A stretch of 64,000 nt of DNA from Clostridia bacterium (GTDB lineage Bacteria; Bacillota; Clostridia; UMGS1810): positions 1-64,000 of the forward strand of contig JAFUPN010000010.1 in the NCBI GenBank assembly GCA_017481205.1. The letters run 5' to 3'. Shown in pieces: positions 1-64,000 of this stretch (its first letter is position 1; every line of letters begins with the position of its first letter). The notes below the pieces were generated by a model that saw only the letters and a program-made list of their open reading frames with translations, was not told the origin of the DNA and searched no databases. A program made the position numbers and the translations under genes.

Positions 1-828
1 AGCAGGACCTGCAGCCATATTATCGGGGTGGAGTGTTCTTCCTGTACCGCCGCCGGATGCAACTGAGAAATATTTCTTGCCGAGCTCATTACATTCTTTC
101 TTATAAGTACCTGCAACAGGATGCTGGAATCGTGTGGGGTTAGTTGAGTTACCTGTGATAGATACGTCAACACCTTCAAGATGCATTATAGCAACACCCT
201 CACGTACATCGTCGGAGCCGTAGCAGCGAACCTTTGATCTTTCGCCGTCTGAATATGCTTTTTCCTTAACAACCTTTACCTTACCGGTAGCATAGTCAAA
301 CTCTGTCTGTACATATGTAAAGCCATTGATTCTAGAGATAATCTGAGCTGCGTCCTTACCAAGACCGTTGAGGATAACACGGAGGGGTTCTTTTCTAACC
401 TTGTTTGCAGATTTTGCAATACCGATTGCACCTTCTGCAGCAGCAAAGGATTCGTGACCTGCCAGAAATGCAAAGCACTTTGTTTCTTCTCTGAGAAGCA
501 TAGCGCCCAGATTACCATGACCGAGACCAACCTTTCTGTCATCAGCAACAGAACCGTCGATACAAAAAGCCTGGAGACCTTCTCCGATAACCTCTGCAGC
601 ATCAGCAGCAGTTTTGCATCCCTTCTTTATAGCAAGAGCAGCACCTACAACATATGCCCATGCAGCATTTTCAAAACAGATAGGCTGAATATCCTTAACT
701 ATCTGATAAGGGTCAATGCCCTTGTCATCACAGATTTTTTTAGCTTCTTCGATGGAAGCAATGCCGTTTGCATTGAGAACAGCATTTATGTTATTTATTC
801 TTCTTTCATAACTTTCAAATAAAGCCAT
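1..828 (-). CDS. GGGtGRT family protein (3' end cut by window)
   Basis: Reads leftward from an ATG at 828, behind a strong AGGAGGAA ribosome site, to the window edge; 276 residues are visible and no stop is reached. The motif GGGTGRT at residues 259-265, followed by LHPDNMAAGPA, is the signature that names the GGGtGRT family. The protein starts MALFESYERRINNINAVL. It is soluble, with no signal peptide or membrane segment. It lies 21 bp downstream of a NifU-like scaffold gene and is almost certainly co-transcribed with it. The biochemical role of the family is not known to me; the neighbour suggests iron-sulfur or metal chemistry, which is inference only. Confidence 0.85.
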   Translation of the reverse strand, partial: MALFESYERRINNINAVLNANGIASIEEAKKICDDKGIDPYQIVKDIQPICFENAAWAYVVGAALAIKKGCKTAADAAEVIGEGLQAFCIDGSVADDRKVGLGHGNLGAMLLREETKCFAFLAGHESFAAAEGAIGIAKSANKVRKEPLRVILNGLGKDAAQIISRINGFTYVQTEFDYATGKVKVVKEKAYSDGERSKVRCYGSDDVREGVAIMHLEGVDVSITGNSTNPTRFQHPVAGTYKKECNELGKKYFSVASGGGTGRTLHPDNMAAGPA

Positions 829-849
829 TATAACGTTCCTCCTCCTGAA

Positions 850-1545
850 TTATTCGTGTCTGGGATCGATGAGCTTTGCAGCACCGTCAACACGTCCGTA
901 CTGACCTGATGCCTTTTCAAGAGCTTCATTTGCATCCATACCCTTTTTGGTAATCATTTCCATCATCTTGCCGAGGTGAACAAACTTGTAACCGATGATT
1001 TCGTCATCCTCATCAAGAGCTACCTTTGTTACATAGCCTTCAGCCATTTCAAGATATCTGGGACCCTTTGCAAGAGTACCGTACATTGTACCAACCTGGC
1101 TTCTGAGACCCTTGCCGAGGTCTTCAAGACCTGCACCGATGGGAAGACCATCTTCGGAGAAAGCAGTCTGTGTTCTGCCGTATACAATCTGGAGGAAGAG
1201 CTCTCTCATAGCTGTGTTTATAGCATCACAAACAAGGTCTGTGTTAAGAGCTTCGAGAATTGTCTTACCGGGAAGAATTTCTGATGCCATAGCAGCAGAG
1301 TGAGTCATACCGGAGCAACCGATTGTCTCAACAAGAGCTTCCTGGATAATACCCTCTTTTACATTAAGAGTAAGCTTACATGTGCCCTGCTGGGGAGCAC
1401 ACCAACCAATACCGTGAGTAAGACCGGAGATATCCTTGATTTCCTTGGACTTAACCCATCTGCCCTCCTCTGGAATGGGAGCCGGACCGTGGTTAGCGCC
1501 TTTTCTTACTACACACATATTTTCAACTTCTGAACTGTAGATCAT
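850..1545 (-). CDS. NifU/IscU-like iron-sulfur cluster assembly scaffold-type protein
   Basis: A 231-residue protein with an IscU/NifU-N type fold signature: GCSGMTHSAAMASE around C77 matches the conserved GCGSAIASSS loop of IscU. C49 and C56 (WCAPQQGTC) and a later Cys in NTDLVCDAINTAM could supply the other ligands. It is longer than IscU (about 130 residues) because of extra N- and C-terminal parts. The ATG at 1545 follows GAAAGGGGT. It is first in an operon with the GGGtGRT gene; no nifS/sufS desulfurase is adjacent, so a role other than general cluster assembly is possible. An operator-like palindrome sits in its promoter. Confidence 0.8.
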   Translation of the reverse strand: MIYSSEVENMCVVRKGANHGPAPIPEEGRWVKSKEIKDISGLTHGIGWCAPQQGTCKLTLNVKEGIIQEALVETIGCSGMTHSAAMASEILPGKTILEALNTDLVCDAINTAMRELFLQIVYGRTQTAFSEDGLPIGAGLEDLGKGLRSQVGTMYGTLAKGPRYLEMAEGYVTKVALDEDDEIIGYKFVHLGKMMEMITKKGMDANEALEKASGQYGRVDGAAKLIDPRHE

Positions 1546-1581
1546 TTTTTTACCCCTTTCTACATTATTGAGATTGTTAAT

Positions 1582-1610
1582 ATTCTATCAGATAATTTTT
1601 ATCTGTGCAA
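1582..1610 (-). promoter_or_regulatory. Promoter of NifU-like/GGGtGRT operon with operator-like palindrome
   Basis: On the minus strand TTGCAC and TAGAAT are spaced by 17 bp. The spacer is almost filled by the perfect inverted repeat CAGATAATTTTTATCTG (1589-1605; 7-bp arms, 3-bp centre), placed where a repressor would block RNA polymerase. The binding factor is unknown. Confidence 0.6.
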
Positions 1611-1659
1611 TATTTTTTGTAAAATTTTGGTGAATGTTACCAAGTCTTTTTTTGTGAAA

Positions 1660-2409
1660 TCACATCATATCCTGCATTGAATACATACCTGGATTTTTAC
1701 CGGAAATAAACTTTGCAGCTCTGATACTGCCCACTGCAAAAATTTCCTTGCTCATGGCAGTATGCTTGATTTCTATTATCTCGTCGTTTCCTGCAAAGAT
1801 AACCTCGTGCTCACCCACAATTGTGCCGCCACGGACAGCATGTATACCGATTTCATCGGCACTGCGCTTTTTGCGTACTGCATGTCTGTCATAAACATAG
1901 CCGGGCTTGGTGGTAAGCGCTTCGGATATACCGTCGGCAATCATAAGAGCAGTACCGCTGGGAGCATCTATCTTTTGATTATGATGCTTCTCAACAATTT
2001 CTATATCAAAGTCACCCTCAAGAGTCTGAGCAGCCTTTTTAACAAGGCTCATAAGAAGGTTGATGCCTATGGACATATTTGCACTACGGAATACCGCAAC
2101 CTTTTCGGAAAGCTTACCGAGTCTTTCAATCTGCCCCTCCGAAAGACCTGTAGTCGCCATAACCAGCGCTGTACCGGTGCTCTCGCAGTATGGGAGAAGC
2201 TTGTCCAGAGTATCGGGATGAGAAAAGTCGATGATAACATCGGCTTTTCCCTCAAACTTTGATAAATCATCTACAACGGGATATCCGTTTTTTTCGGCTG
2301 TATTGATATCGAGACCGCAAACAATCGAAACAGATTCGTCTGTCTCAACAAGACGGGATATTACCTGCCCCATCTTGCCGTTGCAGCCGCTTAAAATAAC
2401 TTTTGTCAT
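1660..2409 (-). CDS. dapB: 4-hydroxy-tetrahydrodipicolinate reductase
   Basis: DapB, second committed step of DAP/lysine synthesis: NAD(P)H reduction of hydroxy-tetrahydrodipicolinate in the cytosol. The protein has 249 residues, a normal length. The N-terminal Rossmann motif reads GCNGKMGQ. The family signature EKHHNQKIDAPSGTA contains the catalytic His pair and Lys. It is the last gene of asd-dapA-dapB, 11 bp after dapA. The product feeds peptidoglycan, lysine and dipicolinate for spores. No lysC is in this cluster. Confidence 0.95.
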   Translation of the reverse strand: MTKVILSGCNGKMGQVISRLVETDESVSIVCGLDINTAEKNGYPVVDDLSKFEGKADVIIDFSHPDTLDKLLPYCESTGTALVMATTGLSEGQIERLGKLSEKVAVFRSANMSIGINLLMSLVKKAAQTLEGDFDIEIVEKHHNQKIDAPSGTALMIADGISEALTTKPGYVYDRHAVRKKRSADEIGIHAVRGGTIVGEHEVIFAGNDEIIEIKHTAMSKEIFAVGSIRAAKFISGKNPGMYSMQDMM

Positions 2410-2420
2410 AGCTGTTTAAC

Positions 2421-3314
2421 CTATTTCAGCAGTCCGTAGCCGGACAATGCCGCCTTTAATCTGATTTTGTTTTCGTCGCTCATTTCATACAGAGGCAGTC
2501 TTACAGGTCCCACATCAAAGCCGAGCATATTGCACGCCTCCTTAACAGGTATGGGATTTACCTCGCAAAAAAGCGCATCCGTGAGCTCCAATGCATCAAG
2601 CTGCATTTTAAGGCTTTCATGGGTTCTGCCCACAAGATAGCTCATAACCATGTCATGAGTCTGCTTTGGTGCCACATTGGCAAGGACAGATATTACTCCT
2701 ATACCTCCAAGAGCCATTACAGGCACAATCTGATCGTCGTTGCCTGAATATATGGCAAGCTTATCTCCGCACATGGCGGCGATTTTTGCCACCTGAGAGA
2801 TATTGCCGCTTGCTTCTTTAATAGCAACTATATTGTCTATCTCAGACAGTACTTTTGCAGTTTCGGGAGTGATATTAACTCCCGTTCTCGACGGAACGCT
2901 GTACATAATTATGGGCAAATCGGTACATGCCGCTATTGCCTCATAATTCTTTATAAGACCCCGCTGTGTGGTCTTGTTGTAATAAGGAGTCACGCAGAGC
3001 ACAGCATCAGCCCCTGCTTTCTGAGCAAATTTTGTCATCATAACAGCATGGGCGGTATCATTAGAGCCGGTGCCGGCTATAAGAGGGATACGTCCCTTTA
3101 CCTTTGCAACTGCAAATTCTATGGCAGCCTTGTGCTGGTCATCCGGGAGAGTCGGAGCCTCGCCGGTGGTGCCGCACAGGATAATTGCATCGGTGCTGTT
3201 ATCAATATGATATTCTATAAGTTCCCCGAGTTTGTCAAAATTGATATTCTCTCCGCTTTTGTCAAAAGGCGTAACCAGGGCAACGCCCGAACCTTTAAAA
3301 ACAACAGGCTTCAT
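2421..3314 (-). CDS. dapA: 4-hydroxy-tetrahydrodipicolinate synthase
   Basis: DapA condenses pyruvate with aspartate semialdehyde; it is a cytosolic TIM-barrel enzyme of 297 residues. The Schiff-base lysine lies in IVAIKEASGN. GTTGEAPTL and YSVPSRTGVNI carry the substrate Thr pair and the catalytic Tyr/Arg region. The start follows AAGGAGGTTAAT. It is the middle gene of the asd-dapA-dapB operon and its product is used directly by DapB; the first-step substrate comes from Asd. Confidence 0.95.
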   Translation of the reverse strand: MKPVVFKGSGVALVTPFDKSGENINFDKLGELIEYHIDNSTDAIILCGTTGEAPTLPDDQHKAAIEFAVAKVKGRIPLIAGTGSNDTAHAVMMTKFAQKAGADAVLCVTPYYNKTTQRGLIKNYEAIAACTDLPIIMYSVPSRTGVNITPETAKVLSEIDNIVAIKEASGNISQVAKIAAMCGDKLAIYSGNDDQIVPVMALGGIGVISVLANVAPKQTHDMVMSYLVGRTHESLKMQLDALELTDALFCEVNPIPVKEACNMLGFDVGPVRLPLYEMSDENKIRLKAALSGYGLLK

Positions 3315-3360
3315 GATATTAACCTCCTTAGGGAATACAAAATACTTATATATTTTTTAT

Positions 3361-4362
3361 TTATTTACTTTCCCAGTACTCAATGAGCCTCTGAGCAATC
3401 TGAACAGCATTTGCAGCAGCGCCCTTTCTGATGTTGTCGGCAACAACCCAGAGGTTTACACCGCTTTCAACACTTTCGTCGCGGCGTATACGTCCCACAT
3501 AGGTTTCGTTTGTGCCGGCAGCATTGAGAGCAAGAGGATAAACATTGTTTTCGGGATCGTCCTGAATAACAATACCGGGAGCATCTGCAAGAACCTGCTT
3601 GAGCTCATCAAGGTCAAACTGATTGTGGAATTCAACATTGATAGATTCACTGTGACTGTTGAAAACAGGCACACGAACTGTGGTAGCAGTAACCTTGATA
3701 GAATCGTCACCGAGAATTTTGTGTGTTTCATTGACCATCTTCATTTCTTCCTTGGTGTAGCCATTGGGAAGGAAAACATCAATGTGAGGCAGACAATTTC
3801 CTGCAATAGGATGCGGGAACTTCTTAGGAGCCTCACCCTTGAGACCGTTTTCAAGATCCATATATCCTGCCATACCTGCGCCGGAAACAGCCTGATAGGT
3901 GGAATATACAACTCTCTTTATTTTATATTTGTCATGAAGAGGCTTGAGAGCAACCATAGCCTGAATTGTTGAGCAATTAGGATTTGCAATTATACCCTTG
4001 TTCCATGCAATATCATCGGCATTAACCTCGGGTACTACCAGCGGAACCTCAGGATCCATACGCCATGCGCTTGAGTTGTCGATAACAACAACTCCCTTTG
4101 AAGCTGCTATGGGAGCAAACTTTTCACTAGTGGAGCCGCCTGCAGAGAAGAGAGCAATATCTATATCTCTGTCAAAAGAGTTTTCTGTAAGCTCTTCGAC
4201 GGTATACTCCTTACCCATAAATTCAACCTTTGAACCTGCTGAACGCGCAGATGCAAACAGATAGTAGTTCTCAACAGGGAGCTTTAGCTCTTCGAGAACC
4301 TTAAGAAAGGTACGGCCTACCATACCTGTAGCGCCTACTACGGCAACATTATACTTTTTCAC
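3361..4362 (-). CDS. asd: Aspartate-semialdehyde dehydrogenase
   Basis: Asd reduces aspartyl phosphate to aspartate semialdehyde with NADPH. It opens with the nucleotide-binding motif VAVVGATGMVGRT and has the catalytic Cys in NPNCSTIQ. I place the start at GTG 4362 (333 residues, MKKYNVAVVG). GGAGG at 4371-4375 lies 8 nt upstream of it, whereas the upstream in-frame ATG at 4377 overlaps that ribosome site and cannot be served by it. First gene of the lysine/DAP operon. Confidence 0.93.
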   Translation of the reverse strand: MKKYNVAVVGATGMVGRTFLKVLEELKLPVENYYLFASARSAGSKVEFMGKEYTVEELTENSFDRDIDIALFSAGGSTSEKFAPIAASKGVVVIDNSSAWRMDPEVPLVVPEVNADDIAWNKGIIANPNCSTIQAMVALKPLHDKYKIKRVVYSTYQAVSGAGMAGYMDLENGLKGEAPKKFPHPIAGNCLPHIDVFLPNGYTKEEMKMVNETHKILGDDSIKVTATTVRVPVFNSHSESINVEFHNQFDLDELKQVLADAPGIVIQDDPENNVYPLALNAAGTNETYVGRIRRDESVESGVNLWVVADNIRKGAAANAVQIAQRLIEYWESK

Positions 4363-4422
4363 TTTGATGACCTCCATATTTCATGTAGAAATTAAATGTA
4401 CAATCAATATTATACTTATTAT

Positions 4423-4451
4423 ATAATACCACTTGAGTACAAATAAGTCAA
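4423..4451 (-). promoter_or_regulatory. Promoter of asd-dapA-dapB
   Basis: Minus strand TTGACT, 17-bp spacer, TATTAT (overlapping TATAAT), about 60 nt upstream of the asd start. There is no room for, or sign of, a lysine riboswitch between it and asd. Confidence 0.7.
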
Positions 4452-4572
4452 TATTACATTGAAAAATATAGTGAATAATTTTGCAAAAAAGTTAAATTTG
4501 CAAATAAAACTTGACTTAGATATAAAAATATCCTATTCTATAATATGTGTTTATATACACAGGAGGTGCTCA

Positions 4573-5904
4573 ATGTTTAACAAAATAAATAAAATTATAT
4601 TGATTTTTGCTGCAGCTATATTTACCTTTATCCTTCATCTACCATCTGCCATGGCATACGGAGGCAGCGATAATCTGCGGGTTGGAATAGTGTACAGCTC
4701 AAATGCGGTAAATGAATATACCCTTGGTTCATCCTCAGGATTTATAGCAGGAACAGAGGAAAACAGAGTTTTTACCGAGGGGATGGCTATAGATTCCTCA
4801 ACTATAAAGATTACCGTTGACTCTGACGGAATCATTACATACGGAGATGAGACCTTTGATACCAACAGCGGTCAAAGGCTGACTATAATGTCTGCAGGCG
4901 ACAATCTGCTGACATTAAATGGTAAGGAGCACAGAGGCGGACTTGAATTTCTCAATGCAGGCAACGGAAAGCTTTCGGTTGTAAATCTGATTTCGGTCAA
5001 TGACTATGTAAAAGGCGTTGTACCGGGAGAAATCCCCTCATCATGGCATGAGGAGGCTCTGAAGGCTCAGGCTGTATGTGCCCGCAACTACTCTGTAGCC
5101 AACAAGGACAAGCACGAAAGCGGCGGATTTGACGTTTGTACAACTATTCACTGCCAGGTATACGGCGGTGTTGCTGCAGAAACCGAACGTACAAACAAAG
5201 CTGTTGACGCAACCGCAGGTCAGTATCTGATGTACAACGGCAGCTTGGCACAAACTCTGTTTTTCTCATCTGCAGGAGGGCACACGGGAAATGCAAAATA
5301 TGTGTGGGGAAATGATATCCCCTATCTGCGCGGCGTGGACAACGATTTTGAAAATCCGTCGGACAACCCCAGATACACCTGGAGCAAGACTCTTACTACA
5401 GAAGAAATAGAACAAAAGCTTGCTGCAAACGGCTATGCAATAGGAAGTGTAAAGGGGATTACCTCCAAGACAGACGAAGTAACAGGTCAGGTTTATGAGC
5501 TTACCATACATGGAACTGCCGACAGCAAAACCTATAAGAACGACAATACAAGAGGCTGTTTTGGCTCAGATGTTCTGCTCAGCCAATTTTACACAGTAAC
5601 TCCTGTTACAACACCTGCCGCAACAGGAATAAGCGCGATTACCTCAACGGGAAAAAGTCTGCTTGCAGACTACTATGTACTCAGCGGAATGGGTGAAAAA
5701 ACCACTATTCAATTTCCTTTTGTTGCCAAATCAGCCTTGGCTCAGATGACGCTCTGCCCTCAGGCTCTCGCCTATCGTTTTGACGGACGAGGCTGGGGTC
5801 ACGGTCTCGGCATGAGCCAGTACGGTGCAAAGGGAATGGCTGACCAGGGTTATACCTACGATCAGATCCTCGCACATTATTACCCCGGAACCGTGCTGAA
5901 ATAA
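4573..5904 (+). CDS. SpoIID/LytB domain secreted protein
   Basis: A 443-residue exported protein of the SpoIID lytic transglycosylase family. The start at 4573 is fixed by AGGAGGTG 4 nt upstream and gives a signal peptide (MFNKINKIILIFAAA..., cleavage near AMA-YGG). The SpoIID core EIPSSWHEEALKAQAVCARN keeps the Glu that is catalytic in SpoIID. The C-terminus has the typical GRGWGHGLGMSQYGAKGMA run. It stands next to queA, away from the classical spoIID/spoIIQ pair further right, so it is a second copy and may act in vegetative or spore cell-wall remodelling. Its role is inferred only from the family. Confidence 0.85.
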   Translation: MFNKINKIILIFAAAIFTFILHLPSAMAYGGSDNLRVGIVYSSNAVNEYTLGSSSGFIAGTEENRVFTEGMAIDSSTIKITVDSDGIITYGDETFDTNSGQRLTIMSAGDNLLTLNGKEHRGGLEFLNAGNGKLSVVNLISVNDYVKGVVPGEIPSSWHEEALKAQAVCARNYSVANKDKHESGGFDVCTTIHCQVYGGVAAETERTNKAVDATAGQYLMYNGSLAQTLFFSSAGGHTGNAKYVWGNDIPYLRGVDNDFENPSDNPRYTWSKTLTTEEIEQKLAANGYAIGSVKGITSKTDEVTGQVYELTIHGTADSKTYKNDNTRGCFGSDVLLSQFYTVTPVTTPAATGISAITSTGKSLLADYYVLSGMGEKTTIQFPFVAKSALAQMTLCPQALAYRFDGRGWGHGLGMSQYGAKGMADQGYTYDQILAHYYPGTVLK

Positions 5905-5937
5905 AGACAACCAATAACTTTAAAGGAGTATTACAAA

Positions 5938-6963
5938 TTGAAAACAAGCGATTTTTACTATGATTTACCAACTGAGCTCATTGCCCAGACTCCCCTGACC
6001 GACAGAGCAGCATCAAAGCTTATGAAGGTTAACAAGGTCTCCGGAGAAATTGAGCACAGTGTATTTTCTGACATAATAAATGAGCTCAACGAAGGCGACT
6101 GTCTCGTGCTCAACGATACAAGGGTGCTTCCTGCGAGACTTTACGGTGTGCGTGAAGACACAGGCGGCAAAATTGAATTTTTGCTTTTAAACCGCAAGGA
6201 GGGCAATAAATGGGAAGTTATTCTCAAGCCCGGAAGAAGAGCAAAGCCCGGCACAAGCTTTATATTCGGCGGGGGCAAGCTCAGGGCAAATGTTCTTGAA
6301 GCCGTAAACGACGGAAACAGAATTGTGGAATTTTTTTATGACGGAATATGGGAAAATGTTCTCGACGAGCTAGGTGAAATGCCCTTGCCGCCGTATATAA
6401 CCGAACATCTTGAGGACAGGGAAAGATACCAGACTGTATACTCAAAAAACAACGGGTCTGCAGCGGCTCCTACTGCCGGTCTGCATTTTACCGAGGAGCT
6501 CCTTGAAGCCATTGCCGCAAAAGGAGTTAAGATTGCATATGTAACTCTCCATGTAGGACTGGGTACCTTCCGTCCGGTAAAGGTGGATGATGTTCAAAAT
6601 CACAAAATGCATTCTGAATTTTATGTTATTAATGAAGAAACAGCAAATACTATCAATGAAACCAAGAAAAACGGAGGCAGAATAATCTCGGTCGGTACAA
6701 CCTCCACAAGAACCCTTGAAACAGTTGCCGATGAAAACGGAATGCTGACGCCTCAGACAGGCTGGACAGATATTTTTATCTATCCGCCGTACAAATTCAA
6801 ATGCGTTGACTGCCTTATTACCAATTTTCATCTGCCCGAGTCAACTCTACTGATGCTTGTATCAGCTTTTTCAAGCAAGGAAATAATTATAAATGCATAC
6901 AAAGAAGCGGTTGAAAACAGATACAGATTCTTCAGCTTTGGAGATGCAATGTTCATTCGATGA
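5938..6963 (+). CDS. queA: tRNA preQ1(34) S-adenosylmethionine ribosyltransferase-isomerase
   Basis: QueA transfers and rearranges ribose from SAM onto preQ1 at tRNA position 34, giving epoxyqueuosine. It has 341 residues and a TTG start set by AAAGGAG 9 nt upstream. It begins with the family-typical [20 protein letters not shown] and contains the conserved [14 protein letters not shown] and [11 protein letters not shown] blocks. It is directly followed by tgt, the enzyme acting one step earlier in queuosine synthesis, as in most bacteria. Confidence 0.95.
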
Positions 6964-8133
<1,170 letters not shown>

Positions 8134-8136
8134 CAT

Positions 8137-8165
8137 TTGACAATCAGATAAAAACAATGTATAAT
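8137..8165 (+). promoter_or_regulatory. Promoter of yajC
   Basis: Perfect consensus boxes TTGACA and TATAAT spaced by 17 bp, starting just after the tgt stop. yajC can therefore be transcribed independently of queA-tgt. Confidence 0.8.
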
Positions 8166-8198
8166 ATACTGTAATACTAATTTTTAGGAGGTAACTCA

Positions 8199-8525
8199 AT
8201 GAACGTATACGCAGCTGCTGCGGCAGGAACACCCACTGATGCAACCGGAGGTATGTTGCAGTTTATAATCATGATGGTTGTGCTTTTCGCAATTATGTAT
8301 TTCATGATTATCAGACCCCAGAAGAAGAGAGAAAAGCTCACAAAGGAAATGCTGGCAGGTCTTGTGGTTGGCGATAAGCTCGTCACAATCGGCGGTATTT
8401 ACGGCAAAATCGTAAAGATTAAGGACGAAACTCTCATTCTTGAAACCGGTTCCGAAAGCGACAAATCTTATATCAAGGTTGCTCGCTGGGCAGTTAAAGA
8501 AGTTATTAAGCCTGCTGAGGCATAA
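8199..8525 (+). CDS. yajC: Preprotein translocase subunit YajC
   Basis: A small accessory subunit of the SecDF complex in the membrane. It has 108 residues: one N-terminal hydrophobic segment (about residues 18-42), then the family-typical FMIIRPQKKREKLTKEMLAGLVVGDKLVTIGGIYGK. The Shine-Dalgarno is AGGAGGT. It follows tgt, a widely conserved order, but secD/secF do not come next here. Confidence 0.93.
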   Translation: MNVYAAAAAGTPTDATGGMLQFIIMMVVLFAIMYFMIIRPQKKREKLTKEMLAGLVVGDKLVTIGGIYGKIVKIKDETLILETGSESDKSYIKVARWAVKEVIKPAEA

Positions 8526-8539
8526 TAACAAATAAACCG

Positions 8540-8592
8540 AATATTAATTTAGTAAGCTCTGCTTTTTAAGCGGAGCTTATTTAATTAATATT
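8540..8592 (+). terminator. Long hairpin between yajC and the TIGR04086 gene
   Basis: Two 23-nt arms (8540-8562 and 8570-8592) match at 20 positions around a 7-nt loop. The 3' arm ends immediately before the AGGAGG of the next gene. The T-run is weak, so it may act as an attenuator or RNA-stability hairpin as much as a terminator. Confidence 0.6.
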
Positions 8593-8606
8593 AGGAGGTT
8601 TATATT

Positions 8607-9011
8607 ATGAGCAGATTTAGTTTTGGTGAAGCAGAAATGATAAAAGCATCTCCCGTAAAATCTCTTGCAAGAGCTCTTCTCGCTTCAATGATTTTTACCA
8701 TTATTGTTTTTGTTGCTTTTTCGCTGATTATTGCTTTTACACCCATGAGCGAAGCATCAGCAGATATAATGGTAACCGCAGCTACTGCGGCGGCGGTTTC
8801 CGTAAGCGGCTTTGCAGCGGCAAAGGGAGCTGCGTCAAAGGGATGGATGTGGGGCGCTCTTGGAGGTATTGCATACATAGTCTCAGTATGGATAATCGGT
8901 ATGATTGCTTCCGGTGGCTTTAGCTTTAATTCAAAAACTCTTATGGCACTGCTTCTTTCGGTGCTTATTGGTGCATTGGGCGGAATAGTCGGAATTAATA
9001 TGAGAAGATAA
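8607..9011 (+). CDS. TIGR04086 family small membrane protein
   Basis: A 134-residue, very hydrophobic protein with about four membrane segments: residues 23-48, 54-76, 84-106 and 110-132. It starts MSRFSFGEAEMIKASPVKSL. Its size, topology and position right after yajC fit the clostridial TIGR04086 family of unknown function. The start follows AGGAGGTTTATATT. In related genomes such genes tend to lie near the SCIFF six-cysteine peptide; no such peptide ORF is visible in the 110 bp downstream. Confidence 0.7.
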   Translation: MSRFSFGEAEMIKASPVKSLARALLASMIFTIIVFVAFSLIIAFTPMSEASADIMVTAATAAAVSVSGFAAAKGAASKGWMWGALGGIAYIVSVWIIGMIASGGFSFNSKTLMALLLSVLIGALGGIVGINMRR

Positions 9012-9063
9012 AATCATACTAAATTCTCCCTCAATAAAATTATAATAAATGCTCCCTCAAATA

Positions 9064-9091
9064 TTGAATTTTTCAAAAATTCTGTTATAAT
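9064..9091 (+). promoter_or_regulatory. Promoter of the PHP phosphatase gene with palindrome
   Basis: TTGAAT, 16-bp spacer, TATAAT. The -35 box and spacer contain the perfect 17-bp palindrome GAATTTTTCAAAAATTC (9066-9082). Upstream lies a direct repeat CTCCCTCAA at 9026-9034 and 9052-9060, 26 bp apart. Confidence 0.6.
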
Positions 9092-9124
9092 ATATCTGAG
9101 ATTACAGCAAAGGAGCATATCAAA

Positions 9125-9913
9125 TTGAATTACAATTATCATACACACACATACCGCTGTCACCATGCAGACGGAACAGAACGAGAGTATATAGAAAAAG
9201 CAATTGAGGGCGGTATCAAGTACATGGGGTTTTCAGACCATATTCCCTTCCGGTTCCCCAACGGCTTTGAGAGCGAACACAGAATTTATACCTGTGATGT
9301 AAAGGATTATTTTGATATACTGAAGGCTCTCAGAGAAGAATATAAAGATAAAATTGAAATCTCAATCGGTTTTGAATCCGAGTTTTATCCTAAGTATTAT
9401 AAAGAAATGATACAAAATGCAACCGAGGCCGGGGCAGAATATCTTATACTTGGACAACATTACCTCGGGAACGAACTACCGGATCGTATCACCTCAAGCT
9501 CCATGCACGAAAAATATGAAGAACTCAAAGAATATGCCGATACTGTAATTATGGCTATGGAGAGCGGATATTTCACTTATGTTGCTCATCCGGATATATT
9601 AAACTTTGCCGGTGACGATAAGCTCTATGATTCCGAAATGCGCCGCATATGTGCAAAGTCAAGAGAGCTGGATATTCCCCTTGAAATAAACTTTATCGGT
9701 ATACGAACAAACCGTCGTTATCCCTACGAAAAATTCTGGAAAATCGCCGGAGAAGAAAAATCCCCGGTAACCTTTGGATTCGACGCACATGATGCAGACG
9801 CAGCCTGCGACAAAAAATCAGTGTCAAAGGCTATGGAGCTTGTTGAAAAACACAAGCTGAATTATATAGGAAAGCCCAAGCTCAGGCTATTAAAAAATCC
9901 GTCAGACAGTTGA
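9125..9913 (+). CDS. PHP-domain histidinol-phosphatase-like protein (HisJ family)
   Basis: A 262-residue metal-dependent phosphoesterase of the PHP superfamily. It begins MNYNYHTHTYRCHH, with the HxH metal motif at once, and has YMGFSDHIPF, ESEF, YVAHPD and FGFDAHDAD as further metal-ligand blocks. The TTG start follows AAAGGAG. The nearest named family is HisJ/HisK histidinol-phosphatase (last-but-one histidine step), but no other his gene is near, so the substrate is uncertain. The stop codon lies inside its own terminator. Confidence 0.8.
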   Translation: MNYNYHTHTYRCHHADGTEREYIEKAIEGGIKYMGFSDHIPFRFPNGFESEHRIYTCDVKDYFDILKALREEYKDKIEISIGFESEFYPKYYKEMIQNATEAGAEYLILGQHYLGNELPDRITSSSMHEKYEELKEYADTVIMAMESGYFTYVAHPDILNFAGDDKLYDSEMRRICAKSRELDIPLEINFIGIRTNRRYPYEKFWKIAGEEKSPVTFGFDAHDADAACDKKSVSKAMELVEKHKLNYIGKPKLRLLKNPSDS

Positions 9914-9923
9914 CGGATTTTTT
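9892..9923 (+). terminator. Terminator overlapping the end of the PHP gene
   Basis: 13-bp perfect stem (9892-9904 with 9911-9923), 6-nt loop, A-run on the left and T-run on the right, so it works in both directions. The coding sequence runs into it: the last codons and the TGA are part of the stem. Confidence 0.9.
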
Positions 9924-10002
9924 AATAAATCAAACAAAAAATTTCAACAAAGTACCGATAAAAGCCCTTTATAATAAATTACTTTTCATAAACAATTTTA
10001 TA

Positions 10003-10031
10003 TTGAAAACACTCAAAAAATTTGATATAAT
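10003..10031 (+). promoter_or_regulatory. Promoter of the Lrp-aminotransferase operon
   Basis: TTGAAA, 17-bp spacer, TATAAT, ending 34 bp before the ATG of the Lrp-type gene. Confidence 0.75.
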
Positions 10032-10065
10032 AAATAGCAAAGTTTACAATAAGGAGATATTGACC

Positions 10066-10563
10066 ATGATTATTAATGAAAAAACAGAAAAAATTCTTGA
10101 GCTTCTCGAAGATGATTGCATGATGAGTCTGGAACAGATGGCAACTCTCGCCGGTATTGAGGCCGCGGAAGCAGCCGCCCTTATTGATGAACTGAAAGAT
10201 AAAAAGATTATACTCAAAAACCGAACCGTAATCAACTGGGAAAAGACGGACAAGGAGTTTGTTACGGCGCAGATTGCACTGAACGTTGTACCTCAGCGTG
10301 GCGAGGGCTTTGACAAAATTGCAGAAAGAATATACAAATTTCCTGAGGTGCAGTCACTGTATCTCATGGCAGGTCAGTACGACCTGCTGGTTACAATAGG
10401 CGGTAAAACTATGAAGGAGGTTGCTCAGTTTGTTGCAAACAGGCTGGCAACTCTGGAATTTGTTACCGGAACAAGTACACATTTTGTACTCAAAAAGTAT
10501 AAAGAACAAGGCGTGATATTCGACGACAATGAAATTGATGACAGGCAGGTAATTACATTATGA
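10066..10563 (+). CDS. Lrp/AsnC family transcriptional regulator
   Basis: A 165-residue regulator with an N-terminal winged helix-turn-helix (MSLEQMATLAGIEAAEAAALIDELKDKKII, about residues 20-50). A RAM/AsnC ligand-binding domain follows (VTAQIALNVVPQRG, YLMAGQYDLLVTIGG). The start at 10066 is chosen from AAGGAGA 9 nt upstream and the promoter position. Its stop overlaps the start of the aminotransferase (ATGA), so the two are translationally coupled. The regulator probably senses an amino acid handled by that enzyme; this is inference. Confidence 0.88.
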   Translation: MIINEKTEKILELLEDDCMMSLEQMATLAGIEAAEAAALIDELKDKKIILKNRTVINWEKTDKEFVTAQIALNVVPQRGEGFDKIAERIYKFPEVQSLYLMAGQYDLLVTIGGKTMKEVAQFVANRLATLEFVTGTSTHFVLKKYKEQGVIFDDNEIDDRQVITL

Positions 10564-11729
10564 AAAATTTTGATATCAACAGCTTTATAAACAAAAAGGT
10601 TTCTGATATGCCACCCAGCGGTATCAGAAAATTCTTTGATATAGTAAGCACCATGGAAGGAGCAATCAGCCTTGGTGTGGGCGAGCCTGACTTTGCTACA
10701 CCCTGGCACATACGTGACGCAGGTATATATTCTCTCGAAAAAGCTCAGACCCACTATACATCCAATTCCGGTCTGATGGAGCTGAGAAAAGAAATCTGCA
10801 ATTACTACAAAAAATTTGAACTGAGCTACAGTCCGTCTGAGGTTTTGGTTACAGTCGGCGGCAGCGAGGGCGTTGACTTGGCTATGAGAACGGTTCTTGA
10901 GCCCGGCGATGAAGTGCTGGTTCACGAACCAAGCTTCGTATGCTACAAGCCATGTGCAGTTATGGCAGGCGGTGTGCCCGTTACCATAGAGACCACATCT
11001 GAGAACGGCTTCAAGCTTACTGCAGAACAGCTGGAGGCAAAGATTACACCAAAGACAAAAATGCTGGTTCTATCCTACCCTAACAATCCTACAGGCGCTA
11101 TTATGACAAGAGAAGAGCTTGAACCAATCGCAGAGGTTGTAAAGAAGCATAACATACTTGTCCTCAGTGACGAAATATATGCAGAAATGACCTACAGCGG
11201 AAGGCATGTATCAATCGCATCACTGCCTGATATGAAGGACAGATGCATTGTAATCAACGGTTTTTCAAAGGCATTTGCCATGACAGGCTGGAGACTGGGC
11301 TTTACGCTGGCAAACGAGGCAATCACCCGTGCAATGACCAAGGTGCACCAGTACGGAATCATGAGTGCCCCCACCACAAGTCAGTATGCGGCAATCGAAG
11401 CGCTTAAAAACGGAGAAAAATCAATCAGAGCAATGGTTGAAGAATATGATGACAGACGCAAGCTTATTGTTGACGCCTTCAACAGCATGGGTCTCACCTG
11501 CTTTGACCCTCAGGGAGCATTCTATATTTTCCCGTCGATACAGTCAACCGGACTTTCAAGCAATGATTTCTGCGAGCAGCTTCTTATGGAGCAAAAGGTT
11601 GCTGTCGTTCCCGGTACGGCAATGGGCAGCTGCGGCGAGGGCTTTATCCGTGTATCATATGCATACAGCATAAAGCAGATAAATGACGCAGTGGAAAGAA
11701 TACAAAAATTCCTCAACAGCAGAAAATGA
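10560..11729 (+). CDS. PLP-dependent class I/II aminotransferase
   Basis: A 389-residue fold-type I aminotransferase of the aspartate/aromatic group. The PLP-binding Lys lies in INGFSKAFAMTGWRLG. LSYPNNPTGA and the C-terminal FIRVSYAYS arginine block (carboxylate binding) are also present. The protein is cytosolic. Translation is coupled to the upstream Lrp-type regulator through a 4-nt overlap. The substrate cannot be fixed from sequence; annotation as aspC or patA would be a guess. Confidence 0.9.
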   Translation: MKNFDINSFINKKVSDMPPSGIRKFFDIVSTMEGAISLGVGEPDFATPWHIRDAGIYSLEKAQTHYTSNSGLMELRKEICNYYKKFELSYSPSEVLVTVGGSEGVDLAMRTVLEPGDEVLVHEPSFVCYKPCAVMAGGVPVTIETTSENGFKLTAEQLEAKITPKTKMLVLSYPNNPTGAIMTREELEPIAEVVKKHNILVLSDEIYAEMTYSGRHVSIASLPDMKDRCIVINGFSKAFAMTGWRLGFTLANEAITRAMTKVHQYGIMSAPTTSQYAAIEALKNGEKSIRAMVEEYDDRRKLIVDAFNSMGLTCFDPQGAFYIFPSIQSTGLSSNDFCEQLLMEQKVAVVPGTAMGSCGEGFIRVSYAYSIKQINDAVERIQKFLNSRK

Positions 11730-11772
11730 CAACCACAGTCAATAATTAATACATAAAAGAAAGTGTGAAATA

Positions 11773-12273
11773 ATGGCATTTAACATAGTTCTTGTAGAAC
11801 CGGAAATCCCACAGAATACGGGCAATGTTGCCAGAACATGTGCAGTTACAGGCACAAGGCTCCATCTGGTGAAGCCCTACGGATTCCGCATTACAGACAA
11901 AAATTTAAAAAGAGCCGGTCTTGACTACTGGCATTTGCTTGATATTACCGAATATGACAGTTTAAATAAATTTTTTGAGCAGAACAAAGGCGAAACCTTT
12001 TATTTTGCCACATCAAAGGGTCGTCACAGGCACTCTGATGTTGAATTTAAGGATGGTGACTTTATCCTCTTCGGCAAAGAGACAAAGGGACTGGACGAGC
12101 AGCTGCTCAAGGATAATCCCGAAAACTGCATAAGAATCCCCATGATAAACGATGCCCGCTGTCTCAACCTTGCCAACTCTGTGGCAATAGTAACCTATGA
12201 AGCACTGAGACAGAATAATTATTTTGAATTGGAAACTCAAGGTAAGCTTACAAAATTTGACTGGGATGAGTAA
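11773..12273 (+). CDS. trmL: tRNA (cytidine(34)-2'-O)-methyltransferase
   Basis: TrmL, a SPOUT-class SAM methyltransferase that 2'-O-methylates the wobble base of tRNA-Leu. It has 166 residues, the family size. The motifs are PQNTGNVARTC (N-terminal), FGKETKGLDEQLL and IPMINDARCLNLANSVAI, the C-terminal trefoil-knot SAM site. The ribosome site is weak (AAAGTGTGA). Confidence 0.92.
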   Translation: MAFNIVLVEPEIPQNTGNVARTCAVTGTRLHLVKPYGFRITDKNLKRAGLDYWHLLDITEYDSLNKFFEQNKGETFYFATSKGRHRHSDVEFKDGDFILFGKETKGLDEQLLKDNPENCIRIPMINDARCLNLANSVAIVTYEALRQNNYFELETQGKLTKFDWDE

Positions 12274-12486
12274 TAAAATAATCCGATACAGTAAATAATA
12301 TCATCGAAAAAACAACAAGCAAATATACATTTAACGGTAAGGTTTTGTTAAAATTATAACAATATTGATTAAATTATAATTTTTTTCAATATTTTGCTTG
12401 CAAAAAGTTATCAAATATTATATCATTATAATCAGGTATATATATTGATATATAAATAATTTAAAATATTTTATGAGGTGACAGAA
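12274..12486 (+). other. AT-rich region upstream of pgk
   Basis: A noncoding stretch of 213 bp, about 80% AT. Several TATAAT-like boxes are present (for example 12416-12421 and 12427-12432) with poor -35 boxes (TTGCTT at 12394, 16 bp upstream of the first). It probably holds the promoter of the glycolysis genes, but I cannot choose one. No hairpin or small ORF stands out. Confidence 0.4.
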
Positions 12487-13671
12487 ATGAACAAAAAGAC
12501 TATCGAAGATATTCAGGTGTCCGGCAAGAAGGTTCTTGTTAGATGCGACTTCAACGTACCCCTTGACGAGAACAAGAATATCACAGACGAAAACAGACTT
12601 GTAGGCGCTCTGCCCACAATCAAGTATCTTATGGAAAACGGAGCAAAGGTTATCCTCTGCTCACATCTTGGCAGACCCAAGGGCGAATTTAACATGAAGT
12701 ACAGTCTTGAGCCTGTTGCAAAGAGACTTTCCGAGATGCTCGGCAAGGAAGTTAAGATGGCTTCCGACGTTATCGGCGACAGCGCTAAGGCTACAGTTGC
12801 AGCACTTAACGACGGTGATGTTTGCCTCCTTGAAAACGTAAGATTCCACAAGGAAGAAGAAAAGAATGATGCAGACTTTGCAAAAGAGCTTGCTTCTCTT
12901 GCAGAAATTTATGTTAACGACGCATTCGGTACTGCACACAGAGCACATGCTTCTACAGCAGGTGTTGCAGATTACCTCCCAGCAGTATGCGGATATCTCA
13001 TTGAAAAAGAAATCAGCATCATGGGCAAAGCTCTTGCTGATCCCGCAAGACCTTTTGTTGCAATCCTCGGCGGTGCTAAGGTTTCTGACAAAATCGGTGT
13101 TATCGAAAACCTTATAGACAAGGTTGACTGCCTGATTATCGGCGGCGGTATGGCTTACACCTTCCTCAAGGCTCAGGGCTACGAAATAGGTAAGTCTATC
13201 TGTGAGCTCGACAAGCTTGATCTTGCAAAAGAGCTTATGGCTAAGGCTCAGGAAAAGGGTGTTGAGCTTCTTCTCCCTGTTGAAACAGTTGTTGGTAAGG
13301 AATTCAGCAACGATACTGAATCAAAGGTTGTTCCCTCCACAGAAATACCTGCTGACTGGGAAGGCTTTGACGTTGGACCTGCTACTGTAGAGCTCTTCTC
13401 TTCAGCTATCGCAAAGGCTAAGACAGTTATCTGGAACGGACCTATGGGTGTATTTGAACTGCCCAAGTTCGCTGAAGGCACAAAGGCTCTTGCAAAGGCT
13501 GTTGCTGATGCAGATGCTATCACCATCATCGGCGGTGGTGACTCTGCTGCAGCTGTTGCACAGCTTGGCTATGCTGACAAAATGACACACATCTCCACAG
13601 GCGGCGGTGCATCTCTCGAATACCTCGAAGGAAAGATTCTCCCCGGTATTGATTGCCTCAACGATAAGTAA
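12487..13671 (+). CDS. pgk: Phosphoglycerate kinase
   Basis: Pgk makes ATP and 3-phosphoglycerate from 1,3-bisphosphoglycerate. It has 394 residues, a normal length. [19 protein letters not shown] and the nucleotide site GGGDSAAAV followed by [15 protein letters not shown] are present. The ATG at 12487 is chosen because GAGGTG (12475-12480) lies 6 nt upstream; a GTG at 12478 overlaps that site. First of pgk-tpiA-gpmI; gap is not in this cluster. Codon use is strongly biased, as expected for a highly expressed gene. Confidence 0.97.
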
Positions 13672-13760
13672 TAAGATACAAAAGGCAGCTCCGTATGGCT
13701 TGAATATGCCGCGGAATATAAACGTAATTTTCAATTTGACATAAAGTGAGGAAATTTACA

Positions 13761-14507
13761 ATGAGAAAAACAATAGTTGCAGGAAACTGGAAAATGAATA
13801 TGACCCCCAACCAGGCAAAGACTCTTATCGAAGAGCTTAAGCCTCTGGTTGCAGACAGCAAAAACGGCTGTGTAATCTGTGTACCCTACACTGATCTTTA
13901 TGTTGCTCTTGAAGCTACAAAGGGTTCTAACATCGAAGTAGGTGCAGAAAATATGTACTTTGAAGAATCAGGTGCATACACAGGTGAAATCGCTCCGGCT
14001 ATGCTGGAAGAAATGGGCGTTAAATACGTTATCATCGGTCACAGCGAAAGACGTCAGTACTTTGCTGAAACAGATGTAACCGTTAACAAAAAGGTTATCA
14101 AGGCTTTTGAGCACAACCTCATTCCTATTGTATGTGTCGGCGAATCTCTTGAGCAGAGAGAACAGGGCATTACCTTTGAGCTGGTTGCTATGCAGACAAA
14201 GATTGCTCTCCTGGGTCTCACAGCAGACCAGGTTAAGAAGACCATCATCGCATACGAGCCAATCTGGGCTATCGGTACAGGTAAAACTGCTACAAGCGAC
14301 CAGGCTCAGGAGGTTTGTGCTAAAATCAGAGAAACCGTTAAGGAAGTATTCGGCGCAGAAGCTGCAGAAGCTGTTACAATTCAGTACGGCGGCAGTGTAA
14401 ACGCAGCAAACAGCGCAGAGCTTTTTGCTAAAGAAGATATCGACGGCGGTCTTGTTGGCGGTGCTTCACTTAAGGCTAAGGATTTTTCTGTTATAGTTAA
14501 CAGCTAA
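13761..14507 (+). CDS. tpiA: Triosephosphate isomerase
   Basis: TpiA interconverts DHAP and glyceraldehyde-3-phosphate. It has 248 residues. The catalytic residues are visible in AGNWKMN (Lys), [11 protein letters not shown] (His) and [13 protein letters not shown] (Glu), with the phosphate loop [11 protein letters not shown]. The start at 13761 follows GAGGAAA. It lies 90 bp after pgk and 107 bp before gpmI. Confidence 0.97.
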
Positions 14508-14531
14508 TCAAGCTTATTTGATTTTAATTAT

Positions 14532-14570
14532 AAAGGGTTGTTACGCAATATAGCGGACAGCCCTTTAAAT
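14532..14570 (+). other. Hairpin between tpiA and gpmI
   Basis: A 10-bp stem with one wobble: AAAGGGTTGT at 14532-14541 pairs with ACAGCCCTTT downstream, and the loop has a short inner CGC/GCG stem. No T-run follows, so this is more likely an mRNA-processing or stability hairpin than a terminator. Confidence 0.45.
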
Positions 14571-14614
14571 AAGTTATTGAAAAAACAACTATTTGATGAA
14601 AGGAAACAGATATC

Positions 14615-16147
14615 ATGAGCAAAAAACCTGTAGTTCTTGCTATTCTGGACGGCTACGGCGAAAGTCAGTATCAGGACGGTAATGCCATATATACCGCAAA
14701 AACCCCCAGAATGGACGAATTTATGTCAAAATATCCCAAGGCTGTAATCCACGCAAGCGGTCTTGATGTAGGTCTGCCTGACGGTCAGATGGGTAACTCC
14801 GAGGTTGGACATACCAACATCGGTGCAGGAAGAATTGTATATCAGGAGCTTACCAGAATCACAAAGTCCATCAACGACGGTGATTTTTTTGAAAACGAAG
14901 CACTCCTTGCTGCCTGCAGCAACTGCAAGAAAAACGGCTCCGCGCTTCACTTGATGGGACTTCTCTCCGACGGCGGTGTACACAGCCACTTCGACCATCT
15001 TCTCGGTCTTATCAGAATGGCCAAGAAAAACGGTCTCGACAAGGTATATATCCACTGCTTTATGGATGGCAGAGACGTATCCCCCACCAGCGGTATAGAT
15101 TTTGTTAAAAAACTTGTTGAAAGCCTCAGAGACATTGAATGCGGCGAAATTGCAACCGTAATGGGCAGATACTATGCAATGGACAGAGACAACCGTTGGG
15201 AAAGAGTATCTCAGGCATATGATGCTATGGTAAACGGCAAGGGAGTTGAGTGTGAATCTGCTGTTGTCGCTATGGAAAACTCCTATAATGATGACAAGAC
15301 AGACGAATTTGTTGTACCTGTTGTTATTACAAAGAACGGTGCTCCCGTTGGCAAAATCAGCGAGAACGACTCTATAGTGTTCTTCAACTTCCGCCCGGAC
15401 AGAGCAAGGGAAATCACCCGTACAATCGTTGATACAGAATTTAACGGCTTTGAAAGAACATATTTTCCCACATACTTTGTATGCATGACTCAGTATGACG
15501 CTTCAATGCCCAATGTGGATGTAGCATTCAAGCCTCAGAAATTAGAAAATACTCTTGGCGAATACCTTTCTTCCAAAGGTCTCAAGCAGCTGAGAATTGC
15601 AGAAACAGAAAAGTATGCACATGTTACATTCTTCTTCAACGGCGGTGTTGAAAAGGTATATGAGGGCGAAGACAGAATTCTCGTAAACAGCCCCAAGGTT
15701 GCAACCTATGATTTGCAGCCCGAAATGAGTGCATACGAAGTGACCGACAAGCTTCTGGAAGCTCTGGATACAGACAAATACGACGTTGTTATCCTCAACT
15801 TTGCAAACTGTGATATGGTTGGTCACACAGGAGTTATGGAAGCTGCAGTTGCAGCAGTAGAGGCTGTAGACACATGCATAGGCAAGGTTGCAGATAAGGT
15901 TATGGAAAAGGGCGGTATTATCTTTATCACTGCAGACCACGGTAATGCAGAGCAGATGATTGACCCCGAGGACAAATCCGTATTTACCGCACACACAACC
16001 AACGTTGTTCCATTTGTTGCAATGGGTCTCGACGATGGTGTTAAGGTAGACAACGGACGTCTTGCAGACCTGGCTCCCACCATACTTGATGTTATGGGTC
16101 TGGAAATTCCCGCAGAAATGAGCGGTAAGTCACTTATCATAAAATAA
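14615..16147 (+). CDS. gpmI: 2,3-bisphosphoglycerate-independent phosphoglycerate mutase
   Basis: The cofactor-independent, two-metal mutase of glycolysis. It has 510 residues. The N-terminal alkaline-phosphatase-like metal site reads [10 protein letters not shown], the phospho-Ser loop is [14 protein letters not shown], the inserted domain carries [15 protein letters not shown], and the C-terminal metal ligands are [11 protein letters not shown] and [10 protein letters not shown]. Last gene of the glycolytic set, ended by a clear terminator. Confidence 0.97.
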
Positions 16148-16160
16148 ATCAAAAAATAAT

Positions 16161-16203
16161 AAACCGCAAAGTTGCTTTGTATTTCAAAATGGCTTTGCGG
16201 TTT
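16161..16203 (+). terminator. Terminator after gpmI
   Basis: 11-bp stem AAACCGCAAAG/CTTTGCGGTTT with a T-rich tail. It lies between convergent gpmI (+) and the M23 gene (-) and could serve both. Confidence 0.85.
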
Positions 16204-16232
16204 TATTTTACATTCCCTATCAAATCAAGATA

Positions 16233-17036
16233 TTATTCAAACTTTATATACTTATCCGGATTTACCATTGCACCATTATCAGACATAGAAAAATGCAGAT
16301 GAGGCTCGTCCAAAATCTCATACATGGCGGTATCTCCGACAACTCCTATTTTTTGTCCTTTTGTTACCTTATCGCCAATACTGACATCCAGTTTGCCTGC
16401 CAGATTAGAATATCTTGTTACAATGCGTTCGTTATGCCTTAAGGTAACGGTGGTGCCATATTCCTCATCATCGCTGATTTCTTCCACAGTTCCATCCTCA
16501 CACGCAGAAACTGATGCTCCTATAGGCGCGGATATATCCACTCCAAGGTGCATTCTCCAGTCATCCAGGGTTTTTGAATACAAAAGCTCTGAAGATGTAT
16601 ATTCTTTTAAAATCTTGCCGGCCACCGGTACAGAAAATTCAAACTGCTTTACCTCCTGCGAAAAAGCTTCCTCCGCCGTATCAGCAGGTATGTCCTCTGA
16701 TTTTGCAATTTCCGCTGACTCCTCAGGAGAGCTTTCCTTTCGTGCCTTGGCAGCAGCCCTTTGAAGCGCCAAGGAATCACTGATATCAGGCTCTTTCGCT
16801 TGTTCGGCCGGTTCTTCTCTGTTTTCTGTCGGTTCCGTAGAAACAGGAGCGGTTTCTATATTCCTTTCAACCCTCTGAGAATTCAGCGTATCTGTTTCTC
16901 TTCTTTGCTGGGATTTCAGCTGAATTGTAACTACTGTCACTACGCACAGCACTATTATCATAATAAATATTACACTGTCACGAAGCTTTGGTTTTTCACT
17001 ATCCTTTTTAAATTTAATTTTTCCGGTATTATTCAT
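16233..17036 (-). CDS. M23 peptidase domain membrane protein, SpoIIQ-like
   Basis: 267 residues: one N-terminal membrane anchor (about 21-40), a charged low-complexity linker rich in Glu and Pro, and a C-terminal LytM/M23 domain. The zinc ligands H163 and D167 (MHLGVDIS) and the HLHFS motif are all present, so it may be catalytically active. It lies 47 bp after spoIID, the pairing seen for spoIID/spoIIQ in endospore formers. SpoIIQ sits in the forespore membrane and contacts SpoIIIAH across the intermembrane space; that role is inferred from context. Confidence 0.8.
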   Translation of the reverse strand: MNNTGKIKFKKDSEKPKLRDSVIFIMIIVLCVVTVVTIQLKSQQRRETDTLNSQRVERNIETAPVSTEPTENREEPAEQAKEPDISDSLALQRAAAKARKESSPEESAEIAKSEDIPADTAEEAFSQEVKQFEFSVPVAGKILKEYTSSELLYSKTLDDWRMHLGVDISAPIGASVSACEDGTVEEISDDEEYGTTVTLRHNERIVTRYSNLAGKLDVSIGDKVTKGQKIGVVGDTAMYEILDEPHLHFSMSDNGAMVNPDKYIKFE

Positions 17037-17083
17037 ATGATCCCTCCAATAATGGTATTATCTGCCCTGAGGGAATGAATTAT

Positions 17084-18028
17084 TCACTTTTCTATATTAT
17101 CAATTGATGATATATCTACTCCGGAATAATATTTTTTTATAATTTCTTTATAATCACTGCCGTTTTCTGCCATAAAAAATGCACCGTATTGACTCATGCC
17201 CACTCCGTGACCGTATCCACGAACATCAAAGATTACATCGGAGCCAATAATATCAACGGTAAAATTTGCACTGTTTAAGCCAAAAATCTCCCGGATTTTT
17301 GTTCCTTTAAAATCAACACCGCCAATTTTCATTACATCAACAGCACCGCCTGCTGTAGTTTTTATATCTGATATCAGACCATCCTCGAAATTAACATCAC
17401 TGCTCTCCGACATTATTTCAGACTTAAATTCATCAAGGCTGACTGTATGTGCCGATGCAAATTTGGGACTTTTTGCATCTTCTGCACTTTCAACACTTGT
17501 GAGGTACGGTCTGCTGTTTCCCCAAACATCGGCAGCATTCTCTGTCCTGCCCGAGCTGGTGGAATGAAACACCGCTGATATAGGTTCTCCGTCATACAAA
17601 ATAATTTCTCCGGATGTGTCGTAAACTGCTGAGCTGATTTTGTTATAATATTTTTTAAAATTGCTTCCCCATTGAGTCTTTAGTACATCCACAGTCTTAT
17701 ACGCCTGACAGTGAGACGAATCGGTGCAGATATCTGCGCCGGCATGATTTGAACAGCCTCTCTTATTTACAAAATATGTACGTGCCGCAACAGCTTGTGC
17801 CTTGAGTGCCTCTGTATGAAATTCTGCCGGCATCTCCGCTGCAACAACCCCAGTTATATACTCCTCCAGCTTCATTGTAACAACTGAACCGGTTTCTGTA
17901 TCGAATACATTAATTTCTCTGTCAATCGGCACATCGTTATCCTGCACAGGAAATAATTTCACCGTGAAAATTGGAGTGAGCATCAAAGAAATAATAAAAA
18001 ATGCAATTTTGGTTTTAAAAAAATTCAT
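17084..18028 (-). CDS. spoIID: Stage II sporulation protein D (lytic transglycosylase)
   Basis: SpoIID degrades septal peptidoglycan during engulfment. I choose the ATG at 18028 (314 residues) because TAGGAG lies just upstream; it gives an N-terminal membrane anchor MNFFKTKIAFFIISLML. The catalytic Glu region reads EMPAEFHTEALKAQAVAART, followed by HSTSSGRTENAADVWG and the terminal GYGHGVGMSQYGAFFMA. Operon with the SpoIIQ-like M23 gene. Confidence 0.9.
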   Translation of the reverse strand: MNFFKTKIAFFIISLMLTPIFTVKLFPVQDNDVPIDREINVFDTETGSVVTMKLEEYITGVVAAEMPAEFHTEALKAQAVAARTYFVNKRGCSNHAGADICTDSSHCQAYKTVDVLKTQWGSNFKKYYNKISSAVYDTSGEIILYDGEPISAVFHSTSSGRTENAADVWGNSRPYLTSVESAEDAKSPKFASAHTVSLDEFKSEIMSESSDVNFEDGLISDIKTTAGGAVDVMKIGGVDFKGTKIREIFGLNSANFTVDIIGSDVIFDVRGYGHGVGMSQYGAFFMAENGSDYKEIIKKYYSGVDISSIDNIEK

Positions 18029-18162
18029 AATCAATCTCCTATAGTAGTTACCGATATGACATTCCGCCGCAAAAGCTATTGTAATAGTCACGAAAGAAAT
18101 GCCAGTTTTTTCGTAAATTTATTTAAATATATATAAATTCGGAATAATTATCCAAAATACTC

Positions 18163-18191
18163 TTGATTTGCAAGTCAAAAAGTGATATAAT
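18163..18191 (+). promoter_or_regulatory. Promoter of citrate synthase gene
   Basis: TTGATT, 17-bp spacer, TATAAT. It lies 304 bp upstream of the start codon; the mobile element at 18206-18481 separates it from the gene, so the transcript should carry the whole element in its leader. Confidence 0.7.
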
Positions 18192-18205
18192 TCAAAATAT
18201 ATGAT

Positions 18206-18481
18206 TAGCCGAAAGATAATAATCCGAACCCGCCTTAAACAGCGCAATTCCGGCATCTTTCGGTTTGTCATCTTAGCAAGGCGTCAGCCTTGCTTCATCT
18301 TCCGCACCAAAATCTGCATGAAATTTCATCTGTTTAAGGTCACAGAATTTTCAAATATAGGATTTTGGTTGCGCAAGGCAAAAAACGCAGGTAATCCTTG
18401 GCGGATTACCGAGTATTTTAACGCAACGAAAGCGAAAATCCAACTTTGAAAATCGTGGTTCGGATTATTATCTTTCGGCTA
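18206..18481. mobile_element. 276-bp miniature inverted-repeat element (MITE-like)
   Basis: The ends are perfect 25-bp inverted repeats (18206-18230 and 18457-18481), beginning TAGCCGAAAGATAATAAT and running on to CCGAACC. TA at both outer ends fits TA target duplication as in Tc1/IS630-type elements. Inside are several hairpins, for example GCAAGGCGTCAGCCTTGC. The left 57 bp fold on themselves because ATCTTTCGG at 18254-18262 pairs with the terminal repeat. There is no convincing ORF. The right end abuts the ribosome site of the citrate synthase gene. Related pieces occur at 46000-46059 and 52324-52341. Confidence 0.8.
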
Positions 18482-18494
18482 GGAGGTTAGAACT

Positions 18495-19844
18495 ATGGAC
18501 ATGACAGAAAAGATGAAACAACTCACCATGGAATCTTACAACTGCTATAACATTCCATCTGATTCCTACAGCTCGCAAAACCTTAAACGCGGACTCAGAA
18601 ATGCCGACGGCACCGGTGTTCTTGCCGGTGTTACCCGTGTAAGTGAGGTTCACGGATATGTAATGAGCGAAGACGAAAAATGCCCCATTGAAGGCAAGCT
18701 TACATACAGAGGCTACGATATATACGACCTGACTAAAAATCCCGGCATTGACCACAGATTCGGTTTTGAAGAAATAACCTATCTTCTCATGTTCGGCAAG
18801 CTGCCGACTGATGATGAGCTCCGGGAGTTCTGCACTTATCTTGCGGAACACAGAGAGCTTCCCGAATATTTTGTTGAGGATATGATTCTTAAGGCACCCA
18901 GCCCGAATATCATGAACAAAATGGCTCGTTCGGTGCTTGCACTGTATTCCTATGATAACGATCCCGACCCTACAAATATAGAAAATGTAATGCGCCAGTC
19001 TCTGCAGCTTGTTGCAAGAATGCCAATGATTGCTGCATATGGCTACAGCGCAAAGGTACATCATTATGACAAAAAGAGTCTTATTCTCCACCAGCCTAAG
19101 CCGGAGCTTTCCACAGCGGAAAATCTGCTCAGGATGCTCAGCTATCACAAGCAGTATACCCCTCTTGATGCTGAGGTACTTGACACTGCGCTTATGCTCC
19201 ATGCAGAGCACGGCGGCGGAAATAACTCAACATTTACAACCCGTGTACTCTCCTCTTCGGGAACAGATACATATTCTGCCATAGGAAGTGCCATATGCTC
19301 CCTGAAAGGGCCCAAGCACGGCGGTGCCAACGCGCAGGTTATAGGAATGTTTGATGACCTTCAGGCGACTGTATCCGACTGGACAAACGAAAATCAGGTA
19401 TATGACTACCTGGTAAAGATTGTCCGCAAGGAGGCATACAACAAATCCGGTCTTATCTACGGTATGGGACATGCTGTATATACGCTGTCCGACCCAAGAG
19501 CTGTTCTTCTTAAGGAAAAGGCAAGAAAGCTCTGTGAGGACCGCGGCGAAATGGACATCTTTAATCTGTACGATACTGTAGAAAGACTCTCTCCTTCTGT
19601 TTTCCATGAAATCACAGGAAAGAATAAAACAATTTGTGCAAATGTAGACTTATATTCAGGTCTCGTATACAGATTGCTCAAAATCCCCGAAGAGATGTTC
19701 ACTCCCCTATTTGCAATAGCAAGAACGGCAGGTTGGTGCGCTCACCGAATGGAGGAGGTTATCTCCGGAGGCAGAATTATCCGTCCGGCATACAAAAATG
19801 TTGTTAAGCGCGGAATGCAGTATCTCGATATTGCTGACAGATAA
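18495..19844 (+). CDS. gltA: Citrate synthase
   Basis: Si-type citrate synthase condensing acetyl-CoA with oxaloacetate. It has 449 residues. MLHAEHGGGNNSTFTTRV and LKGPKHGGANAQV carry the two catalytic His regions, and GMGHAVYTLSDPRA with the following segment forms the CoA/oxaloacetate site. AGGAGG at 18481-18486 begins on the last base of the mobile element. No aconitase or isocitrate dehydrogenase gene is adjacent, so it probably serves glutamate synthesis in a partial TCA pathway (inference). Confidence 0.95.
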   Translation: MDMTEKMKQLTMESYNCYNIPSDSYSSQNLKRGLRNADGTGVLAGVTRVSEVHGYVMSEDEKCPIEGKLTYRGYDIYDLTKNPGIDHRFGFEEITYLLMFGKLPTDDELREFCTYLAEHRELPEYFVEDMILKAPSPNIMNKMARSVLALYSYDNDPDPTNIENVMRQSLQLVARMPMIAAYGYSAKVHHYDKKSLILHQPKPELSTAENLLRMLSYHKQYTPLDAEVLDTALMLHAEHGGGNNSTFTTRVLSSSGTDTYSAIGSAICSLKGPKHGGANAQVIGMFDDLQATVSDWTNENQVYDYLVKIVRKEAYNKSGLIYGMGHAVYTLSDPRAVLLKEKARKLCEDRGEMDIFNLYDTVERLSPSVFHEITGKNKTICANVDLYSGLVYRLLKIPEEMFTPLFAIARTAGWCAHRMEEVISGGRIIRPAYKNVVKRGMQYLDIADR

Positions 19845-19852
19845 ACAGTGGT

Positions 19853-19878
19853 AAAAAGCGGACTTCGGTTCGCTTTTT
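19853..19878 (+). terminator. Terminator after citrate synthase
   Basis: 11-bp stem closed by a stable TTCG tetraloop, A-run before and T-run after. It is placed between convergent gltA and cwlD and can act in both directions. Confidence 0.9.
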
Positions 19879-20600
19879 TATTTACCCAAATATTCAAGTA
19901 TTCCGGCATATACCGCAAAAGCGATTTTGTCCTGATATTCCTCGGTTTGCAGCAAGCTTTCTTCTTGAGAATTTGACAAAAAACCGCATTCAACGATTAC
20001 CGACGGCACTTTACTGTCCTTGAGAATAAATATACTTCCATCGGTTGTTTTTGCAACACGATTATTGTCCGGAGCAACCATTTCTTTTAACTTAGATTGA
20101 ATGGTATCGCCGAGAACCTTACTTTCAGCAGGTTCTTTGGCATAAAACACCTGAGCACCGCTATATTGACTTTCCGGAAATTTGTTCATATGGATGCTTA
20201 CAAAAGCATCACAGCCGCTATCATTTTTAAAATCCCGACGTGTTTTAAGATCTGAGCGTTTGATTTCTCTGATTTTTTGATTAAGATTTTCTACAACTGC
20301 ATTATCATCCGCTCTTGTAAGTAAAACTTGTGCTCCGCCCTGCTCAAGAAGCTTTTGCAATTTAAAAGCTATGGCAAGATTAAGGTCTTTTTCCATAACT
20401 CCGCTCTCTCCCACTGCTCCGCCGTCAGGGTAGCCGTGACCGGCATCAATAACAATTACCCTACCGCTTACCGGTATTGCCGATGTGACAACGCTCTCAG
20501 CTCCGTCCTTTATATAATTGAATGTAATAAAAGCAAGCAAAACAGCCATCAGGCAGGAGATTATATCATATTTTTTTAAAGTCAGAAACAAAAAAATCAC
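19878..20600 (-). CDS. cwlD: N-acetylmuramoyl-L-alanine amidase CwlD
   Basis: A type 3 zinc amidase (240 residues from the GTG). One N-terminal membrane segment is followed by IVIDAGHGYPDGGAVG (zinc His), MEKDLNLAIAFKLQKLLE (Glu), AFVSIHMNKF (His) and VIVECGFLSNSQEE (catalytic Glu). CwlD helps make muramic-lactam in spore cortex. The start is uncertain. GTG 20600 lies within the upstream gene's terminator hairpin; an in-frame TTG at 20591 has AGGGCGTGA in fair position; ATG 20546 has no ribosome site. Confidence 0.88.
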   Translation of the reverse strand: MIFLFLTLKKYDIISCLMAVLLAFITFNYIKDGAESVVTSAIPVSGRVIVIDAGHGYPDGGAVGESGVMEKDLNLAIAFKLQKLLEQGGAQVLLTRADDNAVVENLNQKIREIKRSDLKTRRDFKNDSGCDAFVSIHMNKFPESQYSGAQVFYAKEPAESKVLGDTIQSKLKEMVAPDNNRVAKTTDGSIFILKDSKVPSVIVECGFLSNSQEESLLQTEEYQDKIAFAVYAGILEYLGK

Positions 20601-20649
20601 GCCCTATGAATGTATTTATAATAATACATATTCTCACAGAAGCGTGATT
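20595..20649 (-). terminator. Terminator of the 186-residue membrane gene, overlapping the cwlD start
   Basis: On the minus strand AATCACGC pairs with GCGTGATT, which runs into a T-run. The loop contains an inner ATGTATT/AATACAT hairpin (20610-20629). The start region of cwlD lies in the 3' arm and T-run. Confidence 0.65.
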
Positions 20650-20664
20650 ATAACACTATTCAGT

Positions 20665-21225
20665 TTATTTTTTATTGGTCTTTTTACTCTTATATACAAG
20701 CCTATTGAAAAATTCTTCAACAAAATTATAATTCTTTACTCCGCAAAAATATCCAATCAAAAGCGGAAAAGCAGGAAACACTGCTACAATAAAACTCACA
20801 TGTCTGATATGGCGTACACTGTACATAAAAGCCACCAAAAATTCACAGAACCATATGCGGAAGGCTGCAACAGACAGACCGGAATTTTCTACAGACAAGC
20901 CAAAGGATACAGCCCACAGAATTATTCCAAGCACAGCAAAAATCAAACTGAGTATAATACCCTCGGTATATTTCATCTTAAGAGGTTCTTCTCCTTCGGC
21001 AAGATGATTATTGTGAATTTTAATAGATTTGTATTCCTTGTTAGCCATATTCCAGGCTGCGGTAAAATAAACATCAAACAATATCATTATAGCCAGAACA
21101 GAATACAAAATTTTACCTATAGTAAAATCAATTATTCCGGGAAACATCATAACAAACATCATACATCCGAGAGAACAAAGCGCGTGAATTCCGATTGTTT
21201 TAAAAAAGTTTTTTAAAATAAGCAT
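20665..21225 (-). CDS. Hypothetical integral membrane protein
   Basis: 186 residues from an ATG at 21225 behind GGAGGT. Four or more membrane segments are visible, around residues 12-32, 38-58, 85-110, 118-138 and 143-162. The sequence MLILKNFFKTIGIHALCSLGCMMFVMMFPG matches no family I recognise. It has its own promoter and terminator, so it is a single-gene unit. No function is assigned. Confidence 0.7.
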   Translation of the reverse strand: MLILKNFFKTIGIHALCSLGCMMFVMMFPGIIDFTIGKILYSVLAIMILFDVYFTAAWNMANKEYKSIKIHNNHLAEGEEPLKMKYTEGIILSLIFAVLGIILWAVSFGLSVENSGLSVAAFRIWFCEFLVAFMYSVRHIRHVSFIVAVFPAFPLLIGYFCGVKNYNFVEEFFNRLVYKSKKTNKK

Positions 21226-21253
21226 ATTTATACCTCCATAAGTGTCAATATAT

Positions 21254-21282
21254 ATTATAAATAAAATTGTCAGAAAAATCAA
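21254..21282 (-). promoter_or_regulatory. Promoter of the 186-residue membrane gene
   Basis: Minus strand TTGATT, 17-bp spacer, TATAAT, 29 bp upstream of the chosen ATG. Confidence 0.7.
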
Positions 21283-21340
21283 GTATATTAATAATTTTGA
21301 CTGATAATTCAAAATTTGTTAACATATTGTCGATGTTTGC

Positions 21341-21369
21341 TTGACAATAGTTTTTTGAAGTATTATAAT
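21341..21369 (+). promoter_or_regulatory. Consensus promoter of thrS
   Basis: TTGACA, 17-bp spacer, TATAAT: a perfect consensus. The leader to the start codon is only about 30 nt, leaving no space for a T-box. Confidence 0.85.
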
Positions 21370-21404
21370 AATATAGATATATTATTTAATAGTGGAGGTA
21401 TACC

Positions 21405-23348
21405 ATGATTACAATTAAGTTAAATGACGGAAAAACGGCTGAATTTGAAAACAGTGTTACGGTTTACGACGCTGTAAGAACAATTGACGCAGAGCTTACC
21501 AAAGGTGCTCTGGGTGCGGTTGTCAACGGTGAGGTAACCGGTCTTACCACTACCGTCACTACCGACAGCACCGTTTCTGTGCTCACATTTAATGACGATG
21601 AGGGAAAGCGTATACTTCGCCACACCGCATCACACATACTTGCTCAGGCTGTTAAGAGACTTTATCCCGAGACAAAGCTCGCTATCGGTCCGGCAATTGA
21701 TAACGGCTTCTATTACGATTTCGACAACGACAACGGTTTTACCGCTGAGGACCTTAAGAAAATTGAAGCTGAAATGAAAAAAATAGTTAAAGAAAATATC
21801 AAGCTCGAAAGATTTACTCTTCCAAGAAGCGAAGCTATCAAGCTTATGAAAGATATGAACGAGCCCTACAAGGTTGAGCTTATTGAAGATTTGCCCGAGG
21901 ACGCGGAGATATCCTTCTACAAGCAGGGTGATTTTACAGACCTTTGTGCAGGTCCTCATCTGTTTTCAACAGCTCCGGTAAAGGCATTCAAGCTTATGAG
22001 TGTTACCGGTGCTTACTGGAGAGGCAACGAAAACAATAAAATGCTCCGCCGTATCTACGGTACTGCATTTACCAATAAAGACGACCTTAACGAATACATT
22101 CAGCAGCAGGAAGAAGCAAGAAAAAGAGACCACAATAAGCTTGGCAGAGAGCTCGGCTTTTTTACCACTGTTGATACCATCGGTCAGGGTCTGCCTATCC
22201 TTCTTCCAAAGGGTGCCAAGGTTATTCAGCTGCTGCAGAGATACGTTGAAGACTACGAATATTCCAAGGGCTGGCAGATGACAAAAACTCCTCTTATGGC
22301 AAAATCAGACCTTTACAAGGTTTCAGTTCACTGGGATCACTATCAGGACGGTATGATTGTTATGGGCGACGAGGAAAAAGATAAGGAAGTATTTGCGCTC
22401 CGTCCCATGACATGCCCATTCCAGTATCAGGCTTATCTTAACAAAGCAAGAAGCTACAGAGACCTTCCCTTAAGATACAGCGAGACCTCAACGCTCTTCA
22501 GAAATGAAGCCTCAGGTGAAATGCACGGTCTTATTAGAGTAAGACAGTTTACTATTTCCGAAGGTCACCTTATGTGCCGTCCCGACCAGCTTGAAGCAGA
22601 GTTCAAGAGTTGCCTTGAGATTGCTATGCACATGCTTAAAACCGTTGGTCTGTATGAGGATGTATCCTACAGATTTTCTCAGTGGGATCCCGATAACAGA
22701 GATAAATACATCGGCACAGAAGAACAGTGGGATGAGGCGCAGAGCATCATGAAAAAGATACTTGACCATTTGGAAATCCCATACGTTATCGGTATTGGTG
22801 AAGCTGCATTCTACGGTCCCAAGCTTGATATACAGATAAAAAATGTATTCGGCAAGGAAGACACGCTTATCACTCTTCAGATTGACCAGATGCTGGCAGA
22901 AAAATTTGGTATGGAATATACCGATACTGACGGCGAGAAAAAAAATCCCTACATTATTCACAGAACATCAATCGGCTGCTACGAGAGAACTCTTGCTCTG
23001 CTTATCGAAAAATACGCCGGTGCATTCCCCACATGGCTTGCACCTACACAGGTACAGATTATCCCTGTATCAGAAAAGCATTTTGACTATGCCGAAAAAA
23101 TACACAATGCCCTCAAAAACAGCGGCGTAAGAGTCGAAACTGACTGGAGAAACGAAAAGCTTGGTTACAAAATCCGTGAAGCACAGCTGGAAAAGGTACC
23201 TTACATGCTTATACTCGGCGACAAGGAAATTGAAGAAAATGCAGTTTCCGTACGTTCCAGAAAGGACGGCGACCTTGGTTCACAATCCATTGAAGAATTT
23301 ATCGCAAGAATCAAGGATGACGTTGATAATAAAACTCTTAACTATTAA
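21405..23348 (+). CDS. thrS: Threonine-tRNA ligase
   Basis: ThrRS, 647 residues, complete. It has an N-terminal TGS domain (1-62), an editing domain with HTASHILAQAVKRLYP, then a class II catalytic core with zinc ligands in MTCPFQYQ, HWDHYQDGM and the motif 3 region HRTSIGCYERTLALLIE. The C-terminal anticodon domain starts near VQIIPVSEKHFDYA. It charges tRNA-Thr in the cytosol. Confidence 0.97.
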   Translation: MITIKLNDGKTAEFENSVTVYDAVRTIDAELTKGALGAVVNGEVTGLTTTVTTDSTVSVLTFNDDEGKRILRHTASHILAQAVKRLYPETKLAIGPAIDNGFYYDFDNDNGFTAEDLKKIEAEMKKIVKENIKLERFTLPRSEAIKLMKDMNEPYKVELIEDLPEDAEISFYKQGDFTDLCAGPHLFSTAPVKAFKLMSVTGAYWRGNENNKMLRRIYGTAFTNKDDLNEYIQQQEEARKRDHNKLGRELGFFTTVDTIGQGLPILLPKGAKVIQLLQRYVEDYEYSKGWQMTKTPLMAKSDLYKVSVHWDHYQDGMIVMGDEEKDKEVFALRPMTCPFQYQAYLNKARSYRDLPLRYSETSTLFRNEASGEMHGLIRVRQFTISEGHLMCRPDQLEAEFKSCLEIAMHMLKTVGLYEDVSYRFSQWDPDNRDKYIGTEEQWDEAQSIMKKILDHLEIPYVIGIGEAAFYGPKLDIQIKNVFGKEDTLITLQIDQMLAEKFGMEYTDTDGEKKNPYIIHRTSIGCYERTLALLIEKYAGAFPTWLAPTQVQIIPVSEKHFDYAEKIHNALKNSGVRVETDWRNEKLGYKIREAQLEKVPYMLILGDKEIEENAVSVRSRKDGDLGSQSIEEFIARIKDDVDNKTLNY

Positions 23349-23354
23349 TTATTC

Positions 23355-23384
23355 AAATCAGGCAGACAACTGTTTGCCTGATTT
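23355..23384 (+). terminator. Terminator after thrS
   Basis: 10-bp stem AAATCAGGCA/TGCCTGATTT with a T-run. It sits between thrS and radA on the same strand, so radA needs its own promoter or read-through. Confidence 0.8.
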
Positions 23385-23447
23385 TTACTTAAAACCATAT
23401 TTACTTTAACATGAAATTGAAGTAAAATGTACAAAGAGGTGATTGTA

Positions 23448-24821
23448 ATGAAATCAACTGTAAAATACGTGTGTCAGGAATGTGGCTATACTTCACCGAA
23501 GTGGCTGGGGAAATGTCCTTCCTGCAGTGAATGGAATACACTTGTTGAAGAAATAGAACTACCAAAAACCAAATACGGCTCGGTAACTGCCCCAGCATCT
23601 CAGGTGAGCAATTCTTCTGCGCCAAAAAAGCTCTCACAAATCAAAACCAACGAAGAAAAACGCTTTAAAACCTATTCAAGAGAGCTTGACAGAGTTCTTG
23701 GCGGAGGTATCGTTCCCGGTTCTCTGGTTTTGGTAGGCGGCGACCCGGGCATAGGAAAATCAACTCTGCTTCTGCAGATTTGCAACGGACTTGGTAAGGA
23801 ATGTAATATACTTTATGTGTCCGGAGAGGAATCAGAAGCTCAGATTAAAATGAGAGCAGACAGACTTGGCATAACCACTGAAAATCTGCTTCTCATGGGC
23901 GAAACCAACCTTGACAGCATCATTTACCATGCAAAAGAGGTTATGCCCACCGTAATGATAATAGACTCAATACAGACCATATTCAAATCCGACCTGACAT
24001 CGGCACCCGGTAGTGTGGGACAGGTTCGCGAGGCAACACATTTTCTTATGCGCCTTGCAAAAGAAAACAATATCGCAATATTTATTGTAGGTCATGTAAC
24101 CAAGGATGGAAATATAGCAGGTCCAAGAGTCCTGGAGCACATGGTGGACTGCGTGCTGTACTTTGAGGGTGAGCGTCATCAATCCTACAGGATACTCAGG
24201 ACTGTAAAAAACCGATTTGGTTCGACTAATGAGATTGGTGTATTTGAAATGAAGGATACAGGTCTGGAGGAAGTGGAAAACCCCTCTCAGATGCTTATAT
24301 CCGGAAGACCCAAGGATGCATCCGGCTCTACAGTTGTGTGCACCCTTGAGGGTACCAGACCGGTACTTGCCGAGGTTCAGGCACTATCTACCCCGACAGG
24401 CTTTGGCAATCCTCGAAGGATGGCAACCGGCTTTGACTTTAACAGAGCAATACTGCTTACAGCAATTCTTGAAAAAAAGTTGAACTACGGAATGCAGAAT
24501 CTTGATATATACATAAACGTTATCGGAGGTCTAAGAATCAATGAGCCGGCAACAGACCTTGCGGTGATAACCGCCATAGCATCAAGCTGCAAAAATTTTG
24601 TTATTAACTCCAAAACAATAATACTCGGTGAGGTTGGTCTGACCGGCGAAGTACGGTCGGTAAGCTATGCCGACAGAAGAATAAACGAAGCAAAAAAAAT
24701 GGGATTTGAAAAATGCATTATCCCCAAAAGCAATATGAAGGGAAACGAAGCCATCAAGGATATTGAACTGATACCCGTTACCACAGTGAGACAGGCAATA
24801 CATATATTGGAAAATATGTGA
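23448..24821 (+). CDS. radA: DNA repair protein RadA
   Basis: RadA/Sms, a RecA-like branch-migration helicase for recombination intermediates. It has 457 residues from the ATG at 23448 (GAGGTGA upstream). The zinc finger CQECGYTSPKWLGKCPSC lies at the N-terminus. The Walker A motif is GGDPGIGKSTLL, the RadA-specific motif KNRFG is present, and a C-terminal Lon-protease-like domain carries GEVGLTGEVRSV. Confidence 0.96.
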   Translation: MKSTVKYVCQECGYTSPKWLGKCPSCSEWNTLVEEIELPKTKYGSVTAPASQVSNSSAPKKLSQIKTNEEKRFKTYSRELDRVLGGGIVPGSLVLVGGDPGIGKSTLLLQICNGLGKECNILYVSGEESEAQIKMRADRLGITTENLLLMGETNLDSIIYHAKEVMPTVMIIDSIQTIFKSDLTSAPGSVGQVREATHFLMRLAKENNIAIFIVGHVTKDGNIAGPRVLEHMVDCVLYFEGERHQSYRILRTVKNRFGSTNEIGVFEMKDTGLEEVENPSQMLISGRPKDASGSTVVCTLEGTRPVLAEVQALSTPTGFGNPRRMATGFDFNRAILLTAILEKKLNYGMQNLDIYINVIGGLRINEPATDLAVITAIASSCKNFVINSKTIILGEVGLTGEVRSVSYADRRINEAKKMGFEKCIIPKSNMKGNEAIKDIELIPVTTVRQAIHILENM

Positions 24822-24825
24822 TTTT

Positions 24826-24862
24826 AAAACAGGAATTCACCATAACGGCGAATTCCTGTTTT
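24826..24862 (+). terminator. Bidirectional terminator between radA and the foldase-like gene
   Basis: 13-bp perfect stem AAAACAGGAATTC/GAATTCCTGTTTT, 11-nt loop, between convergent genes. Confidence 0.9.
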
Positions 24863-24870
24863 GATTTTGG

Positions 24871-25599
24871 TTAGTTATTCCATGTAATGGTAACCTCAGA
24901 CATAAGACCTGTGAGAATTTCTTCAAAGAGCTTATCCTTATCTTCCTGACTGAAGTCATTGAAAGTAGATGAGAGGTAAATCTGAGACTTGAGCTCATTT
25001 ACTTCTCTTATATGCTTATACAGATTATCTGTATAGCCCTGTTCTTCCATTTTTTTCTTAAATTCTTCCTCGCCGCCATGCTGCATATACATAAACTGAA
25101 GCATGTTTTCGTAGTTAAGAACATAATTTCTGTCAATATAAATATCAAGAGCATTTGCAATCTGCATTGTCATAATATTTCTTTCAATTTCAGCTTTAAC
25201 TGCAGCATTGAGTTCTTCTTCTGTTGCATACTCGTTGATAGCAGCAAGATGTTTGCTGTAATCTGCATACATGGTGTCTGTAATCACATAGCCGTTGATA
25301 GAACCAACCTGCTCTCCTTCATATTTGAATGAGCAGTCGGTAACAATTTTTGCAATATTGTTCTTCTCATCATATTCAACACCCTTGCCAAAGGTTTCGG
25401 CAATGGCACGCAGGGGAACATATGTAGTGCCGTTGTATACAAAGTTATCTTCTTCAAAGCTGCGTCCGTCAATTGTGATGCCAATTGTGTTTCTTACAAC
25501 AGTTATACTTTCATATACATCTCTTGCAAGAGCAGGCAGTGAGAAAATAAGGGCTCCGGTAATAATTCCGGCAGCAAAGGTTTTTACATTTTTGTTCAT
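24871..25599 (-). CDS. Secreted copper-amine-oxidase-N-like stalk domain protein with SurA-like helical part
   Basis: 242 residues from an ATG at 25599 behind AAGGAGA. A signal peptide (MNKNVKTFAAGIITGALIFSL...ALA) is followed by a stalk domain of the copper amine oxidase N-terminal type: ITIDGRSF, YNGTTYVPLRAIAETFG, VEYDEKNNIAKI. The C-terminal half (AAVKAEIERNIMTMQIANAL..., KKKMEEQGYTDNLYKHIREV) resembles the SurA/PrsA chaperone N-domain; no PPIase domain follows. It lies third in secA-prfB-this gene, which fits an extracytoplasmic folding helper. That role is inference. Confidence 0.65.
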   Translation of the reverse strand: MNKNVKTFAAGIITGALIFSLPALARDVYESITVVRNTIGITIDGRSFEEDNFVYNGTTYVPLRAIAETFGKGVEYDEKNNIAKIVTDCSFKYEGEQVGSINGYVITDTMYADYSKHLAAINEYATEEELNAAVKAEIERNIMTMQIANALDIYIDRNYVLNYENMLQFMYMQHGGEEEFKKKMEEQGYTDNLYKHIREVNELKSQIYLSSTFNDFSQEDKDKLFEEILTGLMSEVTITWNN

Positions 25600-25618
25600 A
25601 ATAATAATCTCCTTTGTA

Positions 25619-26740
25619 TTATTTTTGATTAAGAGTTCCAAGGCTTGATTCCTTGAGATACTCGTTAATAAATCCGTCAAGATCGCCATCCATAACCGCG
25701 GTAATGTTTCCCATTTCATAATTTGTCCTGTGGTCCTTTACAAGGTTGTACGGATGGAATACATAAGAACGTATCTGGCTGCCCCAGCCGATTTCTTTTT
25801 GCTCTCCCTTGATATCTGCTATTTTTTCCATATTTTCACGCTCTTTAATTTCCATTAGCTTTGAATAGAGCATTTTCATTGCCATATCCTTATTTTGCAG
25901 CTGAGAACGCTCATTCTGACAGCTTACAACAATTCCGGTTGGTATATGAGTAATTCTTATAGCCGAAGAAGTTTTGTTTACGTGCTGACCTCCTGCACCG
26001 CTGGCACGGAAGGTATCTATACGCAAATCCTCCTGATTGATATCTATCTCGATAGTATCGTTAAATTCAGGCATAACGTCTGCAGAAACAAAGGATGTGT
26101 GTCTTCTGCCTGACGCGTCAAAGGGAGATATACGCACAAGGCGGTGTACGCCCTTTTCCGCCTTAAGATAGCCATAGGCATTTTCGCCGGAAATAAGGAT
26201 TGTTACACTCTTGATACCGGCATCATCACCGGGAAGCATATCCATAGTGCTTACAGAGAAATTTCTTCTCTCAGCCCAGCGAGTATACATACGAAGGAGC
26301 ATTTCTGCCCAGTCCTGGGCTTCTGTTCCGCCCGCTCCCGCATGCAGTGAAAGAATGGCATTATTGGAATCATATTCTCCGGAAAGAAGTGTTTCAAGTG
26401 TCATGGTTTCCAAAGTGGACTTGATTACATTTACTGCCTCTGTAACCTCGTCAAGCATGGTTTCATCATCTTCCTCATTTGCCATGTCTATAAGCACCAA
26501 TGTATCCTCATAGGTTGTCTGAAGATTTTCAAACTTTTCCACCTTATCCTTAAGGTTTTTGGATTTCTGCAGAATCTTCTGGCTGCGTGACATATCATCA
26601 AAAAATCCCGGCTTAGAAGCTTCATCGTCCAACTCCTCTATCTGAGCCTTGAGAGATGCAATATTTAGTGTTTCTCTGAGTTCATCAATACTCCCCTGCA
26701 GATTCTGCAGTTCAATTCTGTATTCATCATATTCAATCAT
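25619..26740 (-). CDS. prfB: Peptide chain release factor 2
   Basis: RF2 reads UGA/UAA stops. It has 373 residues in one continuous frame. The stop-recognition loop SPFD is in RISPFDASGRRHTSF and the peptidyl hydrolysis motif GGQ is in GAGGQHVNKTSSAI. The N-terminus MIEYDEYRIELQNLQGSIDE reads through LRETLNIASLKAQ with no internal UGA, so the programmed +1 frameshift of most bacterial prfB genes is absent. It follows secA by 27 bp, the usual order. Confidence 0.97.
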   Translation of the reverse strand: MIEYDEYRIELQNLQGSIDELRETLNIASLKAQIEELDDEASKPGFFDDMSRSQKILQKSKNLKDKVEKFENLQTTYEDTLVLIDMANEEDDETMLDEVTEAVNVIKSTLETMTLETLLSGEYDSNNAILSLHAGAGGTEAQDWAEMLLRMYTRWAERRNFSVSTMDMLPGDDAGIKSVTILISGENAYGYLKAEKGVHRLVRISPFDASGRRHTSFVSADVMPEFNDTIEIDINQEDLRIDTFRASGAGGQHVNKTSSAIRITHIPTGIVVSCQNERSQLQNKDMAMKMLYSKLMEIKERENMEKIADIKGEQKEIGWGSQIRSYVFHPYNLVKDHRTNYEMGNITAVMDGDLDGFINEYLKESSLGTLNQK

Positions 26741-26767
26741 TAATTTTTACCTCATAAACATTTAAAT

Positions 26768-29506
26768 TTACTGACCGCAGCATTTTTTATATTTTTTACC
26801 GGAGCCGCATGGGCAGGGGTCATTTCTGCCGACCTTTTCCTCCTTGCGGACAACAGGTTTTTTCTTTGTTTCACCGCTGTCAGAGCCGCCGGATTCTCCG
26901 GTGGGTTTTGCAACCTGCTCACGCTGCACCTGAGTGTTGGTATTAACCCTTACATTAAATATAAGTCTGACAACATCTTCGTTTATAGAAGCAAGCATAG
27001 CCTCATACATTGCATAGCCTTCTTCCTTATATTCGATTACCGGGTCTCGCTGACCGTATGCCCTGAGACCTATACCCTGTCTGAGTTGATCCATATCGTC
27101 TATATGATCCATCCACTTGCGGTCAACCACCTGAAGCAGGATTACGCGCTCAAGCTCACGCATTGTCTCAGCGCCGATTTCCTCCTCACGCTCAGCGTAA
27201 CGTCTTTCTGCAATCTCGGTATAATCAAGCTTGATTCGCTCTCTGGTGAGGTAATCAAACATATCTCTGGTATACTCTATCTCGCCTGCAGGTACAAAAG
27301 CACGTTCCATGGTTTCCACAAGACCTGTAAGATTCCAGTCATCTACAATATCCTCAGTACCGGTATAAAAGTCTACAGTATCATTTATAAATGTCTCAGT
27401 CATTTTCCAGATGCTTGCCTTAATGTCTTCGCCGTCAAGCACCTTCTGACGCTGTGAGTATATAACATTACGCTGAACATTCATAACATCGTCATACTGA
27501 AGCACATGCTTTCTTATCTGGAAATTACGTCCCTCAACACGCTTCTGAGCATTTTCTATAGCATTGGAAAGCATTTTTGCTTCAATGGCATCATCCTCTT
27601 CAAGACCAAGCTTATCAACCATCATAGTCAGTCTGTCAGAACCGAAAAGACGCATAAGGTCATCCTCAAGAGAAATATAAAATCTGGATTCGCCCACATC
27701 GCCCTGACGTCCGCTTCGACCGCGAAGCTGATTGTCAATACGTCTTGATTCATGTCGCTCGGTACCTATGATAAACAAACCGCCGGCATTAACTACATCC
27801 TCACGTTCCTGGGCAATATCTGCCTTATACTGAGCACGGAGTTCGGTAAACTTTTCTCTGCCCTCTATAATCTCAGGATTATCAGTATCGGCAAAGCCCG
27901 TTGATTCGCTGATTATCTCCTCAGTGTAGCCTTCCCTTTTCATTTCCTGCTTTGCAAGATAATCGGCATTACCGCCAAGCATAATATCGGTACCTCGTCC
28001 TGCCATATTTGTGGCAATGGTTACAGCACCTTTTTTTCCTGCCTGAGCAATAATTTCTGCTTCCTTCTCATGATATTTGGCATTGAGCACCTCATGCTTT
28101 ATACCGCGTTTTTTAAGCATAGAGCTGATAAGCTCTGATTTTTCTATGGTTACTGTACCTACAAGCACAGGCTGACCTTTTTTGTAGCACTCCTCAATCT
28201 GGTTTACAACCGCTCTGAGCTTGCCGGCTTCTGTCTTGTATACAGAATCGGCATGGTCCTTTCTTACCATAGGCTCATTTGTAGGAATTTCTACGCAGTC
28301 CAGCTTGTATATCTGCTGAAACTCCACCTCTTCGGTAAGAGCAGTTCCTGTCATACCCGAAAGCTTGCCGTAAAGTCGGAAATAGTTCTGGAAGGTTATG
28401 GTAGCGAGAGTCTTGCTTTCTCTGGCAACCTCAACACCTTCTTTAGCTTCTATTGCCTGGTGAAGACCCTCGTTGTAGCGGCGACCTATCATAAGACGAC
28501 CTGTAAATTCGTCAACAATGATTACCTCGCCGTCCTTTACAACATAGTCCTTATCCCTGTGCATAATGCCATGAGCCTTTATTGCCTGATTAATATGATG
28601 AGCAATAGTCATATTTTCAGGGTCGTAGAGGTTTTCAAGATTAAAGGCCTCTTCTGCTTTTTTAATACCGTTGGCGGTAAGGGTAACCGTACGCGCCTTT
28701 TCATCAATAATATAGTCAGACTCATCGCCGTCGGTAAGCTGCTTGGTATCTTCTTCAACAACCTTTTTCTTAACAAGAGTTCTTGCAAATCTGTCTGCAA
28801 GCCTGTACAGGTCTGTAGATGCCTCACCCATACCGGATATAATCAGAGGAGTTCTTGCTTCATCAATAAGTATGGAGTCAACCTCATCCACAATAGCAAA
28901 GTTATGACATCTCTGAACCATCTGCTCCTTGTAAATAACCATGTTGTCTCTAAGATAGTCAAAGCCGTATTCGTTGTTGGTTCCATAAGTAATATCAGCA
29001 TCATATGCCGCTTTCTTTTCTTCATGGGACTGCCCGTGTACAACAAGACCAACACTCAGCCCGAGAAAACGGTATATCTTGCCCATCTGCTCGCTGTCTC
29101 GCTTGGCAAGATAGTCATTGACGGTAACAACATGAACGCCCTTACCTGTCAAGGCATTGAGATAGCATGGCAGTGTAGCAACAAGAGTTTTACCCTCACC
29201 GGTTTTCATCTCGGCAATACGTCCCTGATGAAGTATGATACCGCCAATAAGCTGCACATCAAAATGGCGCATTTCAAGCACTCTCCACGAAGCCTCGCGG
29301 ACAACAGCAAAAGCCTCAGGAAGAATATCATCAAGAGTCTCTCCTTTTGAAAGCCTTTCCTTAAACTCAGCCGTTTTTGCCTTAAGCTCGCTATCGGAAA
29401 GCTTTTTAACAGAGTCCTCAAGAGCATTTATCTTTTTGACAATGGGCATAACTCTTTTGATTTCTCTTTCAGAATATGTCCCAAAAATTTTTTCAAAAAA
29501 ACTCAT
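26768..29506 (-). CDS. secA: Preprotein translocase ATPase SecA
   Basis: SecA motor of the Sec translocon, 912 residues from MSFFEKIFG (the start with GAAAGGAATC upstream). The Walker A motif is [14 protein letters not shown], and [19 protein letters not shown] carries the DEAD-like box. [13 protein letters not shown] and [15 protein letters not shown] are NBD2 motifs. The C-terminal zinc/SecB-type tail reads [14 protein letters not shown]. Leads the secA-prfB-foldase-like operon. Confidence 0.98.
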
Positions 29507-29531
29507 ATCATAGATTCCTTTCGTTGAAACT

Positions 29532-29550
29532 GAAGCGAAAAAACCGCTTC
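29532..29550 (-). other. Small hairpin in secA leader
   Basis: GAAGCG and CGCTTC arms, 7-nt loop, 25 nt upstream of the secA start and inside the 5' untranslated RNA. On the minus strand the loop itself is T-rich. Possible role in secA translation control; unproven. Confidence 0.35.
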
Positions 29551-29609
29551 GCAATTTCCTATGTAATAAAAAACAAGCTCAAGCTGTCTATTTTACCACA
29601 TTATATAGT

Positions 29610-29638
29610 ATTATACCAAATTATATTCAATTTAACAA
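29610..29638 (-). promoter_or_regulatory. Promoter of secA operon
   Basis: Minus strand TTGTTA, 17-bp spacer, TATAAT. It predicts a leader of about 100 nt. Confidence 0.6.
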
Positions 29639-29679
29639 TACCTTTTGTAAAAATTATTAATTTGTTAACATATATTTTT

Positions 29680-29708
29680 TTGCATTTTCCGTCAATATAT
29701 GATATAAT
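29680..29708 (+). promoter_or_regulatory. Promoter of mtnN
   Basis: TTGCAT, 17-bp spacer, TATAAT, followed by AAAGGAGGT and the ATG at 29733. Confidence 0.7.
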
Positions 29709-29732
29709 ATGTTCATAAAGGAGGTAGTTAGC

Positions 29733-30422
29733 ATGATTGGTATTATCGGCGCGATGGATGTTGAGATTCAGGGACTGGTCTCTGCTATGGAAATATCCGA
29801 AGCAAAAACTATAAGCAGTATAAAATTTTATAAAGGAATCCTTGAAGGCAAGGAAACAGTTATTGCAAAATGCAACCCAGGAAAGGTTAATGCTGCAATA
29901 TGTGCTCAGACAATGATACTTATATACGGCATTGACGCACTGATAAATACAGGTGTAGCCGGAGGATTAAGCAAAAATCTGAACATATGTGATGTTGCAA
30001 TAGCTGAAAATGTGGTTCAGCACGATATGGATACCACACCGCTGGGAGACCCGGCAGGTCTTATAAGCGGACTTGACCTTGTTAAAATACCGGCAGATAA
30101 GAAAATAGCATTGCTCCTGACAGAATGTGCCTCAGGCTGTGACAATACAAATGTGGAAGCCGGCACAATTGCCAGCGGAGACCAATTTCTCAACAGCAGT
30201 GATGTCAAGGACAGAATTGTATCGCTTTTCGGAGCTATTGCCGGAGAAATGGAAGGAGCAAGCATCGGTCATGTTGCATACACAAACGGTGTTCCCTTCG
30301 GTGTGCTGAGGGTTATATCCGACAATGCAGATGGTGACTCAGATATGGATTTCCCCCACTTTTGTGCTCTTGCGGCAGAAAAATCTATAAAAATCTGCAG
30401 GGAATTTGTCAAAAAATTTTAA
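29733..30422 (+). CDS. mtnN: 5'-methylthioadenosine/S-adenosylhomocysteine nucleosidase
   Basis: MtnN (Pfs) hydrolyses MTA and SAH to adenine and a thioribose or ribosyl-homocysteine. It has 229 residues from MIGIIGAMDVEI, the family-typical start, behind AAAGGAGGT. TGVAGGL is the phosphate-site-like loop, GEMEGASIGHVA holds the substrate Glu and RVISDNADG the catalytic Asp. Single-gene unit with its own promoter and terminator; the released adenine may feed the salvage genes elsewhere. Confidence 0.95.
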   Translation: MIGIIGAMDVEIQGLVSAMEISEAKTISSIKFYKGILEGKETVIAKCNPGKVNAAICAQTMILIYGIDALINTGVAGGLSKNLNICDVAIAENVVQHDMDTTPLGDPAGLISGLDLVKIPADKKIALLLTECASGCDNTNVEAGTIASGDQFLNSSDVKDRIVSLFGAIAGEMEGASIGHVAYTNGVPFGVLRVISDNADGDSDMDFPHFCALAAEKSIKICREFVKKF

Positions 30423-30432
30423 TCAAGCATCT

Positions 30433-30475
30433 AAAAAATCCTGTCAAAGCGGTTAATGCCATGACAGGATTTTTT
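30433..30475 (+). terminator. Bidirectional terminator after mtnN
   Basis: 14-bp perfect stem (30433-30446 with 30462-30475) with A-run left and T-run right. It separates mtnN from the minus-strand surface region. Confidence 0.9.
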
Positions 30476-30578
30476 TGATTACAAATTTTTTTGTATATTC
30501 AAGGATTTATCAAATCATACTTCTGAATAGTCAGCCAAATAAAACCAAGAAAGAATTTTGCAGGTCTTTTATAATAAA

Positions 30579-30980
30579 CTAATCATTATTACAGCAGCAA
30601 TCTTCTCTGGTTGGTTCTATACCTTCAAACTCGCTTTTTTCAGGCGGGAAGAACTCGTCTGTCGGGAATCTAAGCTTATCAAAAAGATCACATGGGCTGG
30701 TATCAGTTGTAGTCACGCAGTCATTCTGAGGAATGCAGTAGTCAATAACAGGGATAAGAAGCTGTGTTTCCCTTTCAAGACGCACAATTGTAAAGAGACC
30801 GAGAGTAACATACACACGTCTGCCGCTTTCAGGGTCAACAATTATGTCATCAAACACTCTGCACACATTGTCAGGAATACTTGCCACTTCGATTTCTCCG
30901 CAGCAGCAACATTTATCACAACTGTCAATAACCTTTGCCGCAAGGCAGATAGGGTCAACAACTTCTGTGTGTGACAGCAT
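30579..30980 (-). CDS. Cys-rich hypothetical protein (copy 1 of a pair)
   Basis: 133 residues from the ATG at 30980. The N-terminal block reads DPICLAAKVIDSCDKCCCC; the middle is beta-rich (RRVYVTLGLFTIVRLERE) and the C-terminus is DCCCNND. The same N-terminal pattern, C-x(4)-KV-x-DSC, occurs in the 166-residue protein at 40431-40931, so the two form a family. There is no signal peptide. Spore coat or exosporium proteins of clostridia can be this Cys-rich, but that is only a guess. The first nine codons overlap the end of the recombinase gene in another frame; a possible longer start at 31022 lacks support. Confidence 0.65.
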   Translation of the reverse strand: MLSHTEVVDPICLAAKVIDSCDKCCCCGEIEVASIPDNVCRVFDDIIVDPESGRRVYVTLGLFTIVRLERETQLLIPVIDYCIPQNDCVTTTDTSPCDLFDKLRFPTDEFFPPEKSEFEGIEPTREDCCCNND

Positions 30981-31809
30981 TTTTAGACAAAAGAATTTCC
31001 TGTGCTTTGCTATATACCTCATCCGAAATAATTCTGTAGCTTTCGTTGTGATTTATGATATAATCCTCTTCAGAAATCGGTACTCTCCTTCCTGAAAGAA
31101 AATCAGCAGTCGAGCTTTTATTATTTACAATATTCCCTATGTACAATGGATTTGACAAAATTCTCCTGACTGTCTTAAACTGCCATTTCTTACCTTTTTT
31201 TGAACAAATCCCTAAGCTGTTTAAGCAATTGGCAATTTTTCTTATTCCAAAGCCTTGTTCGCAGTACATTTCAAAAATCCGGCGCACGACTGCAGCTTCC
31301 TCAGGATTTATCCTGAAATCGTAGTTTTTTCCGTGATTGTATCCGTATACACAGGCTGCCGGTCTGCCATGCTTTGCTCCCTGCAGCTTACCAAAAATTA
31401 TTCTTTTTGACAGATTACAGCTTTCCTCCTGTGCCAAGGCAGCAAAAAGTGTTATAACAAATTCGGATTCTCCTAGCACCGTCTGATTGGACGAAAGAAA
31501 GCGCACCTCTACCCCGTTTGACTTCAGCTCCCGTATGCCGTTAAGAAAATCAACAGTATTTCTTGCAAAACGGCTGATATCCTTTACAAGAAGCATATCA
31601 AACTTGTTTTCGCGGCTTTCTTCCAGCATTTGCATAAACTGAGGTCGTTTCAAAGCACTTTTACCGCTTATTCCTCTGTCTGCGTATATTTTGACCAGGT
31701 CATATCCATGCTTTTGCGAATAGGATACAAAAAACTCAGATTGATTTTTAAGAGAATTAAGCTGCTCATCACTGCCGGTGGAAACTCTGCAATATGCCGC
31801 TGTTCTCAT
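30955..31809 (-). CDS. Serine site-specific recombinase (short form)
   Basis: 284 residues. The resolvase domain has the nucleophile S10 in AAYCRVST, then IYADRGISGKS, LVKDISRFARNTVDF and FAALAQEES. A PF07508-type Recombinase domain follows (GIRKIANCLNSLGICSKKGKKWQFKTVRRILSNPLYIGN split across about 190-230). It ends after EEDYIINHNESYRIISDEVYSKAQEIL, without the zinc-ribbon and coiled-coil part of large serine integrases (about 450-550 residues), so it is a natural short form or a truncation. The start overlaps the stop of a 26-codon leader ORF (ATGA). No phage or plasmid genes are near. Confidence 0.85.
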   Translation of the reverse strand: MRTAAYCRVSTGSDEQLNSLKNQSEFFVSYSQKHGYDLVKIYADRGISGKSALKRPQFMQMLEESRENKFDMLLVKDISRFARNTVDFLNGIRELKSNGVEVRFLSSNQTVLGESEFVITLFAALAQEESCNLSKRIIFGKLQGAKHGRPAACVYGYNHGKNYDFRINPEEAAVVRRIFEMYCEQGFGIRKIANCLNSLGICSKKGKKWQFKTVRRILSNPLYIGNIVNNKSSTADFLSGRRVPISEEDYIINHNESYRIISDEVYSKAQEILLSKNAVTHRSC

Positions 31810-31886
31810 GATTTTTTTCTTTTGTTAAAGATACTGATAAGCTTCTTTAAGTACTTACTGTGTATTTTTATATATTTGATTTTCAA
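31806..31886 (-). CDS. 26-residue lysine-rich leader ORF coupled to the recombinase
   Basis: Minus-strand TTG start at 31886 with GAGGTG (31893-31898) exactly 6 nt upstream, then 25 codons and TGA overlapping the ATG of the recombinase (ATGA). The peptide starts MKIKYIKIHSKYLKK and ends NKRKKS; 10 of its 26 residues are Lys or Arg. The ribosome site lies in the 3' arm of the upstream gene's terminator hairpin, so the hairpin would hide it. It could be a leader peptide for coupled translation or a small basic protein. An alternative is chance in AT-rich leader DNA. Confidence 0.5.
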   Translation of the reverse strand: MKIKYIKIHSKYLKKLISIFNKRKKS

Positions 31887-31889
31887 AAA

Positions 31890-31926
31890 AATCACCTCCG
31901 CAGCATTATATGCCACAGAGGTGATT
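31890..31926 (-). terminator. Terminator of the SLH gene, masking a ribosome site
   Basis: Minus-strand AATCACCTC pairs with GAGGTGATT and is followed by a T-run. The imperfect middle (TGTGGCAT/ATGCTGCG) extends the stem. The GAGGTG used by the leader ORF is in the 3' arm. Confidence 0.75.
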
Positions 31927-31932
31927 AAAATG

Positions 31933-33117
31933 TTAAATGTCGTCCGATATCCCAAAAAACTCCATTAAAAATTCAAAGGTTTCTTCATCAATGTCGGCAA
32001 CCTTGGTTTTGAAGTTGCTTCGGCTTATTTCCGGCATTTCACTGTACAGTGTGTATGTATCCGCAATCTCATCGGTATAATTGGTAAGAACACTGTCATA
32101 TGAAATTTCATATTTGCCTGCATCGGCAATTATTTTATCTATAACGGAAATAATGTTATTAACAATAGTACGCTCTGTTCCTCTGAATTTATTTTTGTTG
32201 TTTGAAAGGGCTGTTTTGGCTTTTGTAAGTCTTTCGATAATATCCTTGTTTATTTCCTCATATTCTTTCGGTGTCAATTCCTGTTCAGTATCATCTCCGG
32301 CAGAATCTCCTGTTGATGAATCATCACTTGTAGAATTATTGCTGTCATCGGACGATTCTTCATCATCTTTTGATGAAGAGCTTCCTGAGGATGACAAGCC
32401 GCCTCCGCCGCCGGACGGACGTCTTGTTCCACCTCCTGTAGAAACAGTAGCCTGAGTGGTTGTTGTGGCTGTAGTTGTTGCTTTTACAAAACGTGCAAGA
32501 ACAACTGCAATCTCTCCTCTTTTCATATTTTCAGTAGCTCTGAAGGTTTTTCCATCCTCAAGAGACATAAGAGAATTTGTTACTACCTTATTCACATAAA
32601 CATATGCCCAGTCAGACACCTTATCGTTAATAATTGCTTTAAGTCCAAGGTCATATAGATTTGCAACTCTGCACAGAATAGCGCAGAATTCCTCTCTGGT
32701 AATATTATTATTTCCTCTGAAGGTGCCGTCATCATATCCGGTGATATATCCGGCTTTTTTTGCAACAAGCACATACGGTGCAAACCAATCGTCAGACTTT
32801 ACATCAGTAAACTGAACAGTATCTGCTTCTTTGTATCCGAAAACAAGGTTAACCATTTTGCACAGCTCTGCTCTGGTAAGACCAGATTTCGGACCGAAGG
32901 TACCGTCACCATTTCCATTTACAACCCCTGCCTCGACAAGCTTATATATAGCCTTTCCCTCTTCTGTGGTCTCATCAACATCTGCAAATTTTAGTGTAGG
33001 TGAAGCAGCGGAGGCTGCAGCAGTACCAGCAGCAGTTGTGCTGTCATCAGCAAAAACAGTTACACCGGATGTAAATACAAACACAGCAGTTATCAGCAAA
33101 GAAAGTATTCTTTTCAT
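31933..33117 (-). CDS. Secreted SLH-domain protein
   Basis: 394 residues from the ATG at 33117 behind AGGAGGAA. A signal peptide (MKRILSLLITAVFVFTSG..FA) is followed by three SLH repeats (about 45-200; TRAELCKMVNLVFG, TREEFCAILCRVAN, KRGEIAVVLARF). A Thr-rich stretch, a GGG and Ser/Asp-rich linker (about 205-270) and a helical C-terminal domain without a family match complete it. SLH domains anchor proteins to secondary cell-wall polysaccharide. It follows the 2304-residue SLH gene, 61 bp apart with a hairpin between. Confidence 0.85.
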   Translation of the reverse strand: MKRILSLLITAVFVFTSGVTVFADDSTTAAGTAAASAASPTLKFADVDETTEEGKAIYKLVEAGVVNGNGDGTFGPKSGLTRAELCKMVNLVFGYKEADTVQFTDVKSDDWFAPYVLVAKKAGYITGYDDGTFRGNNNITREEFCAILCRVANLYDLGLKAIINDKVSDWAYVYVNKVVTNSLMSLEDGKTFRATENMKRGEIAVVLARFVKATTTATTTTQATVSTGGGTRRPSGGGGGLSSSGSSSSKDDEESSDDSNNSTSDDSSTGDSAGDDTEQELTPKEYEEINKDIIERLTKAKTALSNNKNKFRGTERTIVNNIISVIDKIIADAGKYEISYDSVLTNYTDEIADTYTLYSEMPEISRSNFKTKVADIDEETFEFLMEFFGISDDI

Positions 33118-33137
33118 AAAGTTCCTCCTTTTTTGCA

Positions 33138-33168
33138 TTTACGGACGGATTATGCACCCGTCCGTAAA
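33138..33168 (-). terminator. Hairpin between the two SLH genes
   Basis: 11-bp perfect stem TTTACGGACGG/CCGTCCGTAAA with a 9-nt loop and no T-run after it. It lies 20 nt upstream of the small SLH gene start; an attenuator or processing site is as likely as a terminator. Confidence 0.5.
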
Positions 33169-33178
33169 CAAACTAAAA

Positions 33179-36100
33179 TTAATATAAATATCTTCTCAGA
33201 GTGATGCTGTCATCACCGGAAATTTTTTCGTACTGGTCAATTACTGCTTCATCTGCCGAATGCTCGGGAGATTCAATCTTATTGTCCTGTATATACTGAG
33301 AAATAAAGTCTACCACAGTGTCAACAGTAAATCTGTCATCAGTATCATGACCGATTACAATATCCTCAATTCTTTCAACATCAAAGGTTTCAAGAATATT
33401 TTCCTTTGTATATTCCTTTGCAAAGCCGTTGCTTGCCATATTACCAATCATGCTGATTATCTGAGAGCTGAGCTTATTTATAATCGGTATGTGAGACAGC
33501 TTTTCGTTGAAATCCTCACCGTTGATTGTACCGTTGGTATCAATTTCCTTAACAAGCTTGACAATCTGATTGAGAATTGCAGCTATTGCTTCTGCATAAA
33601 GCTCGTTTGCTGTTGTATAATCCTTATTTCCATATGCTTCTGAAGCTGATGAAAGCTTGGTATTGATATCTGTAAGCTCTGCTACGGTAAATCCGAGAGG
33701 TGTTTCTCCGGTTTCCTCAAGCTTTTCAAGAGATTCTTTCACATCTGCCAGCATAAGGTCAAGGTCTTTTTCAAGACCGCCGAATGAATTATCACCCATC
33801 TTATCTATCATTGATAAAACAGAATCAATCAGAGACTTAAGCTCGTCAAGAGTATATCCGGCAAAAACATCAGTGCCATCCTGAGTACTTGCCAGTATCT
33901 CATTGATGTCTGCAAACATTGTAACCAAATCTGCAGCATACTTATCTCTCATTTCATCGCGCTCCTGTTCGGTGAGGTCACCGTACCAAAGCAGTGCTTT
34001 GTCAAAGAGAATGAGATTTTCAAGAGCTATATCATAATACTCAATTATCGGTTTAATTTTGTATCCGCTGTTTGTCTTGCTTACAGCAGATGCATCGTAA
34101 TCAAACAGCTCACTCATAATGTCCTGTTCAACAAATTCCACGAGATAAGTATTATTCTTGTAGTAGGAATTATCATCGCCGTTAAGCTTGGTTACAAGCT
34201 TATTCTTAAATTTATTTACAACAGCTTCAAAAATCTTTGCAAGGTTAATCTTGACATTCATCTTTGTTGTGTATGCCGTTGATGTAACTGAGCCGTCCTC
34301 AAGCTGAGCCGCTACAGTCATTATTCCGTCATAATATTCCTGCTGAGACTCGGCAAACATAATCTTGAATTCATCCTCGCCGTATAAGTTGATGAATGCT
34401 CCGAAGCCTTTGTTTCTAAGCAGTGTTATAATTTCATCTGCACTGAAATCATATACCGCATTTGCAACACCCTTTGCAAGCTTGATTGTATCGGAATTTA
34501 TGGTGTATTCAGTAGTTTTATTCACGAAGCTGTTCATAAATTCATCAAAGAAGCTGTAGCTTACAATAGTATTGACAATCTCAGCACAAAGTACCTCATA
34601 TGCTTCTGCATCGCTGCGGAGCTCCTTAATATACTCTACTGCTGCTTCCATAGTGGTATCACTGAGATTTTCTGCACCAATGATATCTATAACTGCATCC
34701 AGCTCAGCCATTTCGATAACTTTTGATATTTCAATATCGGTTCCTGAAAGACTCTTTTTAAGATAAGCCTTTATTTCTCCGCGGATATCATCTACATCAA
34801 TTATCTCTGCAATATGCAGACCAAAGGGTTTAATTTCAATATAGCCCTCAGTGTCAATAAGACCGGTTGTATCAGAAAGCTTCTTAATGATTTCTGCATC
34901 CTTGCCCTTTAAACCGTTGCTTATGGGGTCTCTTGAAAGCTGCATTGCATCCTTAAGCGAATCCATAAATCTTGTATCGGATGCATAATGTGTATAAAGA
35001 CTCACATTTGAAAGGTCTATACCAAGGAAGCTTCCGTCTATCATAAGCTGGATGTACTTAAAGGTATAATATACCTTCATATCGGATGTAACAGCCGTGG
35101 TTTCATCAAATATCTTCCAGTTTCCTTCAGAATCCTGATATCTGAGTTCAGGATATATCATATGAGCATATGAACCGTCCACATAACCTGGGTTGCCTTC
35201 CTCTTCAAACACAATACCTTCGTCAGCATATACTTTTTCATATACGACTGCAGCAACCGAAGAGCCTGCTATTACATCTTTTACTGTACCGATATATGCG
35301 TCTGCTTCATTTACTCCGTAATAGAAATCGACCTTAAATTTTTCTGTCAGTTCAATCCATTTTGCATACAGAGTGATATTGCCTGTAACAGGTGTTGCAA
35401 AGTCATATTTTGTGGTGAACTCCTGACCGGTGTACCATCCGTCAAATACATAACCGTTTCTGAAAGGTTCCGCAGGCTGTGATGCATACTTGCCATAAGC
35501 AACAGTCTGAGAGGTAACTGCAGAACCTCCGTTTGATACAAAGGCTACGGTATATTCAATAATTTCCCACTTGGCATACAGTGTAACAGCTCCGGTGACC
35601 GCTTTGTCAAAGTCATACAGATTTGTATAAGATGCATTGGTATACCATCCGTTGAAGGTATAGCCCTCCTTTGAGGGTTCTGCCGGTTCGTTTATCTTAT
35701 CTCCATGATTGATAATTTGTGACTCTACGGCAGTACCGTCTACAGACTCAAAGATCACCGTATATTTATTTATATCCCATTTTGCATACAGTACAAAATT
35801 TGAAACAACTGCAGAATCAAAATCATAAGCTGTATTCAGAGTACTGTCAGTATACCAGCCGGCAAATGTATAACCTTCCTTTTCAGGAGAAGCCGGAGTT
35901 GTTACCTTTGAGCCATGCTCAACAGTGCGGGACTCAACCGAAGAACCGCTGTTTGTGTCAAATTCAACAGTGTACTTATTAAGTTCCCATTTTGCATACA
36001 AGGTTATGTTGTCAACCACAGGAACGGCAAAATTATATTTTGATATAAAGCCGCTGTCAGAATACCAACCTATAAAGGTATATCCTTCTTTTACAGGCAC

Positions 36101-39100
36101 TTCCGGCTCTGCTGCAGTTCCTCTGTAGTTAACATGCTGGTCAGGAATAACCTCATCACAATCGGTTACAAAAGAAACCTTATACTGATTTATATTCCAT
36201 TTTGCATACAGGGTAATATTTCCTGTAACAACAGCATTAAAATCATATGCATTTGTCAACGAAGAGTCTGAATACCATCCGTCAAAGGTATATCCTGTTC
36301 TCTTGGGTGCTGCAGGTTCGGTTGCTTTTCCACCCTCGGTTATTCTCTGGGACGATACGCTTGAACCTCCGTTTGCTCTGAATGTTACATAATACACCTC
36401 AGGAACTCTGACTTCCCATTTTGCATATAGCTTCATATCCTTAATTACAGGAGTTGAAAAATCATATTTCAGAGTCAAAGCCTTGTTTGAATACCAACCG
36501 ATAAAATTATATCCGTCTTTTACCGGAGCTTCAGGCTCGACCGCTGCAGTGTTGTAAGGAATATACTGACTTGCCACCGCAGAACCGCCGTTGCTTTCAA
36601 ATACTATATCATATATATTGATATTCCATTTTGCATACAGAGTAAACGAAGAATTTACGGGAGTATTGAAATCATATGCATTTGTATATTCTTCATCAAG
36701 ATACCAGCCACCAAAGGTATAACCTGTTCTTCTGGGAGTTGAAGGCTTGTTTACCTTATTTCCCTCAAGTACAGTCTGATTGGGAATTGTCGTTCCGCCT
36801 TCGTTTACAAACGTAACTTTATATTCATTGGGAACTATTATTTCCCATTTTGCATACAGAGCAAAGCTTTCCTTAACAGGAGCTGTAAAATCATACAGCT
36901 CTGTCAGATCATGATCTGTAAACCAGCCTATAAAGCTATATCCGTTCATAACCGGAGCCTCAGGCTCTGTTACAAGCTCTCCGTAAGAAACTGTCTGCCC
37001 GGAAACCTCAGAGCCTCCGTTGCTTTCAAAGGTTATATCAAATGTATGTGCAATATAATTTGCATACACGGTAATATCACTGTTTACAGGAGCTTTAAAA
37101 TCAAATTTCACTGTAAATGTGTCATCAGTATACCAGCCCTCAAAATCATAACCTTCTTTTACAGGATCGGCAGGTCTTGACATCTGCTCTCCCGCCGCAA
37201 CAGTCTGAGGCTTGATGGGAGTTCCCAGCAGCGTGGTTCCGCCATAGGTTTCAAAGGTAACAACATATGATGTTACTATTATTTCTTCCCATTTTGCATA
37301 CAAAACTGTATTTGCTGTTACAGCTGAGGTGAAATCATAGTAATTTTCAAAAGTATCTTCAGTATACCATCCGAGGAAATTATATCCATCCTTCACAGGG
37401 TCCTCAGGCTTAACAGCCATTTCACCGTGCTCAATCCTCTGTGCTTCCACATCGGAGCCGCCATCGGTAATAAAGGTAACATCGTATACATCAGGAGTCC
37501 ATTTTGCATACAGAGTTATATCATTAGTAACCGGAGTTTCAAAATCATATTCTGAGGAATATGCGGTATCAGTATACCATCCGCCAAAGGTATAACCGTT
37601 TTTTTCCGGATCTGCAGGCTTTGTTGCTTTACTGTCCTTTACAACAGTCTGTGCTTCAATCTCGGTCCCGCCGTCTGTTACAAATTCAACTGTATATGTA
37701 TCAGGCACAACAATTATCCATTTTGCATACAGGGTAAATGCACTGTTTACTGCATTTGAAAAATCATATGCAACAGTACAATCCATATCGGTATACCAAC
37801 CGCCGAAGGTATAGCCGGATTTTTCCGGGTCAGCAGGTCTGACAGCTTTTTCGCCGCTTGCCACCGATTGAGACTTAATTGTTGTTCCTCCAAAGGTTTC
37901 AAAGCTTACAGTGTATGTACCGGGTTTTGCTTCATCCCATTTTGCATAAAGGGTAAACGAGCTTGTAACGGGAGTGTTAAAATTATATTCGTTGATACAT
38001 TCGGGTTCGGTATACCAGCCAATAAAATCATAACCTATTTTTATAGGAGCTGAAGGTCTGGTAACCATGCTTCCGTCTGAAACAAGCTGAGGAACAATAT
38101 CAGAACCTCCTGCTGAATTAAAGGTAACCGTATGAACATCAGGTGTAACGGTTTCTTCTCTCCATTTTGCATAGAGAGTAATATCAGAGGTTATATTTTC
38201 TGTTTCAAAGTCAAAAGCCACAGTACATTCAGCATTTTTATACCATCCTTCAAATACAAATCCGTCTCTGGAAGGATTATTTTCCGGCGGAACAATTTTG
38301 CTGCCGTCAAGTACATCGGTATATTTATCAAAGAACTCTTTGGGAGCACCGGTATAGTTATACGCAAAAGCTACTGTGCGGTATACAGGCTCAACCGATA
38401 CAGGTTTCCATACGGCATATACTGTAACAGGAACAGAAACCTCAGTATCTGCAGTATATGTATCTCCGCTTCCATCGGGCTTGGTATTCCAGCCTTCAAA
38501 GGTATAGCCGTCTCTTACTGGCTGCTCAGGAAGCTGAGTGCCGATATTCTTTCCCTTTTCAACTCTGATTGTCTTTGCCTCTGAGCCGGGGTAGTTGTAG
38601 TCAAACACAACCTTTGCATAAAGAACAGGAACAATCTTACCTTCATCGGTCACGGGATAATCCGGGGTAATAGCCTGTTCGTTGCCGTCCGGGTCTGTAT
38701 ATTTCCATTCTACATCATAGCTGTTGCCATCATCATCTGTGTATGTATCGGGCATATCAATAACATCGCCGGCTTTCTGACCGTGAGCAATGTCCGCTGT
38801 ACCCGTAGTTCCGTCGGGATTGGTATATGAAACACTGTGTTTTACAAGATCATAATAAACCTTAAGCTCATTATCGCCGGAGGTAATCGTAATCTGAGAA
38901 GTACTCTTGTCCTTATTATACACATAATTTGTCACATCAGGGATATCAGCTTTTTTAACAGCGCCCGAAGAGGCTTCTCCGGTTACAGTACGTTCTTCAT
39001 CAATTATATATTCGCTGAGATTAGCTGATGACTGAAAATAATAAGTAACAGAATAATCATATTTTCTTGAGGATGACGAACCACCGCCGCCACCGCCACC

Positions 39101-40093
39101 GCCGGCGGAAGAACCTCCGCTGACGCCGGGATACTTTGTGGTTGACTCAAGATATGTGGTATATGTAATTTCTCTTACTCCGTCAAAGACAGAATCTGTA
39201 CGCCAGTTAAAGAAGTGGGTACGTCCGTTGACATTTTTTACAACCACACCTTCGTCGGCAGTGACATCTGTAAGGGTTATAAAGCCGCCTCGTGCAAGGA
39301 GTCTGCCCTTGATTTTAACATTATTAAGATTAACTCTGCCTGTTCCGACACCATCACCAAGCACAAGGTCACCCTCGATGGTAACATTGCTGAGCGTAAT
39401 ATCCGGCTGATTAATCATAACACAGTCAAGAGAAGCCACTTCATCATAGCTGCTGCCTTTGACGGTCAGATAGGTTTTAAAGATATTGTACATAAGCTGT
39501 ACAAACTCTTCTCTGGTGATATTTGCAAGAGGTCTGAGAGTTTTATCCTCATAACCGTCTACATAGCCCTCTCCTATGAGTGCCGCAAGATACGGTCTTG
39601 CCCACTGGCTGACAGAAGAATAATCACCAAAGGTATCTATAGGCGAAAAATCGTCTGACTCAAGAACCAATGCCCTTGCCAACACAGCCATTACCTCTTC
39701 TCTGGTAATGAAGTCATCAGGGCGCATTTTTCCATTGCCGTCGCCATGGAAGGTTTCCATATGTACAGCCTTGCCGATATCGTTGTAGTACCATGAATCA
39801 CTGCTTATATCAGTGTAGGCAGATATATCATCAGATACCTCGGCACCGAAAGCCCTGTTGATAATTGCTGCCATTTCGGCTCTGGTAAGATTTGCCTCAG
39901 GCTCAATTGTGGTTTCTGATTTGCCGTTGATTATTCCGTTGTCTACCGCAAAGGTCATGGCGTCTTTTGACCAGCCCTGAGGAAAATCGACAAACTGTGA
40001 AGGCTCTGCAGCAAAAGCAGTGGGTACCATAGTACCAAGCATTGCCAGCACAACCAGCATCGAAATCAACCGCTTAAAACGATTTTGCTTCAT
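33179..40093 (-). CDS. Giant SLH surface protein with 15 InlB/Flg_new-type repeats
   Basis: 2304 residues from the ATG at 40093 (GGGAGGAA upstream). In order: signal peptide (1-28); three SLH repeats (30-215; TRAEMAAIINRAF, TREEVMAVLARAL, TREEFVQLMYNIF); a short strand-rich segment with LSNVTIEGDLVLGDG and GGFITLTDVTADEGVVV; a Gly/Ser linker; beta-grasp/MucBP-like strands; then 15 repeats of about 70 residues (about 494-1583) of the Listeria-Bacteroides (InlB B-repeat, Flg_new) type, each with GY.F.GWYTD and ending LYAKW; and a roughly 720-residue mostly helical C-terminal part that I cannot assign. Likely a wall-anchored adhesin or sugar-binding stalk. Confidence 0.9.
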   Translation of the reverse strand: MKQNRFKRLISMLVVLAMLGTMVPTAFAAEPSQFVDFPQGWSKDAMTFAVDNGIINGKSETTIEPEANLTRAEMAAIINRAFGAEVSDDISAYTDISSDSWYYNDIGKAVHMETFHGDGNGKMRPDDFITREEVMAVLARALVLESDDFSPIDTFGDYSSVSQWARPYLAALIGEGYVDGYEDKTLRPLANITREEFVQLMYNIFKTYLTVKGSSYDEVASLDCVMINQPDITLSNVTIEGDLVLGDGVGTGRVNLNNVKIKGRLLARGGFITLTDVTADEGVVVKNVNGRTHFFNWRTDSVFDGVREITYTTYLESTTKYPGVSGGSSAGGGGGGGGSSSSRKYDYSVTYYFQSSANLSEYIIDEERTVTGEASSGAVKKADIPDVTNYVYNKDKSTSQITITSGDNELKVYYDLVKHSVSYTNPDGTTGTADIAHGQKAGDVIDMPDTYTDDDGNSYDVEWKYTDPDGNEQAITPDYPVTDEGKIVPVLYAKVVFDYNYPGSEAKTIRVEKGKNIGTQLPEQPVRDGYTFEGWNTKPDGSGDTYTADTEVSVPVTVYAVWKPVSVEPVYRTVAFAYNYTGAPKEFFDKYTDVLDGSKIVPPENNPSRDGFVFEGWYKNAECTVAFDFETENITSDITLYAKWREETVTPDVHTVTFNSAGGSDIVPQLVSDGSMVTRPSAPIKIGYDFIGWYTEPECINEYNFNTPVTSSFTLYAKWDEAKPGTYTVSFETFGGTTIKSQSVASGEKAVRPADPEKSGYTFGGWYTDMDCTVAYDFSNAVNSAFTLYAKWIIVVPDTYTVEFVTDGGTEIEAQTVVKDSKATKPADPEKNGYTFGGWYTDTAYSSEYDFETPVTNDITLYAKWTPDVYDVTFITDGGSDVEAQRIEHGEMAVKPEDPVKDGYNFLGWYTEDTFENYYDFTSAVTANTVLYAKWEEIIVTSYVVTFETYGGTTLLGTPIKPQTVAAGEQMSRPADPVKEGYDFEGWYTDDTFTVKFDFKAPVNSDITVYANYIAHTFDITFESNGGSEVSGQTVSYGELVTEPEAPVMNGYSFIGWFTDHDLTELYDFTAPVKESFALYAKWEIIVPNEYKVTFVNEGGTTIPNQTVLEGNKVNKPSTPRRTGYTFGGWYLDEEYTNAYDFNTPVNSSFTLYAKWNINIYDIVFESNGGSAVASQYIPYNTAAVEPEAPVKDGYNFIGWYSNKALTLKYDFSTPVIKDMKLYAKWEVRVPEVYYVTFRANGGSSVSSQRITEGGKATEPAAPKRTGYTFDGWYSDSSLTNAYDFNAVVTGNITLYAKWNINQYKVSFVTDCDEVIPDQHVNYRGTAAEPEVPVKEGYTFIGWYSDSGFISKYNFAVPVVDNITLYAKWELNKYTVEFDTNSGSSVESRTVEHGSKVTTPASPEKEGYTFAGWYTDSTLNTAYDFDSAVVSNFVLYAKWDINKYTVIFESVDGTAVESQIINHGDKINEPAEPSKEGYTFNGWYTNASYTNLYDFDKAVTGAVTLYAKWEIIEYTVAFVSNGGSAVTSQTVAYGKYASQPAEPFRNGYVFDGWYTGQEFTTKYDFATPVTGNITLYAKWIELTEKFKVDFYYGVNEADAYIGTVKDVIAGSSVAAVVYEKVYADEGIVFEEEGNPGYVDGSYAHMIYPELRYQDSEGNWKIFDETTAVTSDMKVYYTFKYIQLMIDGSFLGIDLSNVSLYTHYASDTRFMDSLKDAMQLSRDPISNGLKGKDAEIIKKLSDTTGLIDTEGYIEIKPFGLHIAEIIDVDDIRGEIKAYLKKSLSGTDIEISKVIEMAELDAVIDIIGAENLSDTTMEAAVEYIKELRSDAEAYEVLCAEIVNTIVSYSFFDEFMNSFVNKTTEYTINSDTIKLAKGVANAVYDFSADEIITLLRNKGFGAFINLYGEDEFKIMFAESQQEYYDGIMTVAAQLEDGSVTSTAYTTKMNVKINLAKIFEAVVNKFKNKLVTKLNGDDNSYYKNNTYLVEFVEQDIMSELFDYDASAVSKTNSGYKIKPIIEYYDIALENLILFDKALLWYGDLTEQERDEMRDKYAADLVTMFADINEILASTQDGTDVFAGYTLDELKSLIDSVLSMIDKMGDNSFGGLEKDLDLMLADVKESLEKLEETGETPLGFTVAELTDINTKLSSASEAYGNKDYTTANELYAEAIAAILNQIVKLVKEIDTNGTINGEDFNEKLSHIPIINKLSSQIISMIGNMASNGFAKEYTKENILETFDVERIEDIVIGHDTDDRFTVDTVVDFISQYIQDNKIESPEHSADEAVIDQYEKISGDDSITLRRYLY
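35343..38613 (-). repeat. Array of 15 coding repeats (about 210 bp each) in the giant SLH gene
   Basis: Each unit encodes one strand-rich module with core GY.F.GWYT and end TLYAKW. The units differ enough from each other to be old duplications: units 7 and 12 are divergent, and unit 7 ends VYANY instead of YAKW. The DNA phrase encoding AKW with flanking codons recurs about every 210 bp. Confidence 0.9.
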
Positions 40094-40160
40094 AAAGGTT
40101 CCTCCCGTCATCAAATTACAGATTTTAATCATCTGAATCTGAATATAATTATACAAATAT

Positions 40161-40189
40161 ATTTTATAATGAAACAGAACAAATGTCAA
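40161..40189 (-). promoter_or_regulatory. Promoter of the giant SLH gene
   Basis: Minus strand TTGACA, 17-bp spacer, TAAAAT. The leader is about 60 nt to the ATG at 40093. Confidence 0.7.
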
Positions 40190-40256
40190 GTATTTATGGG
40201 ACTTACCGTGACATTTTGTATATATTTTTATATACAGCCTAAGGAGCCGTCAGACT

Positions 40257-40397
40257 GTCGGATAATTCAATTGTCGCACAAAAGAGCCCGGTCGGGGGAC
40301 GTACGTGACAGGCTGAAAGCCCCGTGGCACAACCTTTTTAGGTGCCACGGCATGTACGTCCCCACATCCGGGCGAACAAAACCACGAATTATTCGAC
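40257..40397. repeat. 141-nt nested palindromic element
   Basis: Three nested pairs of arms: GTCGGATAATTC (40257-40268) with GAATTATTCGAC (40386-40397); CCCGGTCGGGGGACGTAC (40287-40304) with an almost complementary arm at 40354-40372; CCGTGGCAC (40322-40330) with GTGCCACGG (40342-40350). GC content is far above the flanks. It could be a small mobile element, or a structured RNA if transcribed. Confidence 0.75.
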
Positions 40398-40430
40398 AAC
40401 CTGCCGTCCCCGAATAGCTTGCATGGCATA

Positions 40431-40931
40431 TTATTTCATCTTGCTACAGCCCCTACGGCTAACGCTGTCACACACTTCTGTCTGAGCCACCGGCAGATTG
40501 TTTTTGCTCCACTGATGAATATCAGATTCTCCAAAGGTTGTTTTTGATAAAAATGTTCTTGAGTTGCCTTCAGAGCCGAAAAGTATAACCTTTTTATCAT
40601 ATACAGCAAGACCTTCAACCGCTGTAGGTCGGCTTACACCGGTAAATACATCCAGAGTTATTCTGAAGAAAAATTTAAGGTCAACAGAATAATACCCCCT
40701 GTTAAAGGGCAGCGGCTCAACATCGGTATACACCCAGATTATCTCCGCTTTTTTGCATTTCACATTAGCAGCTCTGTCCACAAGGCACTGACCTGTTTCG
40801 GTAAGATATACCCTGATATTTTCAATACATTCCTTATCTCTGCAGGAGTCATAAACCTTATTTGTCTGAATGCATACACTGTCATTTGAATCGCTCTGAC
40901 AGGGATTACAAGAGCGCAATCTGTCACTCAT
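40431..40931 (-). CDS. Cys-rich hypothetical protein (copy 2 of a pair)
   Basis: 166 residues from the ATG at 40931 behind AGGAGGAA. The N-terminus MSDRLRSCNPCQSDSNDSVC runs into CIQTNKVYDSCRDKEC, the same C-x(4)-KV-x-DSC pattern as the protein at 30579-30980. A beta-rich part follows (SVDLKFFFRITLDVF), and the C-terminal tail is CDSVSRRGCSKMK. No signal peptide or membrane span is present. Proteins with this start occur in spore-forming clostridia as far as I recall, and a spore-coat role is plausible; I give no firm function. Confidence 0.7.
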   Translation of the reverse strand: MSDRLRSCNPCQSDSNDSVCIQTNKVYDSCRDKECIENIRVYLTETGQCLVDRAANVKCKKAEIIWVYTDVEPLPFNRGYYSVDLKFFFRITLDVFTGVSRPTAVEGLAVYDKKVILFGSEGNSRTFLSKTTFGESDIHQWSKNNLPVAQTEVCDSVSRRGCSKMK

Positions 40932-41053
40932 ATATATTCCTCCTAAACATAATAAAAGTTTTATTAACTTCAATATCATAGTATGCATCTGTCTGATTTT
41001 CTGTGAAACAAAATTACAATAGCCGAAGTAATCAGATTTAAATACGCGCAAAC

Positions 41054-41086
41054 AAAAAGAGTACATCGCAGTATGGCGATATACTC
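41054..41086 (-). terminator. Terminator of the wzz-cpsD-cpsB operon
   Basis: Minus strand GAGTATATCGC pairs with GCGATGTACTC (one G-U pair), 6-nt loop, then a run of five T. On the plus strand the same position would be a C-A mismatch, which fits minus-strand function. Confidence 0.8.
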
Positions 41087-41105
41087 TCTTAAAAAATATA
41101 ATATT

Positions 41106-41807
41106 TTATTTACTGAAAATCATATTCCATGCATTGGTATAAAATAGCTCCTCTGCATAGGGAGCAAGCTTTTTGCAGGCTGTGTTATATGCCTTCTTCA
41201 TATTGCACGGTCTTGAGGTCATATTGTGCATATCAGAGCCCATGACACAGGTTCTTCCGGATTTTATAAGTTTTTTTACAAATCCCCTTCCGCTTATGGT
41301 ATCCATAGACTTGCAGTTAAGTTGAAAACATATATCTAGTTCAAAAATGCTGAAAACGGAGTCTCCGAAATGTCTGAAATATCTGTCTATATGAGCCACA
41401 ACAGGTCTTATGCCCGCCAGAGTAAGCTCATACAGTCTCTCGATATCATTCTGGCTCCATTTGCCATAAGGCATTTCAACAAGCATATAGCTTGTGCCGG
41501 ATATACAAAGCTTATCTGCAGAAAGCACGTTTTTCAGTCCGGATGAAAAATCAACCTCAAACGCTGGTATTATCTCCGGTATATCTGCTCCATGTATCCG
41601 GGCACATTCCGTAATTTCGGCAATAGCCTCATCCCGGGCATGACATGCATCAAGAACAGTTGCTTCACCGGGATTAAAATGAGGTGTCGCAACAACATAC
41701 TCACAGCCCTGGCGAAAGCTGTCACGAAGCATACAGAAACCTGTGTTTAAATCATCGGCACCATCATCAATACCATGCAAAAAATGCCCGTGAAAATCTA
41801 TAAACAT
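41106..41807 (-). CDS. CpsB/CapC-type PHP tyrosine-protein phosphatase
   Basis: 233 residues from MFIDFHGHFLHGIDDGADD, chosen because it begins with the family hallmark (the usual form is H-x-H-x-L-x-GIDDG). Other metal-ligand blocks are ATPHFNPGE, PAFEVDFSSG, VAHIDRY and GSDMHN. It is a manganese-dependent phosphatase that dephosphorylates the tyrosine cluster of the CpsD kinase. Last gene of the module, 13 bp after cpsD. Confidence 0.88.
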   Translation of the reverse strand: MFIDFHGHFLHGIDDGADDLNTGFCMLRDSFRQGCEYVVATPHFNPGEATVLDACHARDEAIAEITECARIHGADIPEIIPAFEVDFSSGLKNVLSADKLCISGTSYMLVEMPYGKWSQNDIERLYELTLAGIRPVVAHIDRYFRHFGDSVFSIFELDICFQLNCKSMDTISGRGFVKKLIKSGRTCVMGSDMHNMTSRPCNMKKAYNTACKKLAPYAEELFYTNAWNMIFSK

Positions 41808-41820
41808 AAAACAACACACC

Positions 41821-42600
41821 CTATTTATTTGCTTCATCCTTATATTCATATTTATAGCCGTAGCGATACCCCTTGCTGTAATACTTCTTTCCGTAATACC
41901 GCGCTTTAGTGGATTTTTCTGCATACGTCATCAAAAAGCCGAGAATCTTGACTCCGGCTCTTCTGAGTATATCAACAGTCTTATCCATCATATCATATGT
42001 CGAAAAATTTTCTCTTGCCACAAGAACAACTCCCGATGTCATAGGAGCTATTATCATTGCATCAGTAACGGTCATAATAGGCGGTGTATCAATAAAAATG
42101 TAATCATATTTTTTTGACAGGTCGGCAAGCAGGTTTTTCATAACATCGCTCATAAGCAATTCTGCCGAATTAAGAGGTATCTCTCCTACGGGAATGCAAT
42201 CCATAGTACCGAACACGTTTTTTTGTATAGCTTCATCAACAGAACAAAAACCGCACAGCACATTAGACAGCCCTGTATCCTTGCTGATTTTAAGATAACG
42301 ATGTACACGTGGCTTGCGCATATCACAATCCATTAGCAAAACCCTGGCACCGGACTGGGCAAAGGTATATGCCAGATTTATACTTGCAGTAGTCTTTCCC
42401 TCTCCGGGCTCAGAGCTTGACACAAGAATAATTTTTCCGTCTTCTGTCTTGGGAAGAGAAAACATTATATTGGTTCTTGCAATTTTATATGATTCAAGCA
42501 TACTGAAGCTTGAAGAGTCATTAATTACATGTGCATCCTCAAACTCATGAAGCGATTTATACTTTTTCAGTTTCAGGTTTTTAAACAAATTGATTTTCAC
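41821..42600 (-). CDS. CpsD/CapB-type BY-kinase (tyrosine kinase)
   Basis: A 259-residue bacterial tyrosine kinase that controls surface polysaccharide length together with a Wzz-type activator. The Walker A motif SSSEPGEGKTT is at residues 61-71, Walker A' is VLLMDCDMRKPR and Walker B is IFIDTPP. The C-terminal tail has a dense Tyr cluster (ARYYGKKYYSKGYRYGYKYEY), the autophosphorylation region. It lies between the Wzz-type gene and the phosphatase. Confidence 0.93.
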   Translation of the reverse strand: MKINLFKNLKLKKYKSLHEFEDAHVINDSSSFSMLESYKIARTNIMFSLPKTEDGKIILVSSSEPGEGKTTASINLAYTFAQSGARVLLMDCDMRKPRVHRYLKISKDTGLSNVLCGFCSVDEAIQKNVFGTMDCIPVGEIPLNSAELLMSDVMKNLLADLSKKYDYIFIDTPPIMTVTDAMIIAPMTSGVVLVARENFSTYDMMDKTVDILRRAGVKILGFLMTYAEKSTKARYYGKKYYSKGYRYGYKYEYKDEANK

Positions 42601-42615
42601 TCTTACACCCCGCTT

Positions 42616-43302
42616 TTAGTTAAATATCTCACCAAGAACGGTGATGTCATATCTGTGAGCAAGCTCTTCACTGGTTCTGATTTTTGTATCAAATACCTCT
42701 AACACAAATGCTATAAGCACTCCAAGAAGCATACCCATAACAAAACCTACAAGAATAATACGCTTCATACCAACAGTAGATGGAAGCATGGGCATATTAA
42801 CCTCGTCAACAACCTCAATCGTACCTCTTTTGAACACTGCAAGCATCTTTGAAGGAGCATTATCTACAATGCTCTTGCAGATTATGTATGCATCCTCCTG
42901 GGTAAGAGCACTGACGTTTACCTTAAGAAGCTCAGTTTCATTAACCTGAGATATAGATATCATTGAAGCAAGCTGCCTCCAATCGTATTTGTAGCCAATA
43001 TCAGCGCTTACGGAGTTGAGGAAGGTTCTTCCGCAGAGAATTTCCATATAAGTGGTGGTAAGAGCTCTTGAGGACTGAATTTCATATTCACTGATGCCGT
43101 CTCCGGTTGTCTGCTCGGGATTCATACAGTTTACATATATAACACTGCTTGAGGAATACCTGGGAGTTACAAGACATTTATAATATACAAAGCTGAAAAT
43201 GGTACAAACTATCAGACATACAATAAAAATCACTTTATATTCAAGCAATTTATCGTACAAATCTTTGAGATTCAGTGAAGCTGATTCTTCATTATTAAAC
43301 AT
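42616..43302 (-). CDS. Wzz/CapA-type polysaccharide co-polymerase (YveK-like)
   Basis: 228 residues with two membrane segments (about 22-42 and 180-202). The Wzz domain between them faces outside (YSSSSVIYVNC, TGDGISEYEIQSSRALTTTY), and the proline-containing stretch NMPMLPSTVG before TM2 is typical. It ends soon after TM2 with the cytosolic tail that activates the partner kinase. First of the three-gene module; glycosyltransferase, flippase or polymerase genes are not present here. Confidence 0.9.
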   Translation of the reverse strand: MFNNEESASLNLKDLYDKLLEYKVIFIVCLIVCTIFSFVYYKCLVTPRYSSSSVIYVNCMNPEQTTGDGISEYEIQSSRALTTTYMEILCGRTFLNSVSADIGYKYDWRQLASMISISQVNETELLKVNVSALTQEDAYIICKSIVDNAPSKMLAVFKRGTIEVVDEVNMPMLPSTVGMKRIILVGFVMGMLLGVLIAFVLEVFDTKIRTSEELAHRYDITVLGEIFN

Positions 43303-43348
43303 ATATTTTGTTCTCCTTTGTGGAATAAATCAAACTATCATAAAAATG

Positions 43349-43377
43349 ATTTTAACACAAATAAAATCAACTGTCAA
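43349..43377 (-). promoter_or_regulatory. Promoter of the wzz-cpsD-cpsB module
   Basis: Minus strand TTGACA, 17-bp spacer, TAAAAT, about 47 nt before the ATG at 43302. Confidence 0.7.
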
Positions 43378-43404
43378 TGTGTATTTCCTTTTATTTTAAA
43401 ATAA

Positions 43405-43433
43405 AGGGAACATAAGTTAAACTCATGTTCCCT
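43405..43433 (-). terminator. Terminator after ung
   Basis: Minus strand stem AGGGAACATGAGT/ACTTATGTTCCCT with a 3-nt loop and T-rich tail, 8 bp after the ung stop. Confidence 0.8.
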
Positions 43434-43440
43434 GATAGCT

Positions 43441-44115
43441 TTATATATTTTCAATCTGCCAGTCAATAGGCTGTTTGCCATTTTTTATCAAAAATTCATT
43501 TGCCGTTTTGAAGTGATTACACCCGAAAAAGCCTCTGCTTGCAGACAAAGGGCTTGGATGCACACTCATGAGAACAAGATGGCGGCTATTGTCTATAAAC
43601 CATGACTTGGATTTTGCATTGTTTCCCCATAGCATAAACACCATCGGCTCAGCGCGGGCATTCAGTTTTTTTATTATAGCATCGGTAAGCATTTCCCAGC
43701 CTTTTCCGCTATGAGAATTTGCCATATCCTTGCGCACTGTCAGGGCTGTGTTTAAAAGCAGCACTCCTTGTTTTGCCCATTTTTCCAGAAAGCCGTTGTT
43801 GGGAATGTAGCAGCCAAGGGACTGATTGAGCTCTTTATATATATTTTTAAGAGACGGAGGGATAGCAATCCCGGGCTTTACCGAAAAAGAAAGACCGTGT
43901 GCCTCTCCCTCGCCGTGATACGGGTCCTGACCGAGAATAACAACCTTGACATCGCCGTAATCGGTAAGCTTAAGCGCATTGAATATATCGTGCATATCCG
44001 GATATACTGTGCGAGTGGAATATTCAGACTTGAGAAATTCTCTGAGTCTAAGATAATAATCCTTGTGAAATTCCTCTTTTAGAAGTTCATCCCAACTGTT
44101 GCCCAAGTTTACCAT
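43441..44115 (-). CDS. ung: Uracil-DNA glycosylase
   Basis: Family 1 UDG, which removes uracil from DNA. It has 224 residues. The water-activating motif GQDPYHGEGEAHGLSFSV and the C-terminal HPSPLSASRGFFGC are both intact. It follows typA by 31 bp and is ended by a hairpin terminator. Confidence 0.97.
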   Translation of the reverse strand: MVNLGNSWDELLKEEFHKDYYLRLREFLKSEYSTRTVYPDMHDIFNALKLTDYGDVKVVILGQDPYHGEGEAHGLSFSVKPGIAIPPSLKNIYKELNQSLGCYIPNNGFLEKWAKQGVLLLNTALTVRKDMANSHSGKGWEMLTDAIIKKLNARAEPMVFMLWGNNAKSKSWFIDNSRHLVLMSVHPSPLSASRGFFGCNHFKTANEFLIKNGKQPIDWQIENI

Positions 44116-44146
44116 TACAACTCACTCCTATTTTTCAAAAAGTTTA

Positions 44147-45964
44147 TCATGCCTTGCTTTTTGCTTTTGCTCTGAGAGTCTTATCAAGAATCTTCTTTCT
44201 GATTCTCAGATTGTTCGGCGTAATTTCAAGAAGCTCATCATCACCGAGAAATTCTATACAGTTCTCAAGACTCATGGAAATAGGTGTTACAAGTCTCAGT
44301 GCATCGTCAGAGCCTGCAGCTCGGGTATTGGTTACATGCTTTTTCTTGCATACATTAACAACAATATCCTCTGAGCGGCTAGTCTCTCCCACTACCATAC
44401 CTTCGTATACCTCTACACCGGGGCCTATAAACAACGAGCCTCTTTCCTGAGAATTATACAAGCCGTAGGACACTGCTTCACCTGTTTCAAAAGCAATAAG
44501 CGAGCCCCTGGAACGAGTCGCAATATCTCCCTTGTATTCCTCATATCCGTTGAGAATATGGTTCATTATACCGTTTCCTCTGGTATCCGTAAGAAGCTGA
44601 GAGCGATAACCTATAAGACTTCTTGAAGGAATATTGTATTCTATTCTCGTAAAGCCGTTTGAACCGGCATTCATATTAAGCATCTGTCCTTTTCGCTCGC
44701 TGAGCTTTTCGATAACCGCACCTACATATTCATCGGGAACATCGACCACCAGAAGCTCCATTGGCTCCATCATCTTGCCATCGATTACCTTGTTGATAAC
44801 CTGTGGCTTTGAAACCTGGAACTCATAGCCCTGACGGCGCATGGTTTCTATAAGAATAGAAAGATGCAGCTCTCCTCTGCCGGAAACCTTGAAGCAATCT
44901 GCAGAATCTGTCTCCTCAACACGAAGGCTTACATTGGTATTAACCTCTTTAAACAGTCTGTCACGGAGATGACGTGAGGTTACATACTGTCCGTCCTGTC
45001 CGGCAAACGGGCTGTCGTTTACAGAGAAATTCATAGACAGTGTGGGCTCATCAATATTTATAAAAGGAAGCGGATCTATACAATCCGGCGCACAGATTGT
45101 CTCACCTATATGAACATCGGCAACACCTGAAACCAGGACGATATCGCCCACAGAAGCCTGCTGACATTCCACTCTCGAAAGACCCTCGTACTCATACATT
45201 TTTACAAGACGTATATTTGATGTGGAGCCGTCTTTTTTGCAGATAACCGCATTCTGGCCGACATTCATTGTGCCTCGCTCCACCCTTCCTACTGCCATTG
45301 TTCCCACATATTCGTCAAATTCAATATTGGACACAAGCATCTGCAACGGTCCGTCAATCTCACCCTTGGGCGCGGGAACATGCTCTACAATAGCATCAAA
45401 AAGTGCTTTCATATCACTTGTGGGAGTCTCCGGTGCAATAGTAGCATAACCGTCTCTTCCTGAAGCGTATATAACCGGTGCATTAAACTGATCATCAGTT
45501 GCCTCAAGCTCAAGAAAGAGCTCAAGCACCTCATCAACAACCTCATAGGGACGTGCATTGGGACGGTCAATTTTGTTTACAACGATTATAGGACAAAGAT
45601 TGAGCCCAAGAGCTTTTTTAAGCACAAAGCGTGTCTGAGGCATACAGCCTTCAAATGCATCAACAAGAATGAGCACACCGTCAACCATCTTGAGTACACG
45701 CTCAACCTCACCGCCGAAATCTGCATGTCCGGGGGTATCTACTATATTAATACGAGTATCGCCGTACATAAGTGAGGTATTTTTGGAAAGAATGGTAATA
45801 CCTCTCTCTTTTTCAAGGTCATTGTTGTCCATTACACGGTCATCAACCTGCTGATTTGCTCTGAAAATACCGCTCTGACGGAGCATAGCATCTACCAAAG
45901 TTGTCTTTCCGTGGTCAACATGTGCTATTATTGCGACATTTCTGAGTTTCTCTATAGTATTCAT
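44147..45964 (-). CDS. typA: GTP-binding protein TypA/BipA
   Basis: A ribosome-binding translational GTPase, 605 residues from [23 protein letters not shown]1 is [10 protein letters not shown]3 [11 protein letters not shown] and G4 NKIDRP. EF-G-like domains III and V and the BipA-specific C-terminal domain ([24 protein letters not shown]) are present. The start at 45964 is taken from GAAGG 7 nt upstream. Linked with ung. Confidence 0.96.
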
Positions 45965-45999
45965 AAAAAGACCTTCTTTCATAATTGTATCAAATCATA

Positions 46000-46059
46000 A
46001 GCCGAAAGATGCCGAGATTACGCTGTTTAAGGCAGGTTCGGGCTATACTCCTTCGGCTA
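46000..46059. repeat. 60-bp hairpin unit related to the 276-bp element
   Basis: Begins AGCCGAAAGATGCCG and ends CTTCGGCTA, so it is self-complementary. Its core CGCTGTTTAAGGC-GGTTCGG matches, in reverse, the left 57 bp of the element at 18206. It lies in the typA leader region. Confidence 0.65.
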
Positions 46060-46096
46060 AGCCGCGCAAAAAACTTACGGCGTGCCATACATCAAA

Positions 46097-46120
46097 AAAC
46101 CCCTTCATTTGAAGGGGTTT
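46097..46120 (-). terminator. Terminator after rpmE
   Basis: 10-bp stem AAACCCCTTC/GAAGGGGTTT, 4-nt loop, T-run on the minus strand. Confidence 0.9.
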
Positions 46121-46133
46121 AAAACTGTATGAG

Positions 46134-46337
46134 TTATTTATCCAGACCGTATTTCTTTCTGAATTTTTCTACTCTTCCGCCTGTATCAACAAGCTTCTGC
46201 TTACCTGTGTAGAAAGGATGGCACTTTGAGCAAATTTCAACAGAAATGTTTTCTCTTGTAGAACCAACCTCAAATGTCTCACCGCAAGCGCATTTTACAG
46301 TTGTTGTCTTGTAATCGGGGTGTATTCCCTCTCTCAT
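46134..46337 (-). CDS. rpmE: 50S ribosomal protein L31, zinc type
   Basis: 67 residues, a complete bL31. The C+ (zinc) form is seen from CAC in VKCACGETF and CSKC in [14 protein letters not shown], the four zinc ligands. Highly conserved start [16 protein letters not shown]. Own promoter and terminator. Confidence 0.97.
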
Positions 46338-46387
46338 TTATATCACCTCTTTCGTGAATTTGTACGTTCTATTTATCATACTTGGAT

Positions 46388-46416
46388 AGTATATCACAAA
46401 TTTTTCCCAATTGCAA
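46388..46416 (-). promoter_or_regulatory. Promoter of rpmE
   Basis: Minus strand TTGCAA, 17-bp spacer, TATACT. Confidence 0.65.
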
Positions 46417-46459
46417 GAGTTTTTTTTCATTTATTTAAAATTTTTTAGCTAAAAAACAA

Positions 46460-46488
46460 TTGATTTTTTGCTACATTTATGGTAATAT
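46460..46488 (+). promoter_or_regulatory. Promoter of mntP
   Basis: TTGATT, 17-bp spacer, TAATAT. The 42-bp leader to the gene has no visible yybP-ykoY manganese riboswitch. Confidence 0.5.
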
Positions 46489-46530
46489 CATATATTGTAA
46501 TTCAAAATGTAGTGATTTAAGGAGAAACTC

Positions 46531-47106
46531 ATGAAACTGTACGAATTAATACTTCTGGCGGCGGCGCTCTCTATGGACGCCTGTGCCGTATCCATATGCA
46601 AGGGCTTGTCTATGCGGCGCATCAACTATGCCCATGCACTCATCATCAGCCTGTCCTTTGGTGTCTTTCAGGCGCTTATGCCGACAATCGGATGGTTTTT
46701 GGGGTCAAGGTTTGAAAGCTATATAGTAAATATTGACCACTGGATTGCCTTTGCACTTTTGGCTTTTCTTGGTGCAAAAATGCTGTATGAGACCTTTACT
46801 GACAAGGAAGAAGAGATTGTCAAAAAAGAAAGTCTGCTTGACCTTAAAGAGGTTTTTGTCCTGTCTGTTGCAACAAGTATTGACGCTCTTGCCGCAGGTA
46901 TCACCCTTGCCTGTCTTAATGTTAATATTATATCTTCTGCTTCTCTTATTGGCATACTGACCTTCGGCTTCTGCTTTATCGGTGTGATAATCGGCAACAA
47001 ATTCGGTGCCAAATACAAAAGCAAGGCTGAAATCGCAGGCGGAGCTGTTCTTATTCTCATCGGCTTGAAAATCCTGCTTGAACATCTTGGAATAATTAAT
47101 TTTTGA
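46531..47106 (+). CDS. mntP: Manganese efflux pump MntP
   Basis: A 191-residue inner-membrane exporter with six segments and an internal duplication. The first half has ALSMDACAVSICKG and the second ATSIDALAAGITLA, each with the essential Asp. Upstream GGAGAAAC gives the start. A single gene between divergent rpmE and a terminator. Confidence 0.93.
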   Translation: MKLYELILLAAALSMDACAVSICKGLSMRRINYAHALIISLSFGVFQALMPTIGWFLGSRFESYIVNIDHWIAFALLAFLGAKMLYETFTDKEEEIVKKESLLDLKEVFVLSVATSIDALAAGITLACLNVNIISSASLIGILTFGFCFIGVIIGNKFGAKYKSKAEIAGGAVLILIGLKILLEHLGIINF

Positions 47107-47114
47107 TATAATTT

Positions 47115-47145
47115 AAATGTGGCTGTCCGAAAAACAGCCACATTT
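47115..47145 (+). terminator. Terminator after mntP
   Basis: 12-bp stem AAATGTGGCTGT/ACAGCCACATTT plus T-run, between convergent mntP and the VOC gene. Confidence 0.9.
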
Positions 47146-47180
47146 TTTCATAGGTAATTAAGGATTTATAGAGATATATC

Positions 47181-47561
47181 TTATACAAGGGGTGTCTTTC
47201 TGGAAATAAGATGAAGTATATTGCCCTCGGGGTCTCTGAAGAACATCGTTCCCACACCCTTATCATTTACAACGGCATCTGTGATAATCTCTGCTCCGGT
47301 TTTCTTAACTCTGTCAACCAGAACTTCAAAATCGTCTACAGAAATTGCTATATGTCTGATACCGGCTACACTGAGCTCAGTGGGAACATTTTCTGTTGAG
47401 GCTTTGCAGAACTCAATCATGCTCTTGTCTGCAAAAGCAATAAAATACGTACCCTTTCCGTTATCATATACAACCTCACCGTCAAACAGATCCTTGTACC
47501 AATCTGAAAGAGCCTTTGTGTCCTTAGCAAAAATTGCAATGTGTTCAATTCCGATTTTCAT
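47181..47561 (-). CDS. VOC superfamily (glyoxalase/dioxygenase-like) protein
   Basis: 126 residues made of two beta-alpha-beta-beta-beta modules. The likely metal ligands are His in IEHIAIF, Glu in MIEFCKA, His in IRHIAISV and Glu in EGNILHLIS, the glyoxalase I pattern. The exact substrate is unknown; lactoylglutathione lyase would be over-annotation without glutathione genes. It has GGAGAAAC as ribosome site and lies downstream of the DUF5685 operon, 21 bp after the membrane gene. Confidence 0.85.
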   Translation of the reverse strand: MKIGIEHIAIFAKDTKALSDWYKDLFDGEVVYDNGKGTYFIAFADKSMIEFCKASTENVPTELSVAGIRHIAISVDDFEVLVDRVKKTGAEIITDAVVNDKGVGTMFFRDPEGNILHLISRKTPLV

Positions 47562-47582
47562 AGTTTGTTTCTCCTTTAAAAT

Positions 47583-48089
47583 TTATTTTGGTAAAGCATA
47601 ATATATTTTCTGCATAAAAAGACTGTATGCATAATCATAAACAAAAAATGCAACAAGCATCATAAGCCACAGCAGCCATACAGGATAGCCGACATTCATG
47701 GGAATATTAAGCAGATAAACTGCAATAAGCCAGCAAACAAGCATATATGCATTGAAAATCACAAGCTTAAGCGCGAGTCTCAGCGGCAAAGAGCATATTT
47801 TGTCAAGCAAGGGCTTGAGCAGAGGATAATTTCCCACAACAACTGCATAAAGCACTGCATAGGTTTTTTCCGGCACGATAAAAAGACCGAGAATAGCCGA
47901 AGCTGCATAAGCCGCTGCAGAAAATCTTATGCTGAACATATTTACTCCTATGCCAATCATAGATGAGGCAAGAAATACAAATACAAGTCTTCCCACAGGA
48001 ATTGCCGATGACATTATAAGAAAAAGAAGCGCCAGTGCAGCCAATATACCGCCGAATGCCACATGACGGCTTTTATCCTTTAACAGCAT
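47583..48089 (-). CDS. Hypothetical membrane protein (third gene of the DUF5685 operon)
   Basis: 168 residues with about five membrane segments (12-30, 33-52, 56-76, 107-128, 135-158). The N-terminal [25 protein letters not shown] looks somewhat like ECF-transporter S components, but I cannot assign it. It overlaps the end of the DnaJ-like gene by 10 bp, which signals coupled translation. Confidence 0.65.
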
Positions 48090-48724
48090 GGGATAAGGTC
48101 ACCGCCCATCATCTCACAACAGCAGTCTACGCATATGAGTGAAGAGCAAGTATCACAGTTACAGCAGCTGTCATGATTGTTATAGCCGTACTGATTGCTT
48201 CCTGCCGTATATGCTCCTCTGCGGGAATTCATTGCATTGAATGCATTACGGTATTCCATATTGTACGGATCAAGCTGTGTAGCACGGGCAAAATGCTGAA
48301 AAGCCATATCATGCCAGCCTCTGCGCTCCTTTACTACCCCCATAAGATAATGCCACTCTGCATTGCGCACGGTAACACCGTTGAGCGCTCTCTCGGCATC
48401 CTCAAGACGGTTTTCATTTATCATTTTGCGTATACCTGCCAGCTGGCTGCCGGAGCTGCCGGTATTTTGACTGCCGTAAAAGCCTCCGTTATAATAGCCG
48501 CCGTTTCCGGAATATCCGCTGCTTGTATTTCCCGCACCTTTATTTTTTGTGAGGTAATCATATGCCTCATTAATCTCGCGCATTTTTTCTGCCGCAAGGT
48601 CTGCCAGAGGATTGTTTACATATTTATCCGGATGATATTTTTTTGCAAGCTCACGGTATGCCTCTTTAATCTGAGCATCAGTTGCATTTGGAGGTACTCC
48701 GAGAATCTTATATGGATCTTTCAT
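48080..48724 (-). CDS. DnaJ-domain protein with Cys-rich tail
   Basis: 214 residues. J domain at 1-68 with the HPD motif in [11 protein letters not shown], then a Gly/Tyr/Ser linker (about 72-100) and a helical TPR-like part ([30 protein letters not shown]). The tail has 10 Cys among its last 30 residues (DSCCNCDTC..., [12 protein letters not shown]). It lacks the DnaJ G/F and zinc-finger layout, so it is a specialised J-protein and not the general DnaJ. It overlaps its upstream gene by 17 bp and its downstream gene by 10 bp. Confidence 0.85.
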
Positions 48725-49574
48725 TATTTTTATTCTTCCTTTCGGTTTTACTCATTACTTTTTTCAGCAGATAATCGGTTTTTGACCGTATGCCGAGATA
48801 TATTATATTATTAAGAATTTCTCTGTTCTTAAATTTTGGCAGTGCCTCATACTCGTAGCCGATGGAGCTTAGAGTCATATACAGGGTATCCTCAATGGAT
48901 TTTCTGATATTTTCATCAAGCTCACCCTTATAGCCTGATGCCGTGCAGAAAACATTAAAGCGCTTTGATTCATAATCCCTCTGCATATCATCGCAGGCAT
49001 CGGCAAGATACACATATCTGCCTATATTGTACCCAAGCCTGCCGCTTCCCTTGCATATATATTCAAACATATCCTGCATAATCATTGCAAAGGAATGCGC
49101 CGCCTCGTCAGGATATTCAGTACCTGATTTTTCTATATCCGACAAGGCAGAAAGATTATTTCTTATTCTTTCTATAAGACCGGAATAGTTATCCTTAAGC
49201 TTTCTTTTTGCGAACCAAAAAGGAGGCAACGCCGCAAGCGCTCTGAGGCTCCTGTCATCACGGATATCATCAAGAAGCTTATAGTATGTGAGTATAATAC
49301 TCATATCTGCCGCAAAGCTTACCGCCCTGTTTGAAGTAACAACGGTTCTCTTTGAAAAATTCTTAATGCAGCCCTCGCTGGAAAATTCCGGCTCGCCCTC
49401 AACCAACGCGTCAGCCATGATTGCAAGAAAGGTAAAATCGTAGTTAAGACCCAGTCGGACAAGCTGATTAAACTGCCTGCCCAAAGCCTTACACAAGCCG
49501 CAGTAATATGCCTTAAAAAGGTTAAACTCTTTAATTTTTAATTCATCTTTATATATATTAACATATCCAAACAT
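48708..49574 (-). CDS. DUF5685 family protein
   Basis: A 288-residue soluble helical protein. The start [32 protein letters not shown], with CGLC, is typical of DUF5685, as is [19 protein letters not shown]. Function unknown. It heads an overlapping operon with the DnaJ-like and membrane genes. There is no Shine-Dalgarno before the ATG, and the promoter places the transcript start at or next to the A of the ATG, so translation is probably leaderless. Confidence 0.8.
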
Positions 49575-49580
49575 ATCTAT

Positions 49581-49609
49581 ATTTTAATACAAACCCACAA
49601 TAATTGCAA
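49581..49609 (-). promoter_or_regulatory. Promoter of the DUF5685 operon (leaderless)
   Basis: Minus strand TTGCAA, 17-bp spacer, TAAAAT at 49581-49586. The expected transcript start is about 49574-49575, the first base of the start codon. Confidence 0.6.
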
Positions 49610-49641
49610 TATAAAAATATTAATAATATGTAAATTTAATA

Positions 49642-49669
49642 TTGTTTTTTTTCAGATATTTGATATAAT
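49642..49669 (+). promoter_or_regulatory. Promoter of rodA
   Basis: TTGTTT, 16-bp spacer, TATAAT. Divergent from the DUF5685 promoter, with about 30 bp between them. Confidence 0.6.
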
Positions 49670-49716
49670 TATAAATGATGGTATTTTACACAATAAACAA
49701 ACACGGAGTTATATAT

Positions 49717-50835
49717 ATGAAAAAGACAAGAAGCTTTAACTACTCAGACATGGATTTTTTACTTATTGCCCAGGCGGTGGTCTGCGCAATATTCGGTATA
49801 GTGATGATAAGCAGCGCAGTAAAGACATTGGACGGCGGTTCAAGATATCTGATAATACAAAGTGTATCTGCCCTTATAGGTCTCGGACTTATGTTTGTGC
49901 TGATAAGCATTGATTATAAAACACTTGGAAATCTAAGAAAAATCATTTACACGGTATGTCTGCTCATGCTGGTCACGGTGCTTATTATCGGTACCGGTGC
50001 TGAGGAAGTGGGCAGTAAAAGCTGGATTCGTTTCGGACCTATTGGAATACAGCCTTCGGAATTTGCAAAAATAGGATTTATTATCACATTTTCAAAGCAT
50101 GTTTCCTTAGTCGGTGAGGACATAAACAAACCAAGAAACGTATTTTCACTTTGCCTGCACCTTTTGGTAATTCTCGGACTTATTCTTCTGCAGCCGGACT
50201 TCGGTACTGCCATGGTATTTGTATTTATATTTGCGGGTATTATGTTTGTTTCGGGAATTTCATGGAAATATGTTTTATCTGCTGTTGGCGCAGTTGTAGC
50301 AGCAACACCTATGGCATGGTTTTTTCTCCTTAAGGAATATCAAAAAAAGCGTATACTTGTACTCTTCAACCCCGAAAGCGATCCTCTTGGCTCCGGCTAC
50401 CACGTTATACAGTCAAAAATTGCAATCGGCTCCGGGCAGATATACGGTAAGGGACTTTATCAGGGAACTCAGACTCAGCTTGGCTATCTCCCTGTGAAGC
50501 ATACGGACTTTATATATTCTGTAATCGGAGAGGAGCTGGGCATGATAGGCTGTGTGGTTGTAGCCGCACTGCTGTTTTCTCTGGTTTTGCGGTGTATATA
50601 CAACTCAAAACTCGCTAAAGACCAATTCGGCTCATGCATTTGTATCGGTGTTGCATTTATGTTTCTTGCACACATATTTGAAAATATAGGTATGTGTCTG
50701 GGGCTCATGCCCGTAACCGGTATACCTCTCCCCTTCTTCAGCTACGGCGGTTCTTCGATAATTACAAACTTTGCCGCAATAGGTCTGGTTATAAGCACTT
50801 ATATGAGAAGAAGGTTTATAACTTTTAATGATTAA
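49717..50835 (+). CDS. rodA: Rod shape-determining SEDS glycosyltransferase RodA
   Basis: A peptidoglycan polymerase of the SEDS family (RodA/FtsW), 372 residues and about ten membrane segments. WIRFGPIGIQPSEFAK and the periplasmic loop QGTQTQLGYLPVKHTDFIYSVIGEELG are the catalytic/substrate regions; the QTQLGYLPVKHTDFIF form favours RodA over FtsW. GIPLPFFSYGGSSIITNFAAIGL closes the protein. The start at 49717 follows CGGAG. Confidence 0.9.
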   Translation: MKKTRSFNYSDMDFLLIAQAVVCAIFGIVMISSAVKTLDGGSRYLIIQSVSALIGLGLMFVLISIDYKTLGNLRKIIYTVCLLMLVTVLIIGTGAEEVGSKSWIRFGPIGIQPSEFAKIGFIITFSKHVSLVGEDINKPRNVFSLCLHLLVILGLILLQPDFGTAMVFVFIFAGIMFVSGISWKYVLSAVGAVVAATPMAWFFLLKEYQKKRILVLFNPESDPLGSGYHVIQSKIAIGSGQIYGKGLYQGTQTQLGYLPVKHTDFIYSVIGEELGMIGCVVVAALLFSLVLRCIYNSKLAKDQFGSCICIGVAFMFLAHIFENIGMCLGLMPVTGIPLPFFSYGGSSIITNFAAIGLVISTYMRRRFITFND

Positions 50836-50843
50836 TATAATCA

Positions 50844-51086
50844 GGGAATGTTAAAAAATGCTCATACCGTTAAGTGGCAGAAACAGGCAATTTCAAATAA
50901 CATCTAATCTTTAGAATAAAATACTCAAACAACGTAGAAAACCGCGGATTCCGCGGTTTTCTTGACATTATTTCCACTTAAACTTTACCGCTCCGCGTAC
51001 CTTTGTACGCCTTCGAACATCTTCAAGCAAGGCAAGACCATGCTTGGGTTCAGTTCGTCCGTTTTGAGCTATTTTTTAAAATTCCC
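50844..51086. mobile_element. 243-bp inverted-repeat element (possible second MITE)
   Basis: The ends GGGAATGTTAAAAAATGCTC (50844-) and the complement at 51065-51086 match at about 20 of 22 aligned positions with one gap. Inside are the rodA terminator hairpin and a GCGTAC-CTTT-GTACGC hairpin (50995-51010). No ORF. The A/T-rich ends lower confidence. Confidence 0.45.
50938..50960 (+). terminator. Terminator after rodA
   Basis: 10-bp GC-rich stem AAAACCGCGG/CCGCGGTTTT with a 3-nt loop, flanked by A and T runs, so bidirectional. Confidence 0.85.
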
Positions 51087-51122
51087 AAAGCAGCTTATTT
51101 AACAGTCACTTTAATTTAAGTA

Positions 51123-52307
51123 TTATTCGATGCAGCTGTACACTATATTACGAAGCTCATAATGAACACGGATATCCCAGTTGTGTACATGCTGAAAATA
51201 GCTGATAGACAGTTGATTTTTTGGGTCAACCATAGCAAACGCACCTGCTGCACCATCCCAGCCAAATTCTCCTACCGGGCTCAGTGAGCCGCTGATACTT
51301 CTGTCCATGTGGGTACGAACACCAAGACCATAGCCATAGCCTTTTCTGAGTGTCTGAAAATCCTCATATTGCTGAGGATTCAGATGATTTTCAGCCATCA
51401 GCTCTACAGATGCGGAAGAAAGGAGTCTGTATCCGTTTTTACCTACACCGCCGTTTGCAAGAGCATCAATAAACACAGCATAATCTGCGGTACAAGAAGC
51501 AAGACCGGCACCGCCGCTTTCGTATTTGTCAGAAAGATTGTACGGGCACGCAAGCTGAGTTTGCTGAGCTTTTCTGTCTTCGTCAAAGCGATAGAGAGCT
51601 GCCATCCTTGACAGCCTTTCCTCATCCTTTGGTATTCCGAAAAAGGTATCATTCATTCCCAGAGGCTTAAAGATATTTTCTGACATATAGTCTCCAAGCT
51701 TCTGTCCTGACCATACCTCTATTAATGCACCAAGCACATCGTGACAAAGGCTGTATCTGTATCTTGTGCCGGGCTCAAAACCGAGAACGGTTTCAGCTAT
51801 TGCGCCAACCAAATCTCTTGTTGAGGTTTTACCCCTGGCTAATGCCTCCTTTATACCCTTTGCTTGAAGGTCATAATCAAGACCGGCACCCATGGTAAAC
51901 AAATCCTTAATTGTAATTTGATTTTCGGCATAGCCGTCTGCAGTTGCACCGATGCTCTCACCCTTGGTGCTTCCGCTGGTAATTGCTGCAGCATTATCGT
52001 TATTAAGATTATCCGAGGTAATCCTCATTTTTTCGTACTCAGGCAAATACTTTGAAACAGGGTCACTGAGCAAAAATCTGCCCTTTTCCATAAGCTGCAG
52101 TGCAGAAACACAGGTAAGCATTTTTGTCATGGAAAATATCATATAAATCTCATTTCCGTTCATGGGCTTGCTGTTTTCTCTGTCGCTCATACCGGTGTAA
52201 TATCTGTAAATCATTTCATGGCCTTTGTACACAATACAATCCACACCGGGTACATCATATTCATTTACAACTCTGTCAAGATAATCGTTAAGCTTTGAAA
52301 AATCCAT
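51123..52307 (-). CDS. Beta-lactamase-family serine hydrolase (esterase-like)
   Basis: 394 residues from the second ATG (52307), 7 nt after AAGGAG; the first ATG at 52313 is too close to it. The SxxK motif is S59-M-T-K62, and the C-terminal GWDGAAGAF stands where class C enzymes have KTG. The Y-x-N Tyr block reads YSLCHD, so the Asn is replaced. No signal peptide is seen, so it is cytosolic and unlikely to give drug resistance. Its ribosome site overlaps the stop of the GH26-like gene. A sugar esterase is a reasonable guess. Confidence 0.8.
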   Translation of the reverse strand: MDFSKLNDYLDRVVNEYDVPGVDCIVYKGHEMIYRYYTGMSDRENSKPMNGNEIYMIFSMTKMLTCVSALQLMEKGRFLLSDPVSKYLPEYEKMRITSDNLNNDNAAAITSGSTKGESIGATADGYAENQITIKDLFTMGAGLDYDLQAKGIKEALARGKTSTRDLVGAIAETVLGFEPGTRYRYSLCHDVLGALIEVWSGQKLGDYMSENIFKPLGMNDTFFGIPKDEERLSRMAALYRFDEDRKAQQTQLACPYNLSDKYESGGAGLASCTADYAVFIDALANGGVGKNGYRLLSSASVELMAENHLNPQQYEDFQTLRKGYGYGLGVRTHMDRSISGSLSPVGEFGWDGAAGAFAMVDPKNQLSISYFQHVHNWDIRVHYELRNIVYSCIE

Positions 52308-52318
52308 TGTCATTCTCC

Positions 52319-54061
52319 TTATTTAGCCGAAAGATAATAATTGTTTATACTAACCGTCCTTGAAGCATCGTCCCATTGAACATTTGCATTTAATGCTTCT
52401 GACACCGCTCTTGCAGGAACATATGTCCTGTCGTTTACAAGCTGTGCGGGTACATCCAGTTCAACAGTGCGGTTGTTTACCATCATTTTATTGCCGCCGA
52501 TTGTAAGCGTTATTATGATACCATCTCTGACAGCGGTAACTGTCTGTGTTGCATCATCCCACTCAACAGTTGCATTAAGGCTCTCAAAAATACCTCTGAG
52601 CGGCACAAGAGTTCTTGACTCCTTGATAATTGCAGGAGAGTCAAAATTCATTTTCTCACCGTTTATAACAACCTCAACCGTTTCATATCCGCTATTAACT
52701 GCAGAATATCCAGGTACCTCGGGCTCTGCTCCAAATCTTATATACTGTCCTTTCTTATAAAAGGTGGTTACAATTTCCTGACCGAGGGTAGAAACTGTCA
52801 GATTGTGTGCTCCGTCAGGCATATCCGATATATTAAGGGGACAGGTATACGGTATTGTATTGCTTGAATGGTACCACTCGCCGTCAACGGTATAGTTTAT
52901 ATAGATACCGGAAGGATTTTTTGGAAAATGAGCCAGAGTATAGAGATTTACAATACCGTCTTTTGCTGCAAGAGCACCTGCATTACTTACGGGACTGTAA
53001 CAAAATTCAGCATCGCTGCCATACTCAGTTATATATGCGCCGCTGTTTTTTGCCTCATTGAATATATCAACGGCATAGGGATAATTATTAATATCAAACC
53101 TTTCAGTCTCATATTGACGATGGTTATTAAAGTAGTTAATCATCTTAATCTGAGGGTATGCCATTATCAGACTGTAAAGCATATTTCTCAGACGAGGAGC
53201 AGCCCAATCTGACAACTCTTCACCAAATTTATTATTTGTGGGAACACCGCCTTCACTTATCATAAGAGGCTTATTGATATTGTTTTTCTTCATAAAGTTC
53301 ACAATAGGCTTTATTCTGTTTATAGCCCAAGCATTATCTCCGGTCATAAAATATACAGAGTCCTTCTGTGAAGTATTTGGATTAGACTGAAAATATTTTA
53401 TCATATAACAGCTTACGCCCACCCAATCCACATATTCATCACCGGGATAATAGTATTCAAAGGGTCTGTCAAGACCTCCAAGGTCATTGGGAGACCACAC
53501 AACGGCAAAATTGGGATATTCATGAATCATATTTGCTACAGTTCTGAAAACCTCAACATATCTGTTAGGGTCATCGCCCGTGGGTGACACATTCATTTCG
53601 TTGGCAAATCTTATGAACATAGGCTTGTTGTAGGAATTAAGCGTATCAAGCACATTGCGTACAACGTTATAATCAACCTCATCAAGACTGTTGATTGTCC
53701 AGCCAATCATAGAAATTACGTTATCATTTTTTATCATCTGATTTGCCGGATAATACAGATCGGGCTGAGTCATCCCCTCAACATATGTAAGATAAGAGCT
53801 GAGAGGCAAAATTGGCTCGGCTGTCTCGGCAATTGAGCCGAGATATACACCTCCCCTTGGTTCAAACTTAGCGCCGTAATAAGGTGCAGTTTCGAGAGAG
53901 CCCTCTGCATAAAGACCGTAATGAGTGGTATCTACCATGTACTGCTTATCTTTCAAAAGAGCTCCCCAATCAGGCTGAGGAAAATCAAAAGCTAAAGCGT
54001 TGGTACAAAAAAGTACCGTTACTATAAATACTATGACAAATGAAATAATTCTTTTTAGCAT
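52319..54061 (-). CDS. Secreted GH26-like glycosidase with C-terminal stalk domain
   Basis: 580 residues from the ATG at 54061 (GGAGG 6 nt upstream; a TTG at 54067 touches the ribosome site). Signal peptide to about residue 24 (NALA). TIM-barrel part: acid/base candidate E155 in FIRFANEMN and nucleophile candidate E270 in LMISEGG, the GH26 (beta-mannanase-type) arrangement, with VVWSPND between. A beta-sandwich linker follows, then a copper-amine-oxidase-N stalk domain (about 465-575; RTLVPLRGIFESLNA and RTYVPARAVSEALNA). The end NNYYLSAK is encoded by an 18-nt match to the mobile-element end repeat. Confidence 0.75.
   Translation of the reverse strand: MLKRIISFVIVFIVTVLFCTNALAFDFPQPDWGALLKDKQYMVDTTHYGLYAEGSLETAPYYGAKFEPRGGVYLGSIAETAEPILPLSSYLTYVEGMTQPDLYYPANQMIKNDNVISMIGWTINSLDEVDYNVVRNVLDTLNSYNKPMFIRFANEMNVSPTGDDPNRYVEVFRTVANMIHEYPNFAVVWSPNDLGGLDRPFEYYYPGDEYVDWVGVSCYMIKYFQSNPNTSQKDSVYFMTGDNAWAINRIKPIVNFMKKNNINKPLMISEGGVPTNNKFGEELSDWAAPRLRNMLYSLIMAYPQIKMINYFNNHRQYETERFDINNYPYAVDIFNEAKNSGAYITEYGSDAEFCYSPVSNAGALAAKDGIVNLYTLAHFPKNPSGIYINYTVDGEWYHSSNTIPYTCPLNISDMPDGAHNLTVSTLGQEIVTTFYKKGQYIRFGAEPEVPGYSAVNSGYETVEVVINGEKMNFDSPAIIKESRTLVPLRGIFESLNATVEWDDATQTVTAVRDGIIITLTIGGNKMMVNNRTVELDVPAQLVNDRTYVPARAVSEALNANVQWDDASRTVSINNYYLSAK
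52324..52341 (-). repeat. 18-nt match to the end repeat of the 276-bp element
   Basis: TAGCCGAAAGATAATAAT is identical to the outer 18 bp of the terminal repeat at 18206. It forms the last codons of the GH26-like gene, just before the stop. Confidence 0.55.
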
Positions 54062-54114
54062 AGCCAACCTCCGGTTAAAATTCAGTATTGGTTGTTAAGG
54101 CTAATATATTTTCA

Positions 54115-54146
54115 AAAGCTCCCTTTAATAATTTTCCGGGAGCTTT
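54115..54146 (-). terminator. Terminator after the nucleoside transporter operon
   Basis: 9-bp stem AAAGCTCCC/GGGAGCTTT with a 14-nt loop and a short T-run on the minus strand. Confidence 0.7.
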
Positions 54147-54168
54147 GATATCCGTTATATTTATTTAA

Positions 54169-55155
54169 TCAGCGTTCTTCGCGGAAATATGCAAGTCCGA
54201 GGGAAGCAGGAGGCTGATTTTCTTTTCTGTCACGAATACTGGTAATCACCAGTACAAGTATGGTTACAACATAAGGCAGCATCTCAAAAAGCTTCTTGGT
54301 GCTGACTGTAATATCCGGAATGTATGTAGGAATAACATACAGGAAACCAAAAAGTATTGAACCGAGAATACTTATGCTGGGACGCCACACTGAGAATATT
54401 ACCAGTGCAATTGACAGCCATCCCCTGTCTCCGAAACCGTTGTTTGACCATACACCGTTTGCATAGTCCATAACATAATACAAGCCGCCGAGGCCTGCTA
54501 TGGCACTGCCTATGCATGTTGCTATGTATTTATATCCTGTAACATTAATACCTGCCGCATCAGCAGTCTCGGGACTCTCACCGACAGCTCTGAGGTGTAG
54601 TCCGATTCTGGTTTTGCCAAGAATATGCGAGGACACGAGAGCAACAATTATTGCCACATATACCAAAAATCCGTAGGAAAGGAATATCTCACCAAACCAT
54701 CCGAGCTTATCTGCAAAAGGCAGCTGTGTTTTAAATATCATGCTGGTTGAAGAAAGCGAAATAGAAGGCACATCGCTGTTAACAAGCTTGATAAGAGAAC
54801 CGCCGAAAAAGTTTCCTATTCCGATACCGAAGGTAGTAAGAGCAAGGCCTGTCACATTTTGATTGGCACGAAGAGTTACTGTAAGAAAGCAGTATATAAG
54901 CCCCATCAAAGCCGAACCGAGCAGGCAGCAAATAAGAGGTATCAGAATTGAAAGAAACGGATTCATCATATCGGGTGATGCAACACTTTGCTCATAGATA
55001 AAGGAGCCGGCAACACCACTTATGGCACCAACATACATAATTCCGGGGATACCGAGATTGAGATGACCGGATTTTTCTGTCAAGATTTCACCGGTAGAGC
55101 CAAAGAGCAGAGGTGTACCCTGCATAACTGCACGTTGAATAATTGTAGCTATCAC
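54169..55155 (-). CDS. nupQ: Nucleoside ABC transporter permease (NupQ/YufQ type)
   Basis: 328 residues, GTG start overlapping the stop of the preceding permease (GTGA). About eight membrane segments. GEILTEKSGHLNLGIPGIMYVGAISG is the permease signature of the BmpA-linked nucleoside importers, and RAVGESPETADAAGINV is the coupling (EAA-like) loop. Last gene of the operon. Confidence 0.9.
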   Translation of the reverse strand: MIATIIQRAVMQGTPLLFGSTGEILTEKSGHLNLGIPGIMYVGAISGVAGSFIYEQSVASPDMMNPFLSILIPLICCLLGSALMGLIYCFLTVTLRANQNVTGLALTTFGIGIGNFFGGSLIKLVNSDVPSISLSSTSMIFKTQLPFADKLGWFGEIFLSYGFLVYVAIIVALVSSHILGKTRIGLHLRAVGESPETADAAGINVTGYKYIATCIGSAIAGLGGLYYVMDYANGVWSNNGFGDRGWLSIALVIFSVWRPSISILGSILFGFLYVIPTYIPDITVSTKKLFEMLPYVVTILVLVITSIRDRKENQPPASLGLAYFREER

Positions 55156-56252
55156 TTTGAGCCCTCCTTACTTGTTTTATTAATTTTAACAGTATAGTTT
55201 ATAAAAAATTCCGAGCCTATTATGAAGAAAATTATGATTCCTGTTATAATATCCGAAAAAGACGGATTCAGGCGGTATACCTCTGAAATTTTGGAAGCGC
55301 CTTTTTCAAGAAAAACTATCAGCAGCGAGGTCACTATCATAAATACCGGATTGAATTTTGCAAGCCAGGAAACCATAATTGCGGTAAAGCCCCTGCCTCC
55401 GGCAGTCTCACTCTTTAAAGAATGATCTGTTCCTGCCACAAGCAAAAAGCCTGCTATACCGCATATTGCACCTGAGATAGCCATAGTCCTTAAAACAACC
55501 TTTTTTACATTAATACCGATATATTTTGCAGTATTTTCGCTTTCACCAACAACAGAAATCTCATAGCCCTGTTTGCTGTATTTAAGATATATGTACATAA
55601 TAACCGTAAGTACAATTACAATCAGAATGTTTATAAGATATTTTTGACCGAAAAGCATGGGCAGCTGACCGAATTCAAGAGTACGGGGTGTTCCGGAGCC
55701 CTTGTGAACCGACCATTCCAGAGTGAAATAAGCCACAATCTGGATTGCAATATAGTTCATCATAAGTGTAAACAGGGTCTCATTGGAATTGAACCTGGTT
55801 TTAAAATATGCAGGAACAAGTCCCCAGAGAGCTCCTGCTGCAATACTTGTAATTGCCATTACAAGTATAAGAAGAGGTGTAGGAAGGCTCTCTCCGAGAA
55901 AAATCATACATGTAGCAGTGGCAAGACCGCCCACAAGCACCTGACCCTCAGCGCCAATATTCCAGAATCTCATTTTAAAAGCCGGAGTAACAGCAAGGGA
56001 AATACAAAGAAGTATGGCAGTATTCTGCAACAGATTCCACACAAGACGCGGAGTACCTACCGCTCCCTCAATCATTGTCATATACATTTTTACAGGATTG
56101 AGCTTTGTCAGCGCAATGGTAATAACACCGCACACAATCAAAGCAAAAACAACCGAAACAATTCTTATTATCCAGGCTTTCCACCAGACAATATCATCTC
56201 TCTTTGCAATATGCAGTGCAGAGGGTGAAAGCATTGTCAGCAAATTATTCAT
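55152..56252 (-). CDS. nupP: Nucleoside ABC transporter permease (NupP/YufP type)
   Basis: 366 residues and about nine membrane segments, of the BPD_transp_2 family. FWNIGAEGQVLVGGLAT and VVGESENTAKYIGINV (coupling loop) are present. It overlaps the ATPase gene by 8 bp and the next permease by 3 bp. Pairs with NupQ to form the channel. Confidence 0.9.
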   Translation of the reverse strand: MNNLLTMLSPSALHIAKRDDIVWWKAWIIRIVSVVFALIVCGVITIALTKLNPVKMYMTMIEGAVGTPRLVWNLLQNTAILLCISLAVTPAFKMRFWNIGAEGQVLVGGLATATCMIFLGESLPTPLLILVMAITSIAAGALWGLVPAYFKTRFNSNETLFTLMMNYIAIQIVAYFTLEWSVHKGSGTPRTLEFGQLPMLFGQKYLINILIVIVLTVIMYIYLKYSKQGYEISVVGESENTAKYIGINVKKVVLRTMAISGAICGIAGFLLVAGTDHSLKSETAGGRGFTAIMVSWLAKFNPVFMIVTSLLIVFLEKGASKISEVYRLNPSFSDIITGIIIFFIIGSEFFINYTVKINKTSKEGSK

Positions 56253-57807
56253 TTGTATTCACTCCCCTTTCATCAGATATATCTCCATGACCGGTTTTAG
56301 TCATAAGGAGACCGATTTCTTCTTTAGTCGCAGTTCTGCCGTCAACAGTACCGGCAATTTTCCCTCCGCCGATTACCAGTATTCTGTCACAGAGCTCAAG
56401 CAGTACGTCAAGATCCTCGCCCACAAAAATCACCGCAACACCTTTTTGTTTTTGCTCATTCAAAAGATTGTATATAGTGTAGGATGAATTAATGTCAAGA
56501 CCGCGCACAGGATATGCCGCCATAAGAACCGTGGGCGATGAAGCAATCTCCCTGCCTACAAGTATTTTCTGAACATTACCCCCGGAAAGACGTCTTACGG
56601 GAGTGTTTGCAGATGGTGTGACAACCTCAAGACGGTCTATTATCTCATCAGCAAGAGATTTGGGAGCCTTTCGCTGCAGAAAAACAGACTTACCCTTTTT
56701 GTAGCTGCGAAGCATCATATTGTCAACAATATCCATATTGCCAACCAGTCCCATGCCGAGTCTGTCCTCGGGCACAAAGGCAAGACGGACACCCATCTGA
56801 CGGATTTCAAGCGGGGTTTTGTCACGAAGCCTTTCCTCCTTACCGGTTTTAGGGTCATGGTAGAGAACCTCACCGGAGGTAAGATGCTGAAGTCCTGCAA
56901 TAGACTCAAGCAGCTCACGCTGACCGCTACCTGCAATGCCGGCAATACCGAGTATTTCTCCGGAACGAGCCGTAAAAGAAACATCATCAAGCACCTTGAT
57001 ACCCTCACGGTTTACACAGCTGATTTTGTCAACAACAATTCTGTCGGAGCAGTTTACCGGCTCACTTCTCTCAATATTGAGTGAAATCTTCTTGCCCACC
57101 ATCATTTCGGTAAGCTGTGATTCATTTGTCTCAGCAGTTTTGACCGTGCCTATGTATTCACCCTTGCGAAGCACTGCAACACTGTCAGAAAGCGAAAGCA
57201 CTTCATGGAGCTTATGTGTAATAATTATGATAGCCTTGCCACTCTCACGCATATTTCTGAGTACAGCAAAAAGCTTGAGGGTTTCCTGAGGAGTAAGCAC
57301 AGCTGTGGGCTCATCAAGAATGAGAATATCCGCCCCTCTGAAAAGAACCTTGATAATCTCAACAGTCTGTTTTTCGGAAACCGACATTTCGTATATCTTT
57401 TTGTACGGATCCAGCTCAAATCCATATTGTTCGGTAATCTCTTTTATTTTCTCAACATATGCAGGCAAATCAAAGCCTTTTTCGTCCTCAAGACCGAGAA
57501 CAATATTCTCAGCGGCAGAAAATACATCAACAAGCTTGAAATGCTGATGAATCATGCCAATTTTGTAGTTGAATGCATCCTTAGGAGAGGCTATTTCCAC
57601 CTCCTGCCCGTCGATAAACATCTGTCCGCTATCCGGATAATAGATACCGGAAACCATATTCATAAGAGTGGTTTTACCGCTTCCGTTTTCTCCGAGGATA
57701 GACAGAATCTCTCCTTTTCTGACCTGAAGAGACACATTTTTGTTTGCAACAACACTTCCAAAGGATTTGGTTATGTTTTTTAGTTCAAGTGCAATTTTCT
57801 GTTCCAT
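56245..57807 (-). CDS. nupO: Nucleoside ABC transporter ATP-binding protein (NupO/YufO type)
   Basis: 520 residues with two nucleotide-binding domains. NBD1: Walker A GENGSGKTT, Walker B ILILDEPTAVLTPQE. NBD2: degenerate Walker A GIAGSGQRELLE and signature LSGGNVQKILVGRE. Start at 57807, because the upstream in-frame ATG at 57819 contains the GGAG ribosome site. Energises import of nucleosides captured by the BmpA-type lipoprotein. Confidence 0.93.
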   Translation of the reverse strand: MEQKIALELKNITKSFGSVVANKNVSLQVRKGEILSILGENGSGKTTLMNMVSGIYYPDSGQMFIDGQEVEIASPKDAFNYKIGMIHQHFKLVDVFSAAENIVLGLEDEKGFDLPAYVEKIKEITEQYGFELDPYKKIYEMSVSEKQTVEIIKVLFRGADILILDEPTAVLTPQETLKLFAVLRNMRESGKAIIIITHKLHEVLSLSDSVAVLRKGEYIGTVKTAETNESQLTEMMVGKKISLNIERSEPVNCSDRIVVDKISCVNREGIKVLDDVSFTARSGEILGIAGIAGSGQRELLESIAGLQHLTSGEVLYHDPKTGKEERLRDKTPLEIRQMGVRLAFVPEDRLGMGLVGNMDIVDNMMLRSYKKGKSVFLQRKAPKSLADEIIDRLEVVTPSANTPVRRLSGGNVQKILVGREIASSPTVLMAAYPVRGLDINSSYTIYNLLNEQKQKGVAVIFVGEDLDVLLELCDRILVIGGGKIAGTVDGRTATKEEIGLLMTKTGHGDISDERGVNTNE

Positions 57808-57966
57808 AAGCTTCTCCATTATATATTTTTCTTTTGAATTTTAATAAACCCACTGCGACAATACGCTTATTGAAAGTCAAAAGTCAGTCAGCCGGCAATA
57901 CAAATTAACTGTCTAAAAAATCGTATCACTTACCAATAATGCCTATTAAAGCAAAAATAAAGTTAT

Positions 57967-57990
57967 GGGGCGGAAGAAATCCCCCGCCCC
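57967..57990 (-). terminator. Intra-operon hairpin after bmpA
   Basis: GGGGCGG/CCGCCCC stem, 10-nt loop, weak T-rich tail on the minus strand, between bmpA and nupO. Probably lowers expression of the membrane genes relative to the binding protein. Confidence 0.6.
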
Positions 57991-58006
57991 TTGTTTACAA
58001 TCCGGA

Positions 58007-59215
58007 TTAGAACATGCTGTTGAGCAGTGTTATACCGTCAATCTGAATATCAAAGTAAGGAGCTGAGCGGTATTCAGACTCATGGAAATATCCGTCTGAA
58101 ATAGCCTCAGTATCTTTTTCATATGCAGCATCTGTATCAACATCTGCTATATATGATTCAAGCTTCTTACCTTCTACAGTAAAGTTGTTTGTATCAAATA
58201 CATTGAGCTCGCCTGAAATAAGCTTAGCCTTTGCTTCGTCAATAGCTGCCTGTGTGCCTTCTGCAGCTACAGCCTCGTTAACCTCTGTAAGAGCTACAGC
58301 GCCGCCTTCAAAGCCTTCGCACCAGTCATAAGCGATTGTCTCGCCGTTCTTAGCATTGTTGATGATATACTTGAAGTAAGGAGACCAGTCGATTCTTGAA
58401 GATACGATAAACGTGTTGGGGCAAGCGCTCTGTGTGCTACCGTTGTAGGAAACATTGGGAACACCTGCATTTTCACATGCTGTGGGCGCACCCATTGAGT
58501 CAGCATGCTGGCTTATAAGTACACAGTTGTTGCTGAGGAGCTTTGTAGCAGCTTCTTTTTCAAGAGCTTCATCATACCAGCTTCCTGTAAACTGTACTTC
58601 CATTGTTACAGAAGGACATACGGATTTTGCACCAAGATAGAAGGATGTGTAGCCAGAGATAACCTCTGCATATGTATATGCGCCGACATATCCCATTTTT
58701 GCCTGGTCAGCAGTGATTTTGCCGCTTTCAATCATTTCATTGAGCTTCATACCTGCTGCGATACCTGCAAGATATCTGCCTTCATAAACAGACGCAAATG
58801 CATTATGGAAGTTTGCAACATTCTCTGTATGAGCTGTTGTACCTGTAGCATGGCAGAATTCAACCTCAGGGAATTCCTTTGCAGCCTTAAGAATATAAGG
58901 CTCATGACCGAAGCTGTTAGCAAAAACAACATTACAGCCCTGGTCAGCAAGGTCTGCAGCTGCTTCATAACATTCATTACCCTCAGGAACATTGGTCTTG
59001 AAAATAACCTGTTCTTCGGAAAGTCCGAGCTCTTCTGTAGCGGACTTGGCAGCATCAAGGAAGTTTTTGTCATAAGTTGAGTTTTCATCATGCAAGAAAA
59101 TAAAACCGATTTTAAAATCATCGGTGCTTGCTGTTTCCCCGCCGCAAGCTGCAAACATAGCAACCGAAGTTACCAGCATGGCTGCAACGAGAAGTAATGT
59201 TACAATTTTTTTCAT
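58007..59215 (-). CDS. BmpA-family nucleoside-binding lipoprotein
   Basis: 402 residues from MKKIVTLLLVAAMLVTSVAMFAACGG: lipoprotein signal with the lipid-attachment Cys in FAAC. The PF02608 Bmp fold is seen in FKIGFIFLHDENSTYDKNF, VVFANSFGHEPYI and LISQHADSMGAPTACENAG. It captures purine nucleosides outside the cell for the NupOPQ importer. Lies 61 bp after xpt. Confidence 0.92.
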   Translation of the reverse strand: MKKIVTLLLVAAMLVTSVAMFAACGGETASTDDFKIGFIFLHDENSTYDKNFLDAAKSATEELGLSEEQVIFKTNVPEGNECYEAAADLADQGCNVVFANSFGHEPYILKAAKEFPEVEFCHATGTTAHTENVANFHNAFASVYEGRYLAGIAAGMKLNEMIESGKITADQAKMGYVGAYTYAEVISGYTSFYLGAKSVCPSVTMEVQFTGSWYDEALEKEAATKLLSNNCVLISQHADSMGAPTACENAGVPNVSYNGSTQSACPNTFIVSSRIDWSPYFKYIINNAKNGETIAYDWCEGFEGGAVALTEVNEAVAAEGTQAAIDEAKAKLISGELNVFDTNNFTVEGKKLESYIADVDTDAAYEKDTEAISDGYFHESEYRSAPYFDIQIDGITLLNSMF

Positions 59216-59276
59216 TTTAAATACCCTCCTGCCTTTCAGCAAAATTTAATTTATGTAAATTAATTTACATACAATA

Positions 59277-59864
59277 TTATCTGCGAAACTGAAGCAAATC
59301 CTCGCTCATTGACTCGACAATGGCCAGTGAATCAACCCTTATTCCCTTTGCTCTCAGCTCGTCTCCGCCGCCCTGAAAGCCTTTTTCAATAGCAATGGCG
59401 CATCCGCACAAGGATGCTCCTGCCTGATTTATAATATCCATAAGACCGTTCAACGCATTACCCTTGGCAAGAAAATCATCAATAACCAGCACCTTGTCAT
59501 CACTGCCGAGAAAATCCTTGCTGACAACTGCATTATACACATTCTTTCTTGTAAAAGAAGTTACAGTTGAATAATATACATCATCGGATATATTGTCAGA
59601 CTTATTCTTTTTTGCAAAAACAACGGGAACCTTCATATAATAAGCCGCAGCAAAGGCTATGGGTATGCCCGATGTCTCTATGGTGAGAATCTTATTGACG
59701 GGCTCATCCTTATAAAGCTCTGCTATTTCCCTGCCCATTTCCATAAGGAAATCAACATCTATACGGTGGTTGAGAAAGCAATCAACCTTAAGTATATTTC
59801 CAGGAAGAACTCTGCCCTCCTGCAAAATTTTATTTTCCAAAGCAATTATATCAATCACTCCCAA
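59277..59864 (-). CDS. xpt: Xanthine phosphoribosyltransferase
   Basis: Xpt salvages xanthine to XMP. The PRPP loop reads VLVIDDFLAKGNALNGL; ILKVDCFLNHRID and IETSGIPIAFAAAYY are Xpt-specific. 195 residues from a TTG at 59864, but the start is unclear: GGGAGTGA overlaps that region, and the best-spaced codon is an ATT at 59846 (near-cognate), which aligns with the usual Xpt N-terminus. It heads the purine operon xpt-bmpA-nupOPQ. Its leader of under 40 nt has no purine riboswitch. Confidence 0.9.
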   Translation of the reverse strand: MGVIDIIALENKILQEGRVLPGNILKVDCFLNHRIDVDFLMEMGREIAELYKDEPVNKILTIETSGIPIAFAAAYYMKVPVVFAKKNKSDNISDDVYYSTVTSFTRKNVYNAVVSKDFLGSDDKVLVIDDFLAKGNALNGLMDIINQAGASLCGCAIAIEKGFQGGGDELRAKGIRVDSLAIVESMSEDLLQFRR

Positions 59865-59897
59865 ATATCATTAAATTATAAACCAACAGATAAAAAA

Positions 59898-59926
59898 AGT
59901 ATAGCACACAGAGTCATAAAAGTCAA
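59898..59926 (-). promoter_or_regulatory. Promoter of the xpt-bmpA-nupOPQ operon
   Basis: Minus strand TTGACT, 17-bp spacer, TATACT. Confidence 0.7.
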
Positions 59927-59951
59927 CTGATTTATGGTGATAAATGTCAAA

Positions 59952-60029
59952 AAAGCACTTCACCAAAAGGTCAAGGGTAATAAGGAAGAATATTCCCTAT
60001 CACCCTCAATCTAAAAAGTGAAATGCTTT
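59952..60029 (-). terminator. Two-tier terminator after the RNase J gene
   Basis: The outer 12-bp stem (59952-59963 with 60018-60029; one G-U on the minus strand) is followed by a T-run. It encloses a complete inner 14-bp hairpin (59974-59987 with 59993-60006, two G-U). About 78 nt in all. Confidence 0.75.
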
Positions 60030-60041
60030 TCATTGTCAAAA

Positions 60042-61712
60042 TTATACTTCCATTATAACAGGCAGAATCATAGGCTTACGTTTGGTATCCCTATACAGCT
60101 CATCTGCAATTCTGTATTTGAGCTTTGTTTTTATTGTAGTCCAGTCGCGAACCTTGTTTCTCTCACATTCATCTAGGGCATCCTTTGCTATTTCACGGAT
60201 TATCTCCATAAGATTTTCCGATTCACGGACATATACAAAGCCTCGCGAAATAATATCAGGACCTGCAACAACCGTACCACTGGCTCCGTCTATGGTTACG
60301 ACCACAACAATGAGCCCGTCCTCGGCAAGATGCTTTCTGTCACGAAGAACAATGTTACCCACATCGCCGACTCCGAGTCCGTCAACCAACACTCTGCCCG
60401 CAGGCACGGTATCGGTGCATTTTGCCCCGTCATGACCGATTTCAAGAACATCACCGATATTCATAATAAAAATATTCTTATTGTCAATACCCATAAGTCT
60501 GCCAAGGTCGGCATTAGCCTTTAAATGCTTGTATTCGCCATGAACAGGAATAAAGTACTTAGGCTTTGTGAGAGCAAGTATCATCTTGAGCTCTTCCTGA
60601 CATGCATGACCGGATACATGGACAGCCTCCGCCGTGGTATGGTCATTAACAACAGTTGCACCTTTTTTATACAGTTCGTTAACTACATTTGACACCAGCT
60701 TTTCATTGCCGGGAATGGGATTTGCCGAAACGATAACTAAATCTCCTGCGGTAATCTCAACCTTTTTGTGGTCGGAATACGCCATACGGTACAGAGCGCT
60801 CATTGGCTCTCCCTGACTTCCGGTGGTGATTATAACAAGCTTCTCAGGCGGATATTTTTTTATATCATCTATATCAATAAGAATACCCTGGGGCACCTTC
60901 ATATATCCGAGAGTTGTTGCAACCTCTACCAGATTTATCATGCTTCTGCCGGAAACGGCAATCTTACGCTTGTTATTATAAGCCGCATTGATAATCTGCT
61001 GAACCCTGTGTACATTTGATGCAAAGGTAGCTACTATAATGCGCTGCTTTGTTGATTTGAATACTGATTCAAAGGTTGAACCTACAGTACGCTCGGATTT
61101 TGTAAATCCGCTGCGCTCTGCATTTGTGCTATCGCTCATAAGAGCCAGCACACCTTTTTTACCCAGCTCGCCGAAGCGGGTCAAGTCTATCATATCCCCG
61201 TCTATGGGAGTTGTATCAATTTTAAAATCTCCGGTATGCACAATGGGACCGAGCGGTGTATGGATAGCCACGGCAACTGCATCGGCAATGGAGTGGTTTG
61301 ATCTGATAAATTCTACCTTAAAAGGATTAAGATTAACTGTATCACCGGGATTAACTCTGATGAGCTTTACCGAGGACAGGAGATTATGCTCCTTAAGCTT
61401 GTTTGAAACAAGACCAAGAGTAAGATTTGTACCGTACACCGGTACTGCAATCTCCTTCAGAAAATACGGCAATCCTCCTATATGATCCTCATGACCATGA
61501 GTAAGGACAACCGCCTTTACCCTTTCCCTGTTCTTGATAAGGTAAGTAAAGTCAGGGATTACAGTGTCAATACCCAAAAGCTCCTCATCGGGAAAAGCAA
61601 GACCGCAATCGAGAACGATAATGTCGTTGCCGTACTCAAATGCAGTAATATTCTTGCCTATCTCATCGAGACCGCCAAGGGGAATAATTTTTAATTTAGC
61701 TTTTTTTGCCAC
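60042..61712 (-). CDS. rnj: Ribonuclease J
   Basis: A 5'-exo/endoribonuclease of the metallo-beta-lactamase/beta-CASP class central to RNA decay in Bacillota. It has 556 residues. The zinc site is LTHGHEDHIGG, then HTGDFKID, SDSTNAERSG, the beta-CASP motif TGSQGEP, and HVSGHACQEEL with IPVHGEYKHL. A C-terminal domain is present. RBS GGAGGTA. Whether it is J1 or J2 cannot be said; it is a single copy here. Confidence 0.95.
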   Translation of the reverse strand: MAKKAKLKIIPLGGLDEIGKNITAFEYGNDIIVLDCGLAFPDEELLGIDTVIPDFTYLIKNRERVKAVVLTHGHEDHIGGLPYFLKEIAVPVYGTNLTLGLVSNKLKEHNLLSSVKLIRVNPGDTVNLNPFKVEFIRSNHSIADAVAVAIHTPLGPIVHTGDFKIDTTPIDGDMIDLTRFGELGKKGVLALMSDSTNAERSGFTKSERTVGSTFESVFKSTKQRIIVATFASNVHRVQQIINAAYNNKRKIAVSGRSMINLVEVATTLGYMKVPQGILIDIDDIKKYPPEKLVIITTGSQGEPMSALYRMAYSDHKKVEITAGDLVIVSANPIPGNEKLVSNVVNELYKKGATVVNDHTTAEAVHVSGHACQEELKMILALTKPKYFIPVHGEYKHLKANADLGRLMGIDNKNIFIMNIGDVLEIGHDGAKCTDTVPAGRVLVDGLGVGDVGNIVLRDRKHLAEDGLIVVVVTIDGASGTVVAGPDIISRGFVYVRESENLMEIIREIAKDALDECERNKVRDWTTIKTKLKYRIADELYRDTKRKPMILPVIMEV

Positions 61713-61884
61713 AATATACCTCCGTTTCTTTTATTAAAATTACGCACGAAATTATACCCAAAAACTACTTTTTGGATTAATAGATAATATTAAAATTTAT
61801 CCGCTCAAATCAACTAAATATATTATATCAGATTTTTTTGATAAAATAAAGTCTTTTTTTATATTTTTTCAAAAATTTATTTTA
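61713..61884 (-). other. AT-rich region between rseP and RNase J gene
   Basis: 172 bp with several TATAAT-like boxes (TTGATT and TATTAT spaced 18 bp is one pair) and a short CCAAAAA/TTTTTGG hairpin. It probably holds the RNase J promoter. Confidence 0.35.
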
Positions 61885-62907
61885 TTATGCAAAAAGCTTG
61901 GTTATATCAAAAAAGGTTATAACCAGCATAAACGCAATAAGCAGTGCAAAACCGACTGCATGAACAATTGCCTCTTTTTCTGCCGGGAGAGGCTTACGCC
62001 TGATAATCTCAATCAGAATAAAAAGCAATCTGCCCCCGTCAAGTGCAGGTATGGGAAGAAGATTCATAACGCCGAGATTTATGGATATAAGTGCTGCAAG
62101 GCTAAGCAGCGACAGAATACCGCTTCTTGCGGCATTGCCTATCTCTCCTACTATGCCCACAGGGCCTGACATTTCCGAAACAGACACCATGCCTCTTATC
62201 AGATCAGTCAGAGATATAACAACAGCTTTTATCACATAGACAGAGTTGTAATAAGCATATTTGAAAACACCGCCAAAGCTCTTTGGCTCCACATATGGGC
62301 GAAATCCGTAAAGATATCTGCCGTCAGCCTCGGAATACTTGGGTGCAATGCTTTTCACAAAAGTTTCTCCGTCACGTTCAAAGGTTATTTCGGACGAATT
62401 GTTACCGTTTTTGTAAACAAAGAGGTTAATATCATTATAATCACTGATTTTTGAAGAGAAATCCTCTCCGGACATTTTTACAATCCTGTCACCCGAAACA
62501 ACACCGGCATCGGCAAAAGCAGAATCCGGCAGAACCTCGCCGGTTATATTGGTGTAGAAGCCTGCCTGCTGAGACATTATAAATACAAATATCACAAAAC
62601 CGAGAATAAAATTCATAACAGCTCCAGATGCAAGCACAACAAAACGAGCAAATGCACTCTTATTGCAAAATGCATTTACATCATCGGAACCGCCGTCCTC
62701 TCCCTCAAGGCGCACAAAACCGCCCAGGGGCAGAGCGCGGAGAGTATATTCTGTTCCACCGCGGGCAAAGCCGAAAAGCTTTGGTCCCATGCCGATGGAA
62801 AACTCGTGAACAGTCATCTTAAACAGCTTTGCTGTGATAAAATGACCGAACTCATGAATGAATATTATTACACAAAAAACAACAATTGCACTTACAGCTG
62901 TAAGCAT
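61885..62907 (-). CDS. rseP: RIP metalloprotease RseP (site-2 protease)
   Basis: A 340-residue intramembrane zinc protease. HEFGH at residues 18-22 in the first membrane segment, a PDZ domain (about 125-190; GDRIVKMSGEDF), and the third zinc ligand in NLLPIPALDGGRLLF. It cleaves anti-sigma factors or signal peptides inside the membrane. Follows dxr by 26 bp, the usual uppS-cdsA-dxr-rseP order. Confidence 0.95.
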   Translation of the reverse strand: MLTAVSAIVVFCVIIFIHEFGHFITAKLFKMTVHEFSIGMGPKLFGFARGGTEYTLRALPLGGFVRLEGEDGGSDDVNAFCNKSAFARFVVLASGAVMNFILGFVIFVFIMSQQAGFYTNITGEVLPDSAFADAGVVSGDRIVKMSGEDFSSKISDYNDINLFVYKNGNNSSEITFERDGETFVKSIAPKYSEADGRYLYGFRPYVEPKSFGGVFKYAYYNSVYVIKAVVISLTDLIRGMVSVSEMSGPVGIVGEIGNAARSGILSLLSLAALISINLGVMNLLPIPALDGGRLLFILIEIIRRKPLPAEKEAIVHAVGFALLIAFMLVITFFDITKLFA

Positions 62908-62933
62908 ATAAATCTATCACTTCCAATTTTTTA

Positions 62934-64000
62934 TTAAATCAAATTTCTTGTATACTCTCTTGCGAGAGCATCATATTTTACGATATTGTCTATAGTCAGG
63001 CTGTCCTTTGTATCAAGTCCGTCAACAGCAGACAAAACAAGCTGAGGAATTTCATTAAAAGAGATTTTGTCCTTAAGAAACATTTCCACAGCAATTTCAT
63101 TTGCAGCATTCATCACCGTCGGAGCAAGACCGCCCTTCTTTGATGAATTAACTGCAATATCAAGACACGGAAAATTCTCTCTGTCCGGCTGTGCAAAGGA
63201 AAGGTCGCCGCAGGAAAACAAATCAAGCTCTGTCAGAGCCGCACATTCTGCCCTATCCGGATAGTTTATGGCGTAGCTTATGGGAAGCTTCATATCAGGA
63301 GCTCCAAGCTGAGCTATTACGGAATTGTCGCAAAACTGTACTGCAGAGTGAACAATGCTCTGACGGTGTACAAGGACGGTTACATCGTCTATATCTACAT
63401 CAAAAAGCCATTTTGCTTCAATTACCTCAAGCCCTTTGTTCATAAGTGTTGCACTGTCTATAGTGATTTTACTGCCCATGGACCAGTTGGGATGCTTAAG
63501 CGCGTCTTCCTTTTTTACATTTGAAAGCTCATCCTTTGTTTTTCCGTAAAAAGGTCCGCCGGATGCCGTAAGAAGTATCTTTTTGATATTTTTGCAAGAA
63601 TTGCCTCTGAGACTCTGAAAAATAGCGCTGTGCTCACTGTCTACAGGGAGTATATCAACATTATATTCTCTGCTCAGTGGAATTATTAATTCGCCTGCCG
63701 TAACAAGGGTCTCTTTGTTGGCAAGGAGAATTTTTTTATGGTTTTTTATAGCCTCAACAGTCGGAAGAAGTCCCACATTGCCAACCACAGAAGTCAAAAG
63801 CATGTCACTCTCATCCTGAGCGGCAATTTCAAGCAGACCCTCCATTCCGCAGAAAATACGTGTATCAGTATCGGAAACAAGAGCTTTGAGCTCTGCATAT
63901 TTACTCTCATCCATAATACATGCCTTAGCGGGCTTGTATTTGCGTATCTGTTCGCTGAGAAGCTTTGTGTTGGAATGGGCGGAAAGTCCGGTTATCCTGA
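62934..64000 (-). CDS. dxr: 1-deoxy-D-xylulose-5-phosphate reductoisomerase (N-terminus cut by window)
   Basis: DXR makes MEP from DXP in isoprenoid synthesis. The visible 354 residues lack only the first 20 or so, which lie beyond the edge; reading upstream of the internal ATG at 63914 gives ITGLSAHSNTKLLSEQIRKY in the same frame, so the gene continues. NKETLVTAGELI, the active-site MGSKITIDSATLMNKGLEVIEA and the C-terminal helical domain are present. Confidence 0.95.
   Translation of the reverse strand, partial: RITGLSAHSNTKLLSEQIRKYKPAKACIMDESKYAELKALVSDTDTRIFCGMEGLLEIAAQDESDMLLTSVVGNVGLLPTVEAIKNHKKILLANKETLVTAGELIIPLSREYNVDILPVDSEHSAIFQSLRGNSCKNIKKILLTASGGPFYGKTKDELSNVKKEDALKHPNWSMGSKITIDSATLMNKGLEVIEAKWLFDVDIDDVTVLVHRQSIVHSAVQFCDNSVIAQLGAPDMKLPISYAINYPDRAECAALTELDLFSCGDLSFAQPDRENFPCLDIAVNSSKKGGLAPTVMNAANEIAVEMFLKDKISFNEIPQLVLSAVDGLDTKDSLTIDNIVKYDALAREYTRNLI

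Follow-up and report, generated by a model that had tools for sequence, protein, structure and literature searches.

A 9.5-kb insert splitting a probable sporulation gene in a Clostridia genome, with a predicted hairpin over the ribosome site of its recombinase

The window, which is the whole stretch of 64,000 nucleotides analysed from a Clostridia bacterium, contains a short serine recombinase close to a lysine-rich small ORF and a terminator hairpin. Our preferred reading, to which we assign a probability of about 0.6, is that a 9.5-kb element splits a probable sporulation gene and has the recombinase as its excisase, that the hairpin guards its translation and that the small ORF bridges the two by translational coupling. 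Judged by its sequence features, the insert is a new gene-intervening element of the sporulation type. The split gene, the att cores, the restored frame, selection (in a related genus), the promoter type, the hairpin and the ORF were all read from sequence. The original prediction dealt with the hairpin and the small ORF and missed this context, in which the 3' end of the recombinase gene coincides with one junction of the 9.5-kb insert in a probable sporulation gene. Coordinates are collected in Table 1.

Table 1. Features of the element and of the gene that it splits; positions are those of the window.
Feature	Position	Strand	Remark
C-terminal half of split gene (~278 aa whole)	30579-30968	minus	match to longer relatives
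Serine recombinase, 284 aa	30955-31809	minus	Resolvase + Recombinase domains (PF00239, PF07508), no zinc-ribbon match
attR core ACAGAAGT (within GCTGTCACACACAGAAGTTGTTGACCC)	30961-30968	minus	common to both junctions
Small ORF, 26 codons, TTG start 31886-31884	31886-31806	minus	peptide LKIKYIKIHSKYLKKLISIFNKRKKS
Hairpin, SLH-gene terminator and putative ribosome-site mask	31926-31890	minus	17 pairs in 37 nt, dG -24.5
Ribosome site GGAGGTG in hairpin 3' arm	31899-31893	minus	8 nt between GGAGG and TTG
Cargo: SLH-domain protein, 401 aa	31933-33138	minus	
Cargo: giant SLH protein, 15 Listeria-Bacteroides (InlB-type) repeats	33179-40189	minus	
N-terminal half of split gene	40474-40931	minus	family match
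attL core ACAGAAGT (within CCGGTGGCTCAGACAGAAGTGTGTGACAGC)	40474-40481	minus	common to both junctions
Sigma-K-type promoter of split gene: AC, 17 nt, CATACTAT	41004-40978	minus	motif upstream of N-half

The split gene, its junctions and its distribution

A Cys-rich ORF downstream of the recombinase matched relatives with an open frame twice as long, the intact orthologues being ~280 aa. This ORF and the N-terminal half lie on one strand, with 9513 bp between the two cores. When the halves were joined at the core, the frame was restored exactly over a full length of 278 aa, and the joined protein fitted the family model from position 1 to 279 with 469 bits, versus 269 bits for the N-terminal half alone. 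The predicted excised circle would carry an attP site (GCTGTCACACACAGAAGTGTGTGACAGC) that is a perfect palindrome, GCTGTCACAC-ACAGAAGT-GTGTGACAGC, with 10-bp inverted arms around the core. Three features by which a gene-intervening element is recognized were found together: a split host gene with intact orthologues, a shared core that restores the frame and a serine recombinase within the element. The 3' end of the recombinase gene sits on the insert junction, where its last codons overlap the start of the C-terminal half of the split gene and are read in a different frame. At the other end of the insert, just inside attL, positions 40200-40430 form a GC-rich stretch with inverted repeats and no Rfam match.

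The identity of the split gene was searched for by several routes. Neither Pfam nor NCBIfam matched it, sequence comparison with the PDB gave no relative, and its AlphaFold model (pLDDT 75.7) gave no convincing fold match, with no Foldseek hit at E <= 0.001 and a VIA-align Z of at most 3.0. Its upstream region was more informative. CATAnnnT was present upstream of the gene in 92 of the 100 distinct sequences compared, preceded by AC at 16-17 nt in 76 of the 83 that were aligned; promoters of this type were seen in 20% of control genes and 17% of shuffles. AC followed after 16-17 nt by CATAnnnT is the sigma-K pattern of B. subtilis. In the genome of the window, a sigma-K gene scored above the curated cut-off. 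The split gene is conserved and, judged by its promoter type, probably a sigma-K-dependent sporulation gene.

Within the class, 104 of 196 genomes had a match to the gene and 92 did not. It was split at model position ~152-157 in genomes of at least five families (f1, f11, f34, f35 and f51), by elements of about 1.4 to 12 kb with unrelated cargo, including GAF-like, HAD-like, iron-transport-like and SLH proteins (names other than SLH were assigned by eye). Genome G003 has the same layout, core and restored frame around an element of 12 kb, and the other family f1 genomes agree in their junction sequences. Every site-152 element with a recombinase on its contig carried one from a single group (377-537 bits). 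The recombinases accompanying a split near position 70 were distant ones (73-122 bits). Several f1 elements (L189, L198-L201) share a protein of ~280-360 aa with an N-terminal hydrophobic stretch, together with giant SLH proteins.

In two genera of family f1, g2 and g3, intact and split genomes occur side by side. In genus g70 of family f51, all eight genomes held only split pieces, one of them having no C-terminal half in its assembly. Both halves are under purifying selection, as measured in this related genus, with dN/dS of 0-0.02 for the N-terminal half and 0.01-0.10 for the C-terminal half. A permanently broken gene would not be expected to hold such low values.

The recombinase and its paired ribosome site

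The recombinase has no Pfam match past residue 273 to a zinc-ribbon or coiled-coil C-terminal domain and ends at residue 284, and its long relatives are 457-488 aa. Because the C-terminal part is absent, we file it as derived from the large serine recombinases and not as a full member. A family search returned six relatives at 50-58% identity; a search of genome contigs for close relatives gave no confirmed match. The recombinase tree has deep forks without resolution and is therefore silent on a single origin of the short forms. A sigma-K-type promoter was looked for ahead of the recombinases and was not found, and no directionality factor was identified; we count both results against the preferred reading, together with the absent zinc-ribbon part, the restriction of the small ORF to one genome and the fact that masking of the SD is not universal. 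In G010 (L202) and G002 (L006) the recombinase lies in the opposite orientation relative to the split gene, and the G010 copy begins without a standard start codon (ATT AAA AGG). A switch in which the recombinase gene inverts itself, suggested by these two genomes, was set aside, as the junction data account for the locus by an insertion that has the recombinase at one of its ends.

In the window, the recombinase has no SD of its own, unlike nearly all of its short relatives, which have GGAGG just ahead of the start. A second in-frame start is precluded by a TAA only 15 nt upstream of the ATG (31809). Upstream, the SLH gene stops at 31933 and the hairpin begins 6 nt further on along the minus strand; its 3' arm is GGAGGTGATT, a T run follows the hairpin (AATCACCTCTGTGGCATATAATGCTGCGGAGGTGATT TTTTTG), and a simple terminator scan picks up a terminator-like site here. 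According to the original prediction, the SLH terminator hairpin has the ribosome site as its 3' arm, and in silico folding bore this out, with a predicted probability of pairing of about 1.0 for the SD. Rfam gave no match within 30000-42000 of the window. The TTG-started ORF, the GAGGTG at good spacing and the ATGA overlap with the recombinase, likewise proposed earlier, are all present on the minus strand. The overlap is formed by the TGA of the small ORF and the ATG of the recombinase. With overlapping stop and start and no SD at the second start, both hallmarks of translational coupling through an ATGA overlap are present in the window.

Masking was measured in relatives with the SD made to pair upstream, against a background of 144 genes with GGAGG. 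A stem with dG <= -15 had the SD in its 3' arm in 8 of 13 short recombinases (the window included) vs. 6 of the 144 background genes (Mann-Whitney p 0.0007, genomes within a genus not being independent). The masked SDs span two families and amount to an effective number of about four different hairpins. Masking is thus frequent and not required, since five short relatives (G005, G006, G010 and two g70 genomes) have no strong continuous stem; neither do most long recombinases. In G004, a hairpin of 21 pairs stands immediately ahead of the ATG and has the SD as its 3' arm; in G003 the SD is an arm of the SLH terminator, as in the window. These three hairpins share no sequence likeness beyond the SD and its complement. 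In genus g70, ACGTACCTT...GGAGGTGCGTT is common to five genomes, with a stem base of G-C or A-T. Both arms of this stem are nearly invariant, whereas the loop and the upstream DNA vary; covariation is slight (one pair, a level reached by 151 of 500 shuffles), there being too little variation. In some g70 genomes, the T run ends in a TTG that is the recombinase start, and in the window the small ORF starts at the same place.

Among the genomes examined, only that of the window had the small ORF itself. It was absent from every other recombinase locus examined, including all six relatives from the family search, and in those loci the SD was placed directly ahead of the recombinase start. Lack of conservation in relatives, which the original prediction named as a refuting sign, was thus seen for the peptide frame and not for the masked site, which recurs. 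The best reading of the ORF is a coupling bridge and not a conserved peptide; the spacer between the masked SD and the recombinase may have grown while staying readable. Ahead of the recombinase start of G002 (L006:1423-1500) there is a Lys-rich, in-frame extension of 26 codons, without an SD and with no sequence similarity to the window peptide.

These features can be assembled into a mechanism. Recombination between attL and attR at ACAGAAGT would release the element in circular form and rejoin the two halves of the gene, presumably in the terminal mother cell. Translation of the recombinase would need guarding, because early expression would lose the element. The sole usable ribosome site appears to be the 3' arm of the hairpin that terminates the upstream SLH gene. 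Read-through RNA would either terminate at the hairpin or keep the site paired, and the recombinase would stay silent outside sporulation. Once the site is freed, ribosomes could start at the TTG, translate the 26-codon ORF and reinitiate at the ATG that overlaps its stop. Unmasking might come from an RNA starting inside the hairpin, or from a mother-cell factor, either protein or RNA.

Alternative readings

The hairpin could be merely the SLH terminator, with the GGAGG and the ORF there by accident, in a junction that is compact and A-rich, and with a weak direct start for the recombinase. We regard this as unlikely, while giving it the most weight among the alternatives. It agrees with the terminator-like site detected by the simple scan and with an ORF that is not conserved and has a chance of ~3% of arising alone (a shuffled spacer is open ~8% of the time, and the right frame takes another third). 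However, of 842 terminator-like hairpins in the window and 80 related loci, only 12 (1.4%) had GGAGG in the 3' arm, so the masking is less easily attributed to chance than the ORF. The recurrence of masked SDs ahead of these recombinases in other genera and in another family, and the recombinase ATG without an SD, argue against accident as well.

An extension of the preferred reading, which we consider doubtful, makes the hairpin a three-way device of terminator, mask and promoter. The hairpin loop contains CATATAAT (CATATATT in G003), 5-7 nt ahead of the SD, which resembles the -10 box of mother-cell sigma factors; in the window, this site reached a promoter-score p of 0.07 at best, and the box is absent from G004 and from family f51. 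If this were true, an RNA started in the loop would be without the 5' arm, so that only sporulation-initiated RNA would be translatable and read-through RNA would be masked.

The small ORF and the recombinase might instead give one product by -1 frameshifting of the kind used by some transposases, with a lysine-rich N-terminal extension. The heptamer A AAA AAA stands immediately ahead of the ORF stop and in the right frame (AG A AAA AAA TCA TGA), and the -1 frame enters the recombinase without a stop. Yet A runs are common in an A-rich spacer, and all relatives start directly at the recombinase with no extension, which makes frameshifting improbable. Little probability also attaches to the insert being an ordinary mobile element that killed a dispensable gene whose halves are now decaying. 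The 92 class genomes without a gene match and the frequent lack of a good start codon in the C-terminal half fit such decay, but both halves are open in many species, the low dN/dS extends across a genus with a fixed split, and the junctions restore the frame exactly.

A functional role for the 26-residue peptide, as a basic regulatory or membrane-active peptide, is highly improbable: the original prediction correctly counted 10 of 26 residues as Lys/Arg, with hydrophobic residues interspersed, but the peptide occurs in no relative and its lysine richness is largely compositional, since base composition (53% A in this stretch) already predicts 6.4 Lys/Arg against the 10 observed. What stands of the switch proposed there is the SD masked by the hairpin, which recurs with unrelated hairpins in relatives; a functional peptide is not supported.

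Relation to known elements

In spore formers, gene-intervening elements have been described for a small number of genes, among them sigK, spsM, gerE and yabG. The gene studied here has no name, and its split falls at one and the same residue in at least five Clostridia families, in many cases in gut metagenome genomes; annotation pipelines would list its halves as separate genes. No paper on the split gene or its splitting was found among open-licence papers. The elements, down to about 1.4 kb, offer a natural series of small examples for asking how a mother-cell excisase stays silent, and we propose RNA masking in place of, or alongside, control by promoter and directionality factor. In some genomes another split site is used or the gene lies in three parts. 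In G092, G257, G258, G262, G264 and G288 (L215-L220, L224), the split is near residue 70 with a different recombinase group, and in G207 (L207), G089 and G230 (L213) the gene is in three pieces or both split sites are used, as if by two elements.

The elements gin, skin-Cd, SP-beta and yin belong to the same kind. One of them is gin, a non-phage element of 28.6 kb in gerE of Bacillus cereus ATCC10987, with three recombinases, the factor GirX, a 9-bp shared core and regulation by sporulation-specific expression (PMC5595907). Both have a serine recombinase, a split gene (a mother-cell gene in gin), a short core, a symmetric element att site and frame-restoring excision, which is predicted here. 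Unlike gin, the elements described here are about 1.4-12 kb, have mostly one short recombinase, split a different gene and have a masked SD. The skin elements in sigK of B. subtilis and C. difficile (skin-Cd) are prophage-like and excise in the terminal cell, and in C. difficile the recombinase is constitutively expressed and a directionality factor sets the timing (PMC5025042). They share with the present element an in-element serine recombinase; sigK is a gene of the sigma-K mother-cell stage, as the gene split here may be by its promoter type, and excision is predicted here. A masked SD is not known to have been described for skin. SP-beta in spsM and yin in yabG, the latter from a single isolate, are prophage or prophage-like elements that split a sporulation gene and excise during sporulation (PMC4191935, PMC10747680). 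Unlike these, the split described here recurs at one site in several families.

For the masking, the nearest parallel is IS200 tnpA, in which 5' hairpins reportedly place mRNA structure over the ribosome site and block transposase translation on read-through RNA. In both cases the SD of a recombining enzyme is paired in a 5' hairpin (a predicted pairing here), the enzyme being a proposed excisase here and a transposase there. We know of no upstream-gene terminator acting as the mask, and of no small coupling ORF, in IS200 tnpA. Among intact copies of the split gene, the gene's own SD lies within a strong hairpin in several genomes (L137, L126, L148).
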